A stretch of DNA of 58,459 nt from Candidatus Roizmanbacteria bacterium GW2011_GWC1_37_12 (GTDB lineage Bacteria; Patescibacteriota; Microgenomatia; UBA1406; GWC2-37-13). The position numbers and the translations under genes were made by a program. Each line of letters opens with the position of its first letter. Within the stretch, counting starts at the first letter, position 1. The notes beneath the pieces were generated by a model. That model did no database searches and was not told the DNA's origin. It was given only the letters and a program-made list of their open reading frames with translations. The stretch is from the NCBI GenBank assembly GCA_000991135.1, contig LBST01000007.1, forward strand, positions 1-58,459, given 5' to 3'. Positions 1 through 58,459 of the stretch are shown piece by piece.

Positions 1-302
1 CCGATATCTGAAAGAATTATTAGTATCTTAAAAAGAAATAAATAAAGAAGATTGTTATCCATCCAATATTGATCAATGTTATATGGATCGGCAAACAGCT
101 TGTATGTTTTACCTATAAAATCCAAGATATAGGCAAAACCAGGCGGATAATTGTAGTTGGTATTATTTATCAGCCAAATTATTCCGCGATCTGCAACAGC
201 CAACCCCCAGCCTTTCCAAAAGGCAATATCAGCTTTAAAACCGGGAATAGGAACAAGAAATAAACGTGTTACAAATCCTAAGAAAAGAAGTAAAAAGTAC
301 AT
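1..302 (-). CDS. GT39-like polytopic membrane protein, N-terminal part (runs off window start)
   Basis: Partial gene: the reading frame is open from an ATG at 302 to the first base of the window, about 100 residues. The start lies 9 bases after the stop of the preceding minus-strand gene. The N-terminus is a hydrophobic helix (residues 1-14), followed by FKADIAFWKGWGLAV and a YNYPPGFAYIL segment. An acidic residue in the first external loop followed by aromatic/Trp residues and a (Y/H)PP motif is typical of GT-C fold glycosyltransferases (PMT/ArnT, GT39) that use polyprenyl-phosphate sugars at the outer membrane face. The specific substrate cannot be told. Seen: ORF and motifs; inferred: enzyme class. 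Confidence 0.6.
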   Translation of the reverse strand, partial: MYFLLLFLGFVTRLFLVPIPGFKADIAFWKGWGLAVADRGIIWLINNTNYNYPPGFAYILDFIGKTYKLFADPYNIDQYWMDNNLLYLFLFKILIILSDI

Positions 303-310
303 AACATAGC

Positions 311-1006
311 TTATTTTAGATATTCAAGGCTATTGACCAGTCGATTAAGCACGGCTTTTCCTTCTGTTGGGAAAATATCTCCAATATGAAGTAGAATGTC
401 ATCGTTGCCTTCAACTTGGAAAAAATAATTATCGCTGGTAACTGTTTTACTGCCTTTGACTAAATATGCTGCCTTATACCCTTTGAGTCCTTTTTCATTG
501 GTGATCGGCTCAATTTTATTCAATCCGCTAAGGCCGGAAAAAAATTTCCAATAGTTTTTGGCGAATTCTTCCGGCTTTCCGACTAAATTTTTGTCCCGGC
601 TCGAAACTATCTCGACCGTCAAAAGAAGACTTTGTTCCGGAGGCAGTTCGTTCACTTTAAAAGTGACGGCGTCGCTTTTGTCGTTTGGAAAAGATAGTGG
701 CGCAAGGGCCTTTGGATGCTGAAAAGAATATGAATAAGCTTTTCCTTTATATGTCACCCAGTCGGAAGATTCTGATAGCTTTGCAAAGTCATAAAGTAAT
801 ACGGGTTTTTTAGCTTCTTCACCTTTTGGCGAAAGATAATTTATTCCGGCTGGAAATACCTGCTGTCCTTTGCTTGTTTTGGAAACCCAGTAATAAACTC
901 CACCGATGATTAAAAGAAAGATTACCAAGATAACTATATTTATCGTTATTAAATTTTTTTTACCGGCTTCAACGACAAAATCTTCCTCTTTATTTTTTGT
1001 ATCCAT
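311..1006 (-). CDS. membrane-anchored hypothetical protein
   Basis: 231 residues. A short charged cytoplasmic tail (1-18) is followed by one transmembrane helix (about 21-41) and a 190-residue extracytoplasmic domain. The pattern SDWVTYKGKAYSYSFQHP is matched in the next gene by NWKTYSSEILSFKYP, so the two are distant paralogues with a shared domain resembling PsbP/DUF-type lipoprotein domains often annotated only as hypothetical in CPR genomes. No catalytic motif is visible. It stops 9 bases before the GT39-like gene and probably shares its transcript. Confidence 0.6.
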   Translation of the reverse strand: MDTKNKEEDFVVEAGKKNLITINIVILVIFLLIIGGVYYWVSKTSKGQQVFPAGINYLSPKGEEAKKPVLLYDFAKLSESSDWVTYKGKAYSYSFQHPKALAPLSFPNDKSDAVTFKVNELPPEQSLLLTVEIVSSRDKNLVGKPEEFAKNYWKFFSGLSGLNKIEPITNEKGLKGYKAAYLVKGSKTVTSDNYFFQVEGNDDILLHIGDIFPTEGKAVLNRLVNSLEYLK

Positions 1007-1064
1007 AACTTATTTATGATAGATAAAAAAAACTTCCCTGTCAACAGAAAATATATTCGAAATC

Positions 1065-1718
1065 TTAATTATCTTTTTCTTCAGTTATATTTTCAGCAAA
1101 CTTAAAAGTCGAGAGAATTTGGTCAAATAAGACCGTTTCTTCTGTGTCTACCTGAAGAGGATAGTAATAAAAAAAAGCATAATTTTTATTCATGTAATTA
1201 AACTTTATCCCAACTGTTTTTAAATTTGCTTCGTTAGGATCGCACTCTTTATTATCAGAGAATTTATAGAAGGTTTTTGAAGCTGTTAATATATCTAAAA
1301 CAAACTCCTGAGTATCAACTTTAGTTAAACAAGGCATCCCATACACTTCTGGTATTAATGAAAGAGATAGTTTTTTTTGATTAGTTGTTGAGGCGGAAAA
1401 TAAAGCAGAACTTATAGGATCGGTTATGAACTCTTTTGGATATTTAAAAGATAATATTTCTGAACTGTAAGTTTTCCAATTAGCCGTTTCATCGGGTAGG
1501 ATTGAGATTGAAGAAACGATTGAGGTTGGAGATGGAACTTTAATAGTCGAATTAGTTTGTTGATTTATGATTTGTTTCTGCAGTTTTTGATTTTGAAGAT
1601 AAAGAAAAAATATCGTCCCCAATAAAATCATTCCTAAAATTGAGGAAATAATTATTAACAAATAATTTGGTTTAGGTTGAGGAACGGCTACTTGGATAGG
1701 ATTTTGAGTTGGATCCAT
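1065..1718 (-). CDS. membrane-anchored hypothetical protein, paralogue of the neighbouring gene
   Basis: 217 residues: proline-rich cytoplasmic start (MDPTQNPIQVAVPQPKP), TM helix about 19-40, a Ser/Thr/Pro-rich linker (about 58-75) and an outer domain beginning ANWKTYSSEILSFKYPKEF. It has two Cys residues (in MPCLTK and KECDPN) that could form a disulfide outside the cell. Same architecture as the downstream gene at 311-1006. Function unknown. Confidence 0.6.
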   Translation of the reverse strand: MDPTQNPIQVAVPQPKPNYLLIIISSILGMILLGTIFFLYLQNQKLQKQIINQQTNSTIKVPSPTSIVSSISILPDETANWKTYSSEILSFKYPKEFITDPISSALFSASTTNQKKLSLSLIPEVYGMPCLTKVDTQEFVLDILTASKTFYKFSDNKECDPNEANLKTVGIKFNYMNKNYAFFYYYPLQVDTEETVLFDQILSTFKFAENITEEKDN

Positions 1719-1739
1719 TAATTTTATTATACTGAATTA

Positions 1740-1997
1740 TTAATAAATACTCCCTCGGAAGCCAACTTCGTGGATATAGATAATCTTTTTTTCAAAATCA
1801 ACCTCAAAGATCACTCTAAAGTTCCCAATCCGTAAACGAAAGCTTCTTTTAGAAGTAGCTAATTTTTTGACATCTAATTCTTTTGAAAGAGGATTTTTAT
1901 CCAAAATCTCAATCTTTTCCACGATTCTTTTTGCTTCTTTTTTCGATATTTTTGTTAAAAACTTGAAGACTCTGGGGTGATAAACCAATTTATACAT
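1740..1997 (-). CDS. RelE/ParE-family toxin
   Basis: 85 residues, the usual length for RelE-type mRNA interferase or ParE-like toxins. It starts with YKLVYHPRVFKFLTKISKK, has the core RSFRLRIGNFRVIFEVD (the R-x-R-x-G-x-(F/Y)-R-V-x-(F/Y) signature of the superfamily) and a final strand IIYIHEVGFRGSIY. It overlaps the upstream antitoxin gene by 8 bases, the usual translational coupling. Likely inhibits translation when free of antitoxin. The final basic/aromatic residues could be the RNA-cleaving set, but the target cannot be read from sequence. Confidence 0.85.
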   Translation of the reverse strand: MYKLVYHPRVFKFLTKISKKEAKRIVEKIEILDKNPLSKELDVKKLATSKRSFRLRIGNFRVIFEVDFEKKIIYIHEVGFRGSIY

Positions 1998-2250
1998 GTT
2001 TTTTTATTTCTTTATGTGAGATCCATTTAACTTTGTCTTTGTTTTCTTTCTCGTAGTCTTCAGCCTTTAGGGACAGGTAATAATCTTCAAGTGTGTCTGT
2101 CATTTCCTGATACTTTTCAAAAGAAATAATAACACTGGTGGGAGTACTACGATTAAAAAGAAACACTGGCGATGTATTTGCCTTATTAATTACCTTTTTT
2201 GTTTTGAATCTCAAATCGGAAATGGTGCTGATGTTGTTTAAAGTTATCAT
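1990..2250 (-). CDS. Phd/YefM-like antitoxin
   Basis: 86 residues from the ATG at 2250 (MITLNNISTISDLRF). A longer frame to 2274 exists but would overlap the predicted promoter. The N-terminal half fits the Phd/YefM DNA-binding fold: ISDLRFKTKKVINKANTSPVFLFNRSTPTSVIIS with a following E-K-Y-Q-E-M helix. The charged C-terminal tail would wrap the toxin. It is first in the pair and overlaps the toxin gene. As in other such modules, the protein probably represses its own promoter; two direct TTGTTATAT copies just upstream are candidate operators. Confidence 0.8.
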   Translation of the reverse strand: MITLNNISTISDLRFKTKKVINKANTSPVFLFNRSTPTSVIISFEKYQEMTDTLEDYYLSLKAEDYEKENKDKVKWISHKEIKKHV

Positions 2251-2264
2251 AATTATATAACAAT

Positions 2265-2293
2265 AATATAACAATTAATACAACAGTTGTCAA
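2265..2293 (-). promoter_or_regulatory. sigma70-type promoter of the toxin-antitoxin pair
   Basis: On the minus strand TTGACA (2293-2288), a 17-base spacer and TATATT (2270-2265). Two direct TTGTTATAT repeats cover the -10 and start region and may be antitoxin operators. The -35 overlaps the -35 of a plus-strand promoter, making a back-to-back arrangement. Confidence 0.65.
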
Positions 2294-2315
2294 GACTTAA
2301 AAAACTCCGTAAAAT
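2287..2315 (+). promoter_or_regulatory. sigma70-type promoter for the GT-C gene trio
   Basis: TTGTCA (2287-2292), 17-base spacer, TAAAAT (2310-2315), eight bases before the ATG at 2323. Its -35 shares bases with the oppositely directed -35 of the toxin-antitoxin promoter, so the two directions probably compete for RNA polymerase. The transcript would have an almost absent 5' leader. Confidence 0.5.
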
Positions 2316-2322
2316 AATCATT

Positions 2323-3945
2323 ATGAAAATGGTAAAAAAATATTTTATTTTTATTTTTGCCTTTGCGTTTCTTTTTCTTAGTTTTTTGCCAAATATCTAT
2401 GAAGCATCAGTTGTCAATCTTCTTCCCCCTGATCGGACGATGATCTGGGGCGAATATAACTACACGTATGACTATAACGTCTATCTAAGCAAAATCCGCC
2501 AGGGGCAGGAAGGGGGCTCAAGCGTCGTTGACAAATATGATAATCACCCAAAGCAAAAAGGAATATTTCTGGTCATGGTTTATTTGCTCGCCGGAAAAAT
2601 CAGTTCAATTTTTAACTCAACCCCGACTCTTATTTATCATCTGCTTAGAGTTTTCACCAGCGTTTTTTGGATATCAACAATAATTTTTCTCAATATATAT
2701 TTCTTGAAAAAAACGTCTTTAGTGAATTTGGGGGTAATCTTAAGCTTCCTGACCGCCGGCTTTCCTGTTTTCTATAAATTCCAAGATCAATTATGGATTA
2801 AATCATATATGGATTGGTGGCAGGAACTGGATATCCTAAAAAGGATCAGTTTTATACCTCACGATAGTCTAAATTATATTTTTATTTCCGTTTTCACGAT
2901 CTTGCTTGGCCTTGTTGATAAAAATAAAAAATATTTTATCCTCCTTTGTGTCTTGCTTTTCTTTTCCGTTTTTGTCCAGCCGTCGGCGGCAATACTATTT
3001 ATTATCTCCTGGTGTTTGTACCATCTTATTAAAACTATCTGGTCAAGAGGCTTTCCAGTAAAACAAACGGCCGTGTTATTTATCAGTATTATTATTCCTT
3101 TGTTATATATAAAATCAGTTACCAGTACTTATCCATGGAAAACCCTCATGGATTTTCATGAAAACAACATACTGGTTTTCAATATTAAGGACTATGTTTT
3201 GGCCTTAGGCCCGATTTTTTTTACCGGCGTCGCCGGCGGTATCTTGGTTATCGGCAAAAAAAAACAGGAGCTATTGGGACTGGTTACTTGGGTCATTGGC
3301 GTTGCCGTAACCATGGTTTTGTTCAAATTTTTTCCTTATCAGTCGTTGCGATTCGTCCAGACGGCTAACCATATCCCATTGGCAATTCTTTCAGCTTATT
3401 TATTTTATGAGCTTTGGAAAACGGCCCGGTTTTATATAAAAGCTATAATTGTTATAACTGTTATAACGATTATCACTAATGGTTTGGCCCAAACTTATTT
3501 TTCCATAAAAGCCCAAACTCAATTCATCAACCAACGAGCATTGGCTACCCTGCCGTTAGTTCCTTATCCCCCTCAAGTGATGTACCCACTTACCGACTTT
3601 TATAACGGGCTCAAATGGTTGGAAAAAAATACCGGCCGCCAGACAGTTGTTCTTGCCAAAATCACCGCCGGTAACTATATTCCCGCCTATTCGGGTAACT
3701 TTGTCTATCTTGGACACATCGCGGAAACTCCCAATTTTGATAATCGGGTCAAAAAAGCCGATGAATTTTTCTCCGGAAATTTAACGGAAGAGCAGGCGTT
3801 CAAATTTCTAAAAACGGAAAACATAGATTATGTTTTTTATGGCCCGCAGGAAAAAGAGAATGCCGTTAAAGATATAAGCGCTTATACTTTTTTAAAAGCA
3901 GGTTACCAATCACCATTGGTTACTATCTATGAAGTTAAAATATGA
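2323..3945 (+). CDS. GT-C-like polytopic membrane protein 1 of 3
   Basis: 540 residues from the ATG at 2323; the frame can be read from a TTG at 2287, but that codon lies inside the promoter. About ten hydrophobic helices, starting at residue 5. The first external loop has D50 in YDYNVYLSKIRQGQEGG, the acidic-residue loop found in GT-C glycosyltransferases and related membrane proteins. After the last helix a soluble C-terminal domain carries SGNLTEEQAFKFLKTENIDYVF, a motif repeated in both following genes. It overlaps the next gene by ATGA. Likely role: assembly of surface glycan or glycoprotein, by inference. Confidence 0.65.
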   Translation: MKMVKKYFIFIFAFAFLFLSFLPNIYEASVVNLLPPDRTMIWGEYNYTYDYNVYLSKIRQGQEGGSSVVDKYDNHPKQKGIFLVMVYLLAGKISSIFNSTPTLIYHLLRVFTSVFWISTIIFLNIYFLKKTSLVNLGVILSFLTAGFPVFYKFQDQLWIKSYMDWWQELDILKRISFIPHDSLNYIFISVFTILLGLVDKNKKYFILLCVLLFFSVFVQPSAAILFIISWCLYHLIKTIWSRGFPVKQTAVLFISIIIPLLYIKSVTSTYPWKTLMDFHENNILVFNIKDYVLALGPIFFTGVAGGILVIGKKKQELLGLVTWVIGVAVTMVLFKFFPYQSLRFVQTANHIPLAILSAYLFYELWKTARFYIKAIIVITVITIITNGLAQTYFSIKAQTQFINQRALATLPLVPYPPQVMYPLTDFYNGLKWLEKNTGRQTVVLAKITAGNYIPAYSGNFVYLGHIAETPNFDNRVKKADEFFSGNLTEEQAFKFLKTENIDYVFYGPQEKENAVKDISAYTFLKAGYQSPLVTIYEVKI

Positions 3946-5537
3946 AAAATAAAAAATATCAGTGGCTGACGATTATAACCATTTCCCTGATTGTGGCGAC
4001 TATCAATATTTTCCATGTGATAATCGGTCTAGCCAAAACACCGGACGGTTTTACTTATCTGGCCACTGGCCACTATTACTTGGATTATTTTGAATACTTG
4101 CAACATATTGCGTCAGGGCTGTCCGGCCGCTGGCTGCCCCTTAACTATTTTTCTACCGATGATTTTGGCGTTGACAGCCGTTTTTTTCCTTATATAATAC
4201 TGGGGAAAATCGCTTGGATATTCCGTCTTTCTCCAGTTACGGTATATTGGATGGCGGTTTTTTTCCTAACGATATTTACCCTGATCGGATTTTATTTCAT
4301 TATCGATTTGATCCTCAAAAAACAAGCTTTTCATTTAAAAATAATCGCTTTCTTTATCGTCATTTTTAGCGGTCCGTTTTATAAGATCATTACCGATAGG
4401 GGTCGTTTTGTTTTAAATCCATATGATTTTTGGTACGGCCCGAGCGTTTTTATCAGAAGATTTGAACTCATCCCCTACCATGCTCTCGGAGTCGTCCTAT
4501 TATTGTTAATAATAATTATTATCAACAAAATTTGGGGAAGATTAGCCAGTCTTTCCACAAGGACTGTTTTTGTGATCGGCATCGGAGTCGCCGGACTGAT
4601 GGATATCATGATGACTTTTTCGCCGATCGCCCTGATTTCTTTTGTGCCGGCTTTATTGGTCGTAAGCGCAATTGATTTCATCAGAGAAAAAAATAACCGC
4701 TTCAAAATATTTTTGTTAAATTTGATCATATTGGTTTTGATCATACCGGTCGGCTTATATTTGAGAAACACCCCCGGCTATGGCGGGATCGGCTTTGAGA
4801 TGAACTGGATCGAGCGCGTACCCTTTTGGTTTTTGCTCCTCAATCTTGGCCCCATCGTCTTGTTTTTCCCGTTTGGATTAGCCGACTATTTGAAAATAAA
4901 CAGTTTTTTAAGCCGGACATTGCTTATTTTTACTTTAATTGGTTATCTTTTATTTTTTTCGCCGGCTACCACTTTTCTCGGTATTCATAATTTACGGTTT
5001 TTTTCACCCGTCAGCTATATTTTTTTCGGGATTCTGACGGTTTTTGCCTTAAAAAAGACCGGCAAGCTATTTGTTTTGTTATCACTGCTTTTGATCGTCT
5101 ATTCCTGGATTTTGAATTTCGATTCGTTAAAGTTAAGACTTTTAGGACTGGATCCGAGAACGCCGGAAACAGCATTGACTTATGTTCCCAACTCATTAAT
5201 AGCTGGTTTAAAGTCGCTACGGAATCATCCCGCCGGTAATGTATTGACGAATCCTTATGGAGGAATAGGAATACTTGTCCCAATTTTTTCTTACCGCAGA
5301 ATTTACACCGGACCCGAGGGGGCAACTCGCGATTTGCAAAAAAAACAAGCTCTAGCTGACCTTTTTTATCAAGGAAAAATGACAGACAGACAAGCAAAAA
5401 AATTTTTAAAAACAAATAGTCTTGGCTTTGTTATCCTTACCTCGTTTGATAATTATGACGCCAGAAATATGAACCGTTACCGATTTTTGAAGCCGATATA
5501 TAATAAAGAGTCAATAATTATTTGGGAAATAATATGA
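3942..5537 (+). CDS. GT-C-like polytopic membrane protein 2 of 3
   Basis: 531 residues. The start ATG overlaps the previous stop (ATGA). About ten TM helices; first loop ATGHYYLDYFEYLQHIASG. The ATGHYYLDYFEY block is identical in the third gene, so genes 2 and 3 are close paralogues while gene 1 is more distant. The C-terminal soluble domain has YQGKMTDRQAKKFLKTNSLGFV, matching genes 1 and 3. Probably translationally coupled and possibly a hetero-oligomer or a set of transferases with different acceptor specificities; this is inference. Confidence 0.65.
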   Translation: MKNKKYQWLTIITISLIVATINIFHVIIGLAKTPDGFTYLATGHYYLDYFEYLQHIASGLSGRWLPLNYFSTDDFGVDSRFFPYIILGKIAWIFRLSPVTVYWMAVFFLTIFTLIGFYFIIDLILKKQAFHLKIIAFFIVIFSGPFYKIITDRGRFVLNPYDFWYGPSVFIRRFELIPYHALGVVLLLLIIIIINKIWGRLASLSTRTVFVIGIGVAGLMDIMMTFSPIALISFVPALLVVSAIDFIREKNNRFKIFLLNLIILVLIIPVGLYLRNTPGYGGIGFEMNWIERVPFWFLLLNLGPIVLFFPFGLADYLKINSFLSRTLLIFTLIGYLLFFSPATTFLGIHNLRFFSPVSYIFFGILTVFALKKTGKLFVLLSLLLIVYSWILNFDSLKLRLLGLDPRTPETALTYVPNSLIAGLKSLRNHPAGNVLTNPYGGIGILVPIFSYRRIYTGPEGATRDLQKKQALADLFYQGKMTDRQAKKFLKTNSLGFVILTSFDNYDARNMNRYRFLKPIYNKESIIIWEII

Positions 5538-7093
5538 GTTTTGGCCAATTATTTCTTGTCATCAACATCGGCCTGATTGCTAGTGTTATAAATTTCCTTC
5601 ATGTCATCATTGGTTATGCGAAGACTTTGCCTGGACAGGTTTATCTGGCAACCGGGCACTATTATCTGGACTATTTTGAATATATTCAAGCCGTAAGTCA
5701 AGGCCAGCATGGTCAATGGCTTTGGGAAAGTGATTATATAACTGCTGCCAAGATCAAGACAGTATTTGGAATGTGGCAGTATCTGATCTTCGGAAAAATC
5801 GGCCAGTTATTTCACCTTTCTCCCATTGCCACTTATTGGGGAATGAATATTGTCCTTTCAGTTATCTTCTCCGCTCTAATTTTTTTCATAATTAAAAAAA
5901 TTTTGTTCAATAAACCATTTTATTGGCAGTTGGCAGCTTATGTTTTGGCTCTTTCTGCCGGTCCTATCGCCTCTTATCGATTCTGGAATGATCAGGCTAT
6001 GTTCAACCGCTTCGGCAACATTCCATACCATATTACCGACCAGATAATTGTTTTATCGATAATCCTGATCGTTACCGACAGCTTAGACAAAATCGTTTCT
6101 TTGTCAAAAAAAAATATTATTATCAGATCTGTTGTTATCATAGGACTATTGGTTTTTCTCTTAAGCTTTTCCCCGGCTCCTTTTTTATTAACCATTGCCT
6201 CCCTTATTTTGACCTTGATTTGGTTCTTATTTTCCAAACAATCCCCGTCAAAAATAAAATTTTTAGGATCATTATTATTGATTACTTTCCCTTTAAGTTT
6301 TTTGATGAAAATTTTTTATATTGACAAATTTTTCAACAGTATTTCCCTGTTTGAATCCAGCTGGCAGATCCACCCGCCTTTGACTTTAGTTCTTTTGACA
6401 ATCGGTCCAATTTTGCTTTTTGTTTGGTTTGGGTTAAAAAATTATTTTCGTCAATTAACAGCAATAAAAATAATGTTTTTTAGTTTTGTTTTCTCGAGCT
6501 ACCTGATGTTTTTTTCACCAATAGCTTTTTATTTTAAAACGACCAATACGAGATTTTTGTCGCCTTTGAACTATATTTTGCTGGCTGTTTTGGCGGTTAT
6601 CGGAATCAAAAAACCAAAATCTTTATTAGTTATTTGCGTAGTCCTTTTACTGACTTTTATTCCTGGCAATATCGAAGGAATCAAATCGCAAATAAACGAT
6701 CCTAATCTTGTCTCTCCGATCAGCTATCTGCCAAAAGGAATTATAGATGGATACAAATATTTGGATACTTTACCCGGGAAAAAAACCGTCTTAACAACTC
6801 CCGCGCAGTTTTTGGGAATGGTTGCTGCAATATATTCGGGAAAACCGGTCTATTTGAATCGCCCCGGTCTATACAAATATGACCAAAAAGTCGATATAAC
6901 GGCGAAATTTTATTGGGGTTTGCTGGATGAACGCCAGGCGAAGGAATTTTTAGAAAAAAACCAGATCAGCTTTGTTACTCTAACTTCAGTTGAAGATTAT
7001 CCCGTCGATAAACTAGCTGACTATAAATTTTTGAAAAAAATCTACCAAAATAAAGATATTGTTATTTTCCGATTTGAAGATCGCCTTCTTTAA
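5534..7093 (+). CDS. GT-C-like polytopic membrane protein 3 of 3
   Basis: 519 residues from the ATG at 5534, which overlaps the preceding stop as ATGA; a TTG at 5522 in the same frame is less likely because the ATGA junction is the same as the one between genes 1 and 2. About ten TM helices, first loop ATGHYYLDYFEYIQAVSQG, C-terminal domain with YWGLLDERQAKEFLEKNQISFV. Its last 32 bases overlap the 3' end of the convergent M16 peptidase gene. Confidence 0.65.
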   Translation: MSFGQLFLVINIGLIASVINFLHVIIGYAKTLPGQVYLATGHYYLDYFEYIQAVSQGQHGQWLWESDYITAAKIKTVFGMWQYLIFGKIGQLFHLSPIATYWGMNIVLSVIFSALIFFIIKKILFNKPFYWQLAAYVLALSAGPIASYRFWNDQAMFNRFGNIPYHITDQIIVLSIILIVTDSLDKIVSLSKKNIIIRSVVIIGLLVFLLSFSPAPFLLTIASLILTLIWFLFSKQSPSKIKFLGSLLLITFPLSFLMKIFYIDKFFNSISLFESSWQIHPPLTLVLLTIGPILLFVWFGLKNYFRQLTAIKIMFFSFVFSSYLMFFSPIAFYFKTTNTRFLSPLNYILLAVLAVIGIKKPKSLLVICVVLLLTFIPGNIEGIKSQINDPNLVSPISYLPKGIIDGYKYLDTLPGKKTVLTTPAQFLGMVAAIYSGKPVYLNRPGLYKYDQKVDITAKFYWGLLDERQAKEFLEKNQISFVTLTSVEDYPVDKLADYKFLKKIYQNKDIVIFRFEDRLL

Positions 7094-8336
7094 AAGGCCC
7101 GATCATGGCGAAGTTAAGTTTTTCCTGTGTAAAAGCTTCTTTAGCCAGATTGGTAATTTCATCAACAGTAACATTCTCGATTTTTTTAATAATTTCCTCC
7201 GGGGTTTCTACTTTATTTTGCAGGAGTTTTTTCACGCCAAAAGAACTGGCGACGTTGGCTGAATCCTCAAGCGATAAAAGAAAGCGGCCTTTGATTAACT
7301 CTTTTGCCCGCTTTAATTCATTTTTTGTCGTCTCGCGATCGGCGATTTTTTGATGTTCTTCGAGGATAATTTTAATGGCTTCTTTAACTTTTCCTAAATC
7401 ATTGGTGACACCGGCTTGAGTAACAATATTGCCGCAATCAGAATAAAGTTCACTCCCTGTTGAAATGTAATAACACAGTCCCCGCCTTTCCCTCACCTGA
7501 ATAAATAACCGACTCGACATCCCTCCTCCCAAAATCGCTGATAAAACGTTTAAAGCGTATTTTCTGTTGTCTTTAAAAGAAAATGCCCGAAAACCTAAAG
7601 AAAAATGCGCCTGCTCGGTTTTTTTGTATTTAATTAACATTTGGGGCTTTGTTTGACTCTCAATTATTGGTTTAAATGATAAATGTTTGTCATTTTTCCA
7701 ATTTTCGAATTTAGAATTTATTTGAGATTTGAGATTTGAGATTTGAGATTTATCTCCTAATCCACCAGCTACCACCAACACCGCATTTTCTGGATGATAA
7801 AGATTCTTAATATACTCAACAAATGTCAATCGATCAAACGATTGAACGGTTTCTTTGGTTCCGGCGATATCATATCCCAAAGGATTACCTTTATATAATA
7901 AGCCTTCAAATAACTCCCCTACCCGGCGCTGCGGCATATCCTCATACATATTAATTTCCTCAACAATCACTCCTTTTTCCCTTTCGATCTCCTCACCTGA
8001 CAAAATCGGATTTAGAACCATATCAGATATTACATCAATCACAGTTTCAAAATGGTCAAGCGTTGACTTTATCCAATAACCCGTGTGATCTTTTGAAGTA
8101 AAAGCATTAAATATACCGCCGATTCCCTCAATCGTCGATGAAATTAAAAAAGAGTTTGGGTATTTTTTACTGCCTTTGAAAGCCATGTGCTCGAAAAAAT
8201 GGGCGATGCCGTTGTTTTTTTCGTTTTCATATCGGCTCCCTGCTCCAACAAGAAGAATAGTTGTCAAGGAGGTCGACTTAGTATCGACAAAAATCACTTG
8301 TAGTCCGTTTTTCAAAGTAAAAACTTGCGGAGTCAT
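7062..8336 (-). CDS. M16-family zinc peptidase (processing-peptidase-like)
   Basis: 424 residues, the normal length of single-unit M16B proteins. The inverted zinc motif HxxEH is HFFEH at 46-50, followed about 75 residues later by the third-ligand helix EREKGVIVEEINMYED. The C-terminal half holds the R/Y substrate-positioning segment SSRLFIQVRERRGLCYYIST. M16B enzymes usually act as dimers or with an inactive partner; no partner gene is adjacent. The inter-domain linker (about residues 195-206) is coded by a run of GAGATTT repeats, so it is repeat-derived. The gene overlaps the end of the convergent GT-C gene by 32 bases. Confidence 0.9.
   Translation of the reverse strand: MTPQVFTLKNGLQVIFVDTKSTSLTTILLVGAGSRYENEKNNGIAHFFEHMAFKGSKKYPNSFLISSTIEGIGGIFNAFTSKDHTGYWIKSTLDHFETVIDVISDMVLNPILSGEEIEREKGVIVEEINMYEDMPQRRVGELFEGLLYKGNPLGYDIAGTKETVQSFDRLTFVEYIKNLYHPENAVLVVAGGLGDKSQISNLKSQINSKFENWKNDKHLSFKPIIESQTKPQMLIKYKKTEQAHFSLGFRAFSFKDNRKYALNVLSAILGGGMSSRLFIQVRERRGLCYYISTGSELYSDCGNIVTQAGVTNDLGKVKEAIKIILEEHQKIADRETTKNELKRAKELIKGRFLLSLEDSANVASSFGVKKLLQNKVETPEEIIKKIENVTVDEITNLAKEAFTQEKLNFAMIGPFKEGDLQIGK
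7720..7752. repeat. tandem GAGATTT-type repeat inside M16 peptidase
   Basis: About four and a half copies of TTTGAGA in tandem. It stays in frame and encodes Q-I-S-N-L-K-S-Q-I in the peptidase linker. Same kind of low-complexity filler as found in tyrS, the NadM fusion and comEA here. Confidence 0.75.
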
Positions 8337-8366
8337 CCTTATATTTTAATATGTTATATTGAAATA

Positions 8367-9059
8367 GTGAAGCGAAAAATCAAAAAACCAGAACAGGGAG
8401 TTTCTCTAATCGAAATTTTGATAGTTGTTGTCATCTTAGGAATACTGTCTTTTTTATTATCTCTTCCCATAAAAGCTCAATTAACAAAAGCCCGCGATGC
8501 CAGAAGAAAATTAGACTTTAACCTGATTACCAAAAATTTAGAGCAAGACTACGACTCGATTGGCTATTATCCTCAAACTCTTGCCAGTTGTAATCAATCC
8601 GACTCTATCCCCTGCGACCCAAAGACAAAGACTGATTATATCTATCTTTCTGACGGAAATGAACAAAGCGCTTGGTTTAAGCTCTATGCTAATCTTGAAA
8701 GAGACGACGACCAGATTATAGATATAGTTGGCTGTCGTTATGGCTGTGGACCTGAATGTCAGTATAATTTTGGCGTCTCGAGCCCAAATATCGGCCTTGA
8801 CTACTGTCTGCCTGATATCACTCCAACCCCAACCTTCATCGAACCAACATCAACGCCGGCCGCGCCGAGACCGACGCCAATCCTCTACGCCTGTTCTCCT
8901 GCTTCCGGACCGATGCCCGAGGGCCAGTGCGAAGCCTATGATGATCCTATTTTGAGCGAATGTCCAAAAGTCTACCCCAACGACCCGACCTGCGCCAATG
9001 AGTGTGGAGATAGAGATAATCGCTGTAGAAATGCCAGCGGTAAGCACAAACCAGAATAA
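8367..9059 (+). CDS. type IV prepilin-like (pseudopilin) protein
   Basis: 230 residues from a GTG at 8367; an in-frame ATG at 8325 would overlap the start of the divergent peptidase gene. A type III signal sequence is clear: basic leader KRKIKKPEQ, cleavage site G|VSLIE with Glu at +5, and the hydrophobic N-terminal helix ILIVVVILGILSFLL. After the pilin head a Pro/Thr-rich linker (PTPTFIEPTSTPAAPRPTP) leads to a Cys-rich tail with eight Cys, unusual for pilins and suggestive of a disulfide-braced surface domain. Exported through a type IV pilus/pseudopilus machine that must be encoded elsewhere; may work with ComEA/ComEC in DNA uptake. Confidence 0.8.
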   Translation: MKRKIKKPEQGVSLIEILIVVVILGILSFLLSLPIKAQLTKARDARRKLDFNLITKNLEQDYDSIGYYPQTLASCNQSDSIPCDPKTKTDYIYLSDGNEQSAWFKLYANLERDDDQIIDIVGCRYGCGPECQYNFGVSSPNIGLDYCLPDITPTPTFIEPTSTPAAPRPTPILYACSPASGPMPEGQCEAYDDPILSECPKVYPNDPTCANECGDRDNRCRNASGKHKPE

Positions 9060-9953
9060 CTAAAAAAGCGAGATGATGACGGCGCCTGTGACAATCAAAA
9101 GTACTGAAACTATTTTATAAGCAAGAGATTTTTCAGTGATTTCTTCTTTGATTAGTTTCGGAAAAAAAATGCTGGCTAAAATCGACAAAATCAAAACAAC
9201 CAGAGGTTGTCCGCCGTTTAAGGCCGATACCAAAGATACAGGACCTGATCCTATTGCTGACATAAATAAATTAATCGCTGTAAAACCAAGCATCCCTCTG
9301 AAAAATATCAAAATCAATTCTTTAAGATTAGTTAGTTTTTCTTTTACTTCTAAAGAAACTCCCTTGTCTTTTAGAAAAATAAAGTAAAAAGGCAAAGTAA
9401 AAAAATAACCAATACTGCCGACTGTCAAAGCGGGTAAGACTACAGTTGCGTGTTTAACAATCGTATTGCCAACCGATGCAAATATCGTAGCTAAAAGGGC
9501 AAAAAAATAAGCGGTATTAAATCCTGATTTGGTTTTTTTAGATTCAATCGAAGAGAAAATTGCCCCGATTACAATCATCCCAACCGCCAGCCATTTCATC
9601 GTTGACAAAGACTCGTCTAAAAAAATCACTGCTAAAACAGAGTTAAAAAGAGGCTGGGTGAAAAAAATTGCGCTTGACCTTGATACTTCTCCACCTGATA
9701 GCGCCTTAAACCAAAAAATCCACATAAAAAAGTAAAAAAAACCTGAGGCGATAGCCCAGAGAAATGAATTACTATAAACGAAAGTTTTCCAAAATACAAA
9801 AAAATAAGCCAGATAAAAAATAAAATAAACAACATTTAAAACAAAGACAAAAGAGTAAACGCTTTTGAATTTTTTACTAACAAAGAACTTATCAAAAAGA
9901 TTGACAAAAGAAAAAACAAATACTGCTAAAAGGCTGTAAAAAATCCACGACAT
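9060..9953 (-). CDS. EamA/DMT-superfamily transporter
   Basis: 297 residues with ten hydrophobic helices in two repeated five-helix halves, as in the 10-TMS drug/metabolite transporter family. The end of each half carries the typical conserved stretch (SAIFFTQPLFNSVLAVIFLDE and ALNGGQPLVVLILSILAS). Substrate unknown. Convergent with the prepilin gene with no gap (9059/9060). A second member of the family lies at 11245-12093, and an MFS protein between them. Confidence 0.8.
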   Translation of the reverse strand: MSWIFYSLLAVFVFSFVNLFDKFFVSKKFKSVYSFVFVLNVVYFIFYLAYFFVFWKTFVYSNSFLWAIASGFFYFFMWIFWFKALSGGEVSRSSAIFFTQPLFNSVLAVIFLDESLSTMKWLAVGMIVIGAIFSSIESKKTKSGFNTAYFFALLATIFASVGNTIVKHATVVLPALTVGSIGYFFTLPFYFIFLKDKGVSLEVKEKLTNLKELILIFFRGMLGFTAINLFMSAIGSGPVSLVSALNGGQPLVVLILSILASIFFPKLIKEEITEKSLAYKIVSVLLIVTGAVIISLF

Positions 9954-9960
9954 ATTTTTA

Positions 9961-10030
9961 TACTAAAACAACTCAGGTTTGTGCATTGTTGTTTCAGTAT
10001 CCATACATGTAAATTGCCAAAGCAATTTAC
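9961..10030. repeat. two hairpin-forming inverted repeats between transporter genes
   Basis: 9961-9998 is an imperfect inverted repeat (TACTAAAACAA ... TTGTTGTTTCAGTA). 10009-10030 is a perfect one: GTAAATTG, a 6-base loop, CAATTTAC. Neither is followed by a T run in the minus (transcribed) direction, so they are more likely RNA stability or processing elements than terminators. Confidence 0.5.
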
Positions 10031-10042
10031 AGTATAAACCCT

Positions 10043-11242
10043 TTACACTGGAAATTTCCTTCTTTCCAAATAGACAAATAAAAAAAGCTGCATGATGCCC
10101 AATATGAGCGGGCTATAGCGCAAAGAAAACAGATCGCCGACTGCCATGGCGATAAAAAGACACAAAAAGCAACCAATAACCCGGCCGATATTTAAAAATA
10201 TTTCGCTGTCAAAAATATAGCCAAATCTCATTTCTTCGTGGCTCAAAGAATCCGTATCGATATTTCTCATAACCAGCGGTGAGAGCGTCAACCAAAGAAA
10301 GTTTATGACCAATCCATTTAACAAAGTAAATAATATTACAGTCAATTTATGAAAAAATAGAGCCAAGAGCAAAGACAAAAATAGGTTCATAATAACGCTG
10401 ATAATAAAATATCGCCTGTGATCATTGATGTTTGATTTCCTGCCGTAATAATAGATAAGAACGCCGGAAAATACTGAAGATAGGGCTGTTAAAGTTCCTA
10501 GTATGCCTTCATTTCCAAGCATGGCTAAAATTAATAAGCTGGGGACAAAAAAAGAAAGCCCCTCAACTAGTCCCAACCCAAGGTGAATCAATCTTTTTTT
10601 CTGCCAGGCTGTCCCCGGCCGGGTGAGAAAAAGTTTATTGATTCTTGGTGTCTGATATTTATTTCTCAAAACTATGAAACCTGACATCGTAATTAAAATA
10701 AAGGCAATAGAAATAAGCACTTGGTAAGACAAACCAAAGACTATCAGCCAGCCGACGGAAAAAGTCACTACAAGGCCGATTAAAGTCGCATAAGAAAAAA
10801 GCAGTCCTAGAAAATAGCTTCGATTTTTCTCGTCCGTTTCTTTTATAGTAAGGTAGTTTCTATTCGCCCAGTAAAAACCAGACCCTATACCAAGCAATGC
10901 ACCCATTATTAAAAAACTTAAAAGGGTGTTATTTCTTAAAAAAACAATTAAAACTATGTTTACCGATATTATCACTGAACCAAAAAAATATAGTTTATTA
11001 ATTTTGTATCTTTTTAAAAAGATCCCGTTTGCAAAAAAAATTAACGGTACCATTATAAACTGTCCCATCCGAAAAAATACCAAGGAAGAAAGATTGTTAT
11101 TATTTCTCCAAATATAGGCGTTGATGAATATGGAGATAATCGGGTATGCCGTCGCATACAAAAAAAATGAAATCAGAAGCTGGCGCATCTTGGCAGGCAA
11201 AGATTGAAAGTGGGTTATTTCTTTTTTAAAAATATTTAGCAT
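10043..11242 (-). CDS. MFS-type transporter
   Basis: 399 residues with about twelve hydrophobic helices arranged as 6+6. The loop between helices 2 and 3 reads FANGIFLKRYKINKLYFFG, the position of the MFS motif A; the central cytoplasmic loop is short and basic (RPGTAWQKKRL). Substrate cannot be predicted. It starts 2 bases after the stop of the upstream DMT transporter, so the two are certainly co-transcribed. Confidence 0.7.
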   Translation of the reverse strand: MLNIFKKEITHFQSLPAKMRQLLISFFLYATAYPIISIFINAYIWRNNNNLSSLVFFRMGQFIMVPLIFFANGIFLKRYKINKLYFFGSVIISVNIVLIVFLRNNTLLSFLIMGALLGIGSGFYWANRNYLTIKETDEKNRSYFLGLLFSYATLIGLVVTFSVGWLIVFGLSYQVLISIAFILITMSGFIVLRNKYQTPRINKLFLTRPGTAWQKKRLIHLGLGLVEGLSFFVPSLLILAMLGNEGILGTLTALSSVFSGVLIYYYGRKSNINDHRRYFIISVIMNLFLSLLLALFFHKLTVILFTLLNGLVINFLWLTLSPLVMRNIDTDSLSHEEMRFGYIFDSEIFLNIGRVIGCFLCLFIAMAVGDLFSLRYSPLILGIMQLFLFVYLERRKFPV

Positions 11243-11244
11243 AT

Positions 11245-12093
11245 TCAGACTAATAAGTAGACGCCAAAAACAGCAATCAATCCAGCGATGAGTTTTCTTA
11301 TTAGATGTTTTCTTTCCTTAAGTAGAATGATCCCGAAAATTACCGTAAACAAAGTTGAAGTCTGAACGATTGGGATAACTCTCGTTGCATCGGCTAAAGA
11401 CAACGCTTTAAGATTTAGAAATAAAGCAATCATATTAAAAAAAGCCAATAGCGTTATCTTCCAAAAAGACAGATTTACTTCTTTTTTAATGTCAGAAAAT
11501 TTTATATAAGGAAAGTAAACAAAAACCATCGGAAGAATCCAGGCCAAGACATTATAAGTCTCAACGTTGAAAAAAAGTGCCCCTTTTTTGTCAAGCGCCC
11601 AGGCAATACCAAGAAAAATGTTAACGATAATTGCCAAAAAAACTCCTTTCCAATTGATTTTGGATACTTTGTCAATACTGACTAAAAACAAAGCGAATAA
11701 AACTAAAATAAATCCAAAAAGCTTATTGGTCGTCAGACTTTCGGCGTATAGAAAAAAAGAAAGAACAACAGCAACGATTAAAGAAACATTGTTGACGACT
11801 GTCATACGAGACGCCTCAAGAGCAGCTGTAGCATAAAATCTCAATCTGTCAAACAAACCATAAAATAACATCGCCACCATCAGATAAAACCAAGGCTGAA
11901 AACCTGTTGGTAAAGAAAATTTTTTGTAACCGCCGCTTACAAAAAAGATTATTAACGCCATTATCGCTGCAATCATATCCATGACAATTGACATGGCGCG
12001 TGGATTTTTGCTTTTTATGGAAACAATGCGAGCAAGGATATTCATCGAGGCAAAACCCAAAGCTGCGCCAAGTGATAAATAAAACCAGGTCAT
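11245..12093 (-). CDS. EamA/DMT-superfamily transporter
   Basis: 282 residues, ten predicted helices in two halves. The C-terminal half has ATRVIPIVQTSTLFTVIFGI and ends with basic KERKHLIRK before the last helix, as is usual for EamA permeases. The start codon lies only seven bases after the 3' end of tRNA-Lys on the same strand, so tRNA and mRNA may share a transcript cut apart by tRNA processing. Confidence 0.8.
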   Translation of the reverse strand: MTWFYLSLGAALGFASMNILARIVSIKSKNPRAMSIVMDMIAAIMALIIFFVSGGYKKFSLPTGFQPWFYLMVAMLFYGLFDRLRFYATAALEASRMTVVNNVSLIVAVVLSFFLYAESLTTNKLFGFILVLFALFLVSIDKVSKINWKGVFLAIIVNIFLGIAWALDKKGALFFNVETYNVLAWILPMVFVYFPYIKFSDIKKEVNLSFWKITLLAFFNMIALFLNLKALSLADATRVIPIVQTSTLFTVIFGIILLKERKHLIRKLIAGLIAVFGVYLLV

Positions 12094-12100
12094 AAAAAAG

Positions 12101-12173
12101 TGAGTCCGTCGGGACTCGAACCCGAAACCAATAGCTTAAAAGGCTACTGCTCTACCAGTTGAGCTACGGACCC
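12101..12173 (-). tRNA. tRNA-Lys(UUU)
   Basis: 73 nt. Acceptor GGGTCCG pairs with CGGACTC (one G-T), D stem GCTC/GAGC, anticodon stem GTAGC/GCTAT with loop CTTTTAA (anticodon TTT), T stem TCGGG/CCCGA, discriminator A. The CCA end is not encoded, so a CCA-adding enzyme is needed. Confidence 0.95.
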
Positions 12174-12204
12174 TAAATCATTATTTTATCAGATTTTTTA
12201 TATT

Positions 12205-12804
12205 TTATAACCCAATATTTTCTGAAGTTTCCTTCATGGAGTTTAGACAGATTTCGACGAATTTTTCGATGGGTAAATTCAGTCCTTCAGGATTAACGCA
12301 CATTTTTATTTCTTCCCTTCTGGTTCCGGCAGCAAATTTAGGTTCTTTTAACAATCTCTTTACTACTGATGAAAGTTTAACGTCTGCTAATTTTCGTGAA
12401 GGGTAAACAAAGGCAACCGCCATGATAAGACCAGTCAAACTATCAGCGCAAAAAATCGACCATTCGGCTTTATTCTGTGGTTTCCGACCCGTTAAGTCCG
12501 GTGCGTGGGCTTTAATGATATTATGAACGGTTTCGGAAATCGTTAATCCGTATTTGGCTAAAGCTTCAAGGGTTTTTTGCGGGTGGGTTGGTTTAAATTC
12601 TCCGGAGAAATCAATATCGTGTAAAAGTCCTGCTAACATCCATTCTTCTTTTTTTGGCTCTAAATCCGTTAATCCGCCATTTGCAATAAAATAATCAAAT
12701 AATCCCCCCATACAAGCTTCAAGCGCAAGCGAGTGATTAAAAATATTTAGTTCCAACTGTTTTTTCAGCGCATCAACATATTTCTGTCGATCTTTGTAAT
12801 CCAT
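12205..12804 (-). CDS. HD-domain hydrolase
   Basis: 199 residues from the ATG at 12804 (MDYKDRQKY). A start at 12855 is possible but would read through a copy of a dispersed palindromic repeat, so the shorter form is preferred. Metal-binding residues of the HD fold are visible: HSLALEACM (first His), LLHDIDF (the HD pair), IIKAHAPD (His) and CADSLTGLI (last Asp). This matches the uncharacterised HDIG-type phosphohydrolases common in bacteria and CPR genomes. It follows leuS on the same strand. Substrate, probably a nucleotide or cyclic nucleotide, is unknown. Confidence 0.8.
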   Translation of the reverse strand: MDYKDRQKYVDALKKQLELNIFNHSLALEACMGGLFDYFIANGGLTDLEPKKEEWMLAGLLHDIDFSGEFKPTHPQKTLEALAKYGLTISETVHNIIKAHAPDLTGRKPQNKAEWSIFCADSLTGLIMAVAFVYPSRKLADVKLSSVVKRLLKEPKFAAGTRREEIKMCVNPEGLNLPIEKFVEICLNSMKETSENIGL

Positions 12805-12819
12805 ATTCTTTATCAAGCC

Positions 12820-12848
12820 TTTCGCAACCTCGGAGGTTGCCGATCGGC
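12820..12848. repeat. 29-nt palindrome-containing dispersed repeat, copy 1
   Basis: Contains GCAACCTC-G-GAGGTTGC followed by CGATCGGC. An identical 29-nt copy in opposite orientation lies at 31272-31300 in the aromatic operon leader. Here it sits between leuS and the HD-domain gene. Confidence 0.85.
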
Positions 12849-12861
12849 CTGTCATAATAGT

Positions 12862-15321
12862 TTAATTAGTAACAAAATTCAGGATTTTTCCTGGAACATA
12901 AATGACTTTATATTTTTTCCCATCCAAATATTTTTTCACTTTTTCATCTTTTAATGCTTTACTAATAACATTATCTTTTCCTATTTCTAGCCTCGTCACC
13001 CGTAGGGTGGAGCGAAGTCTGCCGTTGACTTGAACAGGAATAATGACTTCTTCTTCAACTAAATCCCCTTCTACTTTTGGCCAAATTGAGAGATGAATTG
13101 ATTTTTTTTCTTTAAAAATAGACTGCCAGATCTCTTCTGTCAAAAACGGTGCGAATGGGGATAAAACCTGCAAGAATTTCTTGGCGTTTTCCTTCGATAA
13201 TCCCGCTGGATTGCGTTCCCAATCATTCAAAAATTCCATCATCGCGGCAATTGCTGTATTCATTTTAATGTTTTCAATGTCTTCTGTAACTTTTCTAATG
13301 GTCTTTTGTAATTTGATCACTAAATGTTTATTTTCCACAAAAGATCGAGTAGTTTTTTCATTTATAAAATTTTGAAAAATCTCCCAGACTCGTGTTAAAA
13401 AACGATTAACTCCAGCGATAGTTTGGTCAGACCAAGGGCCAGTCCCTTCATACGGCATCATAAAACAAAGATAAAGTCGAACCGTATCAGAGCCGTATTC
13501 GGCAACAACATTATCCGGATTGATGACATTGCCCTTTGACTTACTCATTTTATTTCCGTCTGGACCAAGAACTATCCCGTGTTGGATTCGTTTTAAAGCA
13601 AATTCATCATGATCAACCATTCCCCAATTCTTAAACGTTTTTGTGAAGAAGCGAGCATACAAAGTATGACCTAAAGTGTGCTCTGCTCCTCCAAAATAAA
13701 TATCTACGGGCGTTAGTTTTTTAGCTCGACCGATATCAAATGGCCCATTTTTATGATGAGGATTTAAATATCTAAGCCAGTACCAAGCCGAGTCAAAAAA
13801 AGTATCGAGAGTTTCCGCATCTCTTTTGGCAGGTATTCCACATTTAGGACATCTAACATTCAACCATTTTTCATTAGTAGCTAAAGGCGGTTTACCATGC
13901 GGGGTAAAATCAACTTCGTACGGTAATTCTATTGGGAGATTTTTTTCTGGAACAGGAACAATGCCATCATCGGGACAATGAATCATTGGCACGGGTGTCC
14001 CCCAATATCGCTGACGAGAAATAGACCAGTCGCGCAGATGATAAGTAACAGTTCTTTTGCCCCAGCCTTTTTCAACCATGTAATTCATAATTTTTTTCGT
14101 AGCTTCAAGAATATCTATTCCATCCAAAAAACCGGAATTAATCATTTTTCCTTCTTTTTCCTGGACTTGTTCTTTTTTTGTAATAGCCGAAGTATTTCCA
14201 TCCTTTCCAACAACGACTCTAATTATTTCTATCCCAAATTCTTTCGCGAATTCGAAGTCGCGAATGTCGTGGCCGGGCACACCAACCACTGCCCCGGTGC
14301 CAAATCCGATTAGTACAAAATCAGAAATCCAAACCGGCATCCTTCTGTCATTCAAATCATTTATGGCATAAAATCCGCTGAAAACTCCTGTCTTTTTTTT
14401 GGTTTCCGCCATACGGTCTAACTCTGATTTTGCTTTTGCCGCTTCAACGTATTTTTTAATAGCAGAAACGTTTGTTTCTTTGGATTTAATTTCGCCCTTT
14501 AAAATTTTCTGGATAAATTCGTGCTCTGGAGCCAAAACGATGAATGTTGCGCCGAAATTTGTATCCGGACGGGTCGTAAAACATTCTATTTCATACTTTA
14601 TACTAGATACTTTATACTTTATGTTGATTCCTTCCTTCTTTCCTATCCAGTTATTTTGTCCCGCCTGCACCTGTTTAGGCCAATCCACGCTGTTCGAATT
14701 TTCATCCCAAATCAATCTATCCGCATAAGCGGTGATTTTCAAAAACCATTGTTCGACTTCTTTTTGGACTACGGTTTCGCCACAACGCCAACACTTACCG
14801 TTCTCTATATTTTCATTGGCTAAGACGGTTTGGTCACGTTCGCACCAATTAGATAAAGCTTTACCGCGAAAAGCCAAGCCTTTTTCATACATTTTTAGAA
14901 ATATCCATTGATTCCAACGATAATATTCCGGCAAACAGGTAATCGTCATCCAATCCCAATCTATCATCGTTCCCATTTGTTGAAACTGTTTTGTCATTGT
15001 TTCGATATTTTTCATCGTCCAATCTTTCGGATGAATCTTTCTTTTAATAGCAGCGTTTTCCGCAGGTAAACCAAAAGCATCATAACCCATTGGAAAAAAA
15101 ACATTATAGCCATTCATTTTCTTAAATCTGGAAAGAACATCAGGGTGAGTAAAAGTAAACCAATGACCAATATGAAGATCTCCAGATGTATATGGCAACT
15201 CGACTAAAATATAGTATTTCTTTTTATTCGAATCAGGGTTAAAGACATTTATTTTGTCTTTTTTCCATTGCTCTTGCCATTTTTTTTCGAATTGTTGTGG
15301 TTGATAAGGTGTGTTTTTCAT
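12862..15321 (-). CDS. leuS: leucyl-tRNA synthetase
   Basis: 819 residues, the usual bacterial LeuRS length. Class I signature HIGH at 50-53 and KMSKS at 591-595 (GNKMSKSKGNVINPD). The CP1 editing domain is present (CFTTRPDTNFGATFIVLAPEH and VVGVPGHDIRDFEFA with the conserved Asp). Zn-ribbon-like Cys pairs are seen in GKCWRCGE and VRCPKCGIPAKRD. It charges tRNA-Leu and removes misacylated norvaline/isoleucine. The upstream DUF1599 gene overlaps its start by ATGA. Bacterial in type, in contrast to the archaeal-type TyrRS in this window. Confidence 0.97.
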   Translation of the reverse strand: MKNTPYQPQQFEKKWQEQWKKDKINVFNPDSNKKKYYILVELPYTSGDLHIGHWFTFTHPDVLSRFKKMNGYNVFFPMGYDAFGLPAENAAIKRKIHPKDWTMKNIETMTKQFQQMGTMIDWDWMTITCLPEYYRWNQWIFLKMYEKGLAFRGKALSNWCERDQTVLANENIENGKCWRCGETVVQKEVEQWFLKITAYADRLIWDENSNSVDWPKQVQAGQNNWIGKKEGINIKYKVSSIKYEIECFTTRPDTNFGATFIVLAPEHEFIQKILKGEIKSKETNVSAIKKYVEAAKAKSELDRMAETKKKTGVFSGFYAINDLNDRRMPVWISDFVLIGFGTGAVVGVPGHDIRDFEFAKEFGIEIIRVVVGKDGNTSAITKKEQVQEKEGKMINSGFLDGIDILEATKKIMNYMVEKGWGKRTVTYHLRDWSISRQRYWGTPVPMIHCPDDGIVPVPEKNLPIELPYEVDFTPHGKPPLATNEKWLNVRCPKCGIPAKRDAETLDTFFDSAWYWLRYLNPHHKNGPFDIGRAKKLTPVDIYFGGAEHTLGHTLYARFFTKTFKNWGMVDHDEFALKRIQHGIVLGPDGNKMSKSKGNVINPDNVVAEYGSDTVRLYLCFMMPYEGTGPWSDQTIAGVNRFLTRVWEIFQNFINEKTTRSFVENKHLVIKLQKTIRKVTEDIENIKMNTAIAAMMEFLNDWERNPAGLSKENAKKFLQVLSPFAPFLTEEIWQSIFKEKKSIHLSIWPKVEGDLVEEEVIIPVQVNGRLRSTLRVTRLEIGKDNVISKALKDEKVKKYLDGKKYKVIYVPGKILNFVTN

Positions 15322-15608
15322 TTTTTCACATTAAGCTTCTGAAACCACCCCCTTTTAAGAAGGACGGCGATGACCGCGTAGACGGCGATATCGATCCAGG
15401 AGTCTTCGACTGACTCGTTTGAAGGTTTATTTCCGCTCATAAGTAAGTGTTTTATTCTATTGAATTTTTCGGAAATCCGAAAAGCTATCCCCAACTCACC
15501 CATATCCAAAATGTTATCTTTTCCATAGTCTTTGTGTTTTTTCAAAAACATCTCTAAAGCTCTTTTAGTAATCATCTCAAAAGCCTCGTCTAAGAATTTT
15601 GGTTTCAT
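15318..15608 (-). CDS. DUF1599 / nucleotide-modification-associated domain 1 protein
   Basis: 96 residues. The core HKDYGKDNILDMGELGIAFRISEKFNRIKHLL and later EDSWIDIAVYAVIAVLLKRG match the DUF1599 pattern (Y-G-x-x-N-I, G-E-x-G-x-x-x-R, K-x-x-R, then D-x-x-x-Y). Members are often phage-associated and linked to nucleotide modification, but biochemical function is not established. The stop overlaps the leuS start as ATGA, so the two are translated together. Confidence 0.75.
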   Translation of the reverse strand: MKPKFLDEAFEMITKRALEMFLKKHKDYGKDNILDMGELGIAFRISEKFNRIKHLLMSGNKPSNESVEDSWIDIAVYAVIAVLLKRGWFQKLNVKK

Positions 15609-15662
15609 ATCTTTAATATTGTAAACAAATCAATTAAAATTGACAAGGAGATAAAAAATCCC

Positions 15663-16091
15663 ATGTACCACTCGGAGGCGATACATCGACTTGGAAAAAA
15701 ATACCATTTTGATTTGCAAAGAAGAAGAAGAAGAAGAAGTATAATTCAGAAAAATATGGCAGCAAGAGCGCCTGAAAACACATTGGGATTAGTCACCAGC
15801 AATCAAGCAGTAATTGAAGTTTTTCTAAGAAAATATGAAGTTGGTCAAGAAGTTCCACCTTCTGATTTCGAGACAGATAGAAATAGATTTTATCAAAATG
15901 TTTGTGTTGGACTACTTTGTCCTGCGTTAAAAAATAAGACATGTTTCGGACCTCGACGAGGGGTCGAAATTCATGATGCCAAAAAAGGTACTATTATACT
16001 TGCTCAAGCAGAACTAAACACACCCACTCCTATAACAGCAGACACTATTGATTCTCTTAAATGTAATCCCGAAGTAACTAATCTTATTTAA
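15663..16091 (+). CDS. hypothetical protein
   Basis: 142 residues from ATG 15663, preceded by AAGGAG at 15645-15650 (spacing a little long). A second possible start is Met32 at 15756. Residues 20-25 are an arginine run coded by repeated GAA/AGA triplets. No TM helix or known motif; three Cys in CVGLLCPALKNKTC. Convergent with and overlapping the fusion gene by 4 bases. I do not recognise a family; the coding status is probable rather than certain. Confidence 0.4.
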   Translation: MYHSEAIHRLGKKYHFDLQRRRRRRSIIQKNMAARAPENTLGLVTSNQAVIEVFLRKYEVGQEVPPSDFETDRNRFYQNVCVGLLCPALKNKTCFGPRRGVEIHDAKKGTIILAQAELNTPTPITADTIDSLKCNPEVTNLI

Positions 16092-17665
16092 TTAAACTTT
16101 CTAATAATTTTCCTAACTTTTTCTTTCATTTCCTCTGTCACTTCAACCGCCACTATTCCTAACTGCCAGTGGCCGTACAAAACCAAACTTCCCAACGGAG
16201 CAAATAATATGGCCGGCAAGGTCAGAAGATCTTCTTCGCCCTCAACAATTAACCACGAATTATAGGGACTATCCCTACTAGGGACAGTCCCTTTTATGAT
16301 TGTCCTTAGTTTTTCTGCGGTTTTGAGGTTGATTGTGCCCGGCTTGTTTTTTAAGGACAGAACCTTTTGGGATAGACTTTTAAAAGGTTCTGTCCTTTTA
16401 AGTGGTGTCCTTCTAGATCGAAAATCAATCACTTTTACATCAGGATCTATTTTATTTCTCAAAAGCGAATCAACAATGATATCTCCTACGGCAATTATTA
16501 TCGTTGGTTTTTTGGGCGATTCAAGAATCGCCCCTACAATTTCTTTGGTATTTTTGTAAACTTTTCCGAGAGGTTTTCGTAATTCTTCCCTCATTGCTTC
16601 GGGTAAAATTAATTCTGTTTTGCGGATTCTGGACAAGCTTGCTTGCGCAAGCAAGCCAGAATGACGTTTATTCCGCTTATGATTTAACTCATAACGCCTA
16701 CCGTTTCTGTCAATTTCGCCAGCCCTGATTCTTTCCGAAGATAATAATTCTCCATCCTCTGCCAAAACGTCTTTAACAATAACTATTCTTAATCTAGTTA
16801 ATTTATTTTTTTCCCGTAGATCATTTATCTTCAAGGCATTCGGATATGTCAGACGGGAAACAATAATCGCGTCGATGTTTTTATTTTTATCAGCTCCGCC
16901 GGTAAACTCGGAAAAAGAACAAGTTTTAACACGATCGTGGGAAAACTTGTCGTAAACATAAGCCAAAACGTTTTTCTTTCTTACAGCGTAAGATTCGATT
17001 GTTTTACTTAGTAATTTATCTTTATAAAGCTCTTCTGTAGCAATTCCTATGGTGACTTTTTTTCCATATTTAAGAGCTACTTTTATTAATTCTTCATGTC
17101 CTTTATGGAAACGATCGAATGTTCCGCCAAGGACTATATAATTGAAACTGGTGACTGGTTGTTGGTGACTCGTGACTAGTTTAGAAATTAGAAATTCGAA
17201 ATTAGAAATTAAATAATCAGGAATTCTCTCTTGCCAATTCTTGCCTTGCCTGACTAATCTCCTAATCCTCCATCCCTCGTAAAGCTCGCGTTTATAATAT
17301 GGAAAACGTTTGACAGTATAACCAGATTGTTCCATAATTTTATTCGTCCAATCATTATTACTTACAGCAATATTAAATTTACCTACCTGTTCCTCAACGT
17401 TCTTCAGCCATTTCTCGTCGTCAAAAAAGTCCTCTAGAGGAACAATCTTTATCACTCTATCTTTTAAACTTTCAAACTCTATGATCTTTTCCAACATCCT
17501 TTTTCTTTCTTCGTAACTTAAAGGGTTGTTTTCATCAAAAATACTCGCGCTCCCTACCCCGACTACTATCTGATCAGCAATTTTCAAAGCATTTTTCAGC
17601 AAATAAAGATGCCCAAAATGGAAGGGTTGGAAACGGCCGATGAGTAAAGCAATACGATATTTCAT
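16088..17665 (-). CDS. NadM - CoaD - GTP-dependent dephospho-CoA kinase fusion (archaeal-type)
   Basis: 525 residues in three domains. 1-148: NMN adenylyltransferase of archaeal NadM type (GRFQPFHFGH at 10-19; EGWRIRRLVRQGKNWQERIP at 130-149). 177-325: archaeal-type phosphopantetheine adenylyltransferase (GGTFDRFHKGH at 180-190; SSERIRAGEIDRNG at 309-322). 355-525: DUF359, the archaeal GTP-dependent dephospho-CoA kinase (VGDIIVDSLL at 393-402, then VEGEEDLLTLPAI at 474-486). Together they would make NAD and carry out the last two steps of CoA synthesis. Linkers (149-175, 330-352) are repeat-derived, and further palindromes lie within the kinase domain. nadE is divergent next door. The triple fusion is seen directly; activities are inferred from families. 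Confidence 0.88.
   Translation of the reverse strand: MKYRIALLIGRFQPFHFGHLYLLKNALKIADQIVVGVGSASIFDENNPLSYEERKRMLEKIIEFESLKDRVIKIVPLEDFFDDEKWLKNVEEQVGKFNIAVSNNDWTNKIMEQSGYTVKRFPYYKRELYEGWRIRRLVRQGKNWQERIPDYLISNFEFLISKLVTSHQQPVTSFNYIVLGGTFDRFHKGHEELIKVALKYGKKVTIGIATEELYKDKLLSKTIESYAVRKKNVLAYVYDKFSHDRVKTCSFSEFTGGADKNKNIDAIIVSRLTYPNALKINDLREKNKLTRLRIVIVKDVLAEDGELLSSERIRAGEIDRNGRRYELNHKRNKRHSGLLAQASLSRIRKTELILPEAMREELRKPLGKVYKNTKEIVGAILESPKKPTIIIAVGDIIVDSLLRNKIDPDVKVIDFRSRRTPLKRTEPFKSLSQKVLSLKNKPGTINLKTAEKLRTIIKGTVPSRDSPYNSWLIVEGEEDLLTLPAILFAPLGSLVLYGHWQLGIVAVEVTEEMKEKVRKIIRKFN
16264..16292. repeat. palindromic element inside DPCK domain
   Basis: Inverted repeat AGGGACT ... AGTCCCT, in frame, encoding part of GTVPSRDSPYNS in the fusion protein between two conserved kinase motifs. 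Confidence 0.65.
16353..16401. repeat. palindromic element inside DPCK domain
   Basis: Inverted repeat with arms AAGGACAGAACCTTTT and AAAAGGTTCTGTCCTTTT around a short loop. In frame; encodes residues about 422-437 (LKRTEPFKSLSQKVLS). Confidence 0.75.
16514..16537. repeat. GTAGGG-family palindrome inside DPCK domain
   Basis: GGGCGATTC-AAG-AATCGCCC plus CTAC. Same family as the palindrome at 55331-55360. In frame, coding for V-G-A-I-L-E-S-P. Confidence 0.7.
16624..16665. repeat. ATTCTGG-family palindromic repeat in the CoaD-DPCK linker
   Basis: GGATTCTGG ... CCAGAATGAC around a second inner palindrome GCTTGCGCAAGC. In frame, encoding roughly residues 334-347 between the CoaD and kinase domains. 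Related copies: 27967, 40223, 40252, 53771, 53810, 55629, 55673. Confidence 0.85.
17147..17214. repeat. GGTGACT / TTAGAAA low-complexity repeat in NadM-CoaD linker
   Basis: Two repeat types in a row: TGGTGACTGGTTGTTGGTGACT and alternating TTAGAAATTAGAAATTCGAA. In frame, coding for the linker ISNFEFLISKLVTSHQQPVT. The same peptide LVTSHQQPVT recurs in the surface protein at 46315. Confidence 0.8.
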
Positions 17666-17811
17666 GAATAATTGACCTAATTAACCTAATTTCTAATTGA
17701 TCTAAATAATTCCCAAGTCCCAAATTGGAAAAATTGGTTATTGGATATTTTTAGGTCAATTAGATTAATTAGAAATTAGAAATTTTCTGACTTTAATAGT
17801 ATACTATATCT
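17666..17811. repeat. divergent intergenic region made of an AT-rich inverted repeat
   Basis: The spacer between the fusion gene and nadE contains TTGACCTAATTAACC and TTTCTAATTGATC on one side, mirrored by GGTCAATTAGATTAATTAG and AAATTAGAAATT on the other. TATACT at about 17801 could be the -10 for nadE. No gene seen. Confidence 0.5.
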
Positions 17812-18513
17812 ATGAAAATATCCCTTTATATTAATCCAGAACAAGAGGTTAAAAGAATCATTAATTTCCTAAAATCAGTCCAAAAAAAGACCGGAATTGA
17901 TAAAGTAGTTATCGGTCTTTCTGGCGGAATCGACTCGACAACCGTTTATTATCTTCTTCAAAAAGCCTACAAGCCGGAAAATATTATTGGAGTCAGTCTA
18001 CCCTACTTAACTATTGAACCAATAGCCAGTCAGTTATTAAGCCTCGGTGAAAAAATCCTCCCACCTCGTCTCTTCTCTGAAAAAGTTCGCTTAGGTAATA
18101 TTATGACCCGCGTAAGAATGATCATCCTTTTTGACTTAGCTAAAAAACATAACGCCTTGGTCTGCGGCACGGAAAATAAATCGGAAAGATTACTCGGCTA
18201 CTTTACCCGTTTCGGCGACGCTGCTTCTGATATCGAGCCAATCAGCCATCTTTACAAAACTCAAGTCTACAAAATAGCAAAATATCTCAAAGTTCCCCAA
18301 AAAATAATCGACGCTAAACCAACGGCCGGACTTTGGCCCGGTCAGAGCGACGAAGGCGAGTTTGGATTCACTTACAAAGAGGCTGATCAGGTTCTCTATC
18401 TCTATTATGATAAAAAACTTCCCTTAGATAAAATTCTATTTAATAATGTAGGAAAGATAATTAAGAGAGTTAAAGATAACCAATTCAAACAAGAAGTGCC
18501 TTATAAAATATAA
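17812..18513 (+). CDS. nadE: NH3-dependent NAD+ synthetase
   Basis: 233 residues, the length of ammonia-dependent NadE without a glutaminase domain. PP-loop GLSGGIDS at 35-42 binds ATP; later GTENKSERLLGYFTRFGDAASDIEP binds deamido-NAD/ATP and LWPGQSDEGEFGFTY closes the active site. It converts deamido-NAD to NAD, directly after the NadM step of the divergent fusion protein. The end overlaps the convergent HD gene by 13 bases. Confidence 0.93.
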   Translation: MKISLYINPEQEVKRIINFLKSVQKKTGIDKVVIGLSGGIDSTTVYYLLQKAYKPENIIGVSLPYLTIEPIASQLLSLGEKILPPRLFSEKVRLGNIMTRVRMIILFDLAKKHNALVCGTENKSERLLGYFTRFGDAASDIEPISHLYKTQVYKIAKYLKVPQKIIDAKPTAGLWPGQSDEGEFGFTYKEADQVLYLYYDKKLPLDKILFNNVGKIIKRVKDNQFKQEVPYKI

Positions 18514-19409
18514 GAATCTAGACCAATAAGATCAGCTACCATCTGATTTAAAAGCGGATTTTCTGGATAAATTTTCTTTATAATCTCTAACCTTGCTTTA
18601 AAATCTGTCACCCGCCAATCCAAAGATTTAAGATTTTCGTGTTTTTTTCTTCCGTCCCGACCCATAACAACATCGTCAACCGTTTCTCTGATGTTAGCGG
18701 CTTCATCGGTAATTTTTATAGATCGAACCATCTTAATTATTACTTCTTTTTCTTGTTCGCTTAAATCTCTAAATTCAAGTTCCGGAAAGATATCGGTATC
18801 TCTCAAGTCAACATTAATTTCTTTTAAATTAATTATTCTTTTAAAATCTTTTATTTTTATTTTTAACCATTGGTCCTTTTTAATATTTTTCCTTTTTTGT
18901 TTAAATGGTGTCAAAAGACTACTTATGACTGTAATTTTTCTTGCTTCATTGGAATTAATTCCTACTTGTACTAATTGATTATATAACTCTCTTGGTTTGT
19001 ACTTTTCTTTTTTCCTCTTCATCTCAATACTATCATGAAGAAGATTGCTAGCAATATATATTCTTTTTTCACTATCATTCATCTGCTTAAATTCAGGTGA
19101 TAGGAATCCAAGATAGGCAGTATAAATAAGATGCTTAAGATAAGGATCACCCGTTGCCTTTCTTGTATCATGACGGTGCATTTTGACAACACAATCAACA
19201 ACAGGCATCATCTCCTGGCTTGATATAAATTCCATAAATCCAGTAAATTTTTTTTCTTCTGAATTTTCGGAAATAAACCTTCGTATGTTGATCATATTAT
19301 TCCATGAACATATGCCATCATTATAAATATGGCTTTGATTCAATATTAAACGAAAGATAATCTGTCCTCGAGGATTGATATAACCAGGTCTTCCTTCTCC
19401 ACTAGGCAT
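18501..19409 (-). CDS. RelA/SpoT-like HD hydrolase
   Basis: 302 residues. The segment HRHDTRKATGDPYLKHLI, then SNLLHDSIE, and late TDEAANIRETVDD follow the order of the (p)ppGpp hydrolase HD domain (His before the first helix, H-D-x-x-E, and D-x-x-x-N). There is no synthetase domain. It could hydrolyse (p)ppGpp or a related nucleotide; the HDxxE variant and divergence leave this open. The start may be ATG 19409 or Met39 at 19295 (MINIRRF). Convergent with nadE. Confidence 0.55.
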   Translation of the reverse strand: MPSGEGRPGYINPRGQIIFRLILNQSHIYNDGICSWNNMINIRRFISENSEEKKFTGFMEFISSQEMMPVVDCVVKMHRHDTRKATGDPYLKHLIYTAYLGFLSPEFKQMNDSEKRIYIASNLLHDSIEMKRKKEKYKPRELYNQLVQVGINSNEARKITVISSLLTPFKQKRKNIKKDQWLKIKIKDFKRIINLKEINVDLRDTDIFPELEFRDLSEQEKEVIIKMVRSIKITDEAANIRETVDDVVMGRDGRKKHENLKSLDWRVTDFKARLEIIKKIYPENPLLNQMVADLIGLDSYIL

Positions 19410-19454
19410 AATAGAAAAGTTATTATATCAATCCAATACCTCCCTTGCAACTAC

Positions 19455-20396
19455 TCAAGGAAACAAAATCTGGGTAATAATAAAAAGAAGATAAATAAGA
19501 AGCAAGACCTTACCTTCTTTTTGCGAGATCTCTTTTTTGGATTGAGAAAAAACATAGAAGACTCCCAGTCCAAAAAGAGTTAAAATCAACGTCCGTAAAG
19601 AATAATTTGAAACATTAATTCTGTCACCATTAATAAAAGTCAAAATTCCAAAAAGCAAAGTATTGGCTGCAGCGCTACCTAAATAGTCGCCTAACGCCAC
19701 TTCTTTTTTCCCTTCTATTACCGATCTTACAGCCAAACTTATCTCCGGAAGATTGGTGCCTATTGAAAGAAATACTATACTTATGATAAACGAAGATAGA
19801 TGAAAATAATCGGAAAAATATATCGTTTGATTTACAATAAACCGGCTTGTTAGAAAAATGATAACTACTGCTAAAATCAACTCCAACCAGTTAATAAGCA
19901 TGGATTTTTCTCCAAGATGCTTCATCTCCTTAATAGCCGTTACTAAAGCTTTTTTCTTTTCGATAAAATAGACAAGAATTATATAGATCAGAATCAAAAA
20001 TACGCTTTCTGTTCTTGTCAAGACATTATCCGCAATAAGAAAGATCGGCGCCGCCACGACCAAAAGAGCAAAGATCATATCATGCTCCGTCATCTGATGA
20101 GTCATTTTTACTCCTTTACCAAACACGGCTAAGATAGGTATAACAAAGATGAAAAGTGTTAAAGACGCTCCGATCAAATTGCCAACAAAGACGTCCGGAG
20201 TCTTGTCAATAATCGAATTTATGCCGACGCTAAATTCTGGGACCGAAGTCAAAATCCCCAAGATAAAAAAAGAAACGGTAAAAGCGGACAGCTTCAACTT
20301 TTGGGCAAACCGTTCAACCGAAGTAATAATAACGCCAGAACAGTACCAAAGAATAAGGAACGATACGAAATAGAAAAATACCTGGAAAAAAATCAT
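19455..20396 (-). CDS. Na+/Ca2+ exchanger-family antiporter (CaCA, YrbG-like)
   Basis: 313 residues, ten TM helices. The two alpha repeats are clear: GILTSVPEFSVGINS with VGNLIGASLT in the first half, and SIGTNLPEISLAVRSV with LGDYLGSAAANTLLFG in the second. Conserved Glu in each PE motif coordinates Ca. It would extrude Ca2+ (or another cation) in exchange for Na+ or H+. Together with the P-type ATPase at 39005 it gives two Ca export routes. Confidence 0.88.
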   Translation of the reverse strand: MIFFQVFFYFVSFLILWYCSGVIITSVERFAQKLKLSAFTVSFFILGILTSVPEFSVGINSIIDKTPDVFVGNLIGASLTLFIFVIPILAVFGKGVKMTHQMTEHDMIFALLVVAAPIFLIADNVLTRTESVFLILIYIILVYFIEKKKALVTAIKEMKHLGEKSMLINWLELILAVVIIFLTSRFIVNQTIYFSDYFHLSSFIISIVFLSIGTNLPEISLAVRSVIEGKKEVALGDYLGSAAANTLLFGILTFINGDRINVSNYSLRTLILTLFGLGVFYVFSQSKKEISQKEGKVLLLIYLLFIITQILFP

Positions 20397-20428
20397 CTTA
20401 ACTTTAATATACCAAGTCAGTGATCTTT

Positions 20429-20719
20429 TTACATTTCGGGTTGTTTTTCTTCTGCTTGAATTCTATCCTCTCTCGGCGGTCGAGCTTCAGAAACCACTAG
20501 TTTTCGACCTTTAAAATCCTGACCATTAAAAGTATCTATGGTTTTTTGGGCCTCTTCAACAGTTGTCATTTCGACAAAACCAAATCCTTTTGATCTCCCT
20601 GTGTCTTTAAATCTAATGACAGTTGCGGAAACGACAGATCCTGCGGTTGAAAAATGAGTCTTTAGATCTTCATCAGTCACCTCATACAAAAGATCGCCTA
20701 CGTATAGCTTTTTTGACAT
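20429..20719 (-). CDS. RRM-domain RNA-binding protein
   Basis: 96 residues: a single RRM with RNP2 KLYVGDL (4-10) and RNP1 RSKGFGFVEM (about 43-52), then a charged tail. This is the small single-RRM type found in cyanobacteria and many CPR genomes, thought to bind mRNA or act as a cold-shock chaperone. An unusually strong Shine-Dalgarno AGGAGGTGATT precedes the start (the complement is at about 20723-20733), suggesting high expression. Confidence 0.92.
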   Translation of the reverse strand: MSKKLYVGDLLYEVTDEDLKTHFSTAGSVVSATVIRFKDTGRSKGFGFVEMTTVEEAQKTIDTFNGQDFKGRKLVVSEARPPREDRIQAEEKQPEM

Positions 20720-20762
20720 TAAGAATCACCTCCTAGCATAAATTTAGCAGTGACATAATTTA

Positions 20763-21590
20763 TTATCTCATTTTCCCGCCGCAATTTTTGAGAAATTCGT
20801 CAAATAAACTCATCAATTTTTTTAATTTTTCTGGATAGTTATAAATTTTTCCATCGATCGATCGAACAGGAATAATCTTGGAGGAAGTACTAGTAATAAA
20901 AGCCCCATCATAGGAAGACACATCTTTAAGACTGATATTTTTTTCAATAATTTTATAGCTGTTTTTCCTCGCCACCATAAACACGGCATCCATTGTCACT
21001 CCTAGTAAAATATCTTTTTCAAAAGGCGTATAGATGGTTTTGTCTTTTATACAGTAAAAATTGGTCATCGTCCCCTCTGTTATGAAACCGTGTCTGTTTA
21101 TTAATAAAGCGTCGTATGAACCGAGCCTTCTCGCTTTGGTATAGGCAATGTAACTAAAAAGCATATTCAAAGACTTTGAGTTGGGTAGGACTCTCTCGTA
21201 GTTAAAGGTAATAAAGTCTGCTCCGTGCTTATAAAGTTTTCTGTCAGGAAAAAGCGGATTAAGGCAGACGAGATATAGACTGGCTTTCTCTTTTATAGGC
21301 GCTCCAAGAAGCAATACTTTTAAATTTATCGTCATCGGCCCGATTTTTTTTATCAAATCGAGGACACTATTTTCAACAAAACTAAGACTGAAAGGGTGCT
21401 CAAGCTCTATGATCCTGGCTGATTCAATTAGTCTTTTGGCGTGTTCTTTAAGAAAATAGGGAATTCCATTTTTGATCCTAATCGTCTCGTAGACGCCAAA
21501 GCCGTACGTATATTCTTTGCTTGTCAGAGGAATGACTGCTTGATCAATAGGTAGCACCTGACCGTTGTAGGAGAAGTATTTAAAATCCAT
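20763..21590 (-). CDS. class IV PLP aminotransferase (IlvE / D-amino-acid transaminase / ADC lyase family)
   Basis: 275 residues from ATG 21590 (MDFKYFSYNGQ), just after GAGGTG; the frame continues upstream but that part overlaps the divergent small gene's promoter region. Fold-type IV signatures: EYTYGFGVYETIRIKNG at the N-terminus, ARRLGSYDALLINRHGFITEGTMTNFY (the E-G-x-x-x-N-x-F block that binds PLP) and AFITSTSSKIIPV near the C-terminus. The expected catalytic Lys falls in the YTKARRLGSYDA region. Branched-chain, D-amino acid or aminodeoxychorismate chemistry cannot be told apart by eye. Confidence 0.82.
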   Translation of the reverse strand: MDFKYFSYNGQVLPIDQAVIPLTSKEYTYGFGVYETIRIKNGIPYFLKEHAKRLIESARIIELEHPFSLSFVENSVLDLIKKIGPMTINLKVLLLGAPIKEKASLYLVCLNPLFPDRKLYKHGADFITFNYERVLPNSKSLNMLFSYIAYTKARRLGSYDALLINRHGFITEGTMTNFYCIKDKTIYTPFEKDILLGVTMDAVFMVARKNSYKIIEKNISLKDVSSYDGAFITSTSSKIIPVRSIDGKIYNYPEKLKKLMSLFDEFLKNCGGKMR

Positions 21591-21681
21591 CACCTCAATT
21601 ATAACTCTTTTGGATATATTGTTGTCAATCCTATTTTGGCTTGACTTGACAAGAAGAATAAGAAGAAGTAAAATCATCGAT

Positions 21682-21939
21682 ATGAATCTAAATGAAGCTT
21701 TAAAAATTACAGAAATTGTTATTGGATCTGTTGCTGGTTTAGCTACAATGTTTTTTGCAGGAAAAGTTATTTTAAAAAATCTAGGGTTATGGCACAGTAG
21801 TAATAGTAATCAAAATAGCAATAATTCATCTGAACCATCAGTTAGTATGGGATCACCACAAACTGATGGACGTGATAAACGTCCTGTTGGCCGAGAAGTC
21901 CAACGCGCAGGAACGCGTCTTAGACGTAGACGTCGCTGA
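21682..21939 (+). CDS. small single-TM hypothetical protein
   Basis: 85 residues from ATG 21682. One TM helix (about 9-33, ITEIVIGSVAGLATMFFAGKVIL), a Ser/Asn-rich middle and a strongly basic end (RRRRR). Likely a small inner-membrane protein with a nucleic-acid- or phospholipid-binding tail. Divergent from the class IV aminotransferase gene. No family recognised. Confidence 0.5.
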   Translation: MNLNEALKITEIVIGSVAGLATMFFAGKVILKNLGLWHSSNSNQNSNNSSEPSVSMGSPQTDGRDKRPVGREVQRAGTRLRRRRR

Positions 21940-21998
21940 TGACTTATCTAGTAACCTGAAAACTCCTAACTTGTTCTAATAGTTTTTTTGCTTAACGA

Positions 21999-23579
21999 CT
22001 AATCCTTTTCTCTAGAATCTTTATAATTTGTACAATCAACCACAGCTTTGTTTACTTCACTAATGACTTTATCATCATCTGTTCTTACCCTCCAATACAA
22101 AATTTTACCGCACTTATATTGTTCCCAAAGAGTAGGATAATTATAAATAATTGGGCTTAGGTAATCCAGATTTCCAAAATTGAAATTTAGTTCCGTATCT
22201 TTTTTGAAATCCTTATCAACTGACATATCGATAATAAACCTCTGGCCAAATATTCCATACGTATAGTCAAAATAAAAATGCGAACTTTGCTCATAAAGAT
22301 ATGCTTTTAAATTTGAAAAACGTTTTGGAGTTGGGGTGGCGCTTAAAGGTAAAAAAAGAATTTTGACAGTTAAATTACCGTTTTCATTTTTTAAATGTCT
22401 AATACTTATACCACTGATTTTATCTTCAAATACCAATCCTTCTGATAAGACTGCGTCATAAAATTCAGAATAATAATCAACTCCTTTGGTTTTTGGCTTT
22501 GTATCAATTATTTTTGTTCCATGGTTATTAGATCTTATAATATAGATTGGAGCTCCTTTTGTGACATCTGTAGAAAGAAACTGATCTGTTCCGATTTTTT
22601 CTCTATTTTCTACGTAATAAAATCCATCTGAATCAGGAATTGGTATTCTTAATAACTGAATTCCAGACGTTTTAAGCTCACTTGGACTAATAGTATAGTC
22701 TCCAGATTGATTTACCGTCTTTACATTGCTATCGGGTATCCAGCCTAATAGATTTTTTGAATAGGCTGATAATTGTGCTATTTCTCCAGTACCACCCATT
22801 ATGCTGTAATAGTCTGAATATTCGACATTCCTACATTTATTATAATAATCTATACTTCTAGAATCGCAATTCCAACCATTTGCGTGACCAAGTCCCAATA
22901 CATGTCCAATTTCGTGTAAAGTATCAGTTAAAAGATACTTTTTCGAACTTACATAATCTTGGTCAAAAATAATTATTACAGGTTTTCCTATTTCTCCATC
23001 ATTTGTTTTTATTTTTATATAAGTTGTAATTCCTCCGAAATCATCACATTTGAGATTTGGTAAGATAATTTGGATAAAATCATAGTCATTATAATTTATG
23101 TCTTTGTCAGCAGCTTTAACGGCTAAATCAGATATCGTGTCAGGATCACAAATACTATTAATTGTGCTGTTATACGGGCCAAAAACTTTTGCTGTGATTG
23201 TCAATTTATCAAAAGAATTTTCTGAAAAATAATTTGAGGCAATTTTATTAAATTCATCATCCACATATTTTTTTTCCATGTTTTTGTCTAGTTGTTTATC
23301 TAAAAAGTTGATTAAGATAATCGCGGATTTTTTTGATCCTACAGATAGGCTTTTTGCGGGTTTAATTTCTATATAACTTTCTTCAGATTTTTTTCCTTCA
23401 AAGTTGTCTTTATGTATTGTAAAAGTAGTGCTTTCTATTGAGCTTTGTGTATTTGTATTTGTTTCTGCTTTGGATTTTTCTGCATTTTTAGAAAAAAAAG
23501 TAACAAAAAAATATAAAGAAAATGAAACCACAACTATAATAAATAATGTAATAAAAGAACGTCTATTAAAACAAATCAT
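21999..23579 (-). CDS. secreted metzincin metalloprotease (M11 gametolysin-like)
   Basis: 526 residues. Signal anchor at about 8-28. The zinc motif HEIGHVLGLGH (HExxHxxGxxH) and a Met-turn YYSIMGG place it in the metzincins; the block following the Met-turn (AYSKNLLGW, then SGDYTISPSEL and YYVENREK) resembles M11/M6-type peptidases. C-terminal beta-rich region of about 120 residues. It would cut extracellular proteins. It lies 18 bases downstream of tyrS on the same strand and may be read through from the T-box operon, though a functional link is not obvious. Confidence 0.8.
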   Translation of the reverse strand: MICFNRRSFITLFIIVVVSFSLYFFVTFFSKNAEKSKAETNTNTQSSIESTTFTIHKDNFEGKKSEESYIEIKPAKSLSVGSKKSAIILINFLDKQLDKNMEKKYVDDEFNKIASNYFSENSFDKLTITAKVFGPYNSTINSICDPDTISDLAVKAADKDINYNDYDFIQIILPNLKCDDFGGITTYIKIKTNDGEIGKPVIIIFDQDYVSSKKYLLTDTLHEIGHVLGLGHANGWNCDSRSIDYYNKCRNVEYSDYYSIMGGTGEIAQLSAYSKNLLGWIPDSNVKTVNQSGDYTISPSELKTSGIQLLRIPIPDSDGFYYVENREKIGTDQFLSTDVTKGAPIYIIRSNNHGTKIIDTKPKTKGVDYYSEFYDAVLSEGLVFEDKISGISIRHLKNENGNLTVKILFLPLSATPTPKRFSNLKAYLYEQSSHFYFDYTYGIFGQRFIIDMSVDKDFKKDTELNFNFGNLDYLSPIIYNYPTLWEQYKCGKILYWRVRTDDDKVISEVNKAVVDCTNYKDSREKD

Positions 23580-23596
23580 GTATTTTGTTCTAAAAA

Positions 23597-24691
23597 TTAT
23601 CTTGTTACTTGAAAACTCTTGACTTTCTCTAATAGTTTTTTTGCCTCGATGTTTTCTTCAAAATGGCGTCTGACCGGATCAATCAACTGATCTAAAAGTC
23701 TGGACAAAGTCGCTTTTAAATCCATCGGATGAATCTCTTTATTAGCAAATTTTGTTTCGAGATCCTGAAACGAGTTCAGGATGACAGTGCCGCCGAACTT
23801 CTCCGGTCTTTCAATTCGTAATTCGCTAATCCGTAATTTATCAAATGACTCAAATATGATATATTTATAATATTCTAATATCGGGTTCTCTTTGATATCT
23901 CCTTCAAGACAATAAGCTTTATTAATCTTTCTTTTTATATCTTCAGTCGTATCAGTCATAAAAATAGCATTGTCAGGATTAGATTTAGACATTTTGTTTT
24001 CAACTGTTCTGGTTTTTCTGTCTACGCTGACAGATGGTGGTTTGCCCAATCCCATTAACATATGATGAGAAACAACTACTGGTTTCCAGAAACCCAACAG
24101 CGGTCCAACTTCCCTGGCCAACATGTTTACTTTTCTTTGATCCATACCCAATTGGGTTATTTTTGCACCAAGGAGAAAAATGTCTGAAATCTGCATACAA
24201 GGATAGAACATCTGGGCCGCTGTCAATGATTCTACGGACTCTTCTCGACCCATAAATTCGGCCGTTCTAATAAACCTAGCTAATTTATTGGTCGTTCCAA
24301 CTTTTATAACTAATTTCCAGTAATCGGAATTCTTTACCATGTCTGATGCCCAGACAAATTCAACATTTTTCAGATCCATTCCACTTGCTCGCCAAACTTC
24401 TATAAAATATTGACCAACTATCTTCAACTTTTCCAGATCACCGCCCATTTTATTATTGGTATAAGCATGCCAGTCGGCAACGAGCATCTTGAACTTTATT
24501 CCCGCCTTAATCATCTTATTGACGTTGATAGCCCGAACGATTCCCTGGGCAATATGAATCTGCCCCGACGGCTCAAATCCATCATAAGCAATAAGCTCCT
24601 CCCCGCTCTCCAATAGTTTTTTCAACTCATCCTCCTGAACAATCTCCTCCCCAACTTGTTTGATTAATTTCATTCTGTCTTCTATTTTCAT
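23597..24691 (-). CDS. tyrS: tyrosyl-tRNA synthetase, archaeal/eukaryotic type
   Basis: 364 residues. HIGH-equivalent HIAQ at 46-49 within GFEPSGQIHIAQG, KMSKS at 233-237. The C-terminal part with KAYCLEGDIKENPILEYYKY, IERPEKFGG and KEIHPMDLKATLSRLL is the archaeal TyrRS pattern; bacterial TyrRS has an S4-like tRNA-binding C-domain for the long variable arm, which is absent here. It fits the short-armed tRNA-Tyr encoded in the same operon. Two repeat-derived stretches lie in frame (SFDKLRISELRIE and TVILNSFQDL) at a surface region. Last recognised enzyme of the T-box-controlled operon. Confidence 0.95.
   Translation of the reverse strand: MKIEDRMKLIKQVGEEIVQEDELKKLLESGEELIAYDGFEPSGQIHIAQGIVRAINVNKMIKAGIKFKMLVADWHAYTNNKMGGDLEKLKIVGQYFIEVWRASGMDLKNVEFVWASDMVKNSDYWKLVIKVGTTNKLARFIRTAEFMGREESVESLTAAQMFYPCMQISDIFLLGAKITQLGMDQRKVNMLAREVGPLLGFWKPVVVSHHMLMGLGKPPSVSVDRKTRTVENKMSKSNPDNAIFMTDTTEDIKRKINKAYCLEGDIKENPILEYYKYIIFESFDKLRISELRIERPEKFGGTVILNSFQDLETKFANKEIHPMDLKATLSRLLDQLIDPVRRHFEENIEAKKLLEKVKSFQVTR
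23760..23785. repeat. palindromic repeat inside tyrS (ILNSFQDL-coding)
   Basis: GATCCTGAA-ACGAG-TTCAGGATGAC. In frame; gives ILNSFQDL. It replaces, rather than adds to, a segment of equal length in archaeal TyrRS (where the remembered Methanocaldococcus protein reads LTVNSYEELE). Confidence 0.8.
23811..23850. repeat. low-complexity repeat inside tyrS
   Basis: TCAATTCGTAATTCGC, then TAATCCGTAATTTATC. In frame, coding for DKLRISELRIE, an insertion just before the conserved RPEKFGG block. Confidence 0.65.
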
Positions 24692-24718
24692 ATGATTTAT
24701 TATAGATAAAACTTTTAA

Positions 24719-25801
24719 TTAATGAAAATGATTATCAATCTCTTTTAAAATTTTTAATAAAATTTGATTATTCTGTCTGTCACGTAAGGTGACTCTAACA
24801 AAATTTTTATTTTTAATTCCAATCGTTTGATTTAGATCGGTCACCAAAATATTTTTTTCCACTAATTTTTTAAATAAGTTTAGTCGACCAACTGGTTGCA
24901 ATAAAACAAAATTCGTTTTAGAATTGCTTGCTAATTTAATATTTTTTAATTTCTGGATTTCCTTTTCAAGAAATATTCGTTCCTGAAAGAATGTCAATGC
25001 TCCCTCCATTTTTATCTCACCAGCTAATAATGATTGTAATAATTTTTTTACAACAAATAGGCTAGGTCCGGCCACATTGAAAGGTAGTCTCCTTTTTTCC
25101 AATAAATCAATTTTATCGTGAGATGAAATGGCAAAACCGAATCTTAAACCTGGCAGACCAAATGTTTTAGAAAAACTTGACAGAACGATTAAGTTTGGAT
25201 TATCCCAAATTAGCTGAGATATTTCCCGTAGCTCTTTAGTAAAGCCATTTAAGACTTTATCGATAACAACTATTTTCCCCAGTTTAATTATTTCCAGCAA
25301 AATTTGTTTTGGAACTTCTGTCCCAGTTGGATTATTGGGACTAGTTAACCAAATCAACTTTATTTTTTTATCTTTTGCCTTTTTCAAAAAATTTTTAATT
25401 GTTAAATTACCCCATTCAAAACGACTATCTTTGTCTAGCTTAACCGTAACTATTTCTGCTCCTGCTCGCTCCGATGATTCTATAAAACGAAAAAATGATG
25501 GAGCAACCGTTAAAACTGTACTTCTTTTATTGATAAAAATATTTGGGATCATCTCTATTAATTCATCGCTACCATTTCCAATGGCGATATTGTCTTGTTT
25601 AACATGTAGCCAACGGGATAGTAATTTTTTAACACTAATTATTTTTTCATCTGGATAATGAATTGTGTCGGTTATCTTTATTTCTCTAAACCATTCGGAG
25701 ATCTTTTCTTCAAACCAACAGTTACCCTCCGTTAGATCAAAACGGGTAAATTTATCTGGGTTTTCCACTTGATGGGTATAATTGCCTAGATTGTTTTTCA
25801 T
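24719..25801 (-). CDS. HisC-like class I/II PLP aminotransferase
   Basis: 360 residues, close to histidinol-phosphate aminotransferases. SPNNPTG at 154-160, the Schiff-base lysine K212 in SSFSKTFGLPGLRFG, and RVTLRDRQNN near the end (substrate Arg). The usual D-E-A-Y reads D-K-V-L. HisC-family enzymes often act on aromatic 2-oxo acids too; because it lies between DUF554 and tyrS under a T-box, a role in Tyr/Phe synthesis (transamination of hydroxyphenylpyruvate or prephenate) is inferred. No his genes are nearby. Confidence 0.85.
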   Translation of the reverse strand: MKNNLGNYTHQVENPDKFTRFDLTEGNCWFEEKISEWFREIKITDTIHYPDEKIISVKKLLSRWLHVKQDNIAIGNGSDELIEMIPNIFINKRSTVLTVAPSFFRFIESSERAGAEIVTVKLDKDSRFEWGNLTIKNFLKKAKDKKIKLIWLTSPNNPTGTEVPKQILLEIIKLGKIVVIDKVLNGFTKELREISQLIWDNPNLIVLSSFSKTFGLPGLRFGFAISSHDKIDLLEKRRLPFNVAGPSLFVVKKLLQSLLAGEIKMEGALTFFQERIFLEKEIQKLKNIKLASNSKTNFVLLQPVGRLNLFKKLVEKNILVTDLNQTIGIKNKNFVRVTLRDRQNNQILLKILKEIDNHFH

Positions 25802-26493
25802 ATAAAAAACTTAATTAAACTTAAAATAATTGGTGCGATAAAAACAGCCGGAACTAAATTAATTGGTTTAATTTTTTTATTAATTCCAAACATACTCATA
25901 CCAATTGTCAGCAATAAAATTCCTCCCACACTGGTCATCTCCATAACTAAAGCTGGAGTAAGAATATTTTTAAGCAATCCTGCTAAAATAACTAAAGATG
26001 ATTGTAATAAAAAAACAACGATCGTACTAAATATGACACCATTTCCTAAAGAAGCGGCTAACGGAACGGCCGTTATCCCGTCAAGAATTGCTTTAATAAT
26101 CAAAGTTTGATTATTACCTGTCACACCGGCTTCAATTGAACCAAAGATCATCATTGGTCCACCACAAAACATTAGACTAGCTGTAATTAGCGCTTGACTA
26201 AAGTTTTTATCTTTTTCTATAAATGTAAACCTGTTTACTAAATTCGTTAAACCTTGATTAAGTCGATTATCTAAATCAAGCAATTCCCCTAAACAACCAC
26301 CAAGGAGCAAACTCGATATTATTATTAAAGCATTTTTTGTTTCTAAACTCATTTTTATCCCCAAAAAAATAACAATTAAGGCTAAAATACCCATCAATGA
26401 CTGTTGAAACTTGTCTGGTATTTTTTTACCCACTTTAAGACCTATAGCTCCACCAACAAAAACCAAGATTGTATTTATTATCGTTCCTATCAT
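25798..26493 (-). CDS. DUF554-family membrane protein
   Basis: 231 residues from ATG 26493 (MIGTIINTILVFVGG). The frame continues upstream into tRNA-Tyr, which is not coding. Six to seven TM helices; LMFCGGPMMIFGSIEAG and DGITAVPLAASLGNGV are typical of the YqgA/YdfK (DUF554) family, proposed transporters of unknown substrate. The ATG lies 2 bases after the tRNA 3' end, so after tRNA processing the message would be nearly leaderless. Stop overlaps the next start (ATGA). Its place in a Tyr T-box operon suggests transport of an aromatic compound, by inference. Confidence 0.85.
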   Translation of the reverse strand: MIGTIINTILVFVGGAIGLKVGKKIPDKFQQSLMGILALIVIFLGIKMSLETKNALIIISSLLLGGCLGELLDLDNRLNQGLTNLVNRFTFIEKDKNFSQALITASLMFCGGPMMIFGSIEAGVTGNNQTLIIKAILDGITAVPLAASLGNGVIFSTIVVFLLQSSLVILAGLLKNILTPALVMEMTSVGGILLLTIGMSMFGINKKIKPINLVPAVFIAPIILSLIKFFI

Positions 26494-26495
26494 AG

Positions 26496-26567
26496 TCCGT
26501 GGGGTAGGAGTTGAACCTACTTGATACGCTTTTACAGAGCGTTGCATCGCCGATCTGCCACCCACGG
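26496..26567 (-). tRNA. tRNA-Tyr(GUA), archaeal/eukaryotic-type
   Basis: 72 nt. Acceptor CCGTGGG/CCCACGG with first pair C1:G72 and discriminator A73; D stem GCA/TGC; anticodon stem ACGCT/AGCGT, loop CTGTAAA with anticodon GTA (complement at 26533-26535); variable region of five bases (ATCAA); T stem GTAGG/CCTAC. Bacterial tRNA-Tyr normally has G1:C72 and a long variable arm, so this is the archaeal/eukaryotic form. CCA not encoded. It sits a few bases after the T-box terminator T run. Confidence 0.95.
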
Positions 26568-26571
26568 AAAC

Positions 26572-26619
26572 AAAAAAAACCCTTGCCAAATCACAAAATA
26601 AATTATGATTTAACAAGGG
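26572..26619 (-). terminator. T-box intrinsic terminator
   Basis: On the minus strand CCCTTG ... TGATTTGGCAAGGG forms a long hairpin followed by eight T (26579-26572). Its 5' arm CCCTTG is the same segment that pairs with CAAGG of the T-box antiterminator, so the two folds exclude each other. Confidence 0.9.
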
Positions 26620-26850
26620 TCTAATTATTAGACGGTACCACCTTGATTCGTAAAATCCCCTACTAAAAAACCCGCGACTGCGTGCGGGCTTAAAAAGGAT
26701 CTTACCTCATTAAGCACTTGCTAACTTTGCAGTGATGCTTTAGTCTGATTACGGGAACAACCGGAAAAATTTACTTAAGTCTTTTATTCTCTTTCAATTT
26801 TTCAGCTTGAGCGGGGTATTTCCGCTCTATAACGCTTTCTCCAAATTGTG
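26572..26850 (-). promoter_or_regulatory. T-box riboswitch, probable tRNA-Tyr specificity, short Stem I
   Basis: The T-box core AAGGTGGTACCGTC is at 26645-26632 (minus). CAAGG (26645-26641) pairs with CCTTG (26618-26614) around TCTAAT/ATTAGA, giving the antiterminator; the bulge UGGU would pair with A73-C-C-A of tRNA-Tyr. A short Stem I, GAGCGG-loop-CCGCTC (26827-26809), has UAC (Tyr codon) in its apical loop at 26818-26816. CAATTT/AAATTG may close a longer stem around it. A further hairpin CCCGC...GCGGG plus six T (26688-26665) is Stem III or an extra terminator. Downstream genes: tRNA-Tyr, DUF554, aminotransferase, tyrS. Specificity is inferred from UAC, the U opposite A73 and the operon. 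Confidence 0.9.
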
Positions 26851-26855
26851 AATAG

Positions 26856-26884
26856 ATTATAACAGATAAAAATTCTTTTGACAA
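26856..26884 (-). promoter_or_regulatory. promoter of the T-box operon
   Basis: Minus strand TTGTCA (26884-26879), 17-base spacer, TATAAT (26861-26856). Start expected near 26850, about 20 bases before Stem I. The -35 overlaps that of the plus-strand promoter. Confidence 0.85.
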
Positions 26885-26906
26885 GTCTGATTGTTCATGT
26901 TATAAT
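26878..26906 (+). promoter_or_regulatory. consensus promoter reading antisense into the NYN gene
   Basis: TTGACA (26878-26883), 17-base spacer, TATAAT (26901-26906): a perfect consensus on the plus strand, back to back with the T-box promoter. No plus-strand protein gene follows; the product would be the short RNA at 26913-26969. Confidence 0.8.
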
Positions 26907-26912
26907 ATTTCA

Positions 26913-26969
26913 TCACGATGACTGGACTAGCCTAAGGTTTCGACCGACCGCGAATGCCAGTCTTTTTTT
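26913..26969 (+). ncRNA. predicted ~57-nt antisense small RNA
   Basis: Begins at the expected start of a perfect consensus promoter and ends with a 6-bp stem GACTGG/CCAGTC (26920-26925 and 26957-26962) followed by seven T. Within the loop GGT-TTCG-ACC (26936-26945) could form an inner hairpin. It is antisense to the last 38 bases of the NYN coding region. A tiny ORF M-T-G-L-A lies inside. Existence as a transcript is inferred only from promoter and terminator. Confidence 0.5.
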
Positions 26970-27468
26970 GCTCTAAAGATTCTCTTAAAAGATCGATGCG
27001 AACGATGTAATTGTTATCATTAAATTTGCGTAATAAACCTGAATAATGTTTCGTCGGAGCAAGGATTTTTAGAAGCTTATTTTTCTCCTCTAAATATTCT
27101 ATGAGGCAGTGAAAGTCACCATCACCGGAAACAATAATGGCTTTTGAATAATTAGTATACTCTATCATAGAATGCAGAACTAACTCGGCATCAACATTAC
27201 CTTTCACTTGGATTCTGCCATTCCGACGATATTCTAAAGTTGGTTTAAAAATCAAAATAAATCCACACTCTTGTAAAAAAGCATACAAAAATTCATTTCC
27301 GGCAACGTGACCAATAAAAAGATAGGCTTTACTTACGTTGTATTTATTACGTAAATACTGTCTAAATTTTCTCCAATCAAACTTCCAACCTTGGCTTTTT
27401 ACCCCTAGGTTAAGGTTTTGACTATCAATAAAAGCGTAAATTTTTTGCTTTGATTTTTTATTTTTCAT
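26932..27468 (-). CDS. NYN-domain (LabA/DUF88) PIN-like ribonuclease
   Basis: 178 residues. The three acidic motifs of NYN/PIN nucleases are present: AFIDSQNL (D14), KGNVDAELVLHSM (D near 90) and VSGDGDFHCLIEYL. Probably a metal-dependent RNase acting in RNA processing or decay. Last gene of the aromatic operon, 12 bases after the TyrA-PheA stop; its relation to aromatic synthesis is unclear, though an RNase at the end of an attenuated operon is noteworthy. Its 3' end is covered by the antisense RNA. Confidence 0.85.
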   Translation of the reverse strand: MKNKKSKQKIYAFIDSQNLNLGVKSQGWKFDWRKFRQYLRNKYNVSKAYLFIGHVAGNEFLYAFLQECGFILIFKPTLEYRRNGRIQVKGNVDAELVLHSMIEYTNYSKAIIVSGDGDFHCLIEYLEEKNKLLKILAPTKHYSGLLRKFNDNNYIVRIDLLRESLEQKKTGIRGRSKP

Positions 27469-27480
27469 GCTTTCATTATA

Positions 27481-28770
27481 CTACCTACTGACCAGAAAAA
27501 ATGTTGTCAGATTATTCTTGCTATCTTGTAAATTTTCATCGATAATTTCCAGATTATAAATTTCAGCCAATATTTTTGGCCCCAAAATGGCTGTATTTTT
27601 ATCAATTTTACTTTTGGCCAAAGCTTCAGCGCACCTTGCTGTATCAAGCAAATCCCCCTGACCGCTGACTAGTTTTAGATATGGATATTTTATCGATAGA
27701 TTATTTTTGCACTGACGGAAGTTTTGCGGATGGGCCATAATTGAACTAATTTTATCAATTGAAATACCTTTTCGTTTCATTAAAAAATGTCTAATTAAGA
27801 TTTCAAATTCCTTGACAATCTTAAATTTATATTTAGCCATCGCATGAGTTGACTCCTCAACTACTCCCCCAACGGCATTTTGAATGGCAAATAAACCAGA
27901 GTCAATATTCCCCTCATGTAAATTTTTTAAAACTTTTTCCGTTGTGTATAAATATTTTATTGAAATGTCATTCTGGCTTGTCCAGAATAACAAGGCTTCT
28001 TCATTAAAACTTCCTCTTCCTCCTTGAATGCCAAAAACTAAATGGTTTCTATTGACTCTTTTTGGCAAAAGTTTGTCATAAAGTTTATCGTAAACTCGAC
28101 CCAATCTTAATCGCATAGTTTTTGTGTAAGGATTAAAATTTTGCAGGTCTTTAAAAAGTTGCCAGGTATCATTACAGGTCTGCCCCATCACTTCCTGGAG
28201 CTTTTTTGCCCCCAGACTGTCGATTTCCGTTTGTTCAAACCCAAATTTCTCCAGTAATCTACCGATAAAATGTGTCAAACCTTGCGAATTAGCCGCCAGT
28301 TGATCATGAGTTTGTGCCGGCATTTCAATTGCTTTTAATCCCTTTTTGATAAAAAACTTTTTCCAAAAATCATAGTTTTTATCATCAGTTTTGAATCTAT
28401 CCATAATCATTGGCAGGCCGTCAAAACCATTCTTGCTGCTGTCAGGACCAAACATCGGATGAGTCAACAAAGCCTGCGTTTTCAATCCTTTTAAATGTTT
28501 TTCAAAGACTTTTTTCGGGTGCATTTTGACGGATAAAACATCAATCAAAAGGTGATTATCTTTAAAATGTTTTTTGTGATTTTTTATGATCGACTCAAAC
28601 GTTGAAATCGGTACGGCAAAAAAAATCACTTCATTTTCGTAAATTTTTTTTAAATCGTTTTCTGTTTTGGAATTTTTACTATCAAAAACAGACACTAAAA
28701 AATCATCCTTTAATAATTTAAAGAGAACCTTTCCAAATCTTCCATTACCAATAATTGCAACTTTTTTCAT
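27481..28770 (-). CDS. TyrA-PheA fusion: prephenate dehydrogenase + prephenate dehydratase
   Basis: 429 residues. 1-235: TyrA with the NAD(P) loop GNGRFG (8-13), THPMFGPD (103-110, catalytic His104) and AQTHDQLAA (152-160). 245-429: prephenate dehydratase with FGIQGGRGSFNEEAL, FAIQNAVGGVVEEST, MAHPQNFRQC, DTARCAEALA and the final NNLTTFFLVSR (TRF motif as TTF). The protein ends right there, so the C-terminal ACT regulatory domain is missing. It would send prephenate to both hydroxyphenylpyruvate and phenylpyruvate. Chorismate mutase is a separate gene two positions upstream. A palindromic repeat lies in frame at 27967-27989 (FWTSQND). Confidence 0.92.
   Translation of the reverse strand: MKKVAIIGNGRFGKVLFKLLKDDFLVSVFDSKNSKTENDLKKIYENEVIFFAVPISTFESIIKNHKKHFKDNHLLIDVLSVKMHPKKVFEKHLKGLKTQALLTHPMFGPDSSKNGFDGLPMIMDRFKTDDKNYDFWKKFFIKKGLKAIEMPAQTHDQLAANSQGLTHFIGRLLEKFGFEQTEIDSLGAKKLQEVMGQTCNDTWQLFKDLQNFNPYTKTMRLRLGRVYDKLYDKLLPKRVNRNHLVFGIQGGRGSFNEEALLFWTSQNDISIKYLYTTEKVLKNLHEGNIDSGLFAIQNAVGGVVEESTHAMAKYKFKIVKEFEILIRHFLMKRKGISIDKISSIMAHPQNFRQCKNNLSIKYPYLKLVSGQGDLLDTARCAEALAKSKIDKNTAILGPKILAEIYNLEIIDENLQDSKNNLTTFFLVSR
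27967..27989. repeat. ATTCTGG-family palindrome inside PheA domain
   Basis: GTCATTCTGG-CTTG-TCCAGAAT in frame; encodes FWTSQND at residues 262-268, in a variable loop of the dehydratase. Confidence 0.8.
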
Positions 28771-28785
28771 AATAACTGACTTTAA

Positions 28786-29931
28786 TTAATTAAAGTGTCT
28801 TTCTATTCCATTTATATTAGCGCAAATGCTAACTCGAACGTATCTTTTCCCATTTTTTCCAAAAACTGTCCCTGGCGCCAACAATATTTGTTTTTTTTCC
28901 AAGAGCTCGAAACTAAACTCTTGCGAATCCTTAAAATGATCAGGTATTTTAACCCAAAGGTACAAACTTCCTTTAGTTTTTTCTGCTGTTAAACCAATTT
29001 TCTTTAAATTTTTAATAATAATATTTCGTCTTTTTTCGTAACTAGTAATCATTGTTCTATGCCATTTTTCGTCATTATTATTCAAAGCAAAAGCCCCAAG
29101 TTTTTGTAACGGACGTGACAATCCTGAATCAAATTGGGATTTTACTTTCGACAGGGCTGAAATTATTTCTTTATTTCCAACGATCCAGCCCATTCTATAC
29201 CCGGCGAAAGAAAAGGTCTTGGAAAATGATCCAATTTCAACCGCTACGTCTTTTGCTCCTTCAATCTGTAAAATACTCGGCGCTACAAATTCATCAAAAG
29301 TAATTTCTGAATAAGCATTATCATAAACCAGCCAAATATTATTTTTTTTGACAAAATTAATAATTTGTTCCAGATCGTTTATGTCAACTACCTGGCCGGT
29401 TGGATTGGCCGGAAAATTTACCCAAATAAACTTGGTTTTGTTAGATATCTTTTTTTTTAACTCATTAAAATTTATTTTGAAATTGCTTGTCTCGGTTAAA
29501 TTGTAAAAAACCGGTGTGGCACCAATCAGTGTTGGTGGGCCGGAAAAAGCCGGATAACCAGGGTCTGGGACTAAAACTTCATCGCCAGTGTCCAAAAGCG
29601 TCAAAGCCAGATGACTGACGCCATCTTTGCCACCCAACAAAGGGAAAAGTTCATTTTTTTCCAAATCAACATCAAATCTTTTTTTATACCAATTTCGTAA
29701 CCCTTGGGTAAATTCGAGAATGGGTCCGTAGCCTGGATAAATATGTGAATTTTTTTCCGCAAAAAATTCTTTTAATTTATTAATATATATTGAACTTGGT
29801 GGAAAATCAGGCGAACCAATTGATAAATCAAGGACTTTCCTTCCTGATGTTTTTTCTACATCCGCCTTTTTTTTAGCTAGAGTAAAAAAAGCGTACTCTC
29901 CAAATATATTTAATCTTTTTGCTAAATTCAT
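28786..29931 (-). CDS. class I PLP aminotransferase, probably aromatic
   Basis: 381 residues, aspartate aminotransferase fold type I. Motifs: IGSPDFPPS, NFPANPTG (172-179), YDNAYSEI (203-210) and Schiff-base K238 in GSFSKTFSFAGYRMGW; final Arg block RYVRVSICAN binds the substrate carboxylate. Its place between chorismate mutase and TyrA-PheA suggests it converts phenylpyruvate/hydroxyphenylpyruvate to Phe/Tyr. ATGA-type overlap with the upstream mutase. A second, HisC-like aminotransferase is in the neighbouring T-box operon. Confidence 0.9.
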   Translation of the reverse strand: MNLAKRLNIFGEYAFFTLAKKKADVEKTSGRKVLDLSIGSPDFPPSSIYINKLKEFFAEKNSHIYPGYGPILEFTQGLRNWYKKRFDVDLEKNELFPLLGGKDGVSHLALTLLDTGDEVLVPDPGYPAFSGPPTLIGATPVFYNLTETSNFKINFNELKKKISNKTKFIWVNFPANPTGQVVDINDLEQIINFVKKNNIWLVYDNAYSEITFDEFVAPSILQIEGAKDVAVEIGSFSKTFSFAGYRMGWIVGNKEIISALSKVKSQFDSGLSRPLQKLGAFALNNNDEKWHRTMITSYEKRRNIIIKNLKKIGLTAEKTKGSLYLWVKIPDHFKDSQEFSFELLEKKQILLAPGTVFGKNGKRYVRVSICANINGIERHFN

Positions 29932-30164
29932 ATTGATTTTTCAATTTTTAACGCCTCATCATGAATAATATTCCAAATTTTTTTGACATAACCTTTTTTT
30001 GATTTAATCACTTCTTGCCATCGTAATTTATCAAGAACTGGAATATTATTTTCCTTTTTGAACCGACCAATTTTCTTCACCGTTTTCATTCTCTTTGCCA
30101 ATAGATTAACTATCTGGCCATCAACTTCATCAATTTGTTTTCTGAAAATATTTAATCGCCTCAT
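29928..30164 (-). CDS. chorismate mutase, AroQ type
   Basis: 78 residues, a minimal single-domain all-helical AroQ. FRKQIDEVDGQIVNLLAKRM carries the conserved Arg, Asp and Arg of helix 1; KKIGRFKKENNIPVLDKLRW supplies the catalytic Lys and following residues. It turns chorismate into prephenate for the TyrA-PheA fusion. Both ends overlap neighbours by 4 bases (ATGA), so translation is coupled with DAHP synthase and the aminotransferase. Confidence 0.9.
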   Translation of the reverse strand: MRRLNIFRKQIDEVDGQIVNLLAKRMKTVKKIGRFKKENNIPVLDKLRWQEVIKSKKGYVKKIWNIIHDEALKIEKSI

Positions 30165-30961
30165 CGAACCATACCTCCTTTTATCACTTTTTCAATCTGC
30201 CTTGCTTTTAACATCAATTCTGAAAATTGATCAAATGACAACGCTTGATCGTTATCACATTTAGCCTTAAATTCGGTTGGTTTTACTTCGACGATCAAAC
30301 CGTTTGCGCCAATCCCGATACCAGCTAAAGCCAGTGGAATAACCATATCATTTCGTCCGGCCGGATGACTGGGGTCAAACACGGTAAGAAATCCTTCTTG
30401 TTGAAATTTAATCACTGCCAACAAATCAGCCGTATAACGACCCACATCGCTGAAGGTGACGATTCCCCGCTCACACATGATGACCGGGCTGCCGCCTTTC
30501 GTTACATACTCTGCCGCCAAAATCATTTCTTGTACCTTTGCTCCCATACCACGCTTTAATAACACTGGTGTGCCAGTTTCTCCCACCGCTTCCAATAGAC
30601 TGTAATTCAGTGCATTTCTTGAACCGATTTGTAAAATGTACGGGTGGCCTCGAGAAGCCCGTCTAATCATCCCAATTTGATCTATCGTCATCACTTCAGT
30701 AACTATTGGAATACCATTTTGCCTTCCTGCTTCAAAGGCAATCTCCAAACCATCTTCCCCCAGTCCTCGGAACGTCTTAGGATCCTTTCTTGGCTTAAAG
30801 ACTCCGCCGCGCAGCACTTGAGCGCCTTCTTTAACGACATGAGCCGCCGTTGAAAAAGTCTGCTCTTGTGTCTCAATCGCGCAGACGCCAGCCATGTAAA
30901 TATTTCTCTTAGTGTTAAGAGTAATATCTCCTACTTGAATTTGCCTGATTCTCTCTCCCAT
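30161..30961 (-). CDS. DAHP synthase, class I-beta (AroF/KDO8PS-like), without regulatory domain
   Basis: 266 residues, the bare catalytic barrel. AGVCAIETQEQ (24-34, the G-P-C-A-x-E metal Cys motif with Val for Pro), LRGGVFKPRKDPKTFRGLG, QIGSRNALNY, LLKRGMGA and FDPSHPAGRND are the substrate- and metal-binding blocks. It makes DAHP from PEP and erythrose-4-phosphate. The N-terminal ferredoxin-like or C-terminal mutase domain that gives feedback inhibition in I-beta enzymes is missing, in line with control at the leader RNA. First large gene of the operon. Confidence 0.93.
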   Translation of the reverse strand: MGERIRQIQVGDITLNTKRNIYMAGVCAIETQEQTFSTAAHVVKEGAQVLRGGVFKPRKDPKTFRGLGEDGLEIAFEAGRQNGIPIVTEVMTIDQIGMIRRASRGHPYILQIGSRNALNYSLLEAVGETGTPVLLKRGMGAKVQEMILAAEYVTKGGSPVIMCERGIVTFSDVGRYTADLLAVIKFQQEGFLTVFDPSHPAGRNDMVIPLALAGIGIGANGLIVEVKPTEFKAKCDNDQALSFDQFSELMLKARQIEKVIKGGMVR

Positions 30962-30962
30962 A

Positions 30963-31103
30963 TCATCTGATTAAACTTTTAATCAACCTTATCACTGCTA
31001 TCACCAATCTTCCTAGACAACCCAAGGTTTTTGGCCTATTGGTAAAAGTCGCGTAGTCGAGTGATCCATCATTGGTAATAATTTTTTTGGGTAATTTTTC
31101 CAT
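30963..31103 (-). CDS. 46-aa small protein between attenuator and DAHP synthase
   Basis: ATG at 31103, TGA at 30965-30963, one base before the DAHP synthase ATG, so likely coupled. The sequence has a polar start (MEKLPKKIITNDGS) and an amphipathic basic/hydrophobic end (GCLGRLVIAVIRLIKSLIR) that could sit on the membrane or on a partner enzyme. It is not Tyr/Phe-rich, so not an obvious third leader peptide. Too short for most gene finders. Coding is suggested by position and coupling, not by homology. Confidence 0.45.
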   Translation of the reverse strand: MEKLPKKIITNDGSLDYATFTNRPKTLGCLGRLVIAVIRLIKSLIR

Positions 31104-31126
31104 AGTTATATTTAAAAATTGATAAT

Positions 31127-31149
31127 AAAAAACCCCGCCTTTCGGCGGG
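31127..31149 (-). terminator. attenuator terminator 2
   Basis: Minus strand CCCGCC-GAAA-GGCGGG followed by G and six T (31132-31127). The GAAA tetraloop makes it very stable. Its 5' arm can instead pair with CGGCGGGAG in codons 21-23 of leader peptide 2. Confidence 0.9.
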
Positions 31150-31171
31150 TTCGTTTTAATATTTTAAAACA

Positions 31172-31249
31172 TTAAAATATCTCCCGCCGGTAAAGCAGTT
31201 GATAAAAGTAAAAACTTGTTTGTTTTATTAAAAACTCTTTGTTTTTCAT
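31172..31249 (-). CDS. leader peptide 2 (Phe/Tyr attenuator)
   Basis: 25 codons plus TAA from ATG 31249. Codons 13-16 are Phe-Tyr-Phe-Tyr (TTT TAC TTT TAT), with further Phe6, Tyr20 and Phe25. Four codons after the run, codons 21-23 (CGG CGG GAG) hold the antiterminator strand. A ribosome stalled for lack of charged tRNA-Phe or -Tyr would leave this strand free to pair with the terminator 5' arm, allowing read-through; a moving ribosome covers it. The peptide begins MKNKEF and ends RREIF. Confidence 0.85.
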   Translation of the reverse strand: MKNKEFLIKQTSFYFYQLLYRREIF

Positions 31250-31271
31250 ATATTTTGGAGCCTTTTGTCAA

Positions 31272-31300
31272 GCCGATCGGCAACCTCCGAGGTTGCGAAA
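31272..31300. repeat. 29-nt palindrome-containing dispersed repeat, copy 2
   Basis: Reverse complement of 12820-12848 over 29 bases. It lies in the leader RNA between the two attenuators, just before leader peptide 2, where it would form an 8-bp hairpin GCAACCTC/GAGGTTGC. Confidence 0.85.
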
Positions 31301-31331
31301 CGGCATAATACATAAAATCTATTAATCCATT

Positions 31332-31356
31332 AAAAAACCCCGCCTTTAGCGGGGTT
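31332..31356 (-). terminator. attenuator terminator 1
   Basis: Minus strand CCCCGC-TAAAG-GCGGGG followed by six T (31337-31332). The 5' arm CCCCGC can pair with GCGGGG in codons 18-20 of leader peptide 1. Confidence 0.9.
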
Positions 31357-31376
31357 GATTAATTATTATTTTTCAA

Positions 31377-31445
31377 TTAACAACAATCCCCGCCCGGCTT
31401 GGGGTCAAAGTAAAAATAAAGATTTTTGTTGGTCAAATTTTTCAT
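31377..31445 (-). CDS. leader peptide 1 (Tyr/Phe attenuator)
   Basis: 22 codons plus TAA from ATG 31445. Codons 10-13 are Tyr-Phe-Tyr-Phe (TAT TTT TAC TTT). Exactly four codons later, codons 18-20 (GGC GGG GAT) carry the antiterminator strand, the same spacing as in leader 2. CCCC in codons 14-15 can pair with the GGGG, a possible protector hairpin. The predicted transcript starts only about 5 bases upstream, so the peptide is read from an almost leaderless mRNA. The peptide begins MKNLTNKN and ends GGDCC. Confidence 0.85.
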   Translation of the reverse strand: MKNLTNKNLYFYFDPKPGGDCC

Positions 31446-31456
31446 ATGTAAAAATA

Positions 31457-31484
31457 ATTATACACTAGAAAATTAATAATGCAA
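31457..31484 (-). promoter_or_regulatory. promoter of the aromatic biosynthesis operon
   Basis: Minus strand TTGCAT (31484-31479), 16-base spacer, TATAAT (31462-31457). The -35 lies inside the last codons of the upstream gene (A-L-H-Y-stop). Start expected near 31450, five bases before leader peptide 1. Confidence 0.7.
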
Positions 31485-32732
31485 GGCTTTGGCAGCGACG
31501 AAGGACAGACCGTGTTTTGTCAGTGCTTTGGCTGTGATATTGACTGAATGATGTTTATCCAAATAATTCTGCTCCAGGGCCGGCATCAGCTTTTTGGCAT
31601 CGACGTCTTTTTTCGCCATAAAATAATCAAGAATATCTGACTGGTGTTCTCTTTTTTTCTCAACCGCCACCTCTCCGCCTTCATGCTTGGCCGAGATATT
31701 AGCAACTTTTTTGGCGACCTCCATCAGTTCATCGCGCCTATCATAAGGCTGGCGGACTATGCTTTTATAAGCTTCAACTATATGGTGTTCAAAACGAACA
31801 ATGTGTTCAAGATCGAATTTTTTCCTGACCTGGGCAGTGATTTCCATCGTCTCATTATTTATGGAATTTGACCAGTTAAAACCGATCAAAGGCACGCTGC
31901 CGTCTGGCCGGGAAAATAATTTGGCGCCAATCAGAGTCCACATGGCAGCATAAGGATTGTCATTACCCATAAAAACCGAGATCTTAAAATTAATATCAAC
32001 TCCGATTTTGTAAAGGAGATAACCGAGAAGGATCGTCCCTGGATTGATATTTAAGACTTCACAGACACCGTAGTTGGTGTAATAATATAAAAACTCATCG
32101 AGCCAATTTAGAGCATGATCGTTTGGCTGACCAATACCTCCAAAATATCCGGTGATTGTTGCCGGTCCTCCTAAATGGACATTGCTTCCGTCAGTCCCTT
32201 TTGTATCAAGCGTCTCAACCAAACTGGCGCCGATTATCTTCATCGCAGCTAGGATTGCCAAAAGATCGCCGTCTTCTTCTTGTTCTTTCATGTTCCTCAC
32301 TTGGATGAATCGACCCGGCATTAATTCTCGTCTTGTAATTGCCTGGCGAGCTTCGGCAATCAACCAGGGAAAATACTGAAGTGCGCTTATTTCTAGAATA
32401 ACTGCCAAATCGTCTTTAAACTTAAGATTTTTTGCTTTTGGACCGAGGATCGACCAGCGATAGTCGTCAACGTTGACAAACGCCCTTCGATCACGCTCAC
32501 CCATCAACCATTCTAGGTCTTTAACATAGCTTGGTTCTACTTTTTTGAGCTTTTTAATGAGATTGGATAATTTTCCGGAAGATCGGGCTTTTTGGTTGAT
32601 TTGTTGAGGAGTTCCATATTTGCCAACGACCCTAAAAAAATTTTTGACAACTTGGCTTTTTGGATCGAGTAAAAGATCGTTAATTTCTTTTAAAATACTC
32701 GTAGAGATCTTAAGTTTTTTTTGGTCGGTCAT
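31473..32732 (-). CDS. unrecognised 419-aa soluble protein
   Basis: No TM helix or signal. Well-conserved-looking blocks: WLMGERDRRAFVNVDDYRWS (about 75-94), REARQ-like LIAEARQAITRRELMPGRFIQVR, DTKGTDGSNVHLGGPATITGYFGG (about 178-201) and FMGNDNPYAAMWTLIGAKLF. Gly/His/Asp-rich motifs suggest an enzyme, possibly cofactor- or metal-dependent, but I cannot assign a family. It is divergent from the CtlX-like and class III aminotransferase genes, which together hint at amino acid metabolism. It also hosts the promoter of the aromatic operon in its last codons. Confidence 0.75.
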   Translation of the reverse strand: MTDQKKLKISTSILKEINDLLLDPKSQVVKNFFRVVGKYGTPQQINQKARSSGKLSNLIKKLKKVEPSYVKDLEWLMGERDRRAFVNVDDYRWSILGPKAKNLKFKDDLAVILEISALQYFPWLIAEARQAITRRELMPGRFIQVRNMKEQEEDGDLLAILAAMKIIGASLVETLDTKGTDGSNVHLGGPATITGYFGGIGQPNDHALNWLDEFLYYYTNYGVCEVLNINPGTILLGYLLYKIGVDINFKISVFMGNDNPYAAMWTLIGAKLFSRPDGSVPLIGFNWSNSINNETMEITAQVRKKFDLEHIVRFEHHIVEAYKSIVRQPYDRRDELMEVAKKVANISAKHEGGEVAVEKKREHQSDILDYFMAKKDVDAKKLMPALEQNYLDKHHSVNITAKALTKHGLSFVAAKALHY

Positions 32733-32767
32733 AGCATTTATTATATCATAACTTATTTTGAAACTGC

Positions 32768-32796
32768 TTGACTACTTTAATAAATTTAAGTAGTAT
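32768..32796 (+). promoter_or_regulatory. promoter of the CtlX-like gene
   Basis: TTGACT (32768-32773), 17-base spacer, TAGTAT (32791-32796), 13 bases before the ATG. Confidence 0.55.
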
Positions 32797-32808
32797 TCAC
32801 TTTAAACT

Positions 32809-33726
32809 ATGAATCAACTTACCGATACCGTCGTGATGATCTCTCCTGATCAATTTGGTTTCAATCACCAGACAGCAACCACCAATGTCTTTCAAAATAA
32901 AGTCAATATTGAAGAAAAAGAATTACAAAAAAAGGCCCTGCAGGAATTTACGAATATGGTTTCTCTTCTTAAATCAAAAGACATTAATATATTGATTCTT
33001 CCAAGCAGAAAAGACGTGGTTACGCCAGACGCCGTCTTTCCCAATAACTGGTTTTCCTCTCATGGGAAAGGGAAAATTGTTTTATACCCTATGTTGGCAG
33101 TCAATAGAAGAGCCGAGCGCCAGCCGGACGCTTTAAAAAAAGTTCTTTCTCAAGCCGGGATAAATAATCTAAAAATCATTAACATGTCAAACCAAGAAAA
33201 TCAAGGAAAAATATTAGAAGGCACTGGTAGCTTGGTTTTGGATAGAAAAAATAAAGTTGCTTACGCTATGGAATCGCCGAGAACTACTAAAATAATGTTT
33301 GATTTATGGTGTAAAAAAATGGATTATCAACCTGTTTTTTTCCATGCCTACGATAAAAACAACCTGCCTATCTATCATACTAATGTAGTGATGAGTGTTG
33401 GTGACGGATTTTCAGTTGCTTGTTTAGAATCGATCAAAGATCCTTCGGAAAAACAGATGCTCAAAGAAAGATTAGAAACAGATGGAAGAAAACTGATTCC
33501 GATTTCTCTAAAACAGAAATATTCTTTTTGCGGAAACATCCTTCAGCTCAAATCAACTAAAGGAGATAGAAAAATCATCCTGTCGCTGACTGCTTTTGAA
33601 GCGTTTTTACCAGATCAAAAAAACCAACTAGAAAAGTTTGGCGAACTAGTTGTTGTTGACATTCCGACGATTGAAAAGGTCGGCGGCGGTAGCGCCCGCT
33701 GCATGCTGGCGGAAATCTTCTTGTAA
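32809..33726 (+). CDS. CtlX-like amidinotransferase-fold hydrolase (citrulline/arginine)
   Basis: 305 residues. The guanidino-modifying pentein fold is indicated by VFPNNWFSSH (about 81-90), GTGSLVLD, the catalytic-His segment YHTNVVMSVGDGF and the catalytic Cys near the C-terminus in GGGSARCMLAEIF. This is the pattern of the CtlX/DDAH-like family that hydrolyses citrulline or methylarginine-type substrates. Own promoter at 32768. Next to a class III aminotransferase, which could act on the ornithine formed; a small arginine/citrulline-use module is inferred. Confidence 0.8.
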   Translation: MNQLTDTVVMISPDQFGFNHQTATTNVFQNKVNIEEKELQKKALQEFTNMVSLLKSKDINILILPSRKDVVTPDAVFPNNWFSSHGKGKIVLYPMLAVNRRAERQPDALKKVLSQAGINNLKIINMSNQENQGKILEGTGSLVLDRKNKVAYAMESPRTTKIMFDLWCKKMDYQPVFFHAYDKNNLPIYHTNVVMSVGDGFSVACLESIKDPSEKQMLKERLETDGRKLIPISLKQKYSFCGNILQLKSTKGDRKIILSLTAFEAFLPDQKNQLEKFGELVVVDIPTIEKVGGGSARCMLAEIFL

Positions 33727-33791
33727 TTTTTAATTTTCCAATCATTTTTTTAAGGATTAAGAATGATGTAACTCATACAAAAAAGAGCTGT

Positions 33792-33819
33792 TTGACAATC
33801 ATATTTCTTATGTTATAAT
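33792..33819 (+). promoter_or_regulatory. promoter of the class III aminotransferase gene
   Basis: TTGACA (33792-33797), 16-base spacer, TATAAT (33814-33819), 29 bases before the ATG at 33849. Confidence 0.75.
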
Positions 33820-33848
33820 ATTCCAAACGTCTGTAAATTTTATAATCT

Positions 33849-35324
33849 ATGCCCAATCCAGGCGAAGCAGTAAGAAGTCTTTTTGAGCAAGTTCAAAGAG
33901 AATATGTCGACCCTTCTTTACGTGTTAATGAGAGTTGGCTAATAAGAAATATTGTCAAACACGGCAATCAAATACTTTCAGAGAATCCCCGTCAATTAGA
34001 AAAAACCTCCCATCCCAGCGGCCGTTACGATATCGGTGTAGTTAATCTGGAAAGATCTCATGGTCCCTATTTATATACAGACAAAGGACTATATTTTGAC
34101 GCCAGCTACAGCTGGATGACAAATATAGTAGACTCGGCAAAACATCCGGAACTGCAAAAGCCCGCTTTGCTTAACTTTTTGGGAAGAGTGGCGCTTGAAG
34201 ACCAAACTCCGACAGAAATTGTTACTGCTGTTCAGGCTTCTTTTGTAGATATGATGATGGGTTTTTGGCCAGAAGCATATAAAGTGCTTCCTGTCAGCGC
34301 CGGAACATTGGCTACCGACGATGCCATCGAAATCGCCATTGGTCAGGTCAGCGACAAGCTCGGTAAAAAGCCTCAAGAATTAAAAGGCATCGCCTTTGAG
34401 GGGGCTTTTCACGGTCGTGTCGGAAGAGGCGCCGATGGAACGGCCAATAAGAGAAAGGTTGGCCATAAACATACCGACAAGGTTGATCACGTTACAGCAC
34501 CCATCGTCCAATTTGACGACGTTGGTATTCCGCACGACCTCAACACAAGAAAGGTGTTTGAAAAATCATTAGCCGAAGTTGAAGAAAAATTAGCTAGAGA
34601 CGAATATGCTTATGTAATAATAGAATATCCTATCCAGGCTGAAGGAGGAGCAAGATTAGTTAATCCAGAGGCGTTAAAAAAACTTCATGATCTATGTCAG
34701 AAATACGGCAAAGTTCTGATTGTTGATGACGTTCAGATGGGTGGTAGATCTTGGACAATCAACAAAAATTTTATCAGTCCGTTCACAAAAGAAGTTCTGG
34801 AATACGCCGACATCATTACTTTTGGAAAAGTTTTTCATGCTAACGGAACTATGATAAGGGATTTCACTAAATTGGATCGGGGATTTACTTCTAACTGGGT
34901 TGATAATAATGGTCCTGAAAAATTGGGCGGAACCTGGACAGGACATCTAAGTCAAATGGCATCAGGATATGCAATTATGAGAACTGTCATTGAAAAAGAA
35001 CTTTGGAATAATGGACTTATACAAACCAATCATATTTTGATAAATCTTCAGGAGATTGTCACCAGGTATCCTCATTTATTAACCAATGCCCGGGGTAGAT
35101 CAGACACTGCATATTTAGCTTGGAGTTTTAACCAATCAGAAATGAGAAATTTATTCAAACAGCTAATGATGGAAAAAGAACATATTATTTTTCTTCCGGC
35201 GGGTGACGATTCTATCAGGCTGGCTCCGGCTGCCGATATGACAAGAAAAGAGGCTGATGCTATATTATTCGCCATCGAAAACCAGCTAATTAGAATGTCA
35301 GAAATCGCTGAAATTTCTCAATAA
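33849..35324 (+). CDS. class III PLP aminotransferase (L-lysine epsilon- or ornithine-aminotransferase-like)
   Basis: 491 residues. VDDVQMGGRSW (about 292-302) carries the Asp that binds the PLP nitrogen and the following Gln; the Schiff-base Lys is K327 in FGKVFHANG. AFEGAFHGRVGRG (about 180-192) is the FHGR block. It resembles L-lysine 6-transaminases more than acetylornithine aminotransferases, by the long N-terminal part and FHGR context. Probable role: removal of the terminal amino group from lysine, ornithine or GABA. Follows the CtlX-like gene but has its own consensus promoter. Confidence 0.82.
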   Translation: MPNPGEAVRSLFEQVQREYVDPSLRVNESWLIRNIVKHGNQILSENPRQLEKTSHPSGRYDIGVVNLERSHGPYLYTDKGLYFDASYSWMTNIVDSAKHPELQKPALLNFLGRVALEDQTPTEIVTAVQASFVDMMMGFWPEAYKVLPVSAGTLATDDAIEIAIGQVSDKLGKKPQELKGIAFEGAFHGRVGRGADGTANKRKVGHKHTDKVDHVTAPIVQFDDVGIPHDLNTRKVFEKSLAEVEEKLARDEYAYVIIEYPIQAEGGARLVNPEALKKLHDLCQKYGKVLIVDDVQMGGRSWTINKNFISPFTKEVLEYADIITFGKVFHANGTMIRDFTKLDRGFTSNWVDNNGPEKLGGTWTGHLSQMASGYAIMRTVIEKELWNNGLIQTNHILINLQEIVTRYPHLLTNARGRSDTAYLAWSFNQSEMRNLFKQLMMEKEHIIFLPAGDDSIRLAPAADMTRKEADAILFAIENQLIRMSEIAEISQ

Positions 35325-35368
35325 TAACTTTTGTTGATTTTCTTCTTCACTTTCTCCATAATAAAAAC

Positions 35369-37324
35369 ATGCTAATTAATCCAAAATCCGTCATACTTGA
35401 AAATTCCTACACCAAGGATTACGAAAAACTTTATAAAGACTCGATTGAAAACCCGGAAACATTTTGGGGAAATATCGCCCGTGAGCTTTTATGGTTTAAG
35501 CCATGGAACAAAGTCCTCGACTGGCAGTACCCTTATGCCCGCTGGTTTGTTGGTGGTCAGACAAATATTGTTTATAACGCCCTTGACCGCTGGCTCAAAA
35601 CTGATGTGGCTGACAAAACTGCTTTAATCTGGGTTTCCCAAGATGGTACTGATGAAAAATATACTTACAAACAACTTAACGAAGAGGTTTGCAAATTCGC
35701 CAACGGACTAAAGTCATTGGGTGTTAGAAAAGGCGACAAAATAACAATTTATCTGCCGAGAATCCCCGAGCAGTTGATAGCCATGCTCGCCTGCTTAAAA
35801 ATCGGCGCAGTTCACTCTGTAGTTTATTCGGGATTCTCCGCCGAGGCTTTAAAAAATAGAATTGAAGACGCCCAAGCAAAGGTAGTCGTCTGCTCAAACG
35901 CCTATCCTTACGGAAAGAAAACTGTTGAATCATTGAAAAATGTTCAACAGGCTTTAAAAGATAATAAAACCTTTGAAAACGTGATTGTGGTAGAAAGAAT
36001 AAAACAGACGTTGGATGTTGGAAGTTTGAAAATAGATAAGGAAGTTGGAGATTTGAAGTTAGAAAATCAACCTTCTAGTTTCCAACCTCAAAATCCAGCC
36101 TCCAATTTCCAACGTCAAACGTCAAAATATATTTGGTGGCATGAGTTAGTAAATAAACAGGATACCATCTGCTCAACCGAAATCATGGAAGCAACCGATA
36201 CTGCCTTTATCCTTTACACTTCAGGGACGACCGGAAAGCCAAAAGGAATAATTCACGCCCATGGCGGTTATCAAGTAGGCATTTATTATACTTTAAAGAC
36301 TGTCTTTGATATCCAACCTGATGATATCTTTTGGTCAACAGCTGATGCTGGCTGGATCACCGGCCACTCATATATTCTTTATGCTCCGCTTATTAACGGT
36401 ATAACGACTTTTGTTTACGAAGGCACTCCAGACTATCCTGATATTGAGATCTGGTGGAAGTTAATTGAAAAATATAAAATTACCAAATTTTACACGGCGC
36501 CAACAGCGATTCGCGCCCTGATGAAATTCGGCGAAGAACCAGTCAAAAAACACAACCTTTACTCTTTGAAAATACTGGGGAGCGTCGGCGAACCGATCAA
36601 TCCAGAAGCCTGGCTTTGGTACTTTAGAAATGTCGGACGTGAGCAAATTCCCATCATGGACACCTGGTGGCAGACAGAGACCGGAATGTTTATGATTACG
36701 CCGGTTCCATCAGTTGGTTTGAAACCAGGCAGTGCCTTTAAGCCGTTTTTCGGGATTGAGGCTGACGTAGTTGATGATAAAGGAAATAAAGTTCCGTTAA
36801 ACAAACAGGGATATTTGATTATTAAGAAACCCTGGCCGGCGATGTTTTTAGATGTTTATAATAATCCGGAGCGCTACAAAGAAACCTATTTCGAGAAAAT
36901 CTCCAACGTCTACTTTACCGGCGATTCGGCCAAGATCGACGAAGACGGCTATTATTGGATTATGGGACGAAACGACGATGTAATCAAAGTTTCCGGACAC
37001 CGATTAGGGTCGGCAGAACTGGAATCGGCGTTTGTCAGTAATCCCAAAGTCGCCGAAGCCGCGGTGATTGGTAAACCCCACGAAGTCAAGGGAGAATCAA
37101 TAAAAGCTTTTGTGATTTTAAAACATGGAGTCGTGCCATCAGAGGAACTAAAAAAAGAACTGGTTCTTCAAGTCAGGATGCAGATCGGCCCGATCGCCAC
37201 TCCTGATGAGATCGAATTCGTCGAAAAGCTTCCAAAAACTAGGTCTGGAAAAATAATGAGAAGAGTTCTCAAAGCCCAAGAACTCGGCCAACCAGTCGGC
37301 GACGTGTCTACTTTGGAGGATTAA
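35369..37324 (+). CDS. acs: AMP-forming acetyl-CoA (or propionyl-CoA) synthetase
   Basis: 651 residues, normal for Acs. P-loop-like YTSGTTGKPKG (283-293), DTWWQTETG, YFTGDSAKIDEDGYYWIMGRNDDVIKVSGHR hinge and the acetylatable K628 in TRSGKIMRRVLKA. It converts acetate plus CoA and ATP to acetyl-CoA, so the cell must have CoA, consistent with the CoaD-DPCK fusion. A stretch at about residues 213-250 is rich in Gln/Ser/Asn/Pro and is coded by an imperfect inverted repeat (36010-36125), an insertion into a surface loop of the N-domain. Convergent with the GGDEF gene. Confidence 0.93.
   Translation: MLINPKSVILENSYTKDYEKLYKDSIENPETFWGNIARELLWFKPWNKVLDWQYPYARWFVGGQTNIVYNALDRWLKTDVADKTALIWVSQDGTDEKYTYKQLNEEVCKFANGLKSLGVRKGDKITIYLPRIPEQLIAMLACLKIGAVHSVVYSGFSAEALKNRIEDAQAKVVVCSNAYPYGKKTVESLKNVQQALKDNKTFENVIVVERIKQTLDVGSLKIDKEVGDLKLENQPSSFQPQNPASNFQRQTSKYIWWHELVNKQDTICSTEIMEATDTAFILYTSGTTGKPKGIIHAHGGYQVGIYYTLKTVFDIQPDDIFWSTADAGWITGHSYILYAPLINGITTFVYEGTPDYPDIEIWWKLIEKYKITKFYTAPTAIRALMKFGEEPVKKHNLYSLKILGSVGEPINPEAWLWYFRNVGREQIPIMDTWWQTETGMFMITPVPSVGLKPGSAFKPFFGIEADVVDDKGNKVPLNKQGYLIIKKPWPAMFLDVYNNPERYKETYFEKISNVYFTGDSAKIDEDGYYWIMGRNDDVIKVSGHRLGSAELESAFVSNPKVAEAAVIGKPHEVKGESIKAFVILKHGVVPSEELKKELVLQVRMQIGPIATPDEIEFVEKLPKTRSGKIMRRVLKAQELGQPVGDVSTLED
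36010..36125. repeat. in-frame imperfect inverted repeat inside acs
   Basis: GTTGGAAGTTTGAAAAT and GTTGGAGATTTGAAG on one side face TTTCCAACCTCAAAAT and TTTCCAACGTCAAACG on the other. Encodes a low-complexity insertion relative to other acetyl-CoA synthetases. Confidence 0.75.
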
Positions 37325-37327
37325 GTA

Positions 37328-38995
37328 TTATAACAACGCAGCAACGACAGTGTTGCCTAACATCTTAAGTCCTTCCTCAGACATTTCTTTGCCAAAAGAA
37401 TCTTTATTTATCAATTCTATAGCGCTTTTTAAGCGATCATATTTTGAAGAAGAAAAATCTTGTTTTTTTAGCAAATTGAGCATGATCGAAGATCTTCTAA
37501 AGGCTCTTTTTGAAATAAAAAAATGATTAACGAGCCCATCTAAGGATCGAAAATATAGACGTCTCCTCTCACTGATATCGGATTGCGGAAAAACAAAATC
37601 TAAACCTGGATAGATTGGACCATTAGTTTTTCTTTCTTGAGTTAGATAATCAACAAGCCAAAGATAGAATTGATTTTCAGCAGAGAAAATCAATTCTCCA
37701 AATTTTTGAGTATAAAATTTCTCATTAGTGTCTAGGTCAACACTTGCAAAACCAACCTTTAAACTATTTTGCTCGTCAATTTTCACCGATTTAATCGACG
37801 TCAAAGCTTGACCAAATTTATTGATTGCACCAGGAAATATCGGTTGATTTTTAATACCAATAAAAAAACTGCCTCCGCGACGGCTTATTTCAACTTTCCC
37901 AAGATCTTCCCCTAGACCATTTTTAATCTTTTTCCAGAGATCTCTAATAGCTAGATCGCCGTCAATATAACTTAAATTATCATTCAATTCTTTAATCAAC
38001 TTTAGATCAAGGCAATAAATTTTTTTGTAACCAGGAAGGTTGGCAATAAATTCTGACGGAGACAAAACAATATCGCCCAATAGCCGATCAAACAACCTCT
38101 CTTCAGAATAAGACAAAATTTCTAACTTTTCTCTATCATCGTGGACTGTCGATAAAAGTCGTTGAATTTCTTTTCCAATTCGAGGATGTTTTTTGATTAT
38201 ATTGTCTAGCTTATCTTTGACGCCAACATTACTTTGTCTATTTTCATTTTCAGCTATATATTTGTCGAAAGCAATACTTGTAGAATATTTTTTCTTAATT
38301 TTTGATATTTCAACAGTATTAAGAGTTAGCCCTTGTCCAAGAAAATAGTCAAATATCTTTCTCTCAAATTCTGCCTCTGGCCTTTTTATCACTTCTATTG
38401 TCTCGTCGCCCCTCGTCTTTTTTAATCTTACCCGTTGTTCTTCAATTAGAGCACCGGTATCAAGCCCTTTTTTAAAATAACCATAGACAAACTTTGGGTT
38501 TCTTGCCCATGCTTCTTGAGGAAAACTCTCATCAAAATTTCTTTTCAGTTGGTTAATTAATTCGTCGCTATAATCTCCAAAGATAGAGATGGCAAATTCA
38601 TCACCGCCATAACGACCGCTATTAACTTTAATCTTTGGTTTATCCTTATGCTCACTTGCGATTTCATTGATCCTTCTCGCAAACCTATTTAAAACTAGGT
38701 CACCGGCGCTGTTACCTTTTTCATCTCTCGCCAAATCAGCGGCGTGAAAATTGGCAATGTCAAATTTAAGAATAGTTAATTGACCATTAGGATTTTCCTT
38801 AAAATAATCAAGATTTTCGGCAAGAAGCGCAGATCTGGTGTAAATTTGTACTGGTTCTTCTATTAATGGCTGAATAGATTTTTGTAAATAAAATTCTCTT
38901 CTTTGGTTGATCCCCGGGTCATAACAAATTAGATTGGCAATTTTTGATTTTATTTCCGAAACACTTGAAGGCTCTCCTCGACCTGTTTCAGTCAT
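37328..38995 (-). CDS. tandem GGDEF-domain protein (diguanylate cyclase plus degenerate copy)
   Basis: 555 residues, soluble. First domain about 70-175: KFDIANFHAADLARDEKGNSAGD and the intact active site RYGGDEF with GGDEF at 130-134. Second domain about 325-440: CLDLKLIKELNDNLSYIDGD and RRGGSFF (374-378 GGSFF), where the acidic residues are lost, so it is probably a GTP/c-di-GMP-binding or structural pseudo-domain. A helical region joins them. No input domain is seen. It would make c-di-GMP; effectors are not visible here. Confidence 0.85.
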   Translation of the reverse strand: MTETGRGEPSSVSEIKSKIANLICYDPGINQRREFYLQKSIQPLIEEPVQIYTRSALLAENLDYFKENPNGQLTILKFDIANFHAADLARDEKGNSAGDLVLNRFARRINEIASEHKDKPKIKVNSGRYGGDEFAISIFGDYSDELINQLKRNFDESFPQEAWARNPKFVYGYFKKGLDTGALIEEQRVRLKKTRGDETIEVIKRPEAEFERKIFDYFLGQGLTLNTVEISKIKKKYSTSIAFDKYIAENENRQSNVGVKDKLDNIIKKHPRIGKEIQRLLSTVHDDREKLEILSYSEERLFDRLLGDIVLSPSEFIANLPGYKKIYCLDLKLIKELNDNLSYIDGDLAIRDLWKKIKNGLGEDLGKVEISRRGGSFFIGIKNQPIFPGAINKFGQALTSIKSVKIDEQNSLKVGFASVDLDTNEKFYTQKFGELIFSAENQFYLWLVDYLTQERKTNGPIYPGLDFVFPQSDISERRRLYFRSLDGLVNHFFISKRAFRRSSIMLNLLKKQDFSSSKYDRLKSAIELINKDSFGKEMSEEGLKMLGNTVVAALL

Positions 38996-39004
38996 ATTTT
39001 TTAA

Positions 39005-41452
39005 TTAGAGCTTGACTAATATTTTTACTGCTCTTATTCCTAATAACACAAAAAAAGACACGGCTAAAAATTGAACATAAATTAGGGGCGAAACTTGACT
39101 AACTTTGAAAACACCAGCTGAAAACGGATGACTCAAGATGATAAATTGCAAGACGAGCGGAATCGTAAAAGCCAAGATAAATAACGGCGATACGAGGTGC
39201 ATTAAATTTTGATGGATGTGACGATGACTCAACCAAAGATCGATAAAAACAAACGATTGGATCATCGTCAAAATCGAAAAGGCCGCTGTCGTCCCTAGAT
39301 TGTCAAAAAGAAAATAGCCAACAATCACCAAAATTGCCCCAACTACTCCAATTGACCCAATATATGTTTGGTCACGTTGCCTCATTAGTTCCATTTCTTT
39401 TTGCGGAGAAATTCGCATTAAGTTTGGATCACGGGGGGAAAAAGATAACATTAATGCCGGTAATCCATCAGTCACCAAATTGATATAAAGAAGTTGAATT
39501 GGATAAAAAAGAGTCGGCAGACCAAGAGCTAATCCAACAATCAAAGCGACAGCTTCAGAAACATTGGTGGATAAAAGATATTTTATGGCGTTTTTAATAT
39601 TGTTAATAATTCCTCTGCCCTCTTCTATTGCCGCCACGATCGTGGCAAAATTGTCGTCGGTGATGACCATATCAGCTGTCTCTCGGGCAACATCAGTCCC
39701 AACCTGCCCCATAGCGACGCCGACGTCAGCCTGCTTTAAGGCAATGGCGTCATTGACACCGTCTCCTGTCACTGCAACTATTTCTCCTAACTGTTGATAA
39801 AGAGAAACGATTCTGTGTTTTTGAAACGGGTTGGTCCGGGCAAAGATCTTTATTTTGGGTAAAAGTTTTAATAACTGTCTGTCGTCATATCCCTCAAGCT
39901 GTGACCCGGTCAAAATCTCGTCGCCTTCAGCGATTAAACCGGTAGTAACGCCAATCGCCTCGGCGGTCCTTTCGTTGTCTCCTGTGATCATAACAACTTT
40001 AATACCTGCGCTCTTGGTTTTTCTTAACGCCTCGTTGACTTCGAGTCGAGGAGCATCGTGGATCGCAACTATTCCCAAAAATGTCGACCCAGTAGAAAAC
40101 GCTAACACTCTTAATCCTTTTTCTGCCCATTCTTCAACTTGTTTTTCTATTTTCTTTTTTTCTGAACCTGTTAATTTGCAGATTTTAATAATTGATTCTG
40201 GCGCTCCTTTGGAAAACACAATGTCATTCTGGCTTGTCCAGAATCTTTTTTGGATTCTGGAGTCGCTTCGCTCCCCAGAATGACGGACAGTGACCGACAT
40301 CATCTTCGTCACACTGTCAAACGGCTTTTCTTCAATCAATTTCCATTTTTTTCTCTCTTCAGTAATATCAATTCCTTCTTTTTGCGCTAGATACAAAAGG
40401 GCGCCCTCGGTCGGATCGCCCAAAACATCGAAGCGGCCGTGGTCGTGAATATAGACAAGGGAAGCGGTCGAACAAAGAATGCCGTTTAAAACCAACTCTT
40501 CTCTTTTTTTTTCATTTTCAACATATATTTCCTTCACCTGCATTTTGTTTGTTGTCAACGTCCCGGTCTTATCAGTAGCAATTAAAGTTATACTTCCAAG
40601 AGCCTCTATGGCAGAAAGTTTACGGACGATCGCTTTCTTGTTGGCCATTCTTTTCATGCCAATTGCCAAAGTGATCGTCATGACAGCTGGAAGTCCTTCA
40701 GGAACAACTGCGACAGCCAGAGAAATGGCTAACAAAAATGCCGGAAAGTAACCACTACCTTCAAACAAAGAAATAATAAAAACGATTATTGACACTATGA
40801 TTCCGCCTATACCGATAAACTTAGTCAAACCGGCTAGTTTCTTCTGAAGAGGCGTCAAGCCTTCTTTTATCGAAGAGAGATTCTTGGCAATGCTGCCAAA
40901 CTTTGTCTCATCCCCGGTTTTTACCACCTTCATCATTCCCCGACCGCGGCTGACAATTGTTCCTGAAAAAACTTCTTCTTTTTCTTTTTTGGAAACCGAT
41001 AGCGACTCTCCTGTCAAAGCCGCTTCATTTATTTCAAGATTAATCGATTCAACAATCTCTCCATCAGCAGAAATCTTAATTCCTTCTTCAAGATAAACAG
41101 CATCACCAGGTACTAAAAATTTGCTGTCTATCTCGATCTGCTGTCCGTCTCTAACCACTCTTACTTTAGTAATAGTCATTTCTTTAAGAGCTTTTAAAGA
41201 TTCTTCTGCCTTTGCCTCCTGATATAGACCAAAAAAAGCATTAAGAATAACGATAGAAATTATCAATGAACTGTCAACCGTCTCGCCCAAGAAAAACGAA
41301 AAAACCGCGGCGCCGATCAATAAAATCGTCAAGAAGTTGTTAAATTGTTCAATAAATTTAAAGAAAATATTCTTTCTCGGAGGCTCTGAAATGATATTCA
41401 GGCCATATTGTTTTAGAAAATCATCTGCTTCTTGGGATGTTAATCCTTTCAT
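39005..41452 (-). CDS. P-type cation ATPase (P2A Ca2+-ATPase-like)
   Basis: 815 residues. N-terminal cation ATPase domain, TGES actuator loop (ALTGESLSV), PEGLPAVMTITLA in helix M4, phosphorylated D294 in DKTGTLT, MITGDNERTAEAIG and TGDGVNDAIALKQADVGVAMG. The last helices are of the SERCA/PMCA C-domain type (NLVTDGLPALMLSF). It pumps Ca2+ out. A double palindromic repeat (40223-40284) is in frame in the nucleotide-binding domain, just before SKGAPESI. The start overlaps the end of the upstream HEPN gene by 32 bases. Confidence 0.92.
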   Translation of the reverse strand: MKGLTSQEADDFLKQYGLNIISEPPRKNIFFKFIEQFNNFLTILLIGAAVFSFFLGETVDSSLIISIVILNAFFGLYQEAKAEESLKALKEMTITKVRVVRDGQQIEIDSKFLVPGDAVYLEEGIKISADGEIVESINLEINEAALTGESLSVSKKEKEEVFSGTIVSRGRGMMKVVKTGDETKFGSIAKNLSSIKEGLTPLQKKLAGLTKFIGIGGIIVSIIVFIISLFEGSGYFPAFLLAISLAVAVVPEGLPAVMTITLAIGMKRMANKKAIVRKLSAIEALGSITLIATDKTGTLTTNKMQVKEIYVENEKKREELVLNGILCSTASLVYIHDHGRFDVLGDPTEGALLYLAQKEGIDITEERKKWKLIEEKPFDSVTKMMSVTVRHSGERSDSRIQKRFWTSQNDIVFSKGAPESIIKICKLTGSEKKKIEKQVEEWAEKGLRVLAFSTGSTFLGIVAIHDAPRLEVNEALRKTKSAGIKVVMITGDNERTAEAIGVTTGLIAEGDEILTGSQLEGYDDRQLLKLLPKIKIFARTNPFQKHRIVSLYQQLGEIVAVTGDGVNDAIALKQADVGVAMGQVGTDVARETADMVITDDNFATIVAAIEEGRGIINNIKNAIKYLLSTNVSEAVALIVGLALGLPTLFYPIQLLYINLVTDGLPALMLSFSPRDPNLMRISPQKEMELMRQRDQTYIGSIGVVGAILVIVGYFLFDNLGTTAAFSILTMIQSFVFIDLWLSHRHIHQNLMHLVSPLFILAFTIPLVLQFIILSHPFSAGVFKVSQVSPLIYVQFLAVSFFVLLGIRAVKILVKL
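40223..40284. repeat. two ATTCTGG-family palindromes back to back inside the P-type ATPase gene
   Basis: GTCATTCTGG-CTTG-TCCAGAATC (40223-40245) and GGATTCTGGAG ... CTCCCCAGAATGAC (40252-40284). In frame, coding for HSGERSDSRIQKRFWTSQND, a surface insertion in the N domain. Confidence 0.85.
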
Positions 41453-41927
41453 AGGCTTCCTCCATCGTTTTTAAAATTTCTGTAATTATTTTATCGGCTT
41501 CATTAAAACTTATCGCTTTTATATTGTGGGGAAAGTAGTGAAAAATCTGATTGCGTCCGACCTTCCAGATATTCCAAATTTTCTCTGCCAAATCAATTCC
41601 GGCTCTTTCTTCTATTTTTTTGTAAAGAGACCTGTCTCCAAGACGGCCGATTAAATTGGGAGACATTAATTTTCCCAACCTCAAATGATCAGAAATATAA
41701 TCTAAATGGCTGATTAATTTTGTGTCTTTGAAAAGCTGTTTAAGAAACCCTTCGTAGGCCTTAGCAAAAGGAAAAACCAAAAAAGAATAGTCTTTAAACT
41801 GGTAGGCTTGATCTTTGATAATATCATTCATCAAATATTGTCCTTCTCTTATTAAATCCTTTTGGTTTTGTGACAAGTACTGCCAAAAGTCGCTCGTGCG
41901 AAGAATTAATGAGTTGAGCTTGTCCAT
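41421..41927 (-). CDS. HEPN-like protein, RnlA DBD-domain-like
   Basis: 168 residues, all-helical. Contains R125-NQIF-H130, an Rx4H motif typical of HEPN ribonucleases, in the block WKVGRNQIFHYF; the earlier FAKAYEGFLKQLF and later SFNEADKIITEILKTM resemble the C-terminal (DBD) domain of RnlA/LsoA toxins. It could be a stand-alone RNase toxin, but no antitoxin partner is next to it: the neighbours are a Ca-ATPase (overlapping by 32 bases) and a divergent kinase. Confidence 0.55.
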   Translation of the reverse strand: MDKLNSLILRTSDFWQYLSQNQKDLIREGQYLMNDIIKDQAYQFKDYSFLVFPFAKAYEGFLKQLFKDTKLISHLDYISDHLRLGKLMSPNLIGRLGDRSLYKKIEERAGIDLAEKIWNIWKVGRNQIFHYFPHNIKAISFNEADKIITEILKTMEEAYERINIPRSR

Positions 41928-41995
41928 TGATTTTTTTATTTTTTAATAGGTGTTATAATATTTATAATCATTATAACAATTATATTAACCTCGAT

Positions 41996-42667
41996 ATGAA
42001 GAAAATCTATCAGCTTATTGAAAAAAATCTGCTGAAAAAAATCTTTCCTCAAAAAGAAGAATTAGTAAGAGGAGCTCTGCCTATCATTACTATCTCGCGG
42101 GAAATGGGATCAGGAGGCAAACCAATCGCCAACATGGTCGCCAAAAGATTGGGAGAACGCTGGAAAGTCTACGATCAGGAGATTATTGATGAAATAGCCA
42201 AAGAGGCCCACTTGGAAAAGAAATTAGTCAAATCAATCGACGAAAAAAGACTCCCTTTAGCTGAAGAATTAATTGCCGAAATATTTGGTCGAAGATTTCT
42301 TAACATGTCTGCCTATTACAGGCATTTGGTTAAGGTCCTATCTCTAGTTGGCCAATATGGTTACGCGATTATCTTAGGCCGGGGCGCTAATTTTATCTTT
42401 CCTCACGCCCTAAAAATCAGAATCATCGCCGATATGAATCAACGGATAACTTGGGAGATGACTCACGAGGGGATTTCCCGAGACGAAGCGATGAAAAGAA
42501 TTGAAGACTCTGACGAAGAAAGGCGGATATTTGTCCAGACCTTATTCAATCATGATCAAAAGAAGTCTCATCACTATGACATAGTCATTCGCACCGGTCC
42601 AAACCTCACTATCGAAGACGCCACCGATATTATTATTGATTTGGCGAAAAGAAGATTTAAAATCTGA
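41996..42667 (+). CDS. cytidylate kinase-like protein
   Basis: 223 residues from ATG 41996 (MKKIYQLIEKN); the frame continues upstream through AT-rich promoter sequence. P-loop ISREMGSGGKPIA, then YDQEIIDEIAKEAHLEKKLVKSIDE, ILGRGANFIF and RIIADMNQRI fit the cytidylate-kinase-like family (PF13189 type) rather than canonical Cmk. Probably a nucleotide or metabolite kinase. TTATAA motifs are repeated three times just upstream. Convergent overlap of 11 bases with rplA. Confidence 0.8.
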   Translation: MKKIYQLIEKNLLKKIFPQKEELVRGALPIITISREMGSGGKPIANMVAKRLGERWKVYDQEIIDEIAKEAHLEKKLVKSIDEKRLPLAEELIAEIFGRRFLNMSAYYRHLVKVLSLVGQYGYAIILGRGANFIFPHALKIRIIADMNQRITWEMTHEGISRDEAMKRIEDSDEERRIFVQTLFNHDQKKSHHYDIVIRTGPNLTIEDATDIIIDLAKRRFKI

Positions 42668-43424
42668 TTTCTAGTTTTATGCTCGGACTCATCGTTGATT
42701 TTATGAAGGCTTTCAAGATGTGCTTTGAACCGACGCTAGACAAGAATTTTTCCGCATTAGCAATCAGGTTTTTTTCATCAAACGACACTTTACCGATCAT
42801 CTGATGGATAAGCGGAAATTTTGCTTCGGTTTTCCACCTTAATAGTCCTTTGGCAAATTTTTTTACGAGATCTTCGGGGTTGGGTGAAATCGTTCCTGCC
42901 TTGGGATTGGGCATTAGGCCTTTTGGACCCAAGACTTTGGCAAACTTTGCAAGACGCGGCATGAAAGACGGGTGGGTAACTAAAATATCAAAGTCAAGTT
43001 TTCCTTTTTCTATAGCTTCAAGAACTTTATCATCAACGACCGCCACTTTTACAATCTTACCGGTTGAAAAAGGCAGATCGACTTCCCCTTTTAAGCCTGT
43101 TTCATCAATAATCAAATGAAGTTCAACGCTTTCGTCAAATTTAGACGTTTTCATTTTTTTCAAAAGGGCAACCGCATCTTTTAGAGAATAGGTTTTTGTC
43201 TTGTCAACGAGTTTCTTTACCTCAAGATATTTTTTACCTCGAGATTTCGTTTGAATTTTTTGGGTTTTTTTATCTTTTGGTTTTTCTACTTTAATTTCTG
43301 CTTCTTTTTTAGGCTCTTCTTTTTTCTTAACCGCTTTTTTTTGGGCGGCTTTTTCTTTCTGCTCTTTCTTTTGCTTTTCCTCAATTTCTTCCAATCCTAA
43401 TAATCGTGTTTTAACTTTTCCCAT
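42657..43424 (-). CDS. rplA: ribosomal protein L1 with lysine-rich N-terminal extension
   Basis: 255 residues from ATG 43424 (MGKVKTRLLG); upstream Met codons are inside the L11 gene. The first 70 residues are Lys/Glu-rich and low-complexity, not found in most L1; the conserved L1 body starts at KKYLEVKKLVDKTKTYSL and has LVTHPSFMPRLAKFAKVLGPKGLMPNPKAGT. It binds 23S rRNA at the L1 stalk and in other bacteria represses its own operon. Follows rplK by 7 bases. Confidence 0.95.
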   Translation of the reverse strand: MGKVKTRLLGLEEIEEKQKKEQKEKAAQKKAVKKKEEPKKEAEIKVEKPKDKKTQKIQTKSRGKKYLEVKKLVDKTKTYSLKDAVALLKKMKTSKFDESVELHLIIDETGLKGEVDLPFSTGKIVKVAVVDDKVLEAIEKGKLDFDILVTHPSFMPRLAKFAKVLGPKGLMPNPKAGTISPNPEDLVKKFAKGLLRWKTEAKFPLIHQMIGKVSFDEKNLIANAEKFLSSVGSKHILKAFIKSTMSPSIKLEIRF

Positions 43425-43431
43425 AATTAAT

Positions 43432-43857
43432 TTAATTTTCAACATCAATTCCCATCGATCTTGCCGTACCAGCAACGATTTTCATAGCGGCCGGGATATC
43501 ATTAGTATTTAAATCAGCCAGTTTTTCTTTGGCAATTTCTCCAAGCTGTACTTTTGTTAATTTTCCGACTTTCTCCGTATTTGGTTTTCCAGAACCTTTT
43601 TCTAACGACAATTTTTTCTTAATCATCGCGGCCACCGGAGGTAGTTTTGTTACAAACGTGAAACTTCTGTTCTCATAAACAGTAATCACTGCCGGAATTA
43701 TCTGTCCTTTTAGCTTGGATGTCCGGGCATTATACTCTTTTATGAAGTCCATGATCGGAATGCCGTGCTGACCCAAAGCAGGACCGACTGGCGGAGCAGG
43801 TGTCGCCTCCCCAGCAGGAAGGTTAAGTTTGACAATCGTTTTAATTTTCTTAGCCAT
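43432..43857 (-). CDS. rplK: ribosomal protein L11
   Basis: 141 residues, standard length. [26 protein letters not shown] at the N-domain (given in part: [17 protein letters not shown]) and the rRNA-binding C-domain ending [14 protein letters not shown]. Part of the GTPase-associated centre and needed for stringent-response sensing. Between nusG and rplA in the usual bacterial order. Confidence 0.97.
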
Positions 43858-43867
43858 ATTTAGTAAT

Positions 43868-43987
43868 TTTCAATTTTCAGTTTTCAATTTTCATTGAATT
43901 TTCAATGTCTAAATTTTCAAAAAAGCGAAGATATCTATTTTTTAGACAATCGCCTGGGGCCCCTTTGGGGTGAGGCGGTCTAAAAAA
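43868..43987 (-). promoter_or_regulatory. large hairpin in nusG-rplK spacer
   Basis: 43938-43987 forms a long imperfect palindrome: arms TTTTTTAGAC and GTCTAAAAAA, inner GCCT/AGGC and CCCC/GGGG. T tracts are in the 5' arm, so it is not an intrinsic terminator on either strand. Next to it (43868-43917) is a TTTTCAATTTTCA repeat also found at 54833. Candidate ribosomal-operon control element or RNase site. Confidence 0.4.
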
Positions 43988-44006
43988 TACGGTATCGAGC
44001 TTTTTA

Positions 44007-44531
44007 TTATAGCTTAGTAACTTGAAGAAAATCAAGTTCAACCGGTGTTTCTCTATCAAATATTGAAACAAGCACTTTTATTTTCCCTCGCCCCTCGTCA
44101 ATCGCCTCGACCGTACCCAAGAAATCAGTAAACGGACCTTCGGTGATTTTTACGGCTTCGCCGACCGTAAATTTAGTCTTAAATTTCGGCTGCTCTTGTT
44201 CGACAAACTTCATGATCGCGTCGACCTCTTTATCGGAGATCGGGGTCGGCTTTAAGCCGGCGCCAACAAATCCTGTCACTCCTTCGGTCGTCCGGACAAC
44301 CAGCCAAGAATCGTCATTAAGAATCATCTTCACTAAAATATATCCGGGAAAGACTTTTTCGGTTGCCTTGGTTTTTTTTCCTTTTTTAACTACAATTATT
44401 TCTCTCGTCGGAATAACAACGCTGAAGATTTTGTCTTCAACTCCAAGGCTTTTAATTCTTTGTTCCAAGGCTTGTTTGACTCGCTGTTCATAGCCAGTTT
44501 GGATATGAATGACATACCATTTGGGATCCAT
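44007..44531 (-). CDS. nusG: transcription antitermination factor NusG
   Basis: 174 residues. NGN domain from KWYVIHIQTGYEQRVKQALEQR and FPGYILVKM; KOW domain FTVGEAVKITEGPFTDFLGTVEAID at the C-terminal end. It binds RNA polymerase and links it to Rho, NusE or the ribosome. Of interest here because attenuation in this genome depends on ribosome-polymerase coupling, in which NusG often takes part. Starts 5 bases after secE. Confidence 0.97.
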   Translation of the reverse strand: MDPKWYVIHIQTGYEQRVKQALEQRIKSLGVEDKIFSVVIPTREIIVVKKGKKTKATEKVFPGYILVKMILNDDSWLVVRTTEGVTGFVGAGLKPTPISDKEVDAIMKFVEQEQPKFKTKFTVGEAVKITEGPFTDFLGTVEAIDEGRGKIKVLVSIFDRETPVELDFLQVTKL

Positions 44532-44536
44532 ATTGA

Positions 44537-44734
44537 TTATCTGAATTTAGTGACGAATTCTAATCCTTTTGTTAACAAGATGTCAATTATACCCACATAT
44601 AATCCAATTATCAAGGAGACGGCGATGACGATCGTGGTTAACCTAACTGTTTCATTCCTCGTCGGCCAACTGACCTTTTTTAGCTCGTCGACGACGTCGG
44701 TCGCAAAATTTGGTTTTCCTATTTGATTTGCCAT
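44537..44734 (-). CDS. secE: preprotein translocase subunit SecE
   Basis: 65 residues from ATG 44734 (MANQIGKPN). Single-TM bacterial SecE: amphipathic VVDELKKVSWPTRNETVRLT followed by the helix IVIAVSLIIGLYVGIIDILL. First gene of the secE-nusG-rplK-rplA cluster. Confidence 0.93.
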   Translation of the reverse strand: MANQIGKPNFATDVVDELKKVSWPTRNETVRLTTIVIAVSLIIGLYVGIIDILLTKGLEFVTKFR

Positions 44735-44754
44735 TTGAATATTGTAGCATAAAT

Positions 44755-44870
44755 AATTCAAAAGTTAAAAGTTAGAATTCAAAAGTTAAAGTAAAAAGTC
44801 TAAAGTTTTAAAACTTTTTAATTTTGACTTTCATTTTTGACTTTTGAATTTTGATTTTTGACTTGTTTTT
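44755..44870. repeat. AT-rich inverted repeat between secE and the next gene
   Basis: Copies of AAAAGTTAAA and AATTCAAAAG on the left mirror TTTTGACTTT and CTTTTGAATT on the right. Same filler family as at 45517-45615, where it is coding. Confidence 0.65.
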
Positions 44871-44887
44871 TATAGTATATTTAAACT

Positions 44888-45517
44888 ATGTCTAAAGAAA
44901 TTGTTCACTCTCTTATTCTTATTGCCGCCATAGTTTTGGCTTTTATTCTTCCAAAGACTAACCTCGCCAACTATGAATTACAGATTACCGCCGGGCTTTT
45001 TATCATCCTTTACTTGGTCAAAAAAATTGTCGTCCGTAGCTCGTCGTCTCGCTTAATTGAATCGGTGATTTTCACCCTCATCATCGTTGGTATCGTCAAT
45101 TCAACCGGCGCTACGAACTCTCCTTTTTTCTTTCTTGTCTATTTTCTTCTCTTCTCACTCTCGCTGCTTCTTGAACCGATCATTTCCATTACAACAACAG
45201 TTTCTATCATCGCCTTTTTTTTGCTTTCTTCTCCTCAAGGCCAAGACTGGAAAAATCTCCTTCCCATTATCTCTTTAGCCTTTATCACCCCTTTTGCCAT
45301 GTTTTTGGGAGAAGAGCATATAGAAAGTCAAAAGGCAAAAGGCAAAATTCAAAAGTTACAAGAAGACAGTATGCTGTTTATCACTCTTTTGATTAAAAAT
45401 CACTTAAAAAACATTAAAGAAGCGGTGGAAAACTTCGTCGGAGACCATGAGCTGGACATTATAAAAAAATCTGCTTCAAGAATGGAGAAGTTGATTGAGA
45501 AATACGAGAAAAGTTAA
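44888..45517 (+). CDS. polytopic membrane protein with coiled-coil tail
   Basis: 209 residues: about five or six TM helices in the first 145 residues, then a cytoplasmic helical region (EEHIESQKAKGKIQKLQED and a second amphipathic helix) that ends SRMEKLIEKYEKS. The layout is that of a membrane sensor domain joined to a dimerisation helix, but there is no kinase, GGDEF or HAMP domain. The next gene's first possible start overlaps its end by 23 bases. Family not recognised. Confidence 0.55.
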   Translation: MSKEIVHSLILIAAIVLAFILPKTNLANYELQITAGLFIILYLVKKIVVRSSSSRLIESVIFTLIIVGIVNSTGATNSPFFFLVYFLLFSLSLLLEPIISITTTVSIIAFFLLSSPQGQDWKNLLPIISLAFITPFAMFLGEEHIESQKAKGKIQKLQEDSMLFITLLIKNHLKNIKEAVENFVGDHELDIIKKSASRMEKLIEKYEKS

Positions 45518-46298
45518 AATTCAAAAAGTCAAAATGCAAAAGTTAAAGTCAAAATGCAAAAGTTTTTTCAATACTTTTAACTTTCTACTTGTATTTTTGA
45601 CTTTTACCTTTTTACTTTTGACTTCGAAACCGCTTTTAGCAGTTTCGATGGAGTCTTCTCGTTTTCGCATCGAATCGGCTAATACCTCTTCAGCTGCGGG
45701 AAACAAATCGTCTGACAACTACAAACTTTCAGACACCATCGGCCAGCTGGCAGCCGGAGAATTTTCTTCGACCGGATACGTCGTCAAGGCCGGTTTTCAA
45801 TATCTTCACTCAATTATTCCTTTCCGCTTTTCCATAAGCGATATCAATATCGCCCTTGGTACTTTGACGCCAAATACTTCTTCGACGGCAACGACTGTTT
45901 TATCTGTTTATTTCGGCGGAGCCGGACAGTATCAGGTCACGGCAATTGAAGAGGGGGCTCTTAAGACCCTTTCAGGCAATTCTGTTCCTGATACAAGCTG
46001 CGATGGTGGAGCTGAAACCTGCAGCGAATCGCAAGCAAAGACTTGGAGCTCCAGCACTGCCTATGGATTTGGCTATAATATGAGTGGCAACGATGTTCCG
46101 GCTGATTTTATCTCGGGTACCCAGTATCGCCCTTTTCCTGATCGAACCGCCGCTGAATCACCAGTTGTTATCATGTCATCTTCTGACGTCGGCAAAAATA
46201 GACAGTCGACGATGACTTTTAAAGCCAATATCTCGCCCATACAGCCAGCCGGAAGCTATCAAACAATTATTAATTTCGTAGCAACACCGTCATTTTAA
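45495..46298 (+). CDS. secreted surface protein with repeat-derived signal peptide
   Basis: 267 residues (start ATG 45495 or the internal ATG 45534, MQKLKSKCKSFF). The basic n-region (KVKIQKVKMQKLKSK) is coded by AAAGTCAAAA-type repeats and the hydrophobic core (FNFLLVFLTFTFLLLTS) by their inverse; cleavage is expected near LLAVS. The mature part begins with DNYKLSDTIGQLAAGEFSS, a motif I associate with CPR surface proteins, and a beta-rich domain ends QPAGSYQTIINFVATPSF. The end resembles that of the protein at 50697. Likely cell-surface or S-layer-associated. Confidence 0.6.
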   Translation: MRNTRKVKIQKVKMQKLKSKCKSFFNTFNFLLVFLTFTFLLLTSKPLLAVSMESSRFRIESANTSSAAGNKSSDNYKLSDTIGQLAAGEFSSTGYVVKAGFQYLHSIIPFRFSISDINIALGTLTPNTSSTATTVLSVYFGGAGQYQVTAIEEGALKTLSGNSVPDTSCDGGAETCSESQAKTWSSSTAYGFGYNMSGNDVPADFISGTQYRPFPDRTAAESPVVIMSSSDVGKNRQSTMTFKANISPIQPAGSYQTIINFVATPSF

Positions 46299-46406
46299 AT
46301 AAACAAATCTACAAATGACAAATAAACAAATCAATTTCAAATTTTTGAATTTTAAATATTTATTTGTAGTATTTGCTTATTTGGTTATTTGTTTATTTGG
46401 TTATTT
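46296..46406. repeat. 111-bp AT-rich inverted repeat encoding a signal peptide, copy A
   Basis: Starts with the TAA stop of the previous gene and runs through the ATG and signal peptide of the next. Left arm AATAAACAAATCTACAAATG mirrors right-hand ATTTGTAG and GTTATTTGTTTATTTG. It matches 52215-52325 with one mismatch. Confidence 0.95.
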
Positions 46407-47331
46407 GAGAGAGGCGAACGCGCAGCAAGTGAACCTCTCGATTACTCCTCCTCTTCTCGAGCTTGTCATCAAACCGGGTAAATCCATCATGGTCGCCTAT
46501 CGGGTGGAAAATTTTGGCGACCCTGTTATTTTGACGGCAAAACTCGTCAACTTTGAACCAAAAGATAATCTAGGCAATATCAGATTAAAAGATGATTTTA
46601 CAGGACCGGTCAGATTTAGTCTTGATAATGCTGATCTTCAACTTGATCAACCATTTTTTTTAAAAACTGGAGACTCGCAACAACTACTTTTAAGGATTAG
46701 GCTGCCAGAAGGTGCGCCAGCTGGAGACTATTATTATACATTACTAGCAGAAACCACTCCGCCCAACACGACCGAGGGAATTGGCAGCGCCCGATCACGC
46801 GCCTCAATTGGGAGCAACATTCTTATTACCGTCACTGATTCAGGAGTAGTCGAAGTCAAACCAAAAATCGTTTTATTTTCGACAATCGGTGGACTGGCCT
46901 TTGTCCGAGATTTAAGGATTTATGACAGTTTTGACAAAATCCCTTTGGTCTTCATGGTTGAAAATAAGGGCAAAAATATGATTAAACCCGAAGGACAAAT
47001 TAGTCTAAAAGGAAATTTCGGTGAAGAAACAAAATATGACATTATCCCGAAAAATATCCTGTCTCAATCACAAAGGTTAATCGAGGCAACACCTTCTTCT
47101 CAACTCGTCACCAGTCACCAGCAACCAGTCACTCTAATTCTTTCCGGTTTCTTCATCGGCCTTTATAGACTGTCAACGCAGGTCACTTTCGGCGAAAATT
47201 CACCGACTGTTTTTGCCTCAACGTCGTTTTTTGCCTTTCCTTTTAAACTAATTGCCGGACTAGTTACCGTCATTGTCATAACAATCTTAATCATAAAAAA
47301 ATTCTCAAAAAATAGCGACGAAGACAGTTAG
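46315..47331 (+). CDS. surface protein, DUF916-like domain with C-terminal anchor
   Basis: 338 residues. Signal peptide (MTNKQINFKFLNFKYLF and a following hydrophobic stretch, cleavage near REANAQ) shared at nucleotide level with the gene at 52234. The mature N-domain has ITPPLLELVIKPGKSIMVAYRVENFG, the immunoglobulin-like beginning of DUF916/WxL-interacting proteins. C-terminal TM helix (about 308-328) and short basic tail anchor it. A linker SSQLVTSHQQPVT (47101-47135) is repeat-derived. Probably binds other surface proteins. Confidence 0.65.
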   Translation: MTNKQINFKFLNFKYLFVVFAYLVICLFGYLREANAQQVNLSITPPLLELVIKPGKSIMVAYRVENFGDPVILTAKLVNFEPKDNLGNIRLKDDFTGPVRFSLDNADLQLDQPFFLKTGDSQQLLLRIRLPEGAPAGDYYYTLLAETTPPNTTEGIGSARSRASIGSNILITVTDSGVVEVKPKIVLFSTIGGLAFVRDLRIYDSFDKIPLVFMVENKGKNMIKPEGQISLKGNFGEETKYDIIPKNILSQSQRLIEATPSSQLVTSHQQPVTLILSGFFIGLYRLSTQVTFGENSPTVFASTSFFAFPFKLIAGLVTVIVITILIIKKFSKNSDEDS

Positions 47332-47455
47332 TGGCATATCGCGAAAAATTACTTGTCAACACCTGCTAAAACTCCTCCTTTGTAGCGTATAGTCTATAGA
47401 CAGAAAAAAAACATTGTTATATGGTTATATTGTTAAATTGTTGTTGAAAGACAAG

Positions 47456-47520
47456 ACGAGAGAATTTTTTTCACTTTCGAGGGGACCCCTCACTAAATTG
47501 GTGAGGGGTGAGATTCTCGT
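47456..47520 (+). promoter_or_regulatory. two-tier hairpin upstream of comEA
   Basis: CCCCTCAC-TAAATTG-GTGAGGGG (47486-47508) inside an outer pairing ACGAGAGAAT/ATTCTCGT. No T run, so not a terminator. It lies 38 bases before the TTG start of comEA; a candidate cis-acting RNA. The 226-base spacer holds nothing else recognised. Confidence 0.4.
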
Positions 47521-47557
47521 GTGATAAAAAATTTAATCGTCGAGTCAAAAAATAACT

Positions 47558-48205
47558 TTGGAAAAAGTTTTAAAAAAACTAAAAAAATATCGGGCCGAAA
47601 TAGTGATTTTGACAATTGCTTTTTTAATAGCAGTTGTTTCTTTAGTAATTTACTTAAATACATATCAACAGAAAAACGAAGAAATTCAAGACTTCCCACT
47701 TCGCCCTTCGGGCTTCGAGGAACAAGCCGGCGGGCAAGGAAAAATTTTCGTCGATGTCTCCGGGGCCATCAATAAACCAGACCTTTATGAAGCCTCAAAC
47801 GGTACTAGACTCAAGGAAATCATCAAAAAAGCCGGCGGTCTATCAGACGACGCCGACAAAGATTTTTTTGCCAGAAATTTTAATCTCGCCAGAATTATTA
47901 GCGATCAAGAGAAGATTTATATACCTTCTGTTTGGGAAGTCAGCAATGGCTATTTTATTGAAAGTCAACGAACGTTAGATTATTCCTCACCAACAAATAA
48001 CCAGTCACCAATCACTAGTAACCAATCACTAATCAACATCAATTCCGCTTCTCTTGAAGAGCTTGATACCCTCCCCGGAGTCGGAAAAATTACCGCCCAA
48101 AAGATTATTGACAATCGACCTTTTGGGGCTCTAGAAGAACTTATAAATAAAAAAATTGTTAACAAAACTGTTTTTGAAAATATAAAAAACCTAATAACAA
48201 TATAG
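47558..48205 (+). CDS. comEA: ComEA-like DNA receptor
   Basis: 215 residues from a TTG at 47558. TM anchor 15-34; SLBB domain about 62-112 (KIFVDVSGAINKPDLYEASNGTR); helix-hairpin-helix DNA-binding domain from 155 (LININSASLEELDTLPGVGKITAQKIIDNRPF). It binds incoming DNA on the outer face and passes it to ComEC. The linker before HhH (TNNQSPITSNQS) is repeat-derived. Followed immediately by the two ComEC parts: stop to start one base. Confidence 0.9.
   Translation: MEKVLKKLKKYRAEIVILTIAFLIAVVSLVIYLNTYQQKNEEIQDFPLRPSGFEEQAGGQGKIFVDVSGAINKPDLYEASNGTRLKEIIKKAGGLSDDADKDFFARNFNLARIISDQEKIYIPSVWEVSNGYFIESQRTLDYSSPTNNQSPITSNQSLININSASLEELDTLPGVGKITAQKIIDNRPFGALEELINKKIVNKTVFENIKNLITI
47988..48036. 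repeat. low-complexity CCAGTCACCAATCACTA repeat in comEA linker
   Basis: Tandem ACCAATCACTA/ACCAGTCACCA units, in frame between the SLBB and HhH domains. Related by reverse complement to the repeat at 17147 and to 47101-47135. Confidence 0.75.
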
Positions 48206-48206
48206 A

Positions 48207-48983
48207 ATGGTTAATCCTTCTTTTTTTACATCAATAATAAATAACTATCTTCCTGAACCGCAAGCGTCTCTCTTAAATGGAATTCTTTTCGGAATCAATC
48301 TAAAACCTACAAAAATATTCTATGAACAATTAAAGATTGTTGGACTGCTCCATATCATTGTTCTTTCGGGAATGAATATCACCATATTGGCAGCTATTAT
48401 TAGTTCTTTAACGTCTTTTTTTAGCAAACGAGTCTCCATTATGATAACGATACTAATGATTATTCTGTTCATTCTATTTGTCGGGCCAAAAGCCCCAATT
48501 ATAAGAGCTGGACTTATGGGATCGTTAACGCTCGTAGCGATTTTAACAGGAAGAAAAAACTTTGTCCTATATTCCTTGTTTTTGTCGCTAATCTTTATCG
48601 CGATTGTTTTTCCCAGATGGTTGACGAGCATTTCTCTATTTCTTTCCTATGGGGCAACTTTCGGAATTGTTTTTTTCGGTCAAACGCCTTCTAAAAACTG
48701 GTTAATAAAAGAGTTAAAAATAACTTTGTCAGCCCAGATTTTTACTGTTCCTATAATTTTTATTTATTTTAAGCAAATTTCATTGATTGCTCCCCTATCT
48801 AATGTATTAGTGGCACCAATTATCCCACCTTTGATGATTTTTGGGTTTTTAACAGCGATTTTGGGAAAGATTAATTATTTATTGGGCTTAATCCCTTCTT
48901 ATATCTGTTATGGATTACTAACGTATATGGTTTGGGTTGTTGAAATTTTATCTAAATTGTCATTTATGTTTATTAAATTCTAA
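48207..48983 (+). CDS. comEC: ComEC channel domain (competence domain), separate gene
   Basis: 258 residues, about eight TM helices. GLLHIIVLSGMNITILA and PIIRAGLMGSLTLVAI are the hallmark competence-domain motifs, with SLFLSYGATFGIVFFG after them. In most bacteria this lies in one 650-800-residue ComEC with an N-terminal OB domain and a C-terminal metallo-beta-lactamase. Here the N-domain is missing and the hydrolase is the next gene, overlapping by one base (TAATG). Confidence 0.9.
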   Translation: MVNPSFFTSIINNYLPEPQASLLNGILFGINLKPTKIFYEQLKIVGLLHIIVLSGMNITILAAIISSLTSFFSKRVSIMITILMIILFILFVGPKAPIIRAGLMGSLTLVAILTGRKNFVLYSLFLSLIFIAIVFPRWLTSISLFLSYGATFGIVFFGQTPSKNWLIKELKITLSAQIFTVPIIFIYFKQISLIAPLSNVLVAPIIPPLMIFGFLTAILGKINYLLGLIPSYICYGLLTYMVWVVEILSKLSFMFIKF

Positions 48984-49831
48984 TGCATGATTCTCCTATA
49001 AAAATCCGTGATCTAATATTAGCATTTTTGTTTTCTTTAATAATTATTATCTGTTTGTTTTTTGGGTCTTATTTTAACAGGACGACTAAAATCGTCTTCT
49101 GCGACGTCGGCCAAGGAGATGCTGCTTATATAAGAATCAAAAACAAAATCGACGTCCTCATCGACGCCGGCCCTGACAAAAAGATTTTGAACTGCCTTGG
49201 CCGCCATATGCCTTTTTGGGACAGAAAGATAGAACTAGTCATTCTTAGCCATCCAAACAAAGACCATTACGCAGGATTTTCATATATTATCGAACGTTAT
49301 AAATTAGATATGTTCATTACAGTTAATCCTGTTATAACAAGCAAAAGTTACAAAAAACTCGTCAGCAAAATAATTGATAAAAAAATCCGTTTTCAATATG
49401 AATCTGCCGGGGATAAAATAAAAATTGACCAGACCTTGTTTGATTTCTATTGGCCGCCTGGAGATTTTAAATCATATCAAGACAATGACTATTCCTTGGT
49501 TTTTCTTTTTGAAGAAAATGATTTTAGACTGTTATTTACCGGAGATGCGTCGCCGAAGGTGTTGAATTCATTATATTCGTTATGCGTAGGGAACAAAAAT
49601 TTTTGTTCCCTACCGGTTAACATTCTCAAAATTCCCCATCATGGCTCGCGTACAGGTCTTACTAAAAAATTCTTGGAATTAGCAGACCCTATGATCGCAG
49701 TGATAAGCGTTGGTAAAAATAATTCCTATGGCCATCCGAGTAAAGAGGTTTTAGACATGTTGAAGGCCCAAAATGTGAAAATTAAACGGACGGATGTGGA
49801 TGGAGACATTGTATTTAACTTAAAAGAATAG
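48983..49831 (+). CDS. ComEC metallo-beta-lactamase part, separate gene
   Basis: 282 residues. One N-terminal TM helix (11-31), then CDVGQGDAAYIRIKNK, IDAGPD, SHPNKDHYAGF (the HxxxDH metal motif), LLFTGDAS, KIPHHGSRTG and SYGHPSKEVL, all of the ComEC/Rec2 C-domain. It may degrade the non-transported strand outside the cell. The TM helix would place it on the outer face beside the channel protein. An inserted perfect palindrome (49586-49613) encodes VGNKNFCSLP within the fold. Confidence 0.9.
   Translation: MHDSPIKIRDLILAFLFSLIIIICLFFGSYFNRTTKIVFCDVGQGDAAYIRIKNKIDVLIDAGPDKKILNCLGRHMPFWDRKIELVILSHPNKDHYAGFSYIIERYKLDMFITVNPVITSKSYKKLVSKIIDKKIRFQYESAGDKIKIDQTLFDFYWPPGDFKSYQDNDYSLVFLFEENDFRLLFTGDASPKVLNSLYSLCVGNKNFCSLPVNILKIPHHGSRTGLTKKFLELADPMIAVISVGKNNSYGHPSKEVLDMLKAQNVKIKRTDVDGDIVFNLKE
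49586..49613. repeat. 28-nt perfect palindrome inside the ComEC hydrolase gene
   Basis: GTAGGGAACAAAAA and its exact reverse complement with no loop. In frame. GTAGGG/CCCTAC ends are shared with the palindromes at 55331 and 16514. Confidence 0.9.
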
Positions 49832-50552
49832 ATTTGATTTCCTTAAAAATATTCCATCCCTCAAATCCTATCCAACTCTCGCCTACAAGCTCTTTAGGTA
49901 AACCTGGATCTTGACGCAGAATATCTACATAGTGAGAAATGACTTTTTTGAATTTATCTAATTTATCCGAATCCGAAGATAAAATATCATGCCATTTTTT
50001 AAAAAGCTCCCTGTATGTTTTGTCGAGATTGGCCTTCCCCCAAACCTTTTCAATTAAAATCTCCCGATCGCCAAAAGTATGATCGGCTTCAAAAGCTTGA
50101 ATATATTTTTCTTCTTCTTTTTGAGAAGTTAGGGACTTTAGGGTAGTTATGATTGGATGCGGAGTCAACCAGAAAGAACGATGCCAAGGACCTAATCCCC
50201 AACCCTGCATCTCACGCCTCAAACGGTCGCGAATTTCCCGTTTTTTTTCAGGGATTTCATAAGAAATCACCCGCCAGCGACCATCCCATTTTTCTTTTAA
50301 AAACCTGAAAAAAGGAAATTTTAGAGATAATTCTTGAAAGCCCTTCTCTGTTAATCTGTAATTATTATCTTCTTTTCCTTTTTCTATCCTTCCTTCTTTT
50401 ATTAGGCCCGAGATCGTTCCCCGTGTTTTCTGATTTAATGTCAGATCAAAAACTTTTTGAATTCTTTCGTCAAGGGAAATAGAAGAAAAATCAACGCCCG
50501 CAATTAAAAATAATGAAAGTAAAATCTTCGTCCGTCTTTCTTTAACTCCCAT
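49815..50552 (-). CDS. PaaX-family transcription regulator
   Basis: 245 residues. N-terminal winged helix (RRTKILLSLFLIAGVDFSS to RLTEKGFQELSLKF), a middle Cas2-like ferredoxin-fold domain WRVISYEIPEKKREIRDRLRRE, and the PaaX C-terminal end DPGLPKELVGESWIGFEGWNIF. PaaX proteins repress catabolic operons and respond to acyl-CoA ligands; targets here are unknown, perhaps the divergent surface-protein operon at 50697. The stop overlaps the convergent ComEC hydrolase by 17 bases. Confidence 0.8.
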   Translation of the reverse strand: MGVKERRTKILLSLFLIAGVDFSSISLDERIQKVFDLTLNQKTRGTISGLIKEGRIEKGKEDNNYRLTEKGFQELSLKFPFFRFLKEKWDGRWRVISYEIPEKKREIRDRLRREMQGWGLGPWHRSFWLTPHPIITTLKSLTSQKEEEKYIQAFEADHTFGDREILIEKVWGKANLDKTYRELFKKWHDILSSDSDKLDKFKKVISHYVDILRQDPGLPKELVGESWIGFEGWNIFKEIKSILLS

Positions 50553-50696
50553 ATAAGTTACACTTTAACAGACGAGTATATTATCTGTCAAGGGGAAAAA
50601 ACAATATATATTTTGGAGCAAACTAATAGTATTTTTGTATAAGTTATTTATTAATATGCCATTGACAAATTGTAAGAAATATAGTTTTATTAATTT

Positions 50697-52217
50697 ATGG
50701 TGAGAAAAATCCGAAAAATGGTTTTATTGGTGTTTATTTTTTCACAGGCCTCTTATATATACCTATTTGAACTTCCGCAGATTAAAATCGTTGATACTGC
50801 TAGCTTAACTTCTGCGTCGGTAACTTTAAGCAATTCACGACTTTCTTACCGGGCCGGAGTGGCTTCAGGTACATCTGGCAGTTCTATCGTCACGATTGAC
50901 AGTTCTGCTAACGCTGATAATGATACCAATCATCTTTTCCCAAGTGATTCTGTCTGTTTTACTGATTCGGGAATGAACGGATGTATTGGTTCAACTGCCT
51001 ATTCGGTCGCCAATATTATCAGCTCTACCAGTTTTAATACCGCGTCCTCTTTAGGAAATAATCTTGAGGCAACTGGTTACGCAGTCGCTTCTCAATCAGG
51101 AAGTTTTACAATTAGTTTTGTCACCACTTCTGTCGTTCCCTTAGACGGAGACATTTTAGTCACGATTCCTATGGCTGACAGTGCTAATGGGAACAACGGT
51201 ATTCCAGACACTAATTCTTCTTTGGCGACTAATGGATTTGACCTTAATGCTATTGCCGCTGCTGATATTTCAAGCACCGGCTGCACCGATGGAAACTGGA
51301 ATACTACTGAAACAATCAGTGCCGGAAGCGGCAGCACCGACCACACAATCAGAGTAGATAGGCAAACGACTAGCTGCGCTGCTGGCACAACCGTCACTGT
51401 TACTATTGATTCCTCACCTGGAATCGTTAATCCTGCTCCAATAACATCAGGCCATACTCAAGGATCAGCTGATACTTATACTATTAATATTAAAACGCGC
51501 GACGGCTCTGACAATACTTTAGATCAAGTTGATATTAAAGTCGCTCCGGTTGAAGCAGTTTTGGTTTCTGCTACTGTTGATGAAAGCCTGTCTTTTCAAG
51601 TAGCAGGCGTCTCCTCAAGCACATCGACGTGTGGACAAACTACAGACATTACTACTACTGCCTATTCTGTTCCTTGGGGTACAATTGCCGCCACTAGTAC
51701 TTTTTATGAAGGATCCCAACAACTGACTGTTTCTACCAATGCCGATGCCGGATATAGTGTTAAAATCGAAGAAAACGACCAGATGGGAATAAACGGCACG
51801 ACCTGCGATTCTCCAGCAGCTGACACGGCTGACGAGACTGACAGCCCTGCTTGTATCAAAGATACGGTCTGTGGCGCAGTCAGCTGTAGTGAATCCAGTG
51901 GTTATTATTGGACCAATGCCTCAAGTTATCCTGGTTTAGGTATTTCATTGGCAAATGTTGATGGTACCGACGCATCTTGGCTCTATGATTCGACTTCTGA
52001 ACCTTGCACAACAACCGGCGGAGGAACATCAACCAACTTTTGTTCACGTCAGATCGCTGACCAACAAGCAGGAAATACTAAAGGAACTATTATGACGAAT
52101 GCTGCTCAAGTAAATTCTAAAGATATCTATGTTTGTTATCGCTTAGCGATTTCCGGCACCCAACCACCTGGATATTATTACAATACAGTTAAATATACGG
52201 CGACGGCAACGTTCTAA
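50697..52217 (+). CDS. Ser/Thr-rich secreted surface protein
   Basis: 506 residues. N-terminal signal (MVRKIRKMVLLVFIFSQASYIYLF), then a beta-rich Ser/Thr/Ala/Gly mature part low in basic residues, with many Cys (CFTDSGMNGC, SSTGCTDG, TTCDSP, CIKDTVCGAVSCSE) likely in disulfides. The last strand QPPGYYYNTVKYTATATF parallels the end of the 45495 product. Similar to WxL/camelysin-like surface proteins in layout. Its own stop codon is the first base triplet of the 111-bp signal-peptide repeat, copy B. Confidence 0.65.
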   Translation: MVRKIRKMVLLVFIFSQASYIYLFELPQIKIVDTASLTSASVTLSNSRLSYRAGVASGTSGSSIVTIDSSANADNDTNHLFPSDSVCFTDSGMNGCIGSTAYSVANIISSTSFNTASSLGNNLEATGYAVASQSGSFTISFVTTSVVPLDGDILVTIPMADSANGNNGIPDTNSSLATNGFDLNAIAAADISSTGCTDGNWNTTETISAGSGSTDHTIRVDRQTTSCAAGTTVTVTIDSSPGIVNPAPITSGHTQGSADTYTINIKTRDGSDNTLDQVDIKVAPVEAVLVSATVDESLSFQVAGVSSSTSTCGQTTDITTTAYSVPWGTIAATSTFYEGSQQLTVSTNADAGYSVKIEENDQMGINGTTCDSPAADTADETDSPACIKDTVCGAVSCSESSGYYWTNASSYPGLGISLANVDGTDASWLYDSTSEPCTTTGGGTSTNFCSRQIADQQAGNTKGTIMTNAAQVNSKDIYVCYRLAISGTQPPGYYYNTVKYTATATF

Positions 52218-52325
52218 ATAAACAAATCTACAAATGACAAATAAACAAATCAATTTCAAATTTTTGAATTTTAAATATTTATTTGTAGTATTTGCTTATT
52301 TGGTTATTTGCTTATTTGGTTATTT
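52215..52325. repeat. 111-bp AT-rich inverted repeat encoding a signal peptide, copy B
   Basis: Identical to 46296-46406 except for one T-to-C change near the end. Again it starts at the TAA of the previous gene and ends at the junction with the mature protein. Confidence 0.95.
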
Positions 52326-53268
52326 AGCAATAACAACAGCACAAACTACACTGCCGTTGACTGTTGCCCCTGCCCGTCAGCAGTTGACTGTTGACCCGGG
52401 TGAATCAACAGCTGTTAATGTCCGTTTTTATAACCAGAGCGAGTCACCTGTTTCCGGATTTATAAAAGTAGCTGATTTTATCGTCGATGACAGTGAGGGC
52501 ACGCCGAGAATCGTCGAAGAAGCCGGCCAAGTCTCGCCGAAGTTCTCCGGGCAGACCTGGTTTTCTCTGCCATTTGATCGGGCAACAATCGCCGCCAATG
52601 ACAAAGTTTCTTTTCAAGCAAAAATCAATGTTCCTTTTGATGCCCGTCCCGGCGGCAGATATGTGGCTGTCTATTTTGAGCCGTCCGGGTCACTTCCCGA
52701 ATCAGTCAGCGCGGAAAAAGAGGCTGGCGTCAGCGTCGGTTCCCGATTGGCTTCTCTAGTCTACCTCAAAGTCAATGGCGACTCTCTTGAAAAAGCTCTC
52801 TTAAGTCGTTTTTTTGCCCCAAATTTTCTTGAGTATGGATCAATCAAAATCAACACACAAATTCTCAATCGAGGCGACTACCATATCAGGCCTCGAGGAG
52901 TAATCACCTTATCCAATGTTTTTGGCGGCCCAGTCGACCAAAAAAGTCTAAAAGAGGAAAATATCTTTCCCGACACAGTGAGAAGCTACGAAAACAGTCT
53001 TGGCCAAAAATGGATGTTGGGTAAGTATAAATTAACTCTAACTGCCTCTTACGGTGACAAAGGTCAAGTATTGGAAGGGTTCACTTATGTTTGGCTTTTC
53101 CCCTGGAGAGTTGCCATAGTTATCGTCTTAACTGCCTTTATAATCACTCTTCTTATCTCCAGTTTTTATAAAAACTTTGTAAAAAAAGAAACAAATTTAG
53201 AAGAAGAGATCGCTAAAGAAAAAGAAGAGATTGAGAAATTAAAACAACAACTTCGTAAGCAGAAATAA
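52234..53268 (+). CDS. surface protein, DUF916-like domain with C-terminal TM and coiled coil
   Basis: 344 residues. Signal peptide identical to that of the 46315 gene for about 30 residues, after which the two proteins differ (PLTVAPARQQLTVDPGESTAVNVRF). Ig-like DUF916-type N-domain, second beta domain, TM helix about 288-308, then a cytoplasmic coiled coil NLEEEIAKEKEEIEKLKQQ. A paralogue of 46315, one for each secreted partner (45495 and 50697): gene order secreted protein then anchored protein is repeated twice. Stop overlaps the next start. Confidence 0.7.
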   Translation: MTNKQINFKFLNFKYLFVVFAYLVICLFGYLAITTAQTTLPLTVAPARQQLTVDPGESTAVNVRFYNQSESPVSGFIKVADFIVDDSEGTPRIVEEAGQVSPKFSGQTWFSLPFDRATIAANDKVSFQAKINVPFDARPGGRYVAVYFEPSGSLPESVSAEKEAGVSVGSRLASLVYLKVNGDSLEKALLSRFFAPNFLEYGSIKINTQILNRGDYHIRPRGVITLSNVFGGPVDQKSLKEENIFPDTVRSYENSLGQKWMLGKYKLTLTASYGDKGQVLEGFTYVWLFPWRVAIVIVLTAFIITLLISSFYKNFVKKETNLEEEIAKEKEEIEKLKQQLRKQK

Positions 53269-54245
53269 TGAGGAAGAATTTTTTTTTAATAATGTTTTTT
53301 TTGTTAGTAATACCATTGCAACTTGGTTACTTATATCTTTCTAAAGAACAAGGCAACATCGCTGGAATAACAACGATAGAAACTAAATCTGTTCTTAACT
53401 CCGCCTCAATCGGCGAATTTCATTTTAGCCTTTTTGGCTATACTTCGCCTCTGGCCGAAGTTAGTTTTAACGGTCAGGGAATCTCAGACCAAACCACCGC
53501 CGATACAACCGGTTATTTTGAATTCAATAATCGCTTCTCGCCTTATTCTCCGCGTGAGGCTTGCTTGAGCTCCAAAGACCAGTTTGGACGGATTTCTTCA
53601 CCTGTCTGCTTAGCTCCTTTTCCTACCCAATATGATGTAACGATTGGTCCGGTAATTATTCCCCCGACTATTTCTCTTGATAAACCTGATTATTTTACTG
53701 GTGATGAGGTTATTCTAACAGGTCAAACGATCCCGGGTTCGGAGATCAATCTTTCTATGTTTACAAGCCAGGATTCTGGACGCGCCCCTTCGGGGCTTGC
53801 CAGAATGACGTCATTCTGGGGAGGAGTGAAACGACGACTCCAGAATCTGCTAATCAAACCAGTTGAAGCTTTTTCTATCCCACAACTGACTGCCAAATCC
53901 GACTCCAAGGGCAATTTTTCAATCTCTCTTCCTTCTTCTTCTGCCCAAAACTACCGGCTATTTACCCAAGTAGACTATCAAGATGAGTCATCGCCAAACA
54001 GCCTAGCTTTGTCTTTAAAAATTTTGCCTGTTTGGATGATTATTATTAAATTTTTCGGGTTCATCTGGAGTCTTTTGAAGTCAAGACTACTGGAAGTGGT
54101 AATTCTATTGGAAATCGTCGCCCTTCTCGCTCATTTAATCCGTATTTTCTTACATCCTTATTATCTATCTCACAATAAGGCTATAATTCTTTACGAAAAC
54201 CGCCTTCCTGTGCTAGAAGAATCTCACCCGCTAGTAAAAACTTAG
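53268..54245 (+). CDS. surface Ig-like protein with C-terminal TM
   Basis: 325 residues. Signal peptide 3-23; two beta-sandwich-like domains (SVLNSASIGEFHFSLFGYTSP and PTISLDKPDYFTGDEVILTG); C-terminal helices about 260-305. Between the second domain and the anchor, two palindromic repeats (53771-53847) are read in frame, giving SGRAPSGLARMTSFWGG and KRRLQN. Overlaps the preceding gene by one base and the convergent gene by 15 bases. Confidence 0.6.
   Translation: MRKNFFLIMFFLLVIPLQLGYLYLSKEQGNIAGITTIETKSVLNSASIGEFHFSLFGYTSPLAEVSFNGQGISDQTTADTTGYFEFNNRFSPYSPREACLSSKDQFGRISSPVCLAPFPTQYDVTIGPVIIPPTISLDKPDYFTGDEVILTGQTIPGSEINLSMFTSQDSGRAPSGLARMTSFWGGVKRRLQNLLIKPVEAFSIPQLTAKSDSKGNFSISLPSSSAQNYRLFTQVDYQDESSPNSLALSLKILPVWMIIIKFFGFIWSLLKSRLLEVVILLEIVALLAHLIRIFLHPYYLSHNKAIILYENRLPVLEESHPLVKT
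53771..53847. repeat. two ATTCTGG-family palindromes inside a surface-protein gene
   Basis: GGATTCTGG...CCAGAATGAC (53771-53809) and TCATTCTGGGGAGGAG...CTCCAGAATC (53811-53847). The second is identical over 37 bases to 55629-55665. Confidence 0.9.
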
Positions 54246-54647
54246 GTGGGTTTTTTGCTTAAGTTCGCTGTCGTCGACCAAAACCTTAAGGTAGTATTCG
54301 CCTGTTTTGCTTGATGTGACGTCAAAATAGCTCTTACCAAAGTTGTCAGTCAATGCCTGGATTTCTTCGATGTTTAGGGCTTCATCTTGATCCAAAAATA
54401 CCTTTTTCCCCATCACCCCCAATCCCTTGTCATCGAGAACAAACACCGTCACCCTGATTTTTTCTTGTCCGTTGGCTCTAGCTCGAAGAGGTGTAATAAA
54501 AACATAAGAGTTATCAACCGAAAAAGACACGGATTTAATCGTTGCCCTACTTGAAAAGAACTTTACCTCATAGAGCCCAAAAAATATGACAAACGCAAGC
54601 AGAATGACTATAAACAGTAACAAAAAAAAGGGCAGTTTTTTCATCAA
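54231..54647 (-). CDS. membrane-anchored Ig-like (invasin-type) small protein
   Basis: 138 residues. TM anchor 7-26, then a single Big_1-like domain: DNSYVFITPLRARANGQEKIRVTVFVLDDKG, ALTDNFGKSYFDVTSSKTGEYYLKV. The pattern G-x-x-x-I-x-V-x-V-x-D-x-x-G and T-x-x-x-G-x-x is that of bacterial Ig-like group 1 domains. Surface role. Confidence 0.65.
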   Translation of the reverse strand: MMKKLPFFLLLFIVILLAFVIFFGLYEVKFFSSRATIKSVSFSVDNSYVFITPLRARANGQEKIRVTVFVLDDKGLGVMGKKVFLDQDEALNIEEIQALTDNFGKSYFDVTSSKTGEYYLKVLVDDSELKQKTHLSFY

Positions 54648-55178
54648 TCTTAATGATAATTCCTACGTTATTGAATGTCAACACGACGGTTTTTTATACT
54701 ATGGGTAGGGTTTTTAAAACAATTAAACTCTATATATAGTTTTTAGAGCAAGAAAATAAGCCAAGTCTAAATGAGTAAAAATTAGCAGAGAAATAACTTT
54801 GGTGATAAATAGACACAAAAACTGTTAATTTACAATTTTCAGTTTTCAATTTTCATTGAATTTTTAATGTCTCAGTTTTCAAATTAAAAATTGTCTAAAT
54901 GAAAATTTATTGAAAAATGTAAATTGATAATTGAAAATTAAGCTTCGAAAGAAAAATTCTCTCTAATACAAAGTAATCAATTTTTTCAACTAAATATTAC
55001 TATAAGCCTCTTGATCTATTTTGATACTTTAGCGTCAGTAAATATTTTTTGCGGTAATTATACTAAATATGATTAAATTATATTATAGGTTGGGATATTA
55101 AAATCTTCCCTACTATATCAAAATACTATCAAAATACCTCTTGACAACCATATTATGATTATAATAGTATGAAATTGT
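54648..55178. other. 531-base AT-rich intergenic region
   Basis: No ORF or RNA gene recognised. 54833-54945 is a TTTTCAATTTTCA repeat, closely matching 43868-43917 (TTTTCAATTTTCATTGAATT shared). A possible promoter for the next gene is TTGACA at 55141-55146 with TAGTAT at 55165-55170 (18-base spacing). Confidence 0.5.

Positions 55179-58459
<3,281 letters not shown>

Follow-up and report, generated by a model that had tools for sequence, protein, structure and literature searches.

Members of the CPR, with their tiny genomes, are for the most part uncultured, and almost nothing is known of their gene regulation. A leader which can be read from sequence reveals the amino acids a cell senses. 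The window analysed here (the whole stretch of 58,459 bases) raises the question of how an operon for aromatic amino acid synthesis is controlled by two leader-like units lying one behind the other on the minus strand, and why the same signal should be read twice. We conclude that two ribosome-mediated attenuators in series very probably control a DAHP synthase-chorismate mutase-aminotransferase-TyrA/PheA operon, sensing charged tRNA-Phe and tRNA-Tyr. The anatomy of the two units, as it can be read directly from the DNA, is as follows.

31457 to 31484, minus strand: promoter-like site of unit 1, TTGCAT (31484-31479), 16-nt spacer, TATAAT (31462-31457)
31377 to 31445, minus strand: leader peptide 1, MKNLTNKNLYFYFDPKPGGDCC and stop, with control codons TAT TTT TAC TTT at 31418-31407, the run being kept in relatives
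31401 to 31404, minus strand: unit 1 strand 1, CCCC, which could pair with strand 2 (1:2 protector hairpin)
31388 to 31394, minus strand: unit 1 strand 2, GGCGGGG, starting 12 nt past the run and complementary to strand 3
31330 to 31355, minus strand: unit 1 terminator, strand 3 ACCCCGCT, strand 4 GGCGGGGT, T tract (six T)
31252 to 31331, minus strand: inter-unit spacer, containing the inverted repeat GCAACCTCGGAGGTTGC (31296-31280)
31172 to 31249, minus strand: leader peptide 2, MKNKEFLIKQTSFYFYQLLYRREIF and stop, with control codons TTT TAC TTT TAT at 31213-31202, homologous to the second units of G005, G007 and G009
31183 to 31189, minus strand: unit 2 strand 2, CGGCGGG, 12 nt past the run, GGCGGG being invariant in four second units
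31127 to 31149, minus strand: unit 2 terminator, strand 3 CCCGCC, strand 4 GGCGGG, T tract (six T)

The initial annotation had placed Tyr-Phe-Tyr-Phe at codons 10-13 of leader 1 and Phe-Tyr-Phe-Tyr at codons 13-16 of leader 2, and both runs are found there, as is, exactly 12 nt past the run in each unit, a G-rich strand (GGCGGGG at 31394-31388, CGGCGGG at 31189-31183) complementary to the 5' arm of a GC hairpin with six T (31355-31330 and 31149-31127). The two leaders are, as had been noted, unlike each other apart from the run and the GC elements. The shared spacing had been taken as a sign of function, a reading borne out by its recurrence with the run and the pairing in relatives; the stop codon also lies +27 nt from the run in both window leaders. 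The description of the device as minimal does not hold, since both units possess a putative strand 1 directly past the run, CCCC in unit 1 and CUGCU in unit 2, where pairing with strand 2 is possible; this strand had been overlooked, as had the TATAAT box before the first ATG. In a swap test of the 1:2 pairing, 148 of 5000 swaps reached the observed value, which argues weakly for it. Each unit therefore combines a short open-reading frame, predicted to be translatable, carrying a codon run for the regulated amino acids, an intrinsic terminator between the leader and the first structural gene, and an antiterminator strand able to pair with the terminator 5' arm at a spacing which fits a ribosome stalled at the run versus one at the stop codon.

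The genes downstream of the two units are:

30963 to 31103, minus strand: 46-codon open-reading frame between unit 2 and DAHP synthase (MEKLPKKIITNDGSLDYATF...), candidate gene
30161 to 30961, minus strand: DAHP synthase (PF00793, E 1.9e-50), the first enzyme under the proposed control
29931 to 30164, minus strand: chorismate mutase type II, 78 residues (PF01817, E 5.1e-19), its open-reading frame absent from the supplied list
28786 to 29931, minus strand: aminotransferase class I/II (PF00155)
27481 to 28770, minus strand: prephenate dehydrogenase-prephenate dehydratase fusion, TyrA-PheA (PF02153 + PF00800)

Profile matches to DAHP synthase, chorismate mutase, the aminotransferase and the PDH-PDT fusion confirm the aromatic operon which had been proposed, and these genes make the amino acids of the run codons; a tRNA-Tyr and a tyrosyl-tRNA synthetase gene follow further downstream on the same strand. 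By NCBIfam the window DAHP synthase is of the B. subtilis type, with a score below the cut-off. The middle shikimate genes were not found in the genome (G000, 94% complete), where DHQ synthase, chorismate synthase and a G005-type EPSP synthase gave no match despite the presence of DAHP synthase, chorismate mutase and TyrA-PheA (window 27481-30961). The relatives G005, G009/G035 and G002 carry the shikimate genes aroB to aroC downstream of DAHP synthase and upstream of the aminotransferase. Leaders of this kind also point to aromatic operons whose enzymes are difficult to identify. The 46-codon open-reading frame (30963-31103) matched no Pfam family; it contains NDGSLDY, and a similar DDGSFDY occurs in a small open-reading frame upstream of the L026 leader.

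A blind detector, which required a short open-reading frame with at least four Phe/Tyr/Trp in six codons, a terminator within 150 nt and a strand complementary to the terminator arm, was run on both strands of the window and returned exactly two sites, units 1 and 2, whilst 20 dinucleotide-preserving shuffles of the window gave no match. The same detector made 50 matches in 289 kb of CPR loci versus one in 868 kb of shuffled sequence, and with other residue trios gave 0-12 matches versus the 50 for Phe/Tyr/Trp. A chance origin of both sites is ruled out by the two sets of shuffles and the other trios.

We infer termination, stalling and the in-series logic as follows. With Phe and Tyr ample, the ribosome would reach the leader stop codon and cover strand 2, upon which strand 3 would pair with strand 4 and RNA polymerase would stop at the T tract. 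With charged tRNA in short supply, the ribosome would stall at the Phe/Tyr codons, where it hides strand 1 but not strand 2; the latter would pair with strand 3 while strand 4 is still unmade, and the polymerase would read on. Unit 2 would then repeat the test, full expression requiring readthrough at both. The initial annotation had proposed folding the RNA with and without a ribosome mask. When the mask sits on the last aromatic codon, 43 of 46 units form the 2:3 pairing while strand 4 has yet to be made; when it sits on the stop codon, strand 2 is hidden and the 3:4 terminator forms in all 46. For the full-length RNA at equilibrium, however, the terminator wins despite a stalled ribosome in 26 of the 46, both window units included. 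As equilibrium folding so often favours the terminator, antitermination must be kinetic, and a kinetic choice is accepted for the trp attenuator. Leader attenuation of this type would imply that transcription and translation are coupled in CPR cells.

Conservation in relatives, whose lack the initial annotation had named as one of the findings that would count against it, was then decisive, as run, spacing and pairing alike reappear before DAHP synthase across the class and the phylum. Among assessable loci, which are DAHP synthase genes whose upstream DNA is present, a Phe/Tyr(/Trp)-run leader with a terminator precedes DAHP synthase at 28 of 30 in the same CPR class (the exceptions being the genomes G315 and G401) and at 13 of 28 elsewhere in the phylum, in a sample which was drawn with a DAHP synthase query and is biased towards DAHP synthase loci. 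Within the same family, a more distant DAHP synthase type has the leader at 8 of 14 loci. Candidatus Levyibacteriota (Microgenomates group, Patescibacteria) is one of the closest relatives bearing a name. For a side-by-side comparison we took 46 units from 42 genomes. Strand 2 starts a median of 10.5 nt past the run (interquartile range 9-12), and both synonymous codons are in use for each residue (Phe 129 TTT and 27 TTC, Tyr 57 TAT and 36 TAC). From lineage to lineage the terminator arm and the strand opposite it vary greatly, yet within each they match, with pairs such as GGCGGG/CCCGCC, GGGAGG/CCTCCC, GCTGAG/CTCAGC, CGATCAGCT/AGCTGATCG and GCATGAGG/CCTCATGC. RNAalifold gave no covariation in the four second units because their sequences are too alike, and we therefore swapped strands between loci: own 2:3 pairs reached a mean complementarity of 18.1, which no swap in 10,000 equalled, versus 13.2 +/- 0.44 for swapped ones; the two paired strands thus co-vary between loci. 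Trp codons in the leader are associated with indole-glycerol-phosphate synthase (IGPS, trpC) in the genome (13 with and 8 without, versus 4 and 14, p=0.023; class only, p=0.016; kinship ignored in both), as expected if the codons sense what the pathway must supply.

The tandem itself has been kept in no fewer than three related species (G005, G007 and G009), which makes it a direct test of why one signal is read twice. Tandems are few: the window, these three genomes and, in another form, G034 of the same family, where the gene behind the two units codes for a third type of DAHP synthase. In most first units a TATAAT-like box lies 7-14 nt ahead of the start codon and a Shine-Dalgarno sequence is lacking, so transcription would begin at the start codon or only a few nt away from it. 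In the window, where the -35 match is poor, the -10 box (TATAAT) ends 11 nt upstream of the leader 1 ATG, and the leader 1 mRNA is probably leaderless or nearly so. Second units lack a TATAAT-like box and those of G005 and G009 have a Shine-Dalgarno sequence, an arrangement consistent with a single RNA that carries the two units in series. Window unit 2 aligns with unit 2 of G009, G007 and G005 at 84% mean column identity. GGCGGG, strand 3 (CCCGCC) and the greater part of an AU hairpin show little or no change among the four. The window DAHP synthase, however, shares only 27-31% identity with those of G009, G007 and G005, and groups with the G252 enzyme. To judge from these alignments, the regulatory DNA was probably kept while the DAHP synthase gene below it was swapped for one of another subfamily.

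The weakest link in the proposed scheme is translation of leader 2, because window unit 2 has no clear Shine-Dalgarno sequence before its ATG at 31249. This, the indels relative to relatives just past the run in its coding part, and the single unit in G002, of the same genus as the window, would all suit a reading in which only unit 1 works as a sensor, with unit 2 here a decayed copy which acts as a constitutive terminator or is bypassed, its leader being hardly translated. We consider that reading unlikely, as the run, the strand 2 at 12 nt, the stop codon at +27, the hairpin and the T tract are all intact, the elements listed above are preserved in the four second units, and a constitutive terminator at this position would shut the operon. 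Somewhat less likely still are two parallel promoters, each with its own attenuator, in place of a series on one transcript: the -10 box near the ATG of the first unit and a TTGACA in the spacer shortly before leader 2 are what such a layout would show, yet in neither the window nor its relatives is unit 2 preceded, at a suitable distance, by a good -10 hexamer, and the Shine-Dalgarno sequences of the G005 and G009 second units stand there instead. It is highly improbable that the terminators are regulated otherwise (by an RNA-binding protein, a T-box or a riboswitch), with the Tyr/Phe runs as by-products of a region which is indeed AT-rich and has U-runs, as the runs are in frame with the start codon and use both synonymous codons, Trp codons join them where Trp is made, other residue trios gave the detector far fewer matches, and an Rfam search of the window at gathering thresholds returned no T-box or amino acid riboswitch, only two tRNAs.

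The inverted repeat GCAACCTCGGAGGTTGC in the spacer (window 31280-31296) is near-perfect. Folding of the spacer is strong in G009 (z -5.6) and G005 (z -7.3), whilst the window spacer reaches only z -1.9, and the repeat is perhaps an insulator between the identical GC elements of the two units.

With two attenuators in series as the preferred reading, the window element is classic ribosome-mediated attenuation and not a new mechanism. The E. coli attenuators pheL-pheA, pheST and trpL-trp have control codons, strands 1-4 and a mutually exclusive antiterminator and terminator, all of which the window units share, strand 1 as a candidate, but they are single units with a Shine-Dalgarno sequence and have different genes downstream. 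We know of no sequence relation between them and the window units. The initial annotation had called this kind of attenuation classic in Proteobacteria, which is right for E. coli pheA and trp, but it also occurs outside that group, in Corynebacterium glutamicum aroR-aroF (PMC11802643). As described in that paper, where the three E. coli attenuators are also named, the aroR leader (Neshat et al. 2014) has Phe-Tyr-Phe before aroF (DAHP synthase), with readthrough on ribosome stalling, and is reported to respond to Phe and not to Tyr. It is the closest described case, alike in function and position in that a leader peptide with aromatic codons precedes a DAHP synthase gene, whereas the window, in another phylum, has longer Phe/Tyr runs, two units in place of one and a different sequence. 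A premature-terminator survey (Naville and Gautheret 2010, PMC2965389) reports a His leader peptide in Firmicutes, which takes such peptides beyond Proteobacteria and Actinobacteria, and a search of its text found no mention of candidate divisions or phenylalanine. The initial annotation knew of no described tandem in CPR bacteria, and we likewise found none; tandem leader-peptide attenuators do exist in Salmonella mgtCBR, where the leader open-reading frames mgtM and mgtP sense different signals (ATP and proline) additively (PMC3641672). As there, two leader open-reading frames would lie on one leader mRNA, but in the window the two units share Phe/Tyr codons as their signal and have one terminator each. 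In the open-access literature we found no earlier description of leader-peptide attenuation in CPR/Patescibacteria, and what is new here is the same-signal tandem, the probably leaderless first leader, the CPR-wide use and a version placed in the tail of an enzyme.

This last version occurs in G041 and G043 (L178:6455-7222, minus strand; L008/L009), where prephenate dehydrogenase supplies the run before DAHP synthase with its C-terminal tail (...VFSYFKFDPGG and stop), with a G-rich strand and a terminator directly after it, and where a separate leader ending SFYFYTP lies upstream of prephenate dehydrogenase. It is an evenly balanced proposition that leader attenuation sensing Phe and Tyr (and Trp where made) is common in CPR, and possibly ancestral there, as a control of aromatic synthesis, one that persists through exchange of the DAHP synthase subfamily, which some lineages double in series for the same signal to cut leakage and sharpen the response, and for which others (G041, G043) encode the sensor codons in the C-terminus of the upstream enzyme.

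Such leaders are, by their sequence, used more widely than in CPR. We had tried Bacteroidota loci as a negative control, for which a near-gene scan gave almost no matches; a whole-locus scan, however, made matches at 25 of 78 non-CPR loci, most of them at the operon head some 2 kb upstream, and the Bacteroidota loci were therefore unusable for this purpose. At the head of their aromatic operons (L113 1773-1930; L057, L059, L064, L078 and L105) are leaders like MKALYNTYFFFFYYFYFSNKVKREFVCVR with a complementary strand and a terminator, Phocaeicola vulgatus being an example. In termite-gut Planctomycetaceae (L088, L106 and L112) a conserved leader-like peptide, FYRFYWYFTNNA, with AACGCTC/GAGCGTT pairing, precedes DAHP synthase. 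Two CPR segments comprising leader, DAHP synthase and aro genes, L175 (G009:C88) and L179 (G035:C44), are apparently identical and come from genomes assigned to different genera, which suggests mis-binning or recent transfer. Finally, in G252 (L032 453-2110) a YcaO protein and a Pro/Cys-rich small open-reading frame follow the putatively attenuator-controlled DAHP synthase, a locus which looks like a peptide natural-product cluster.
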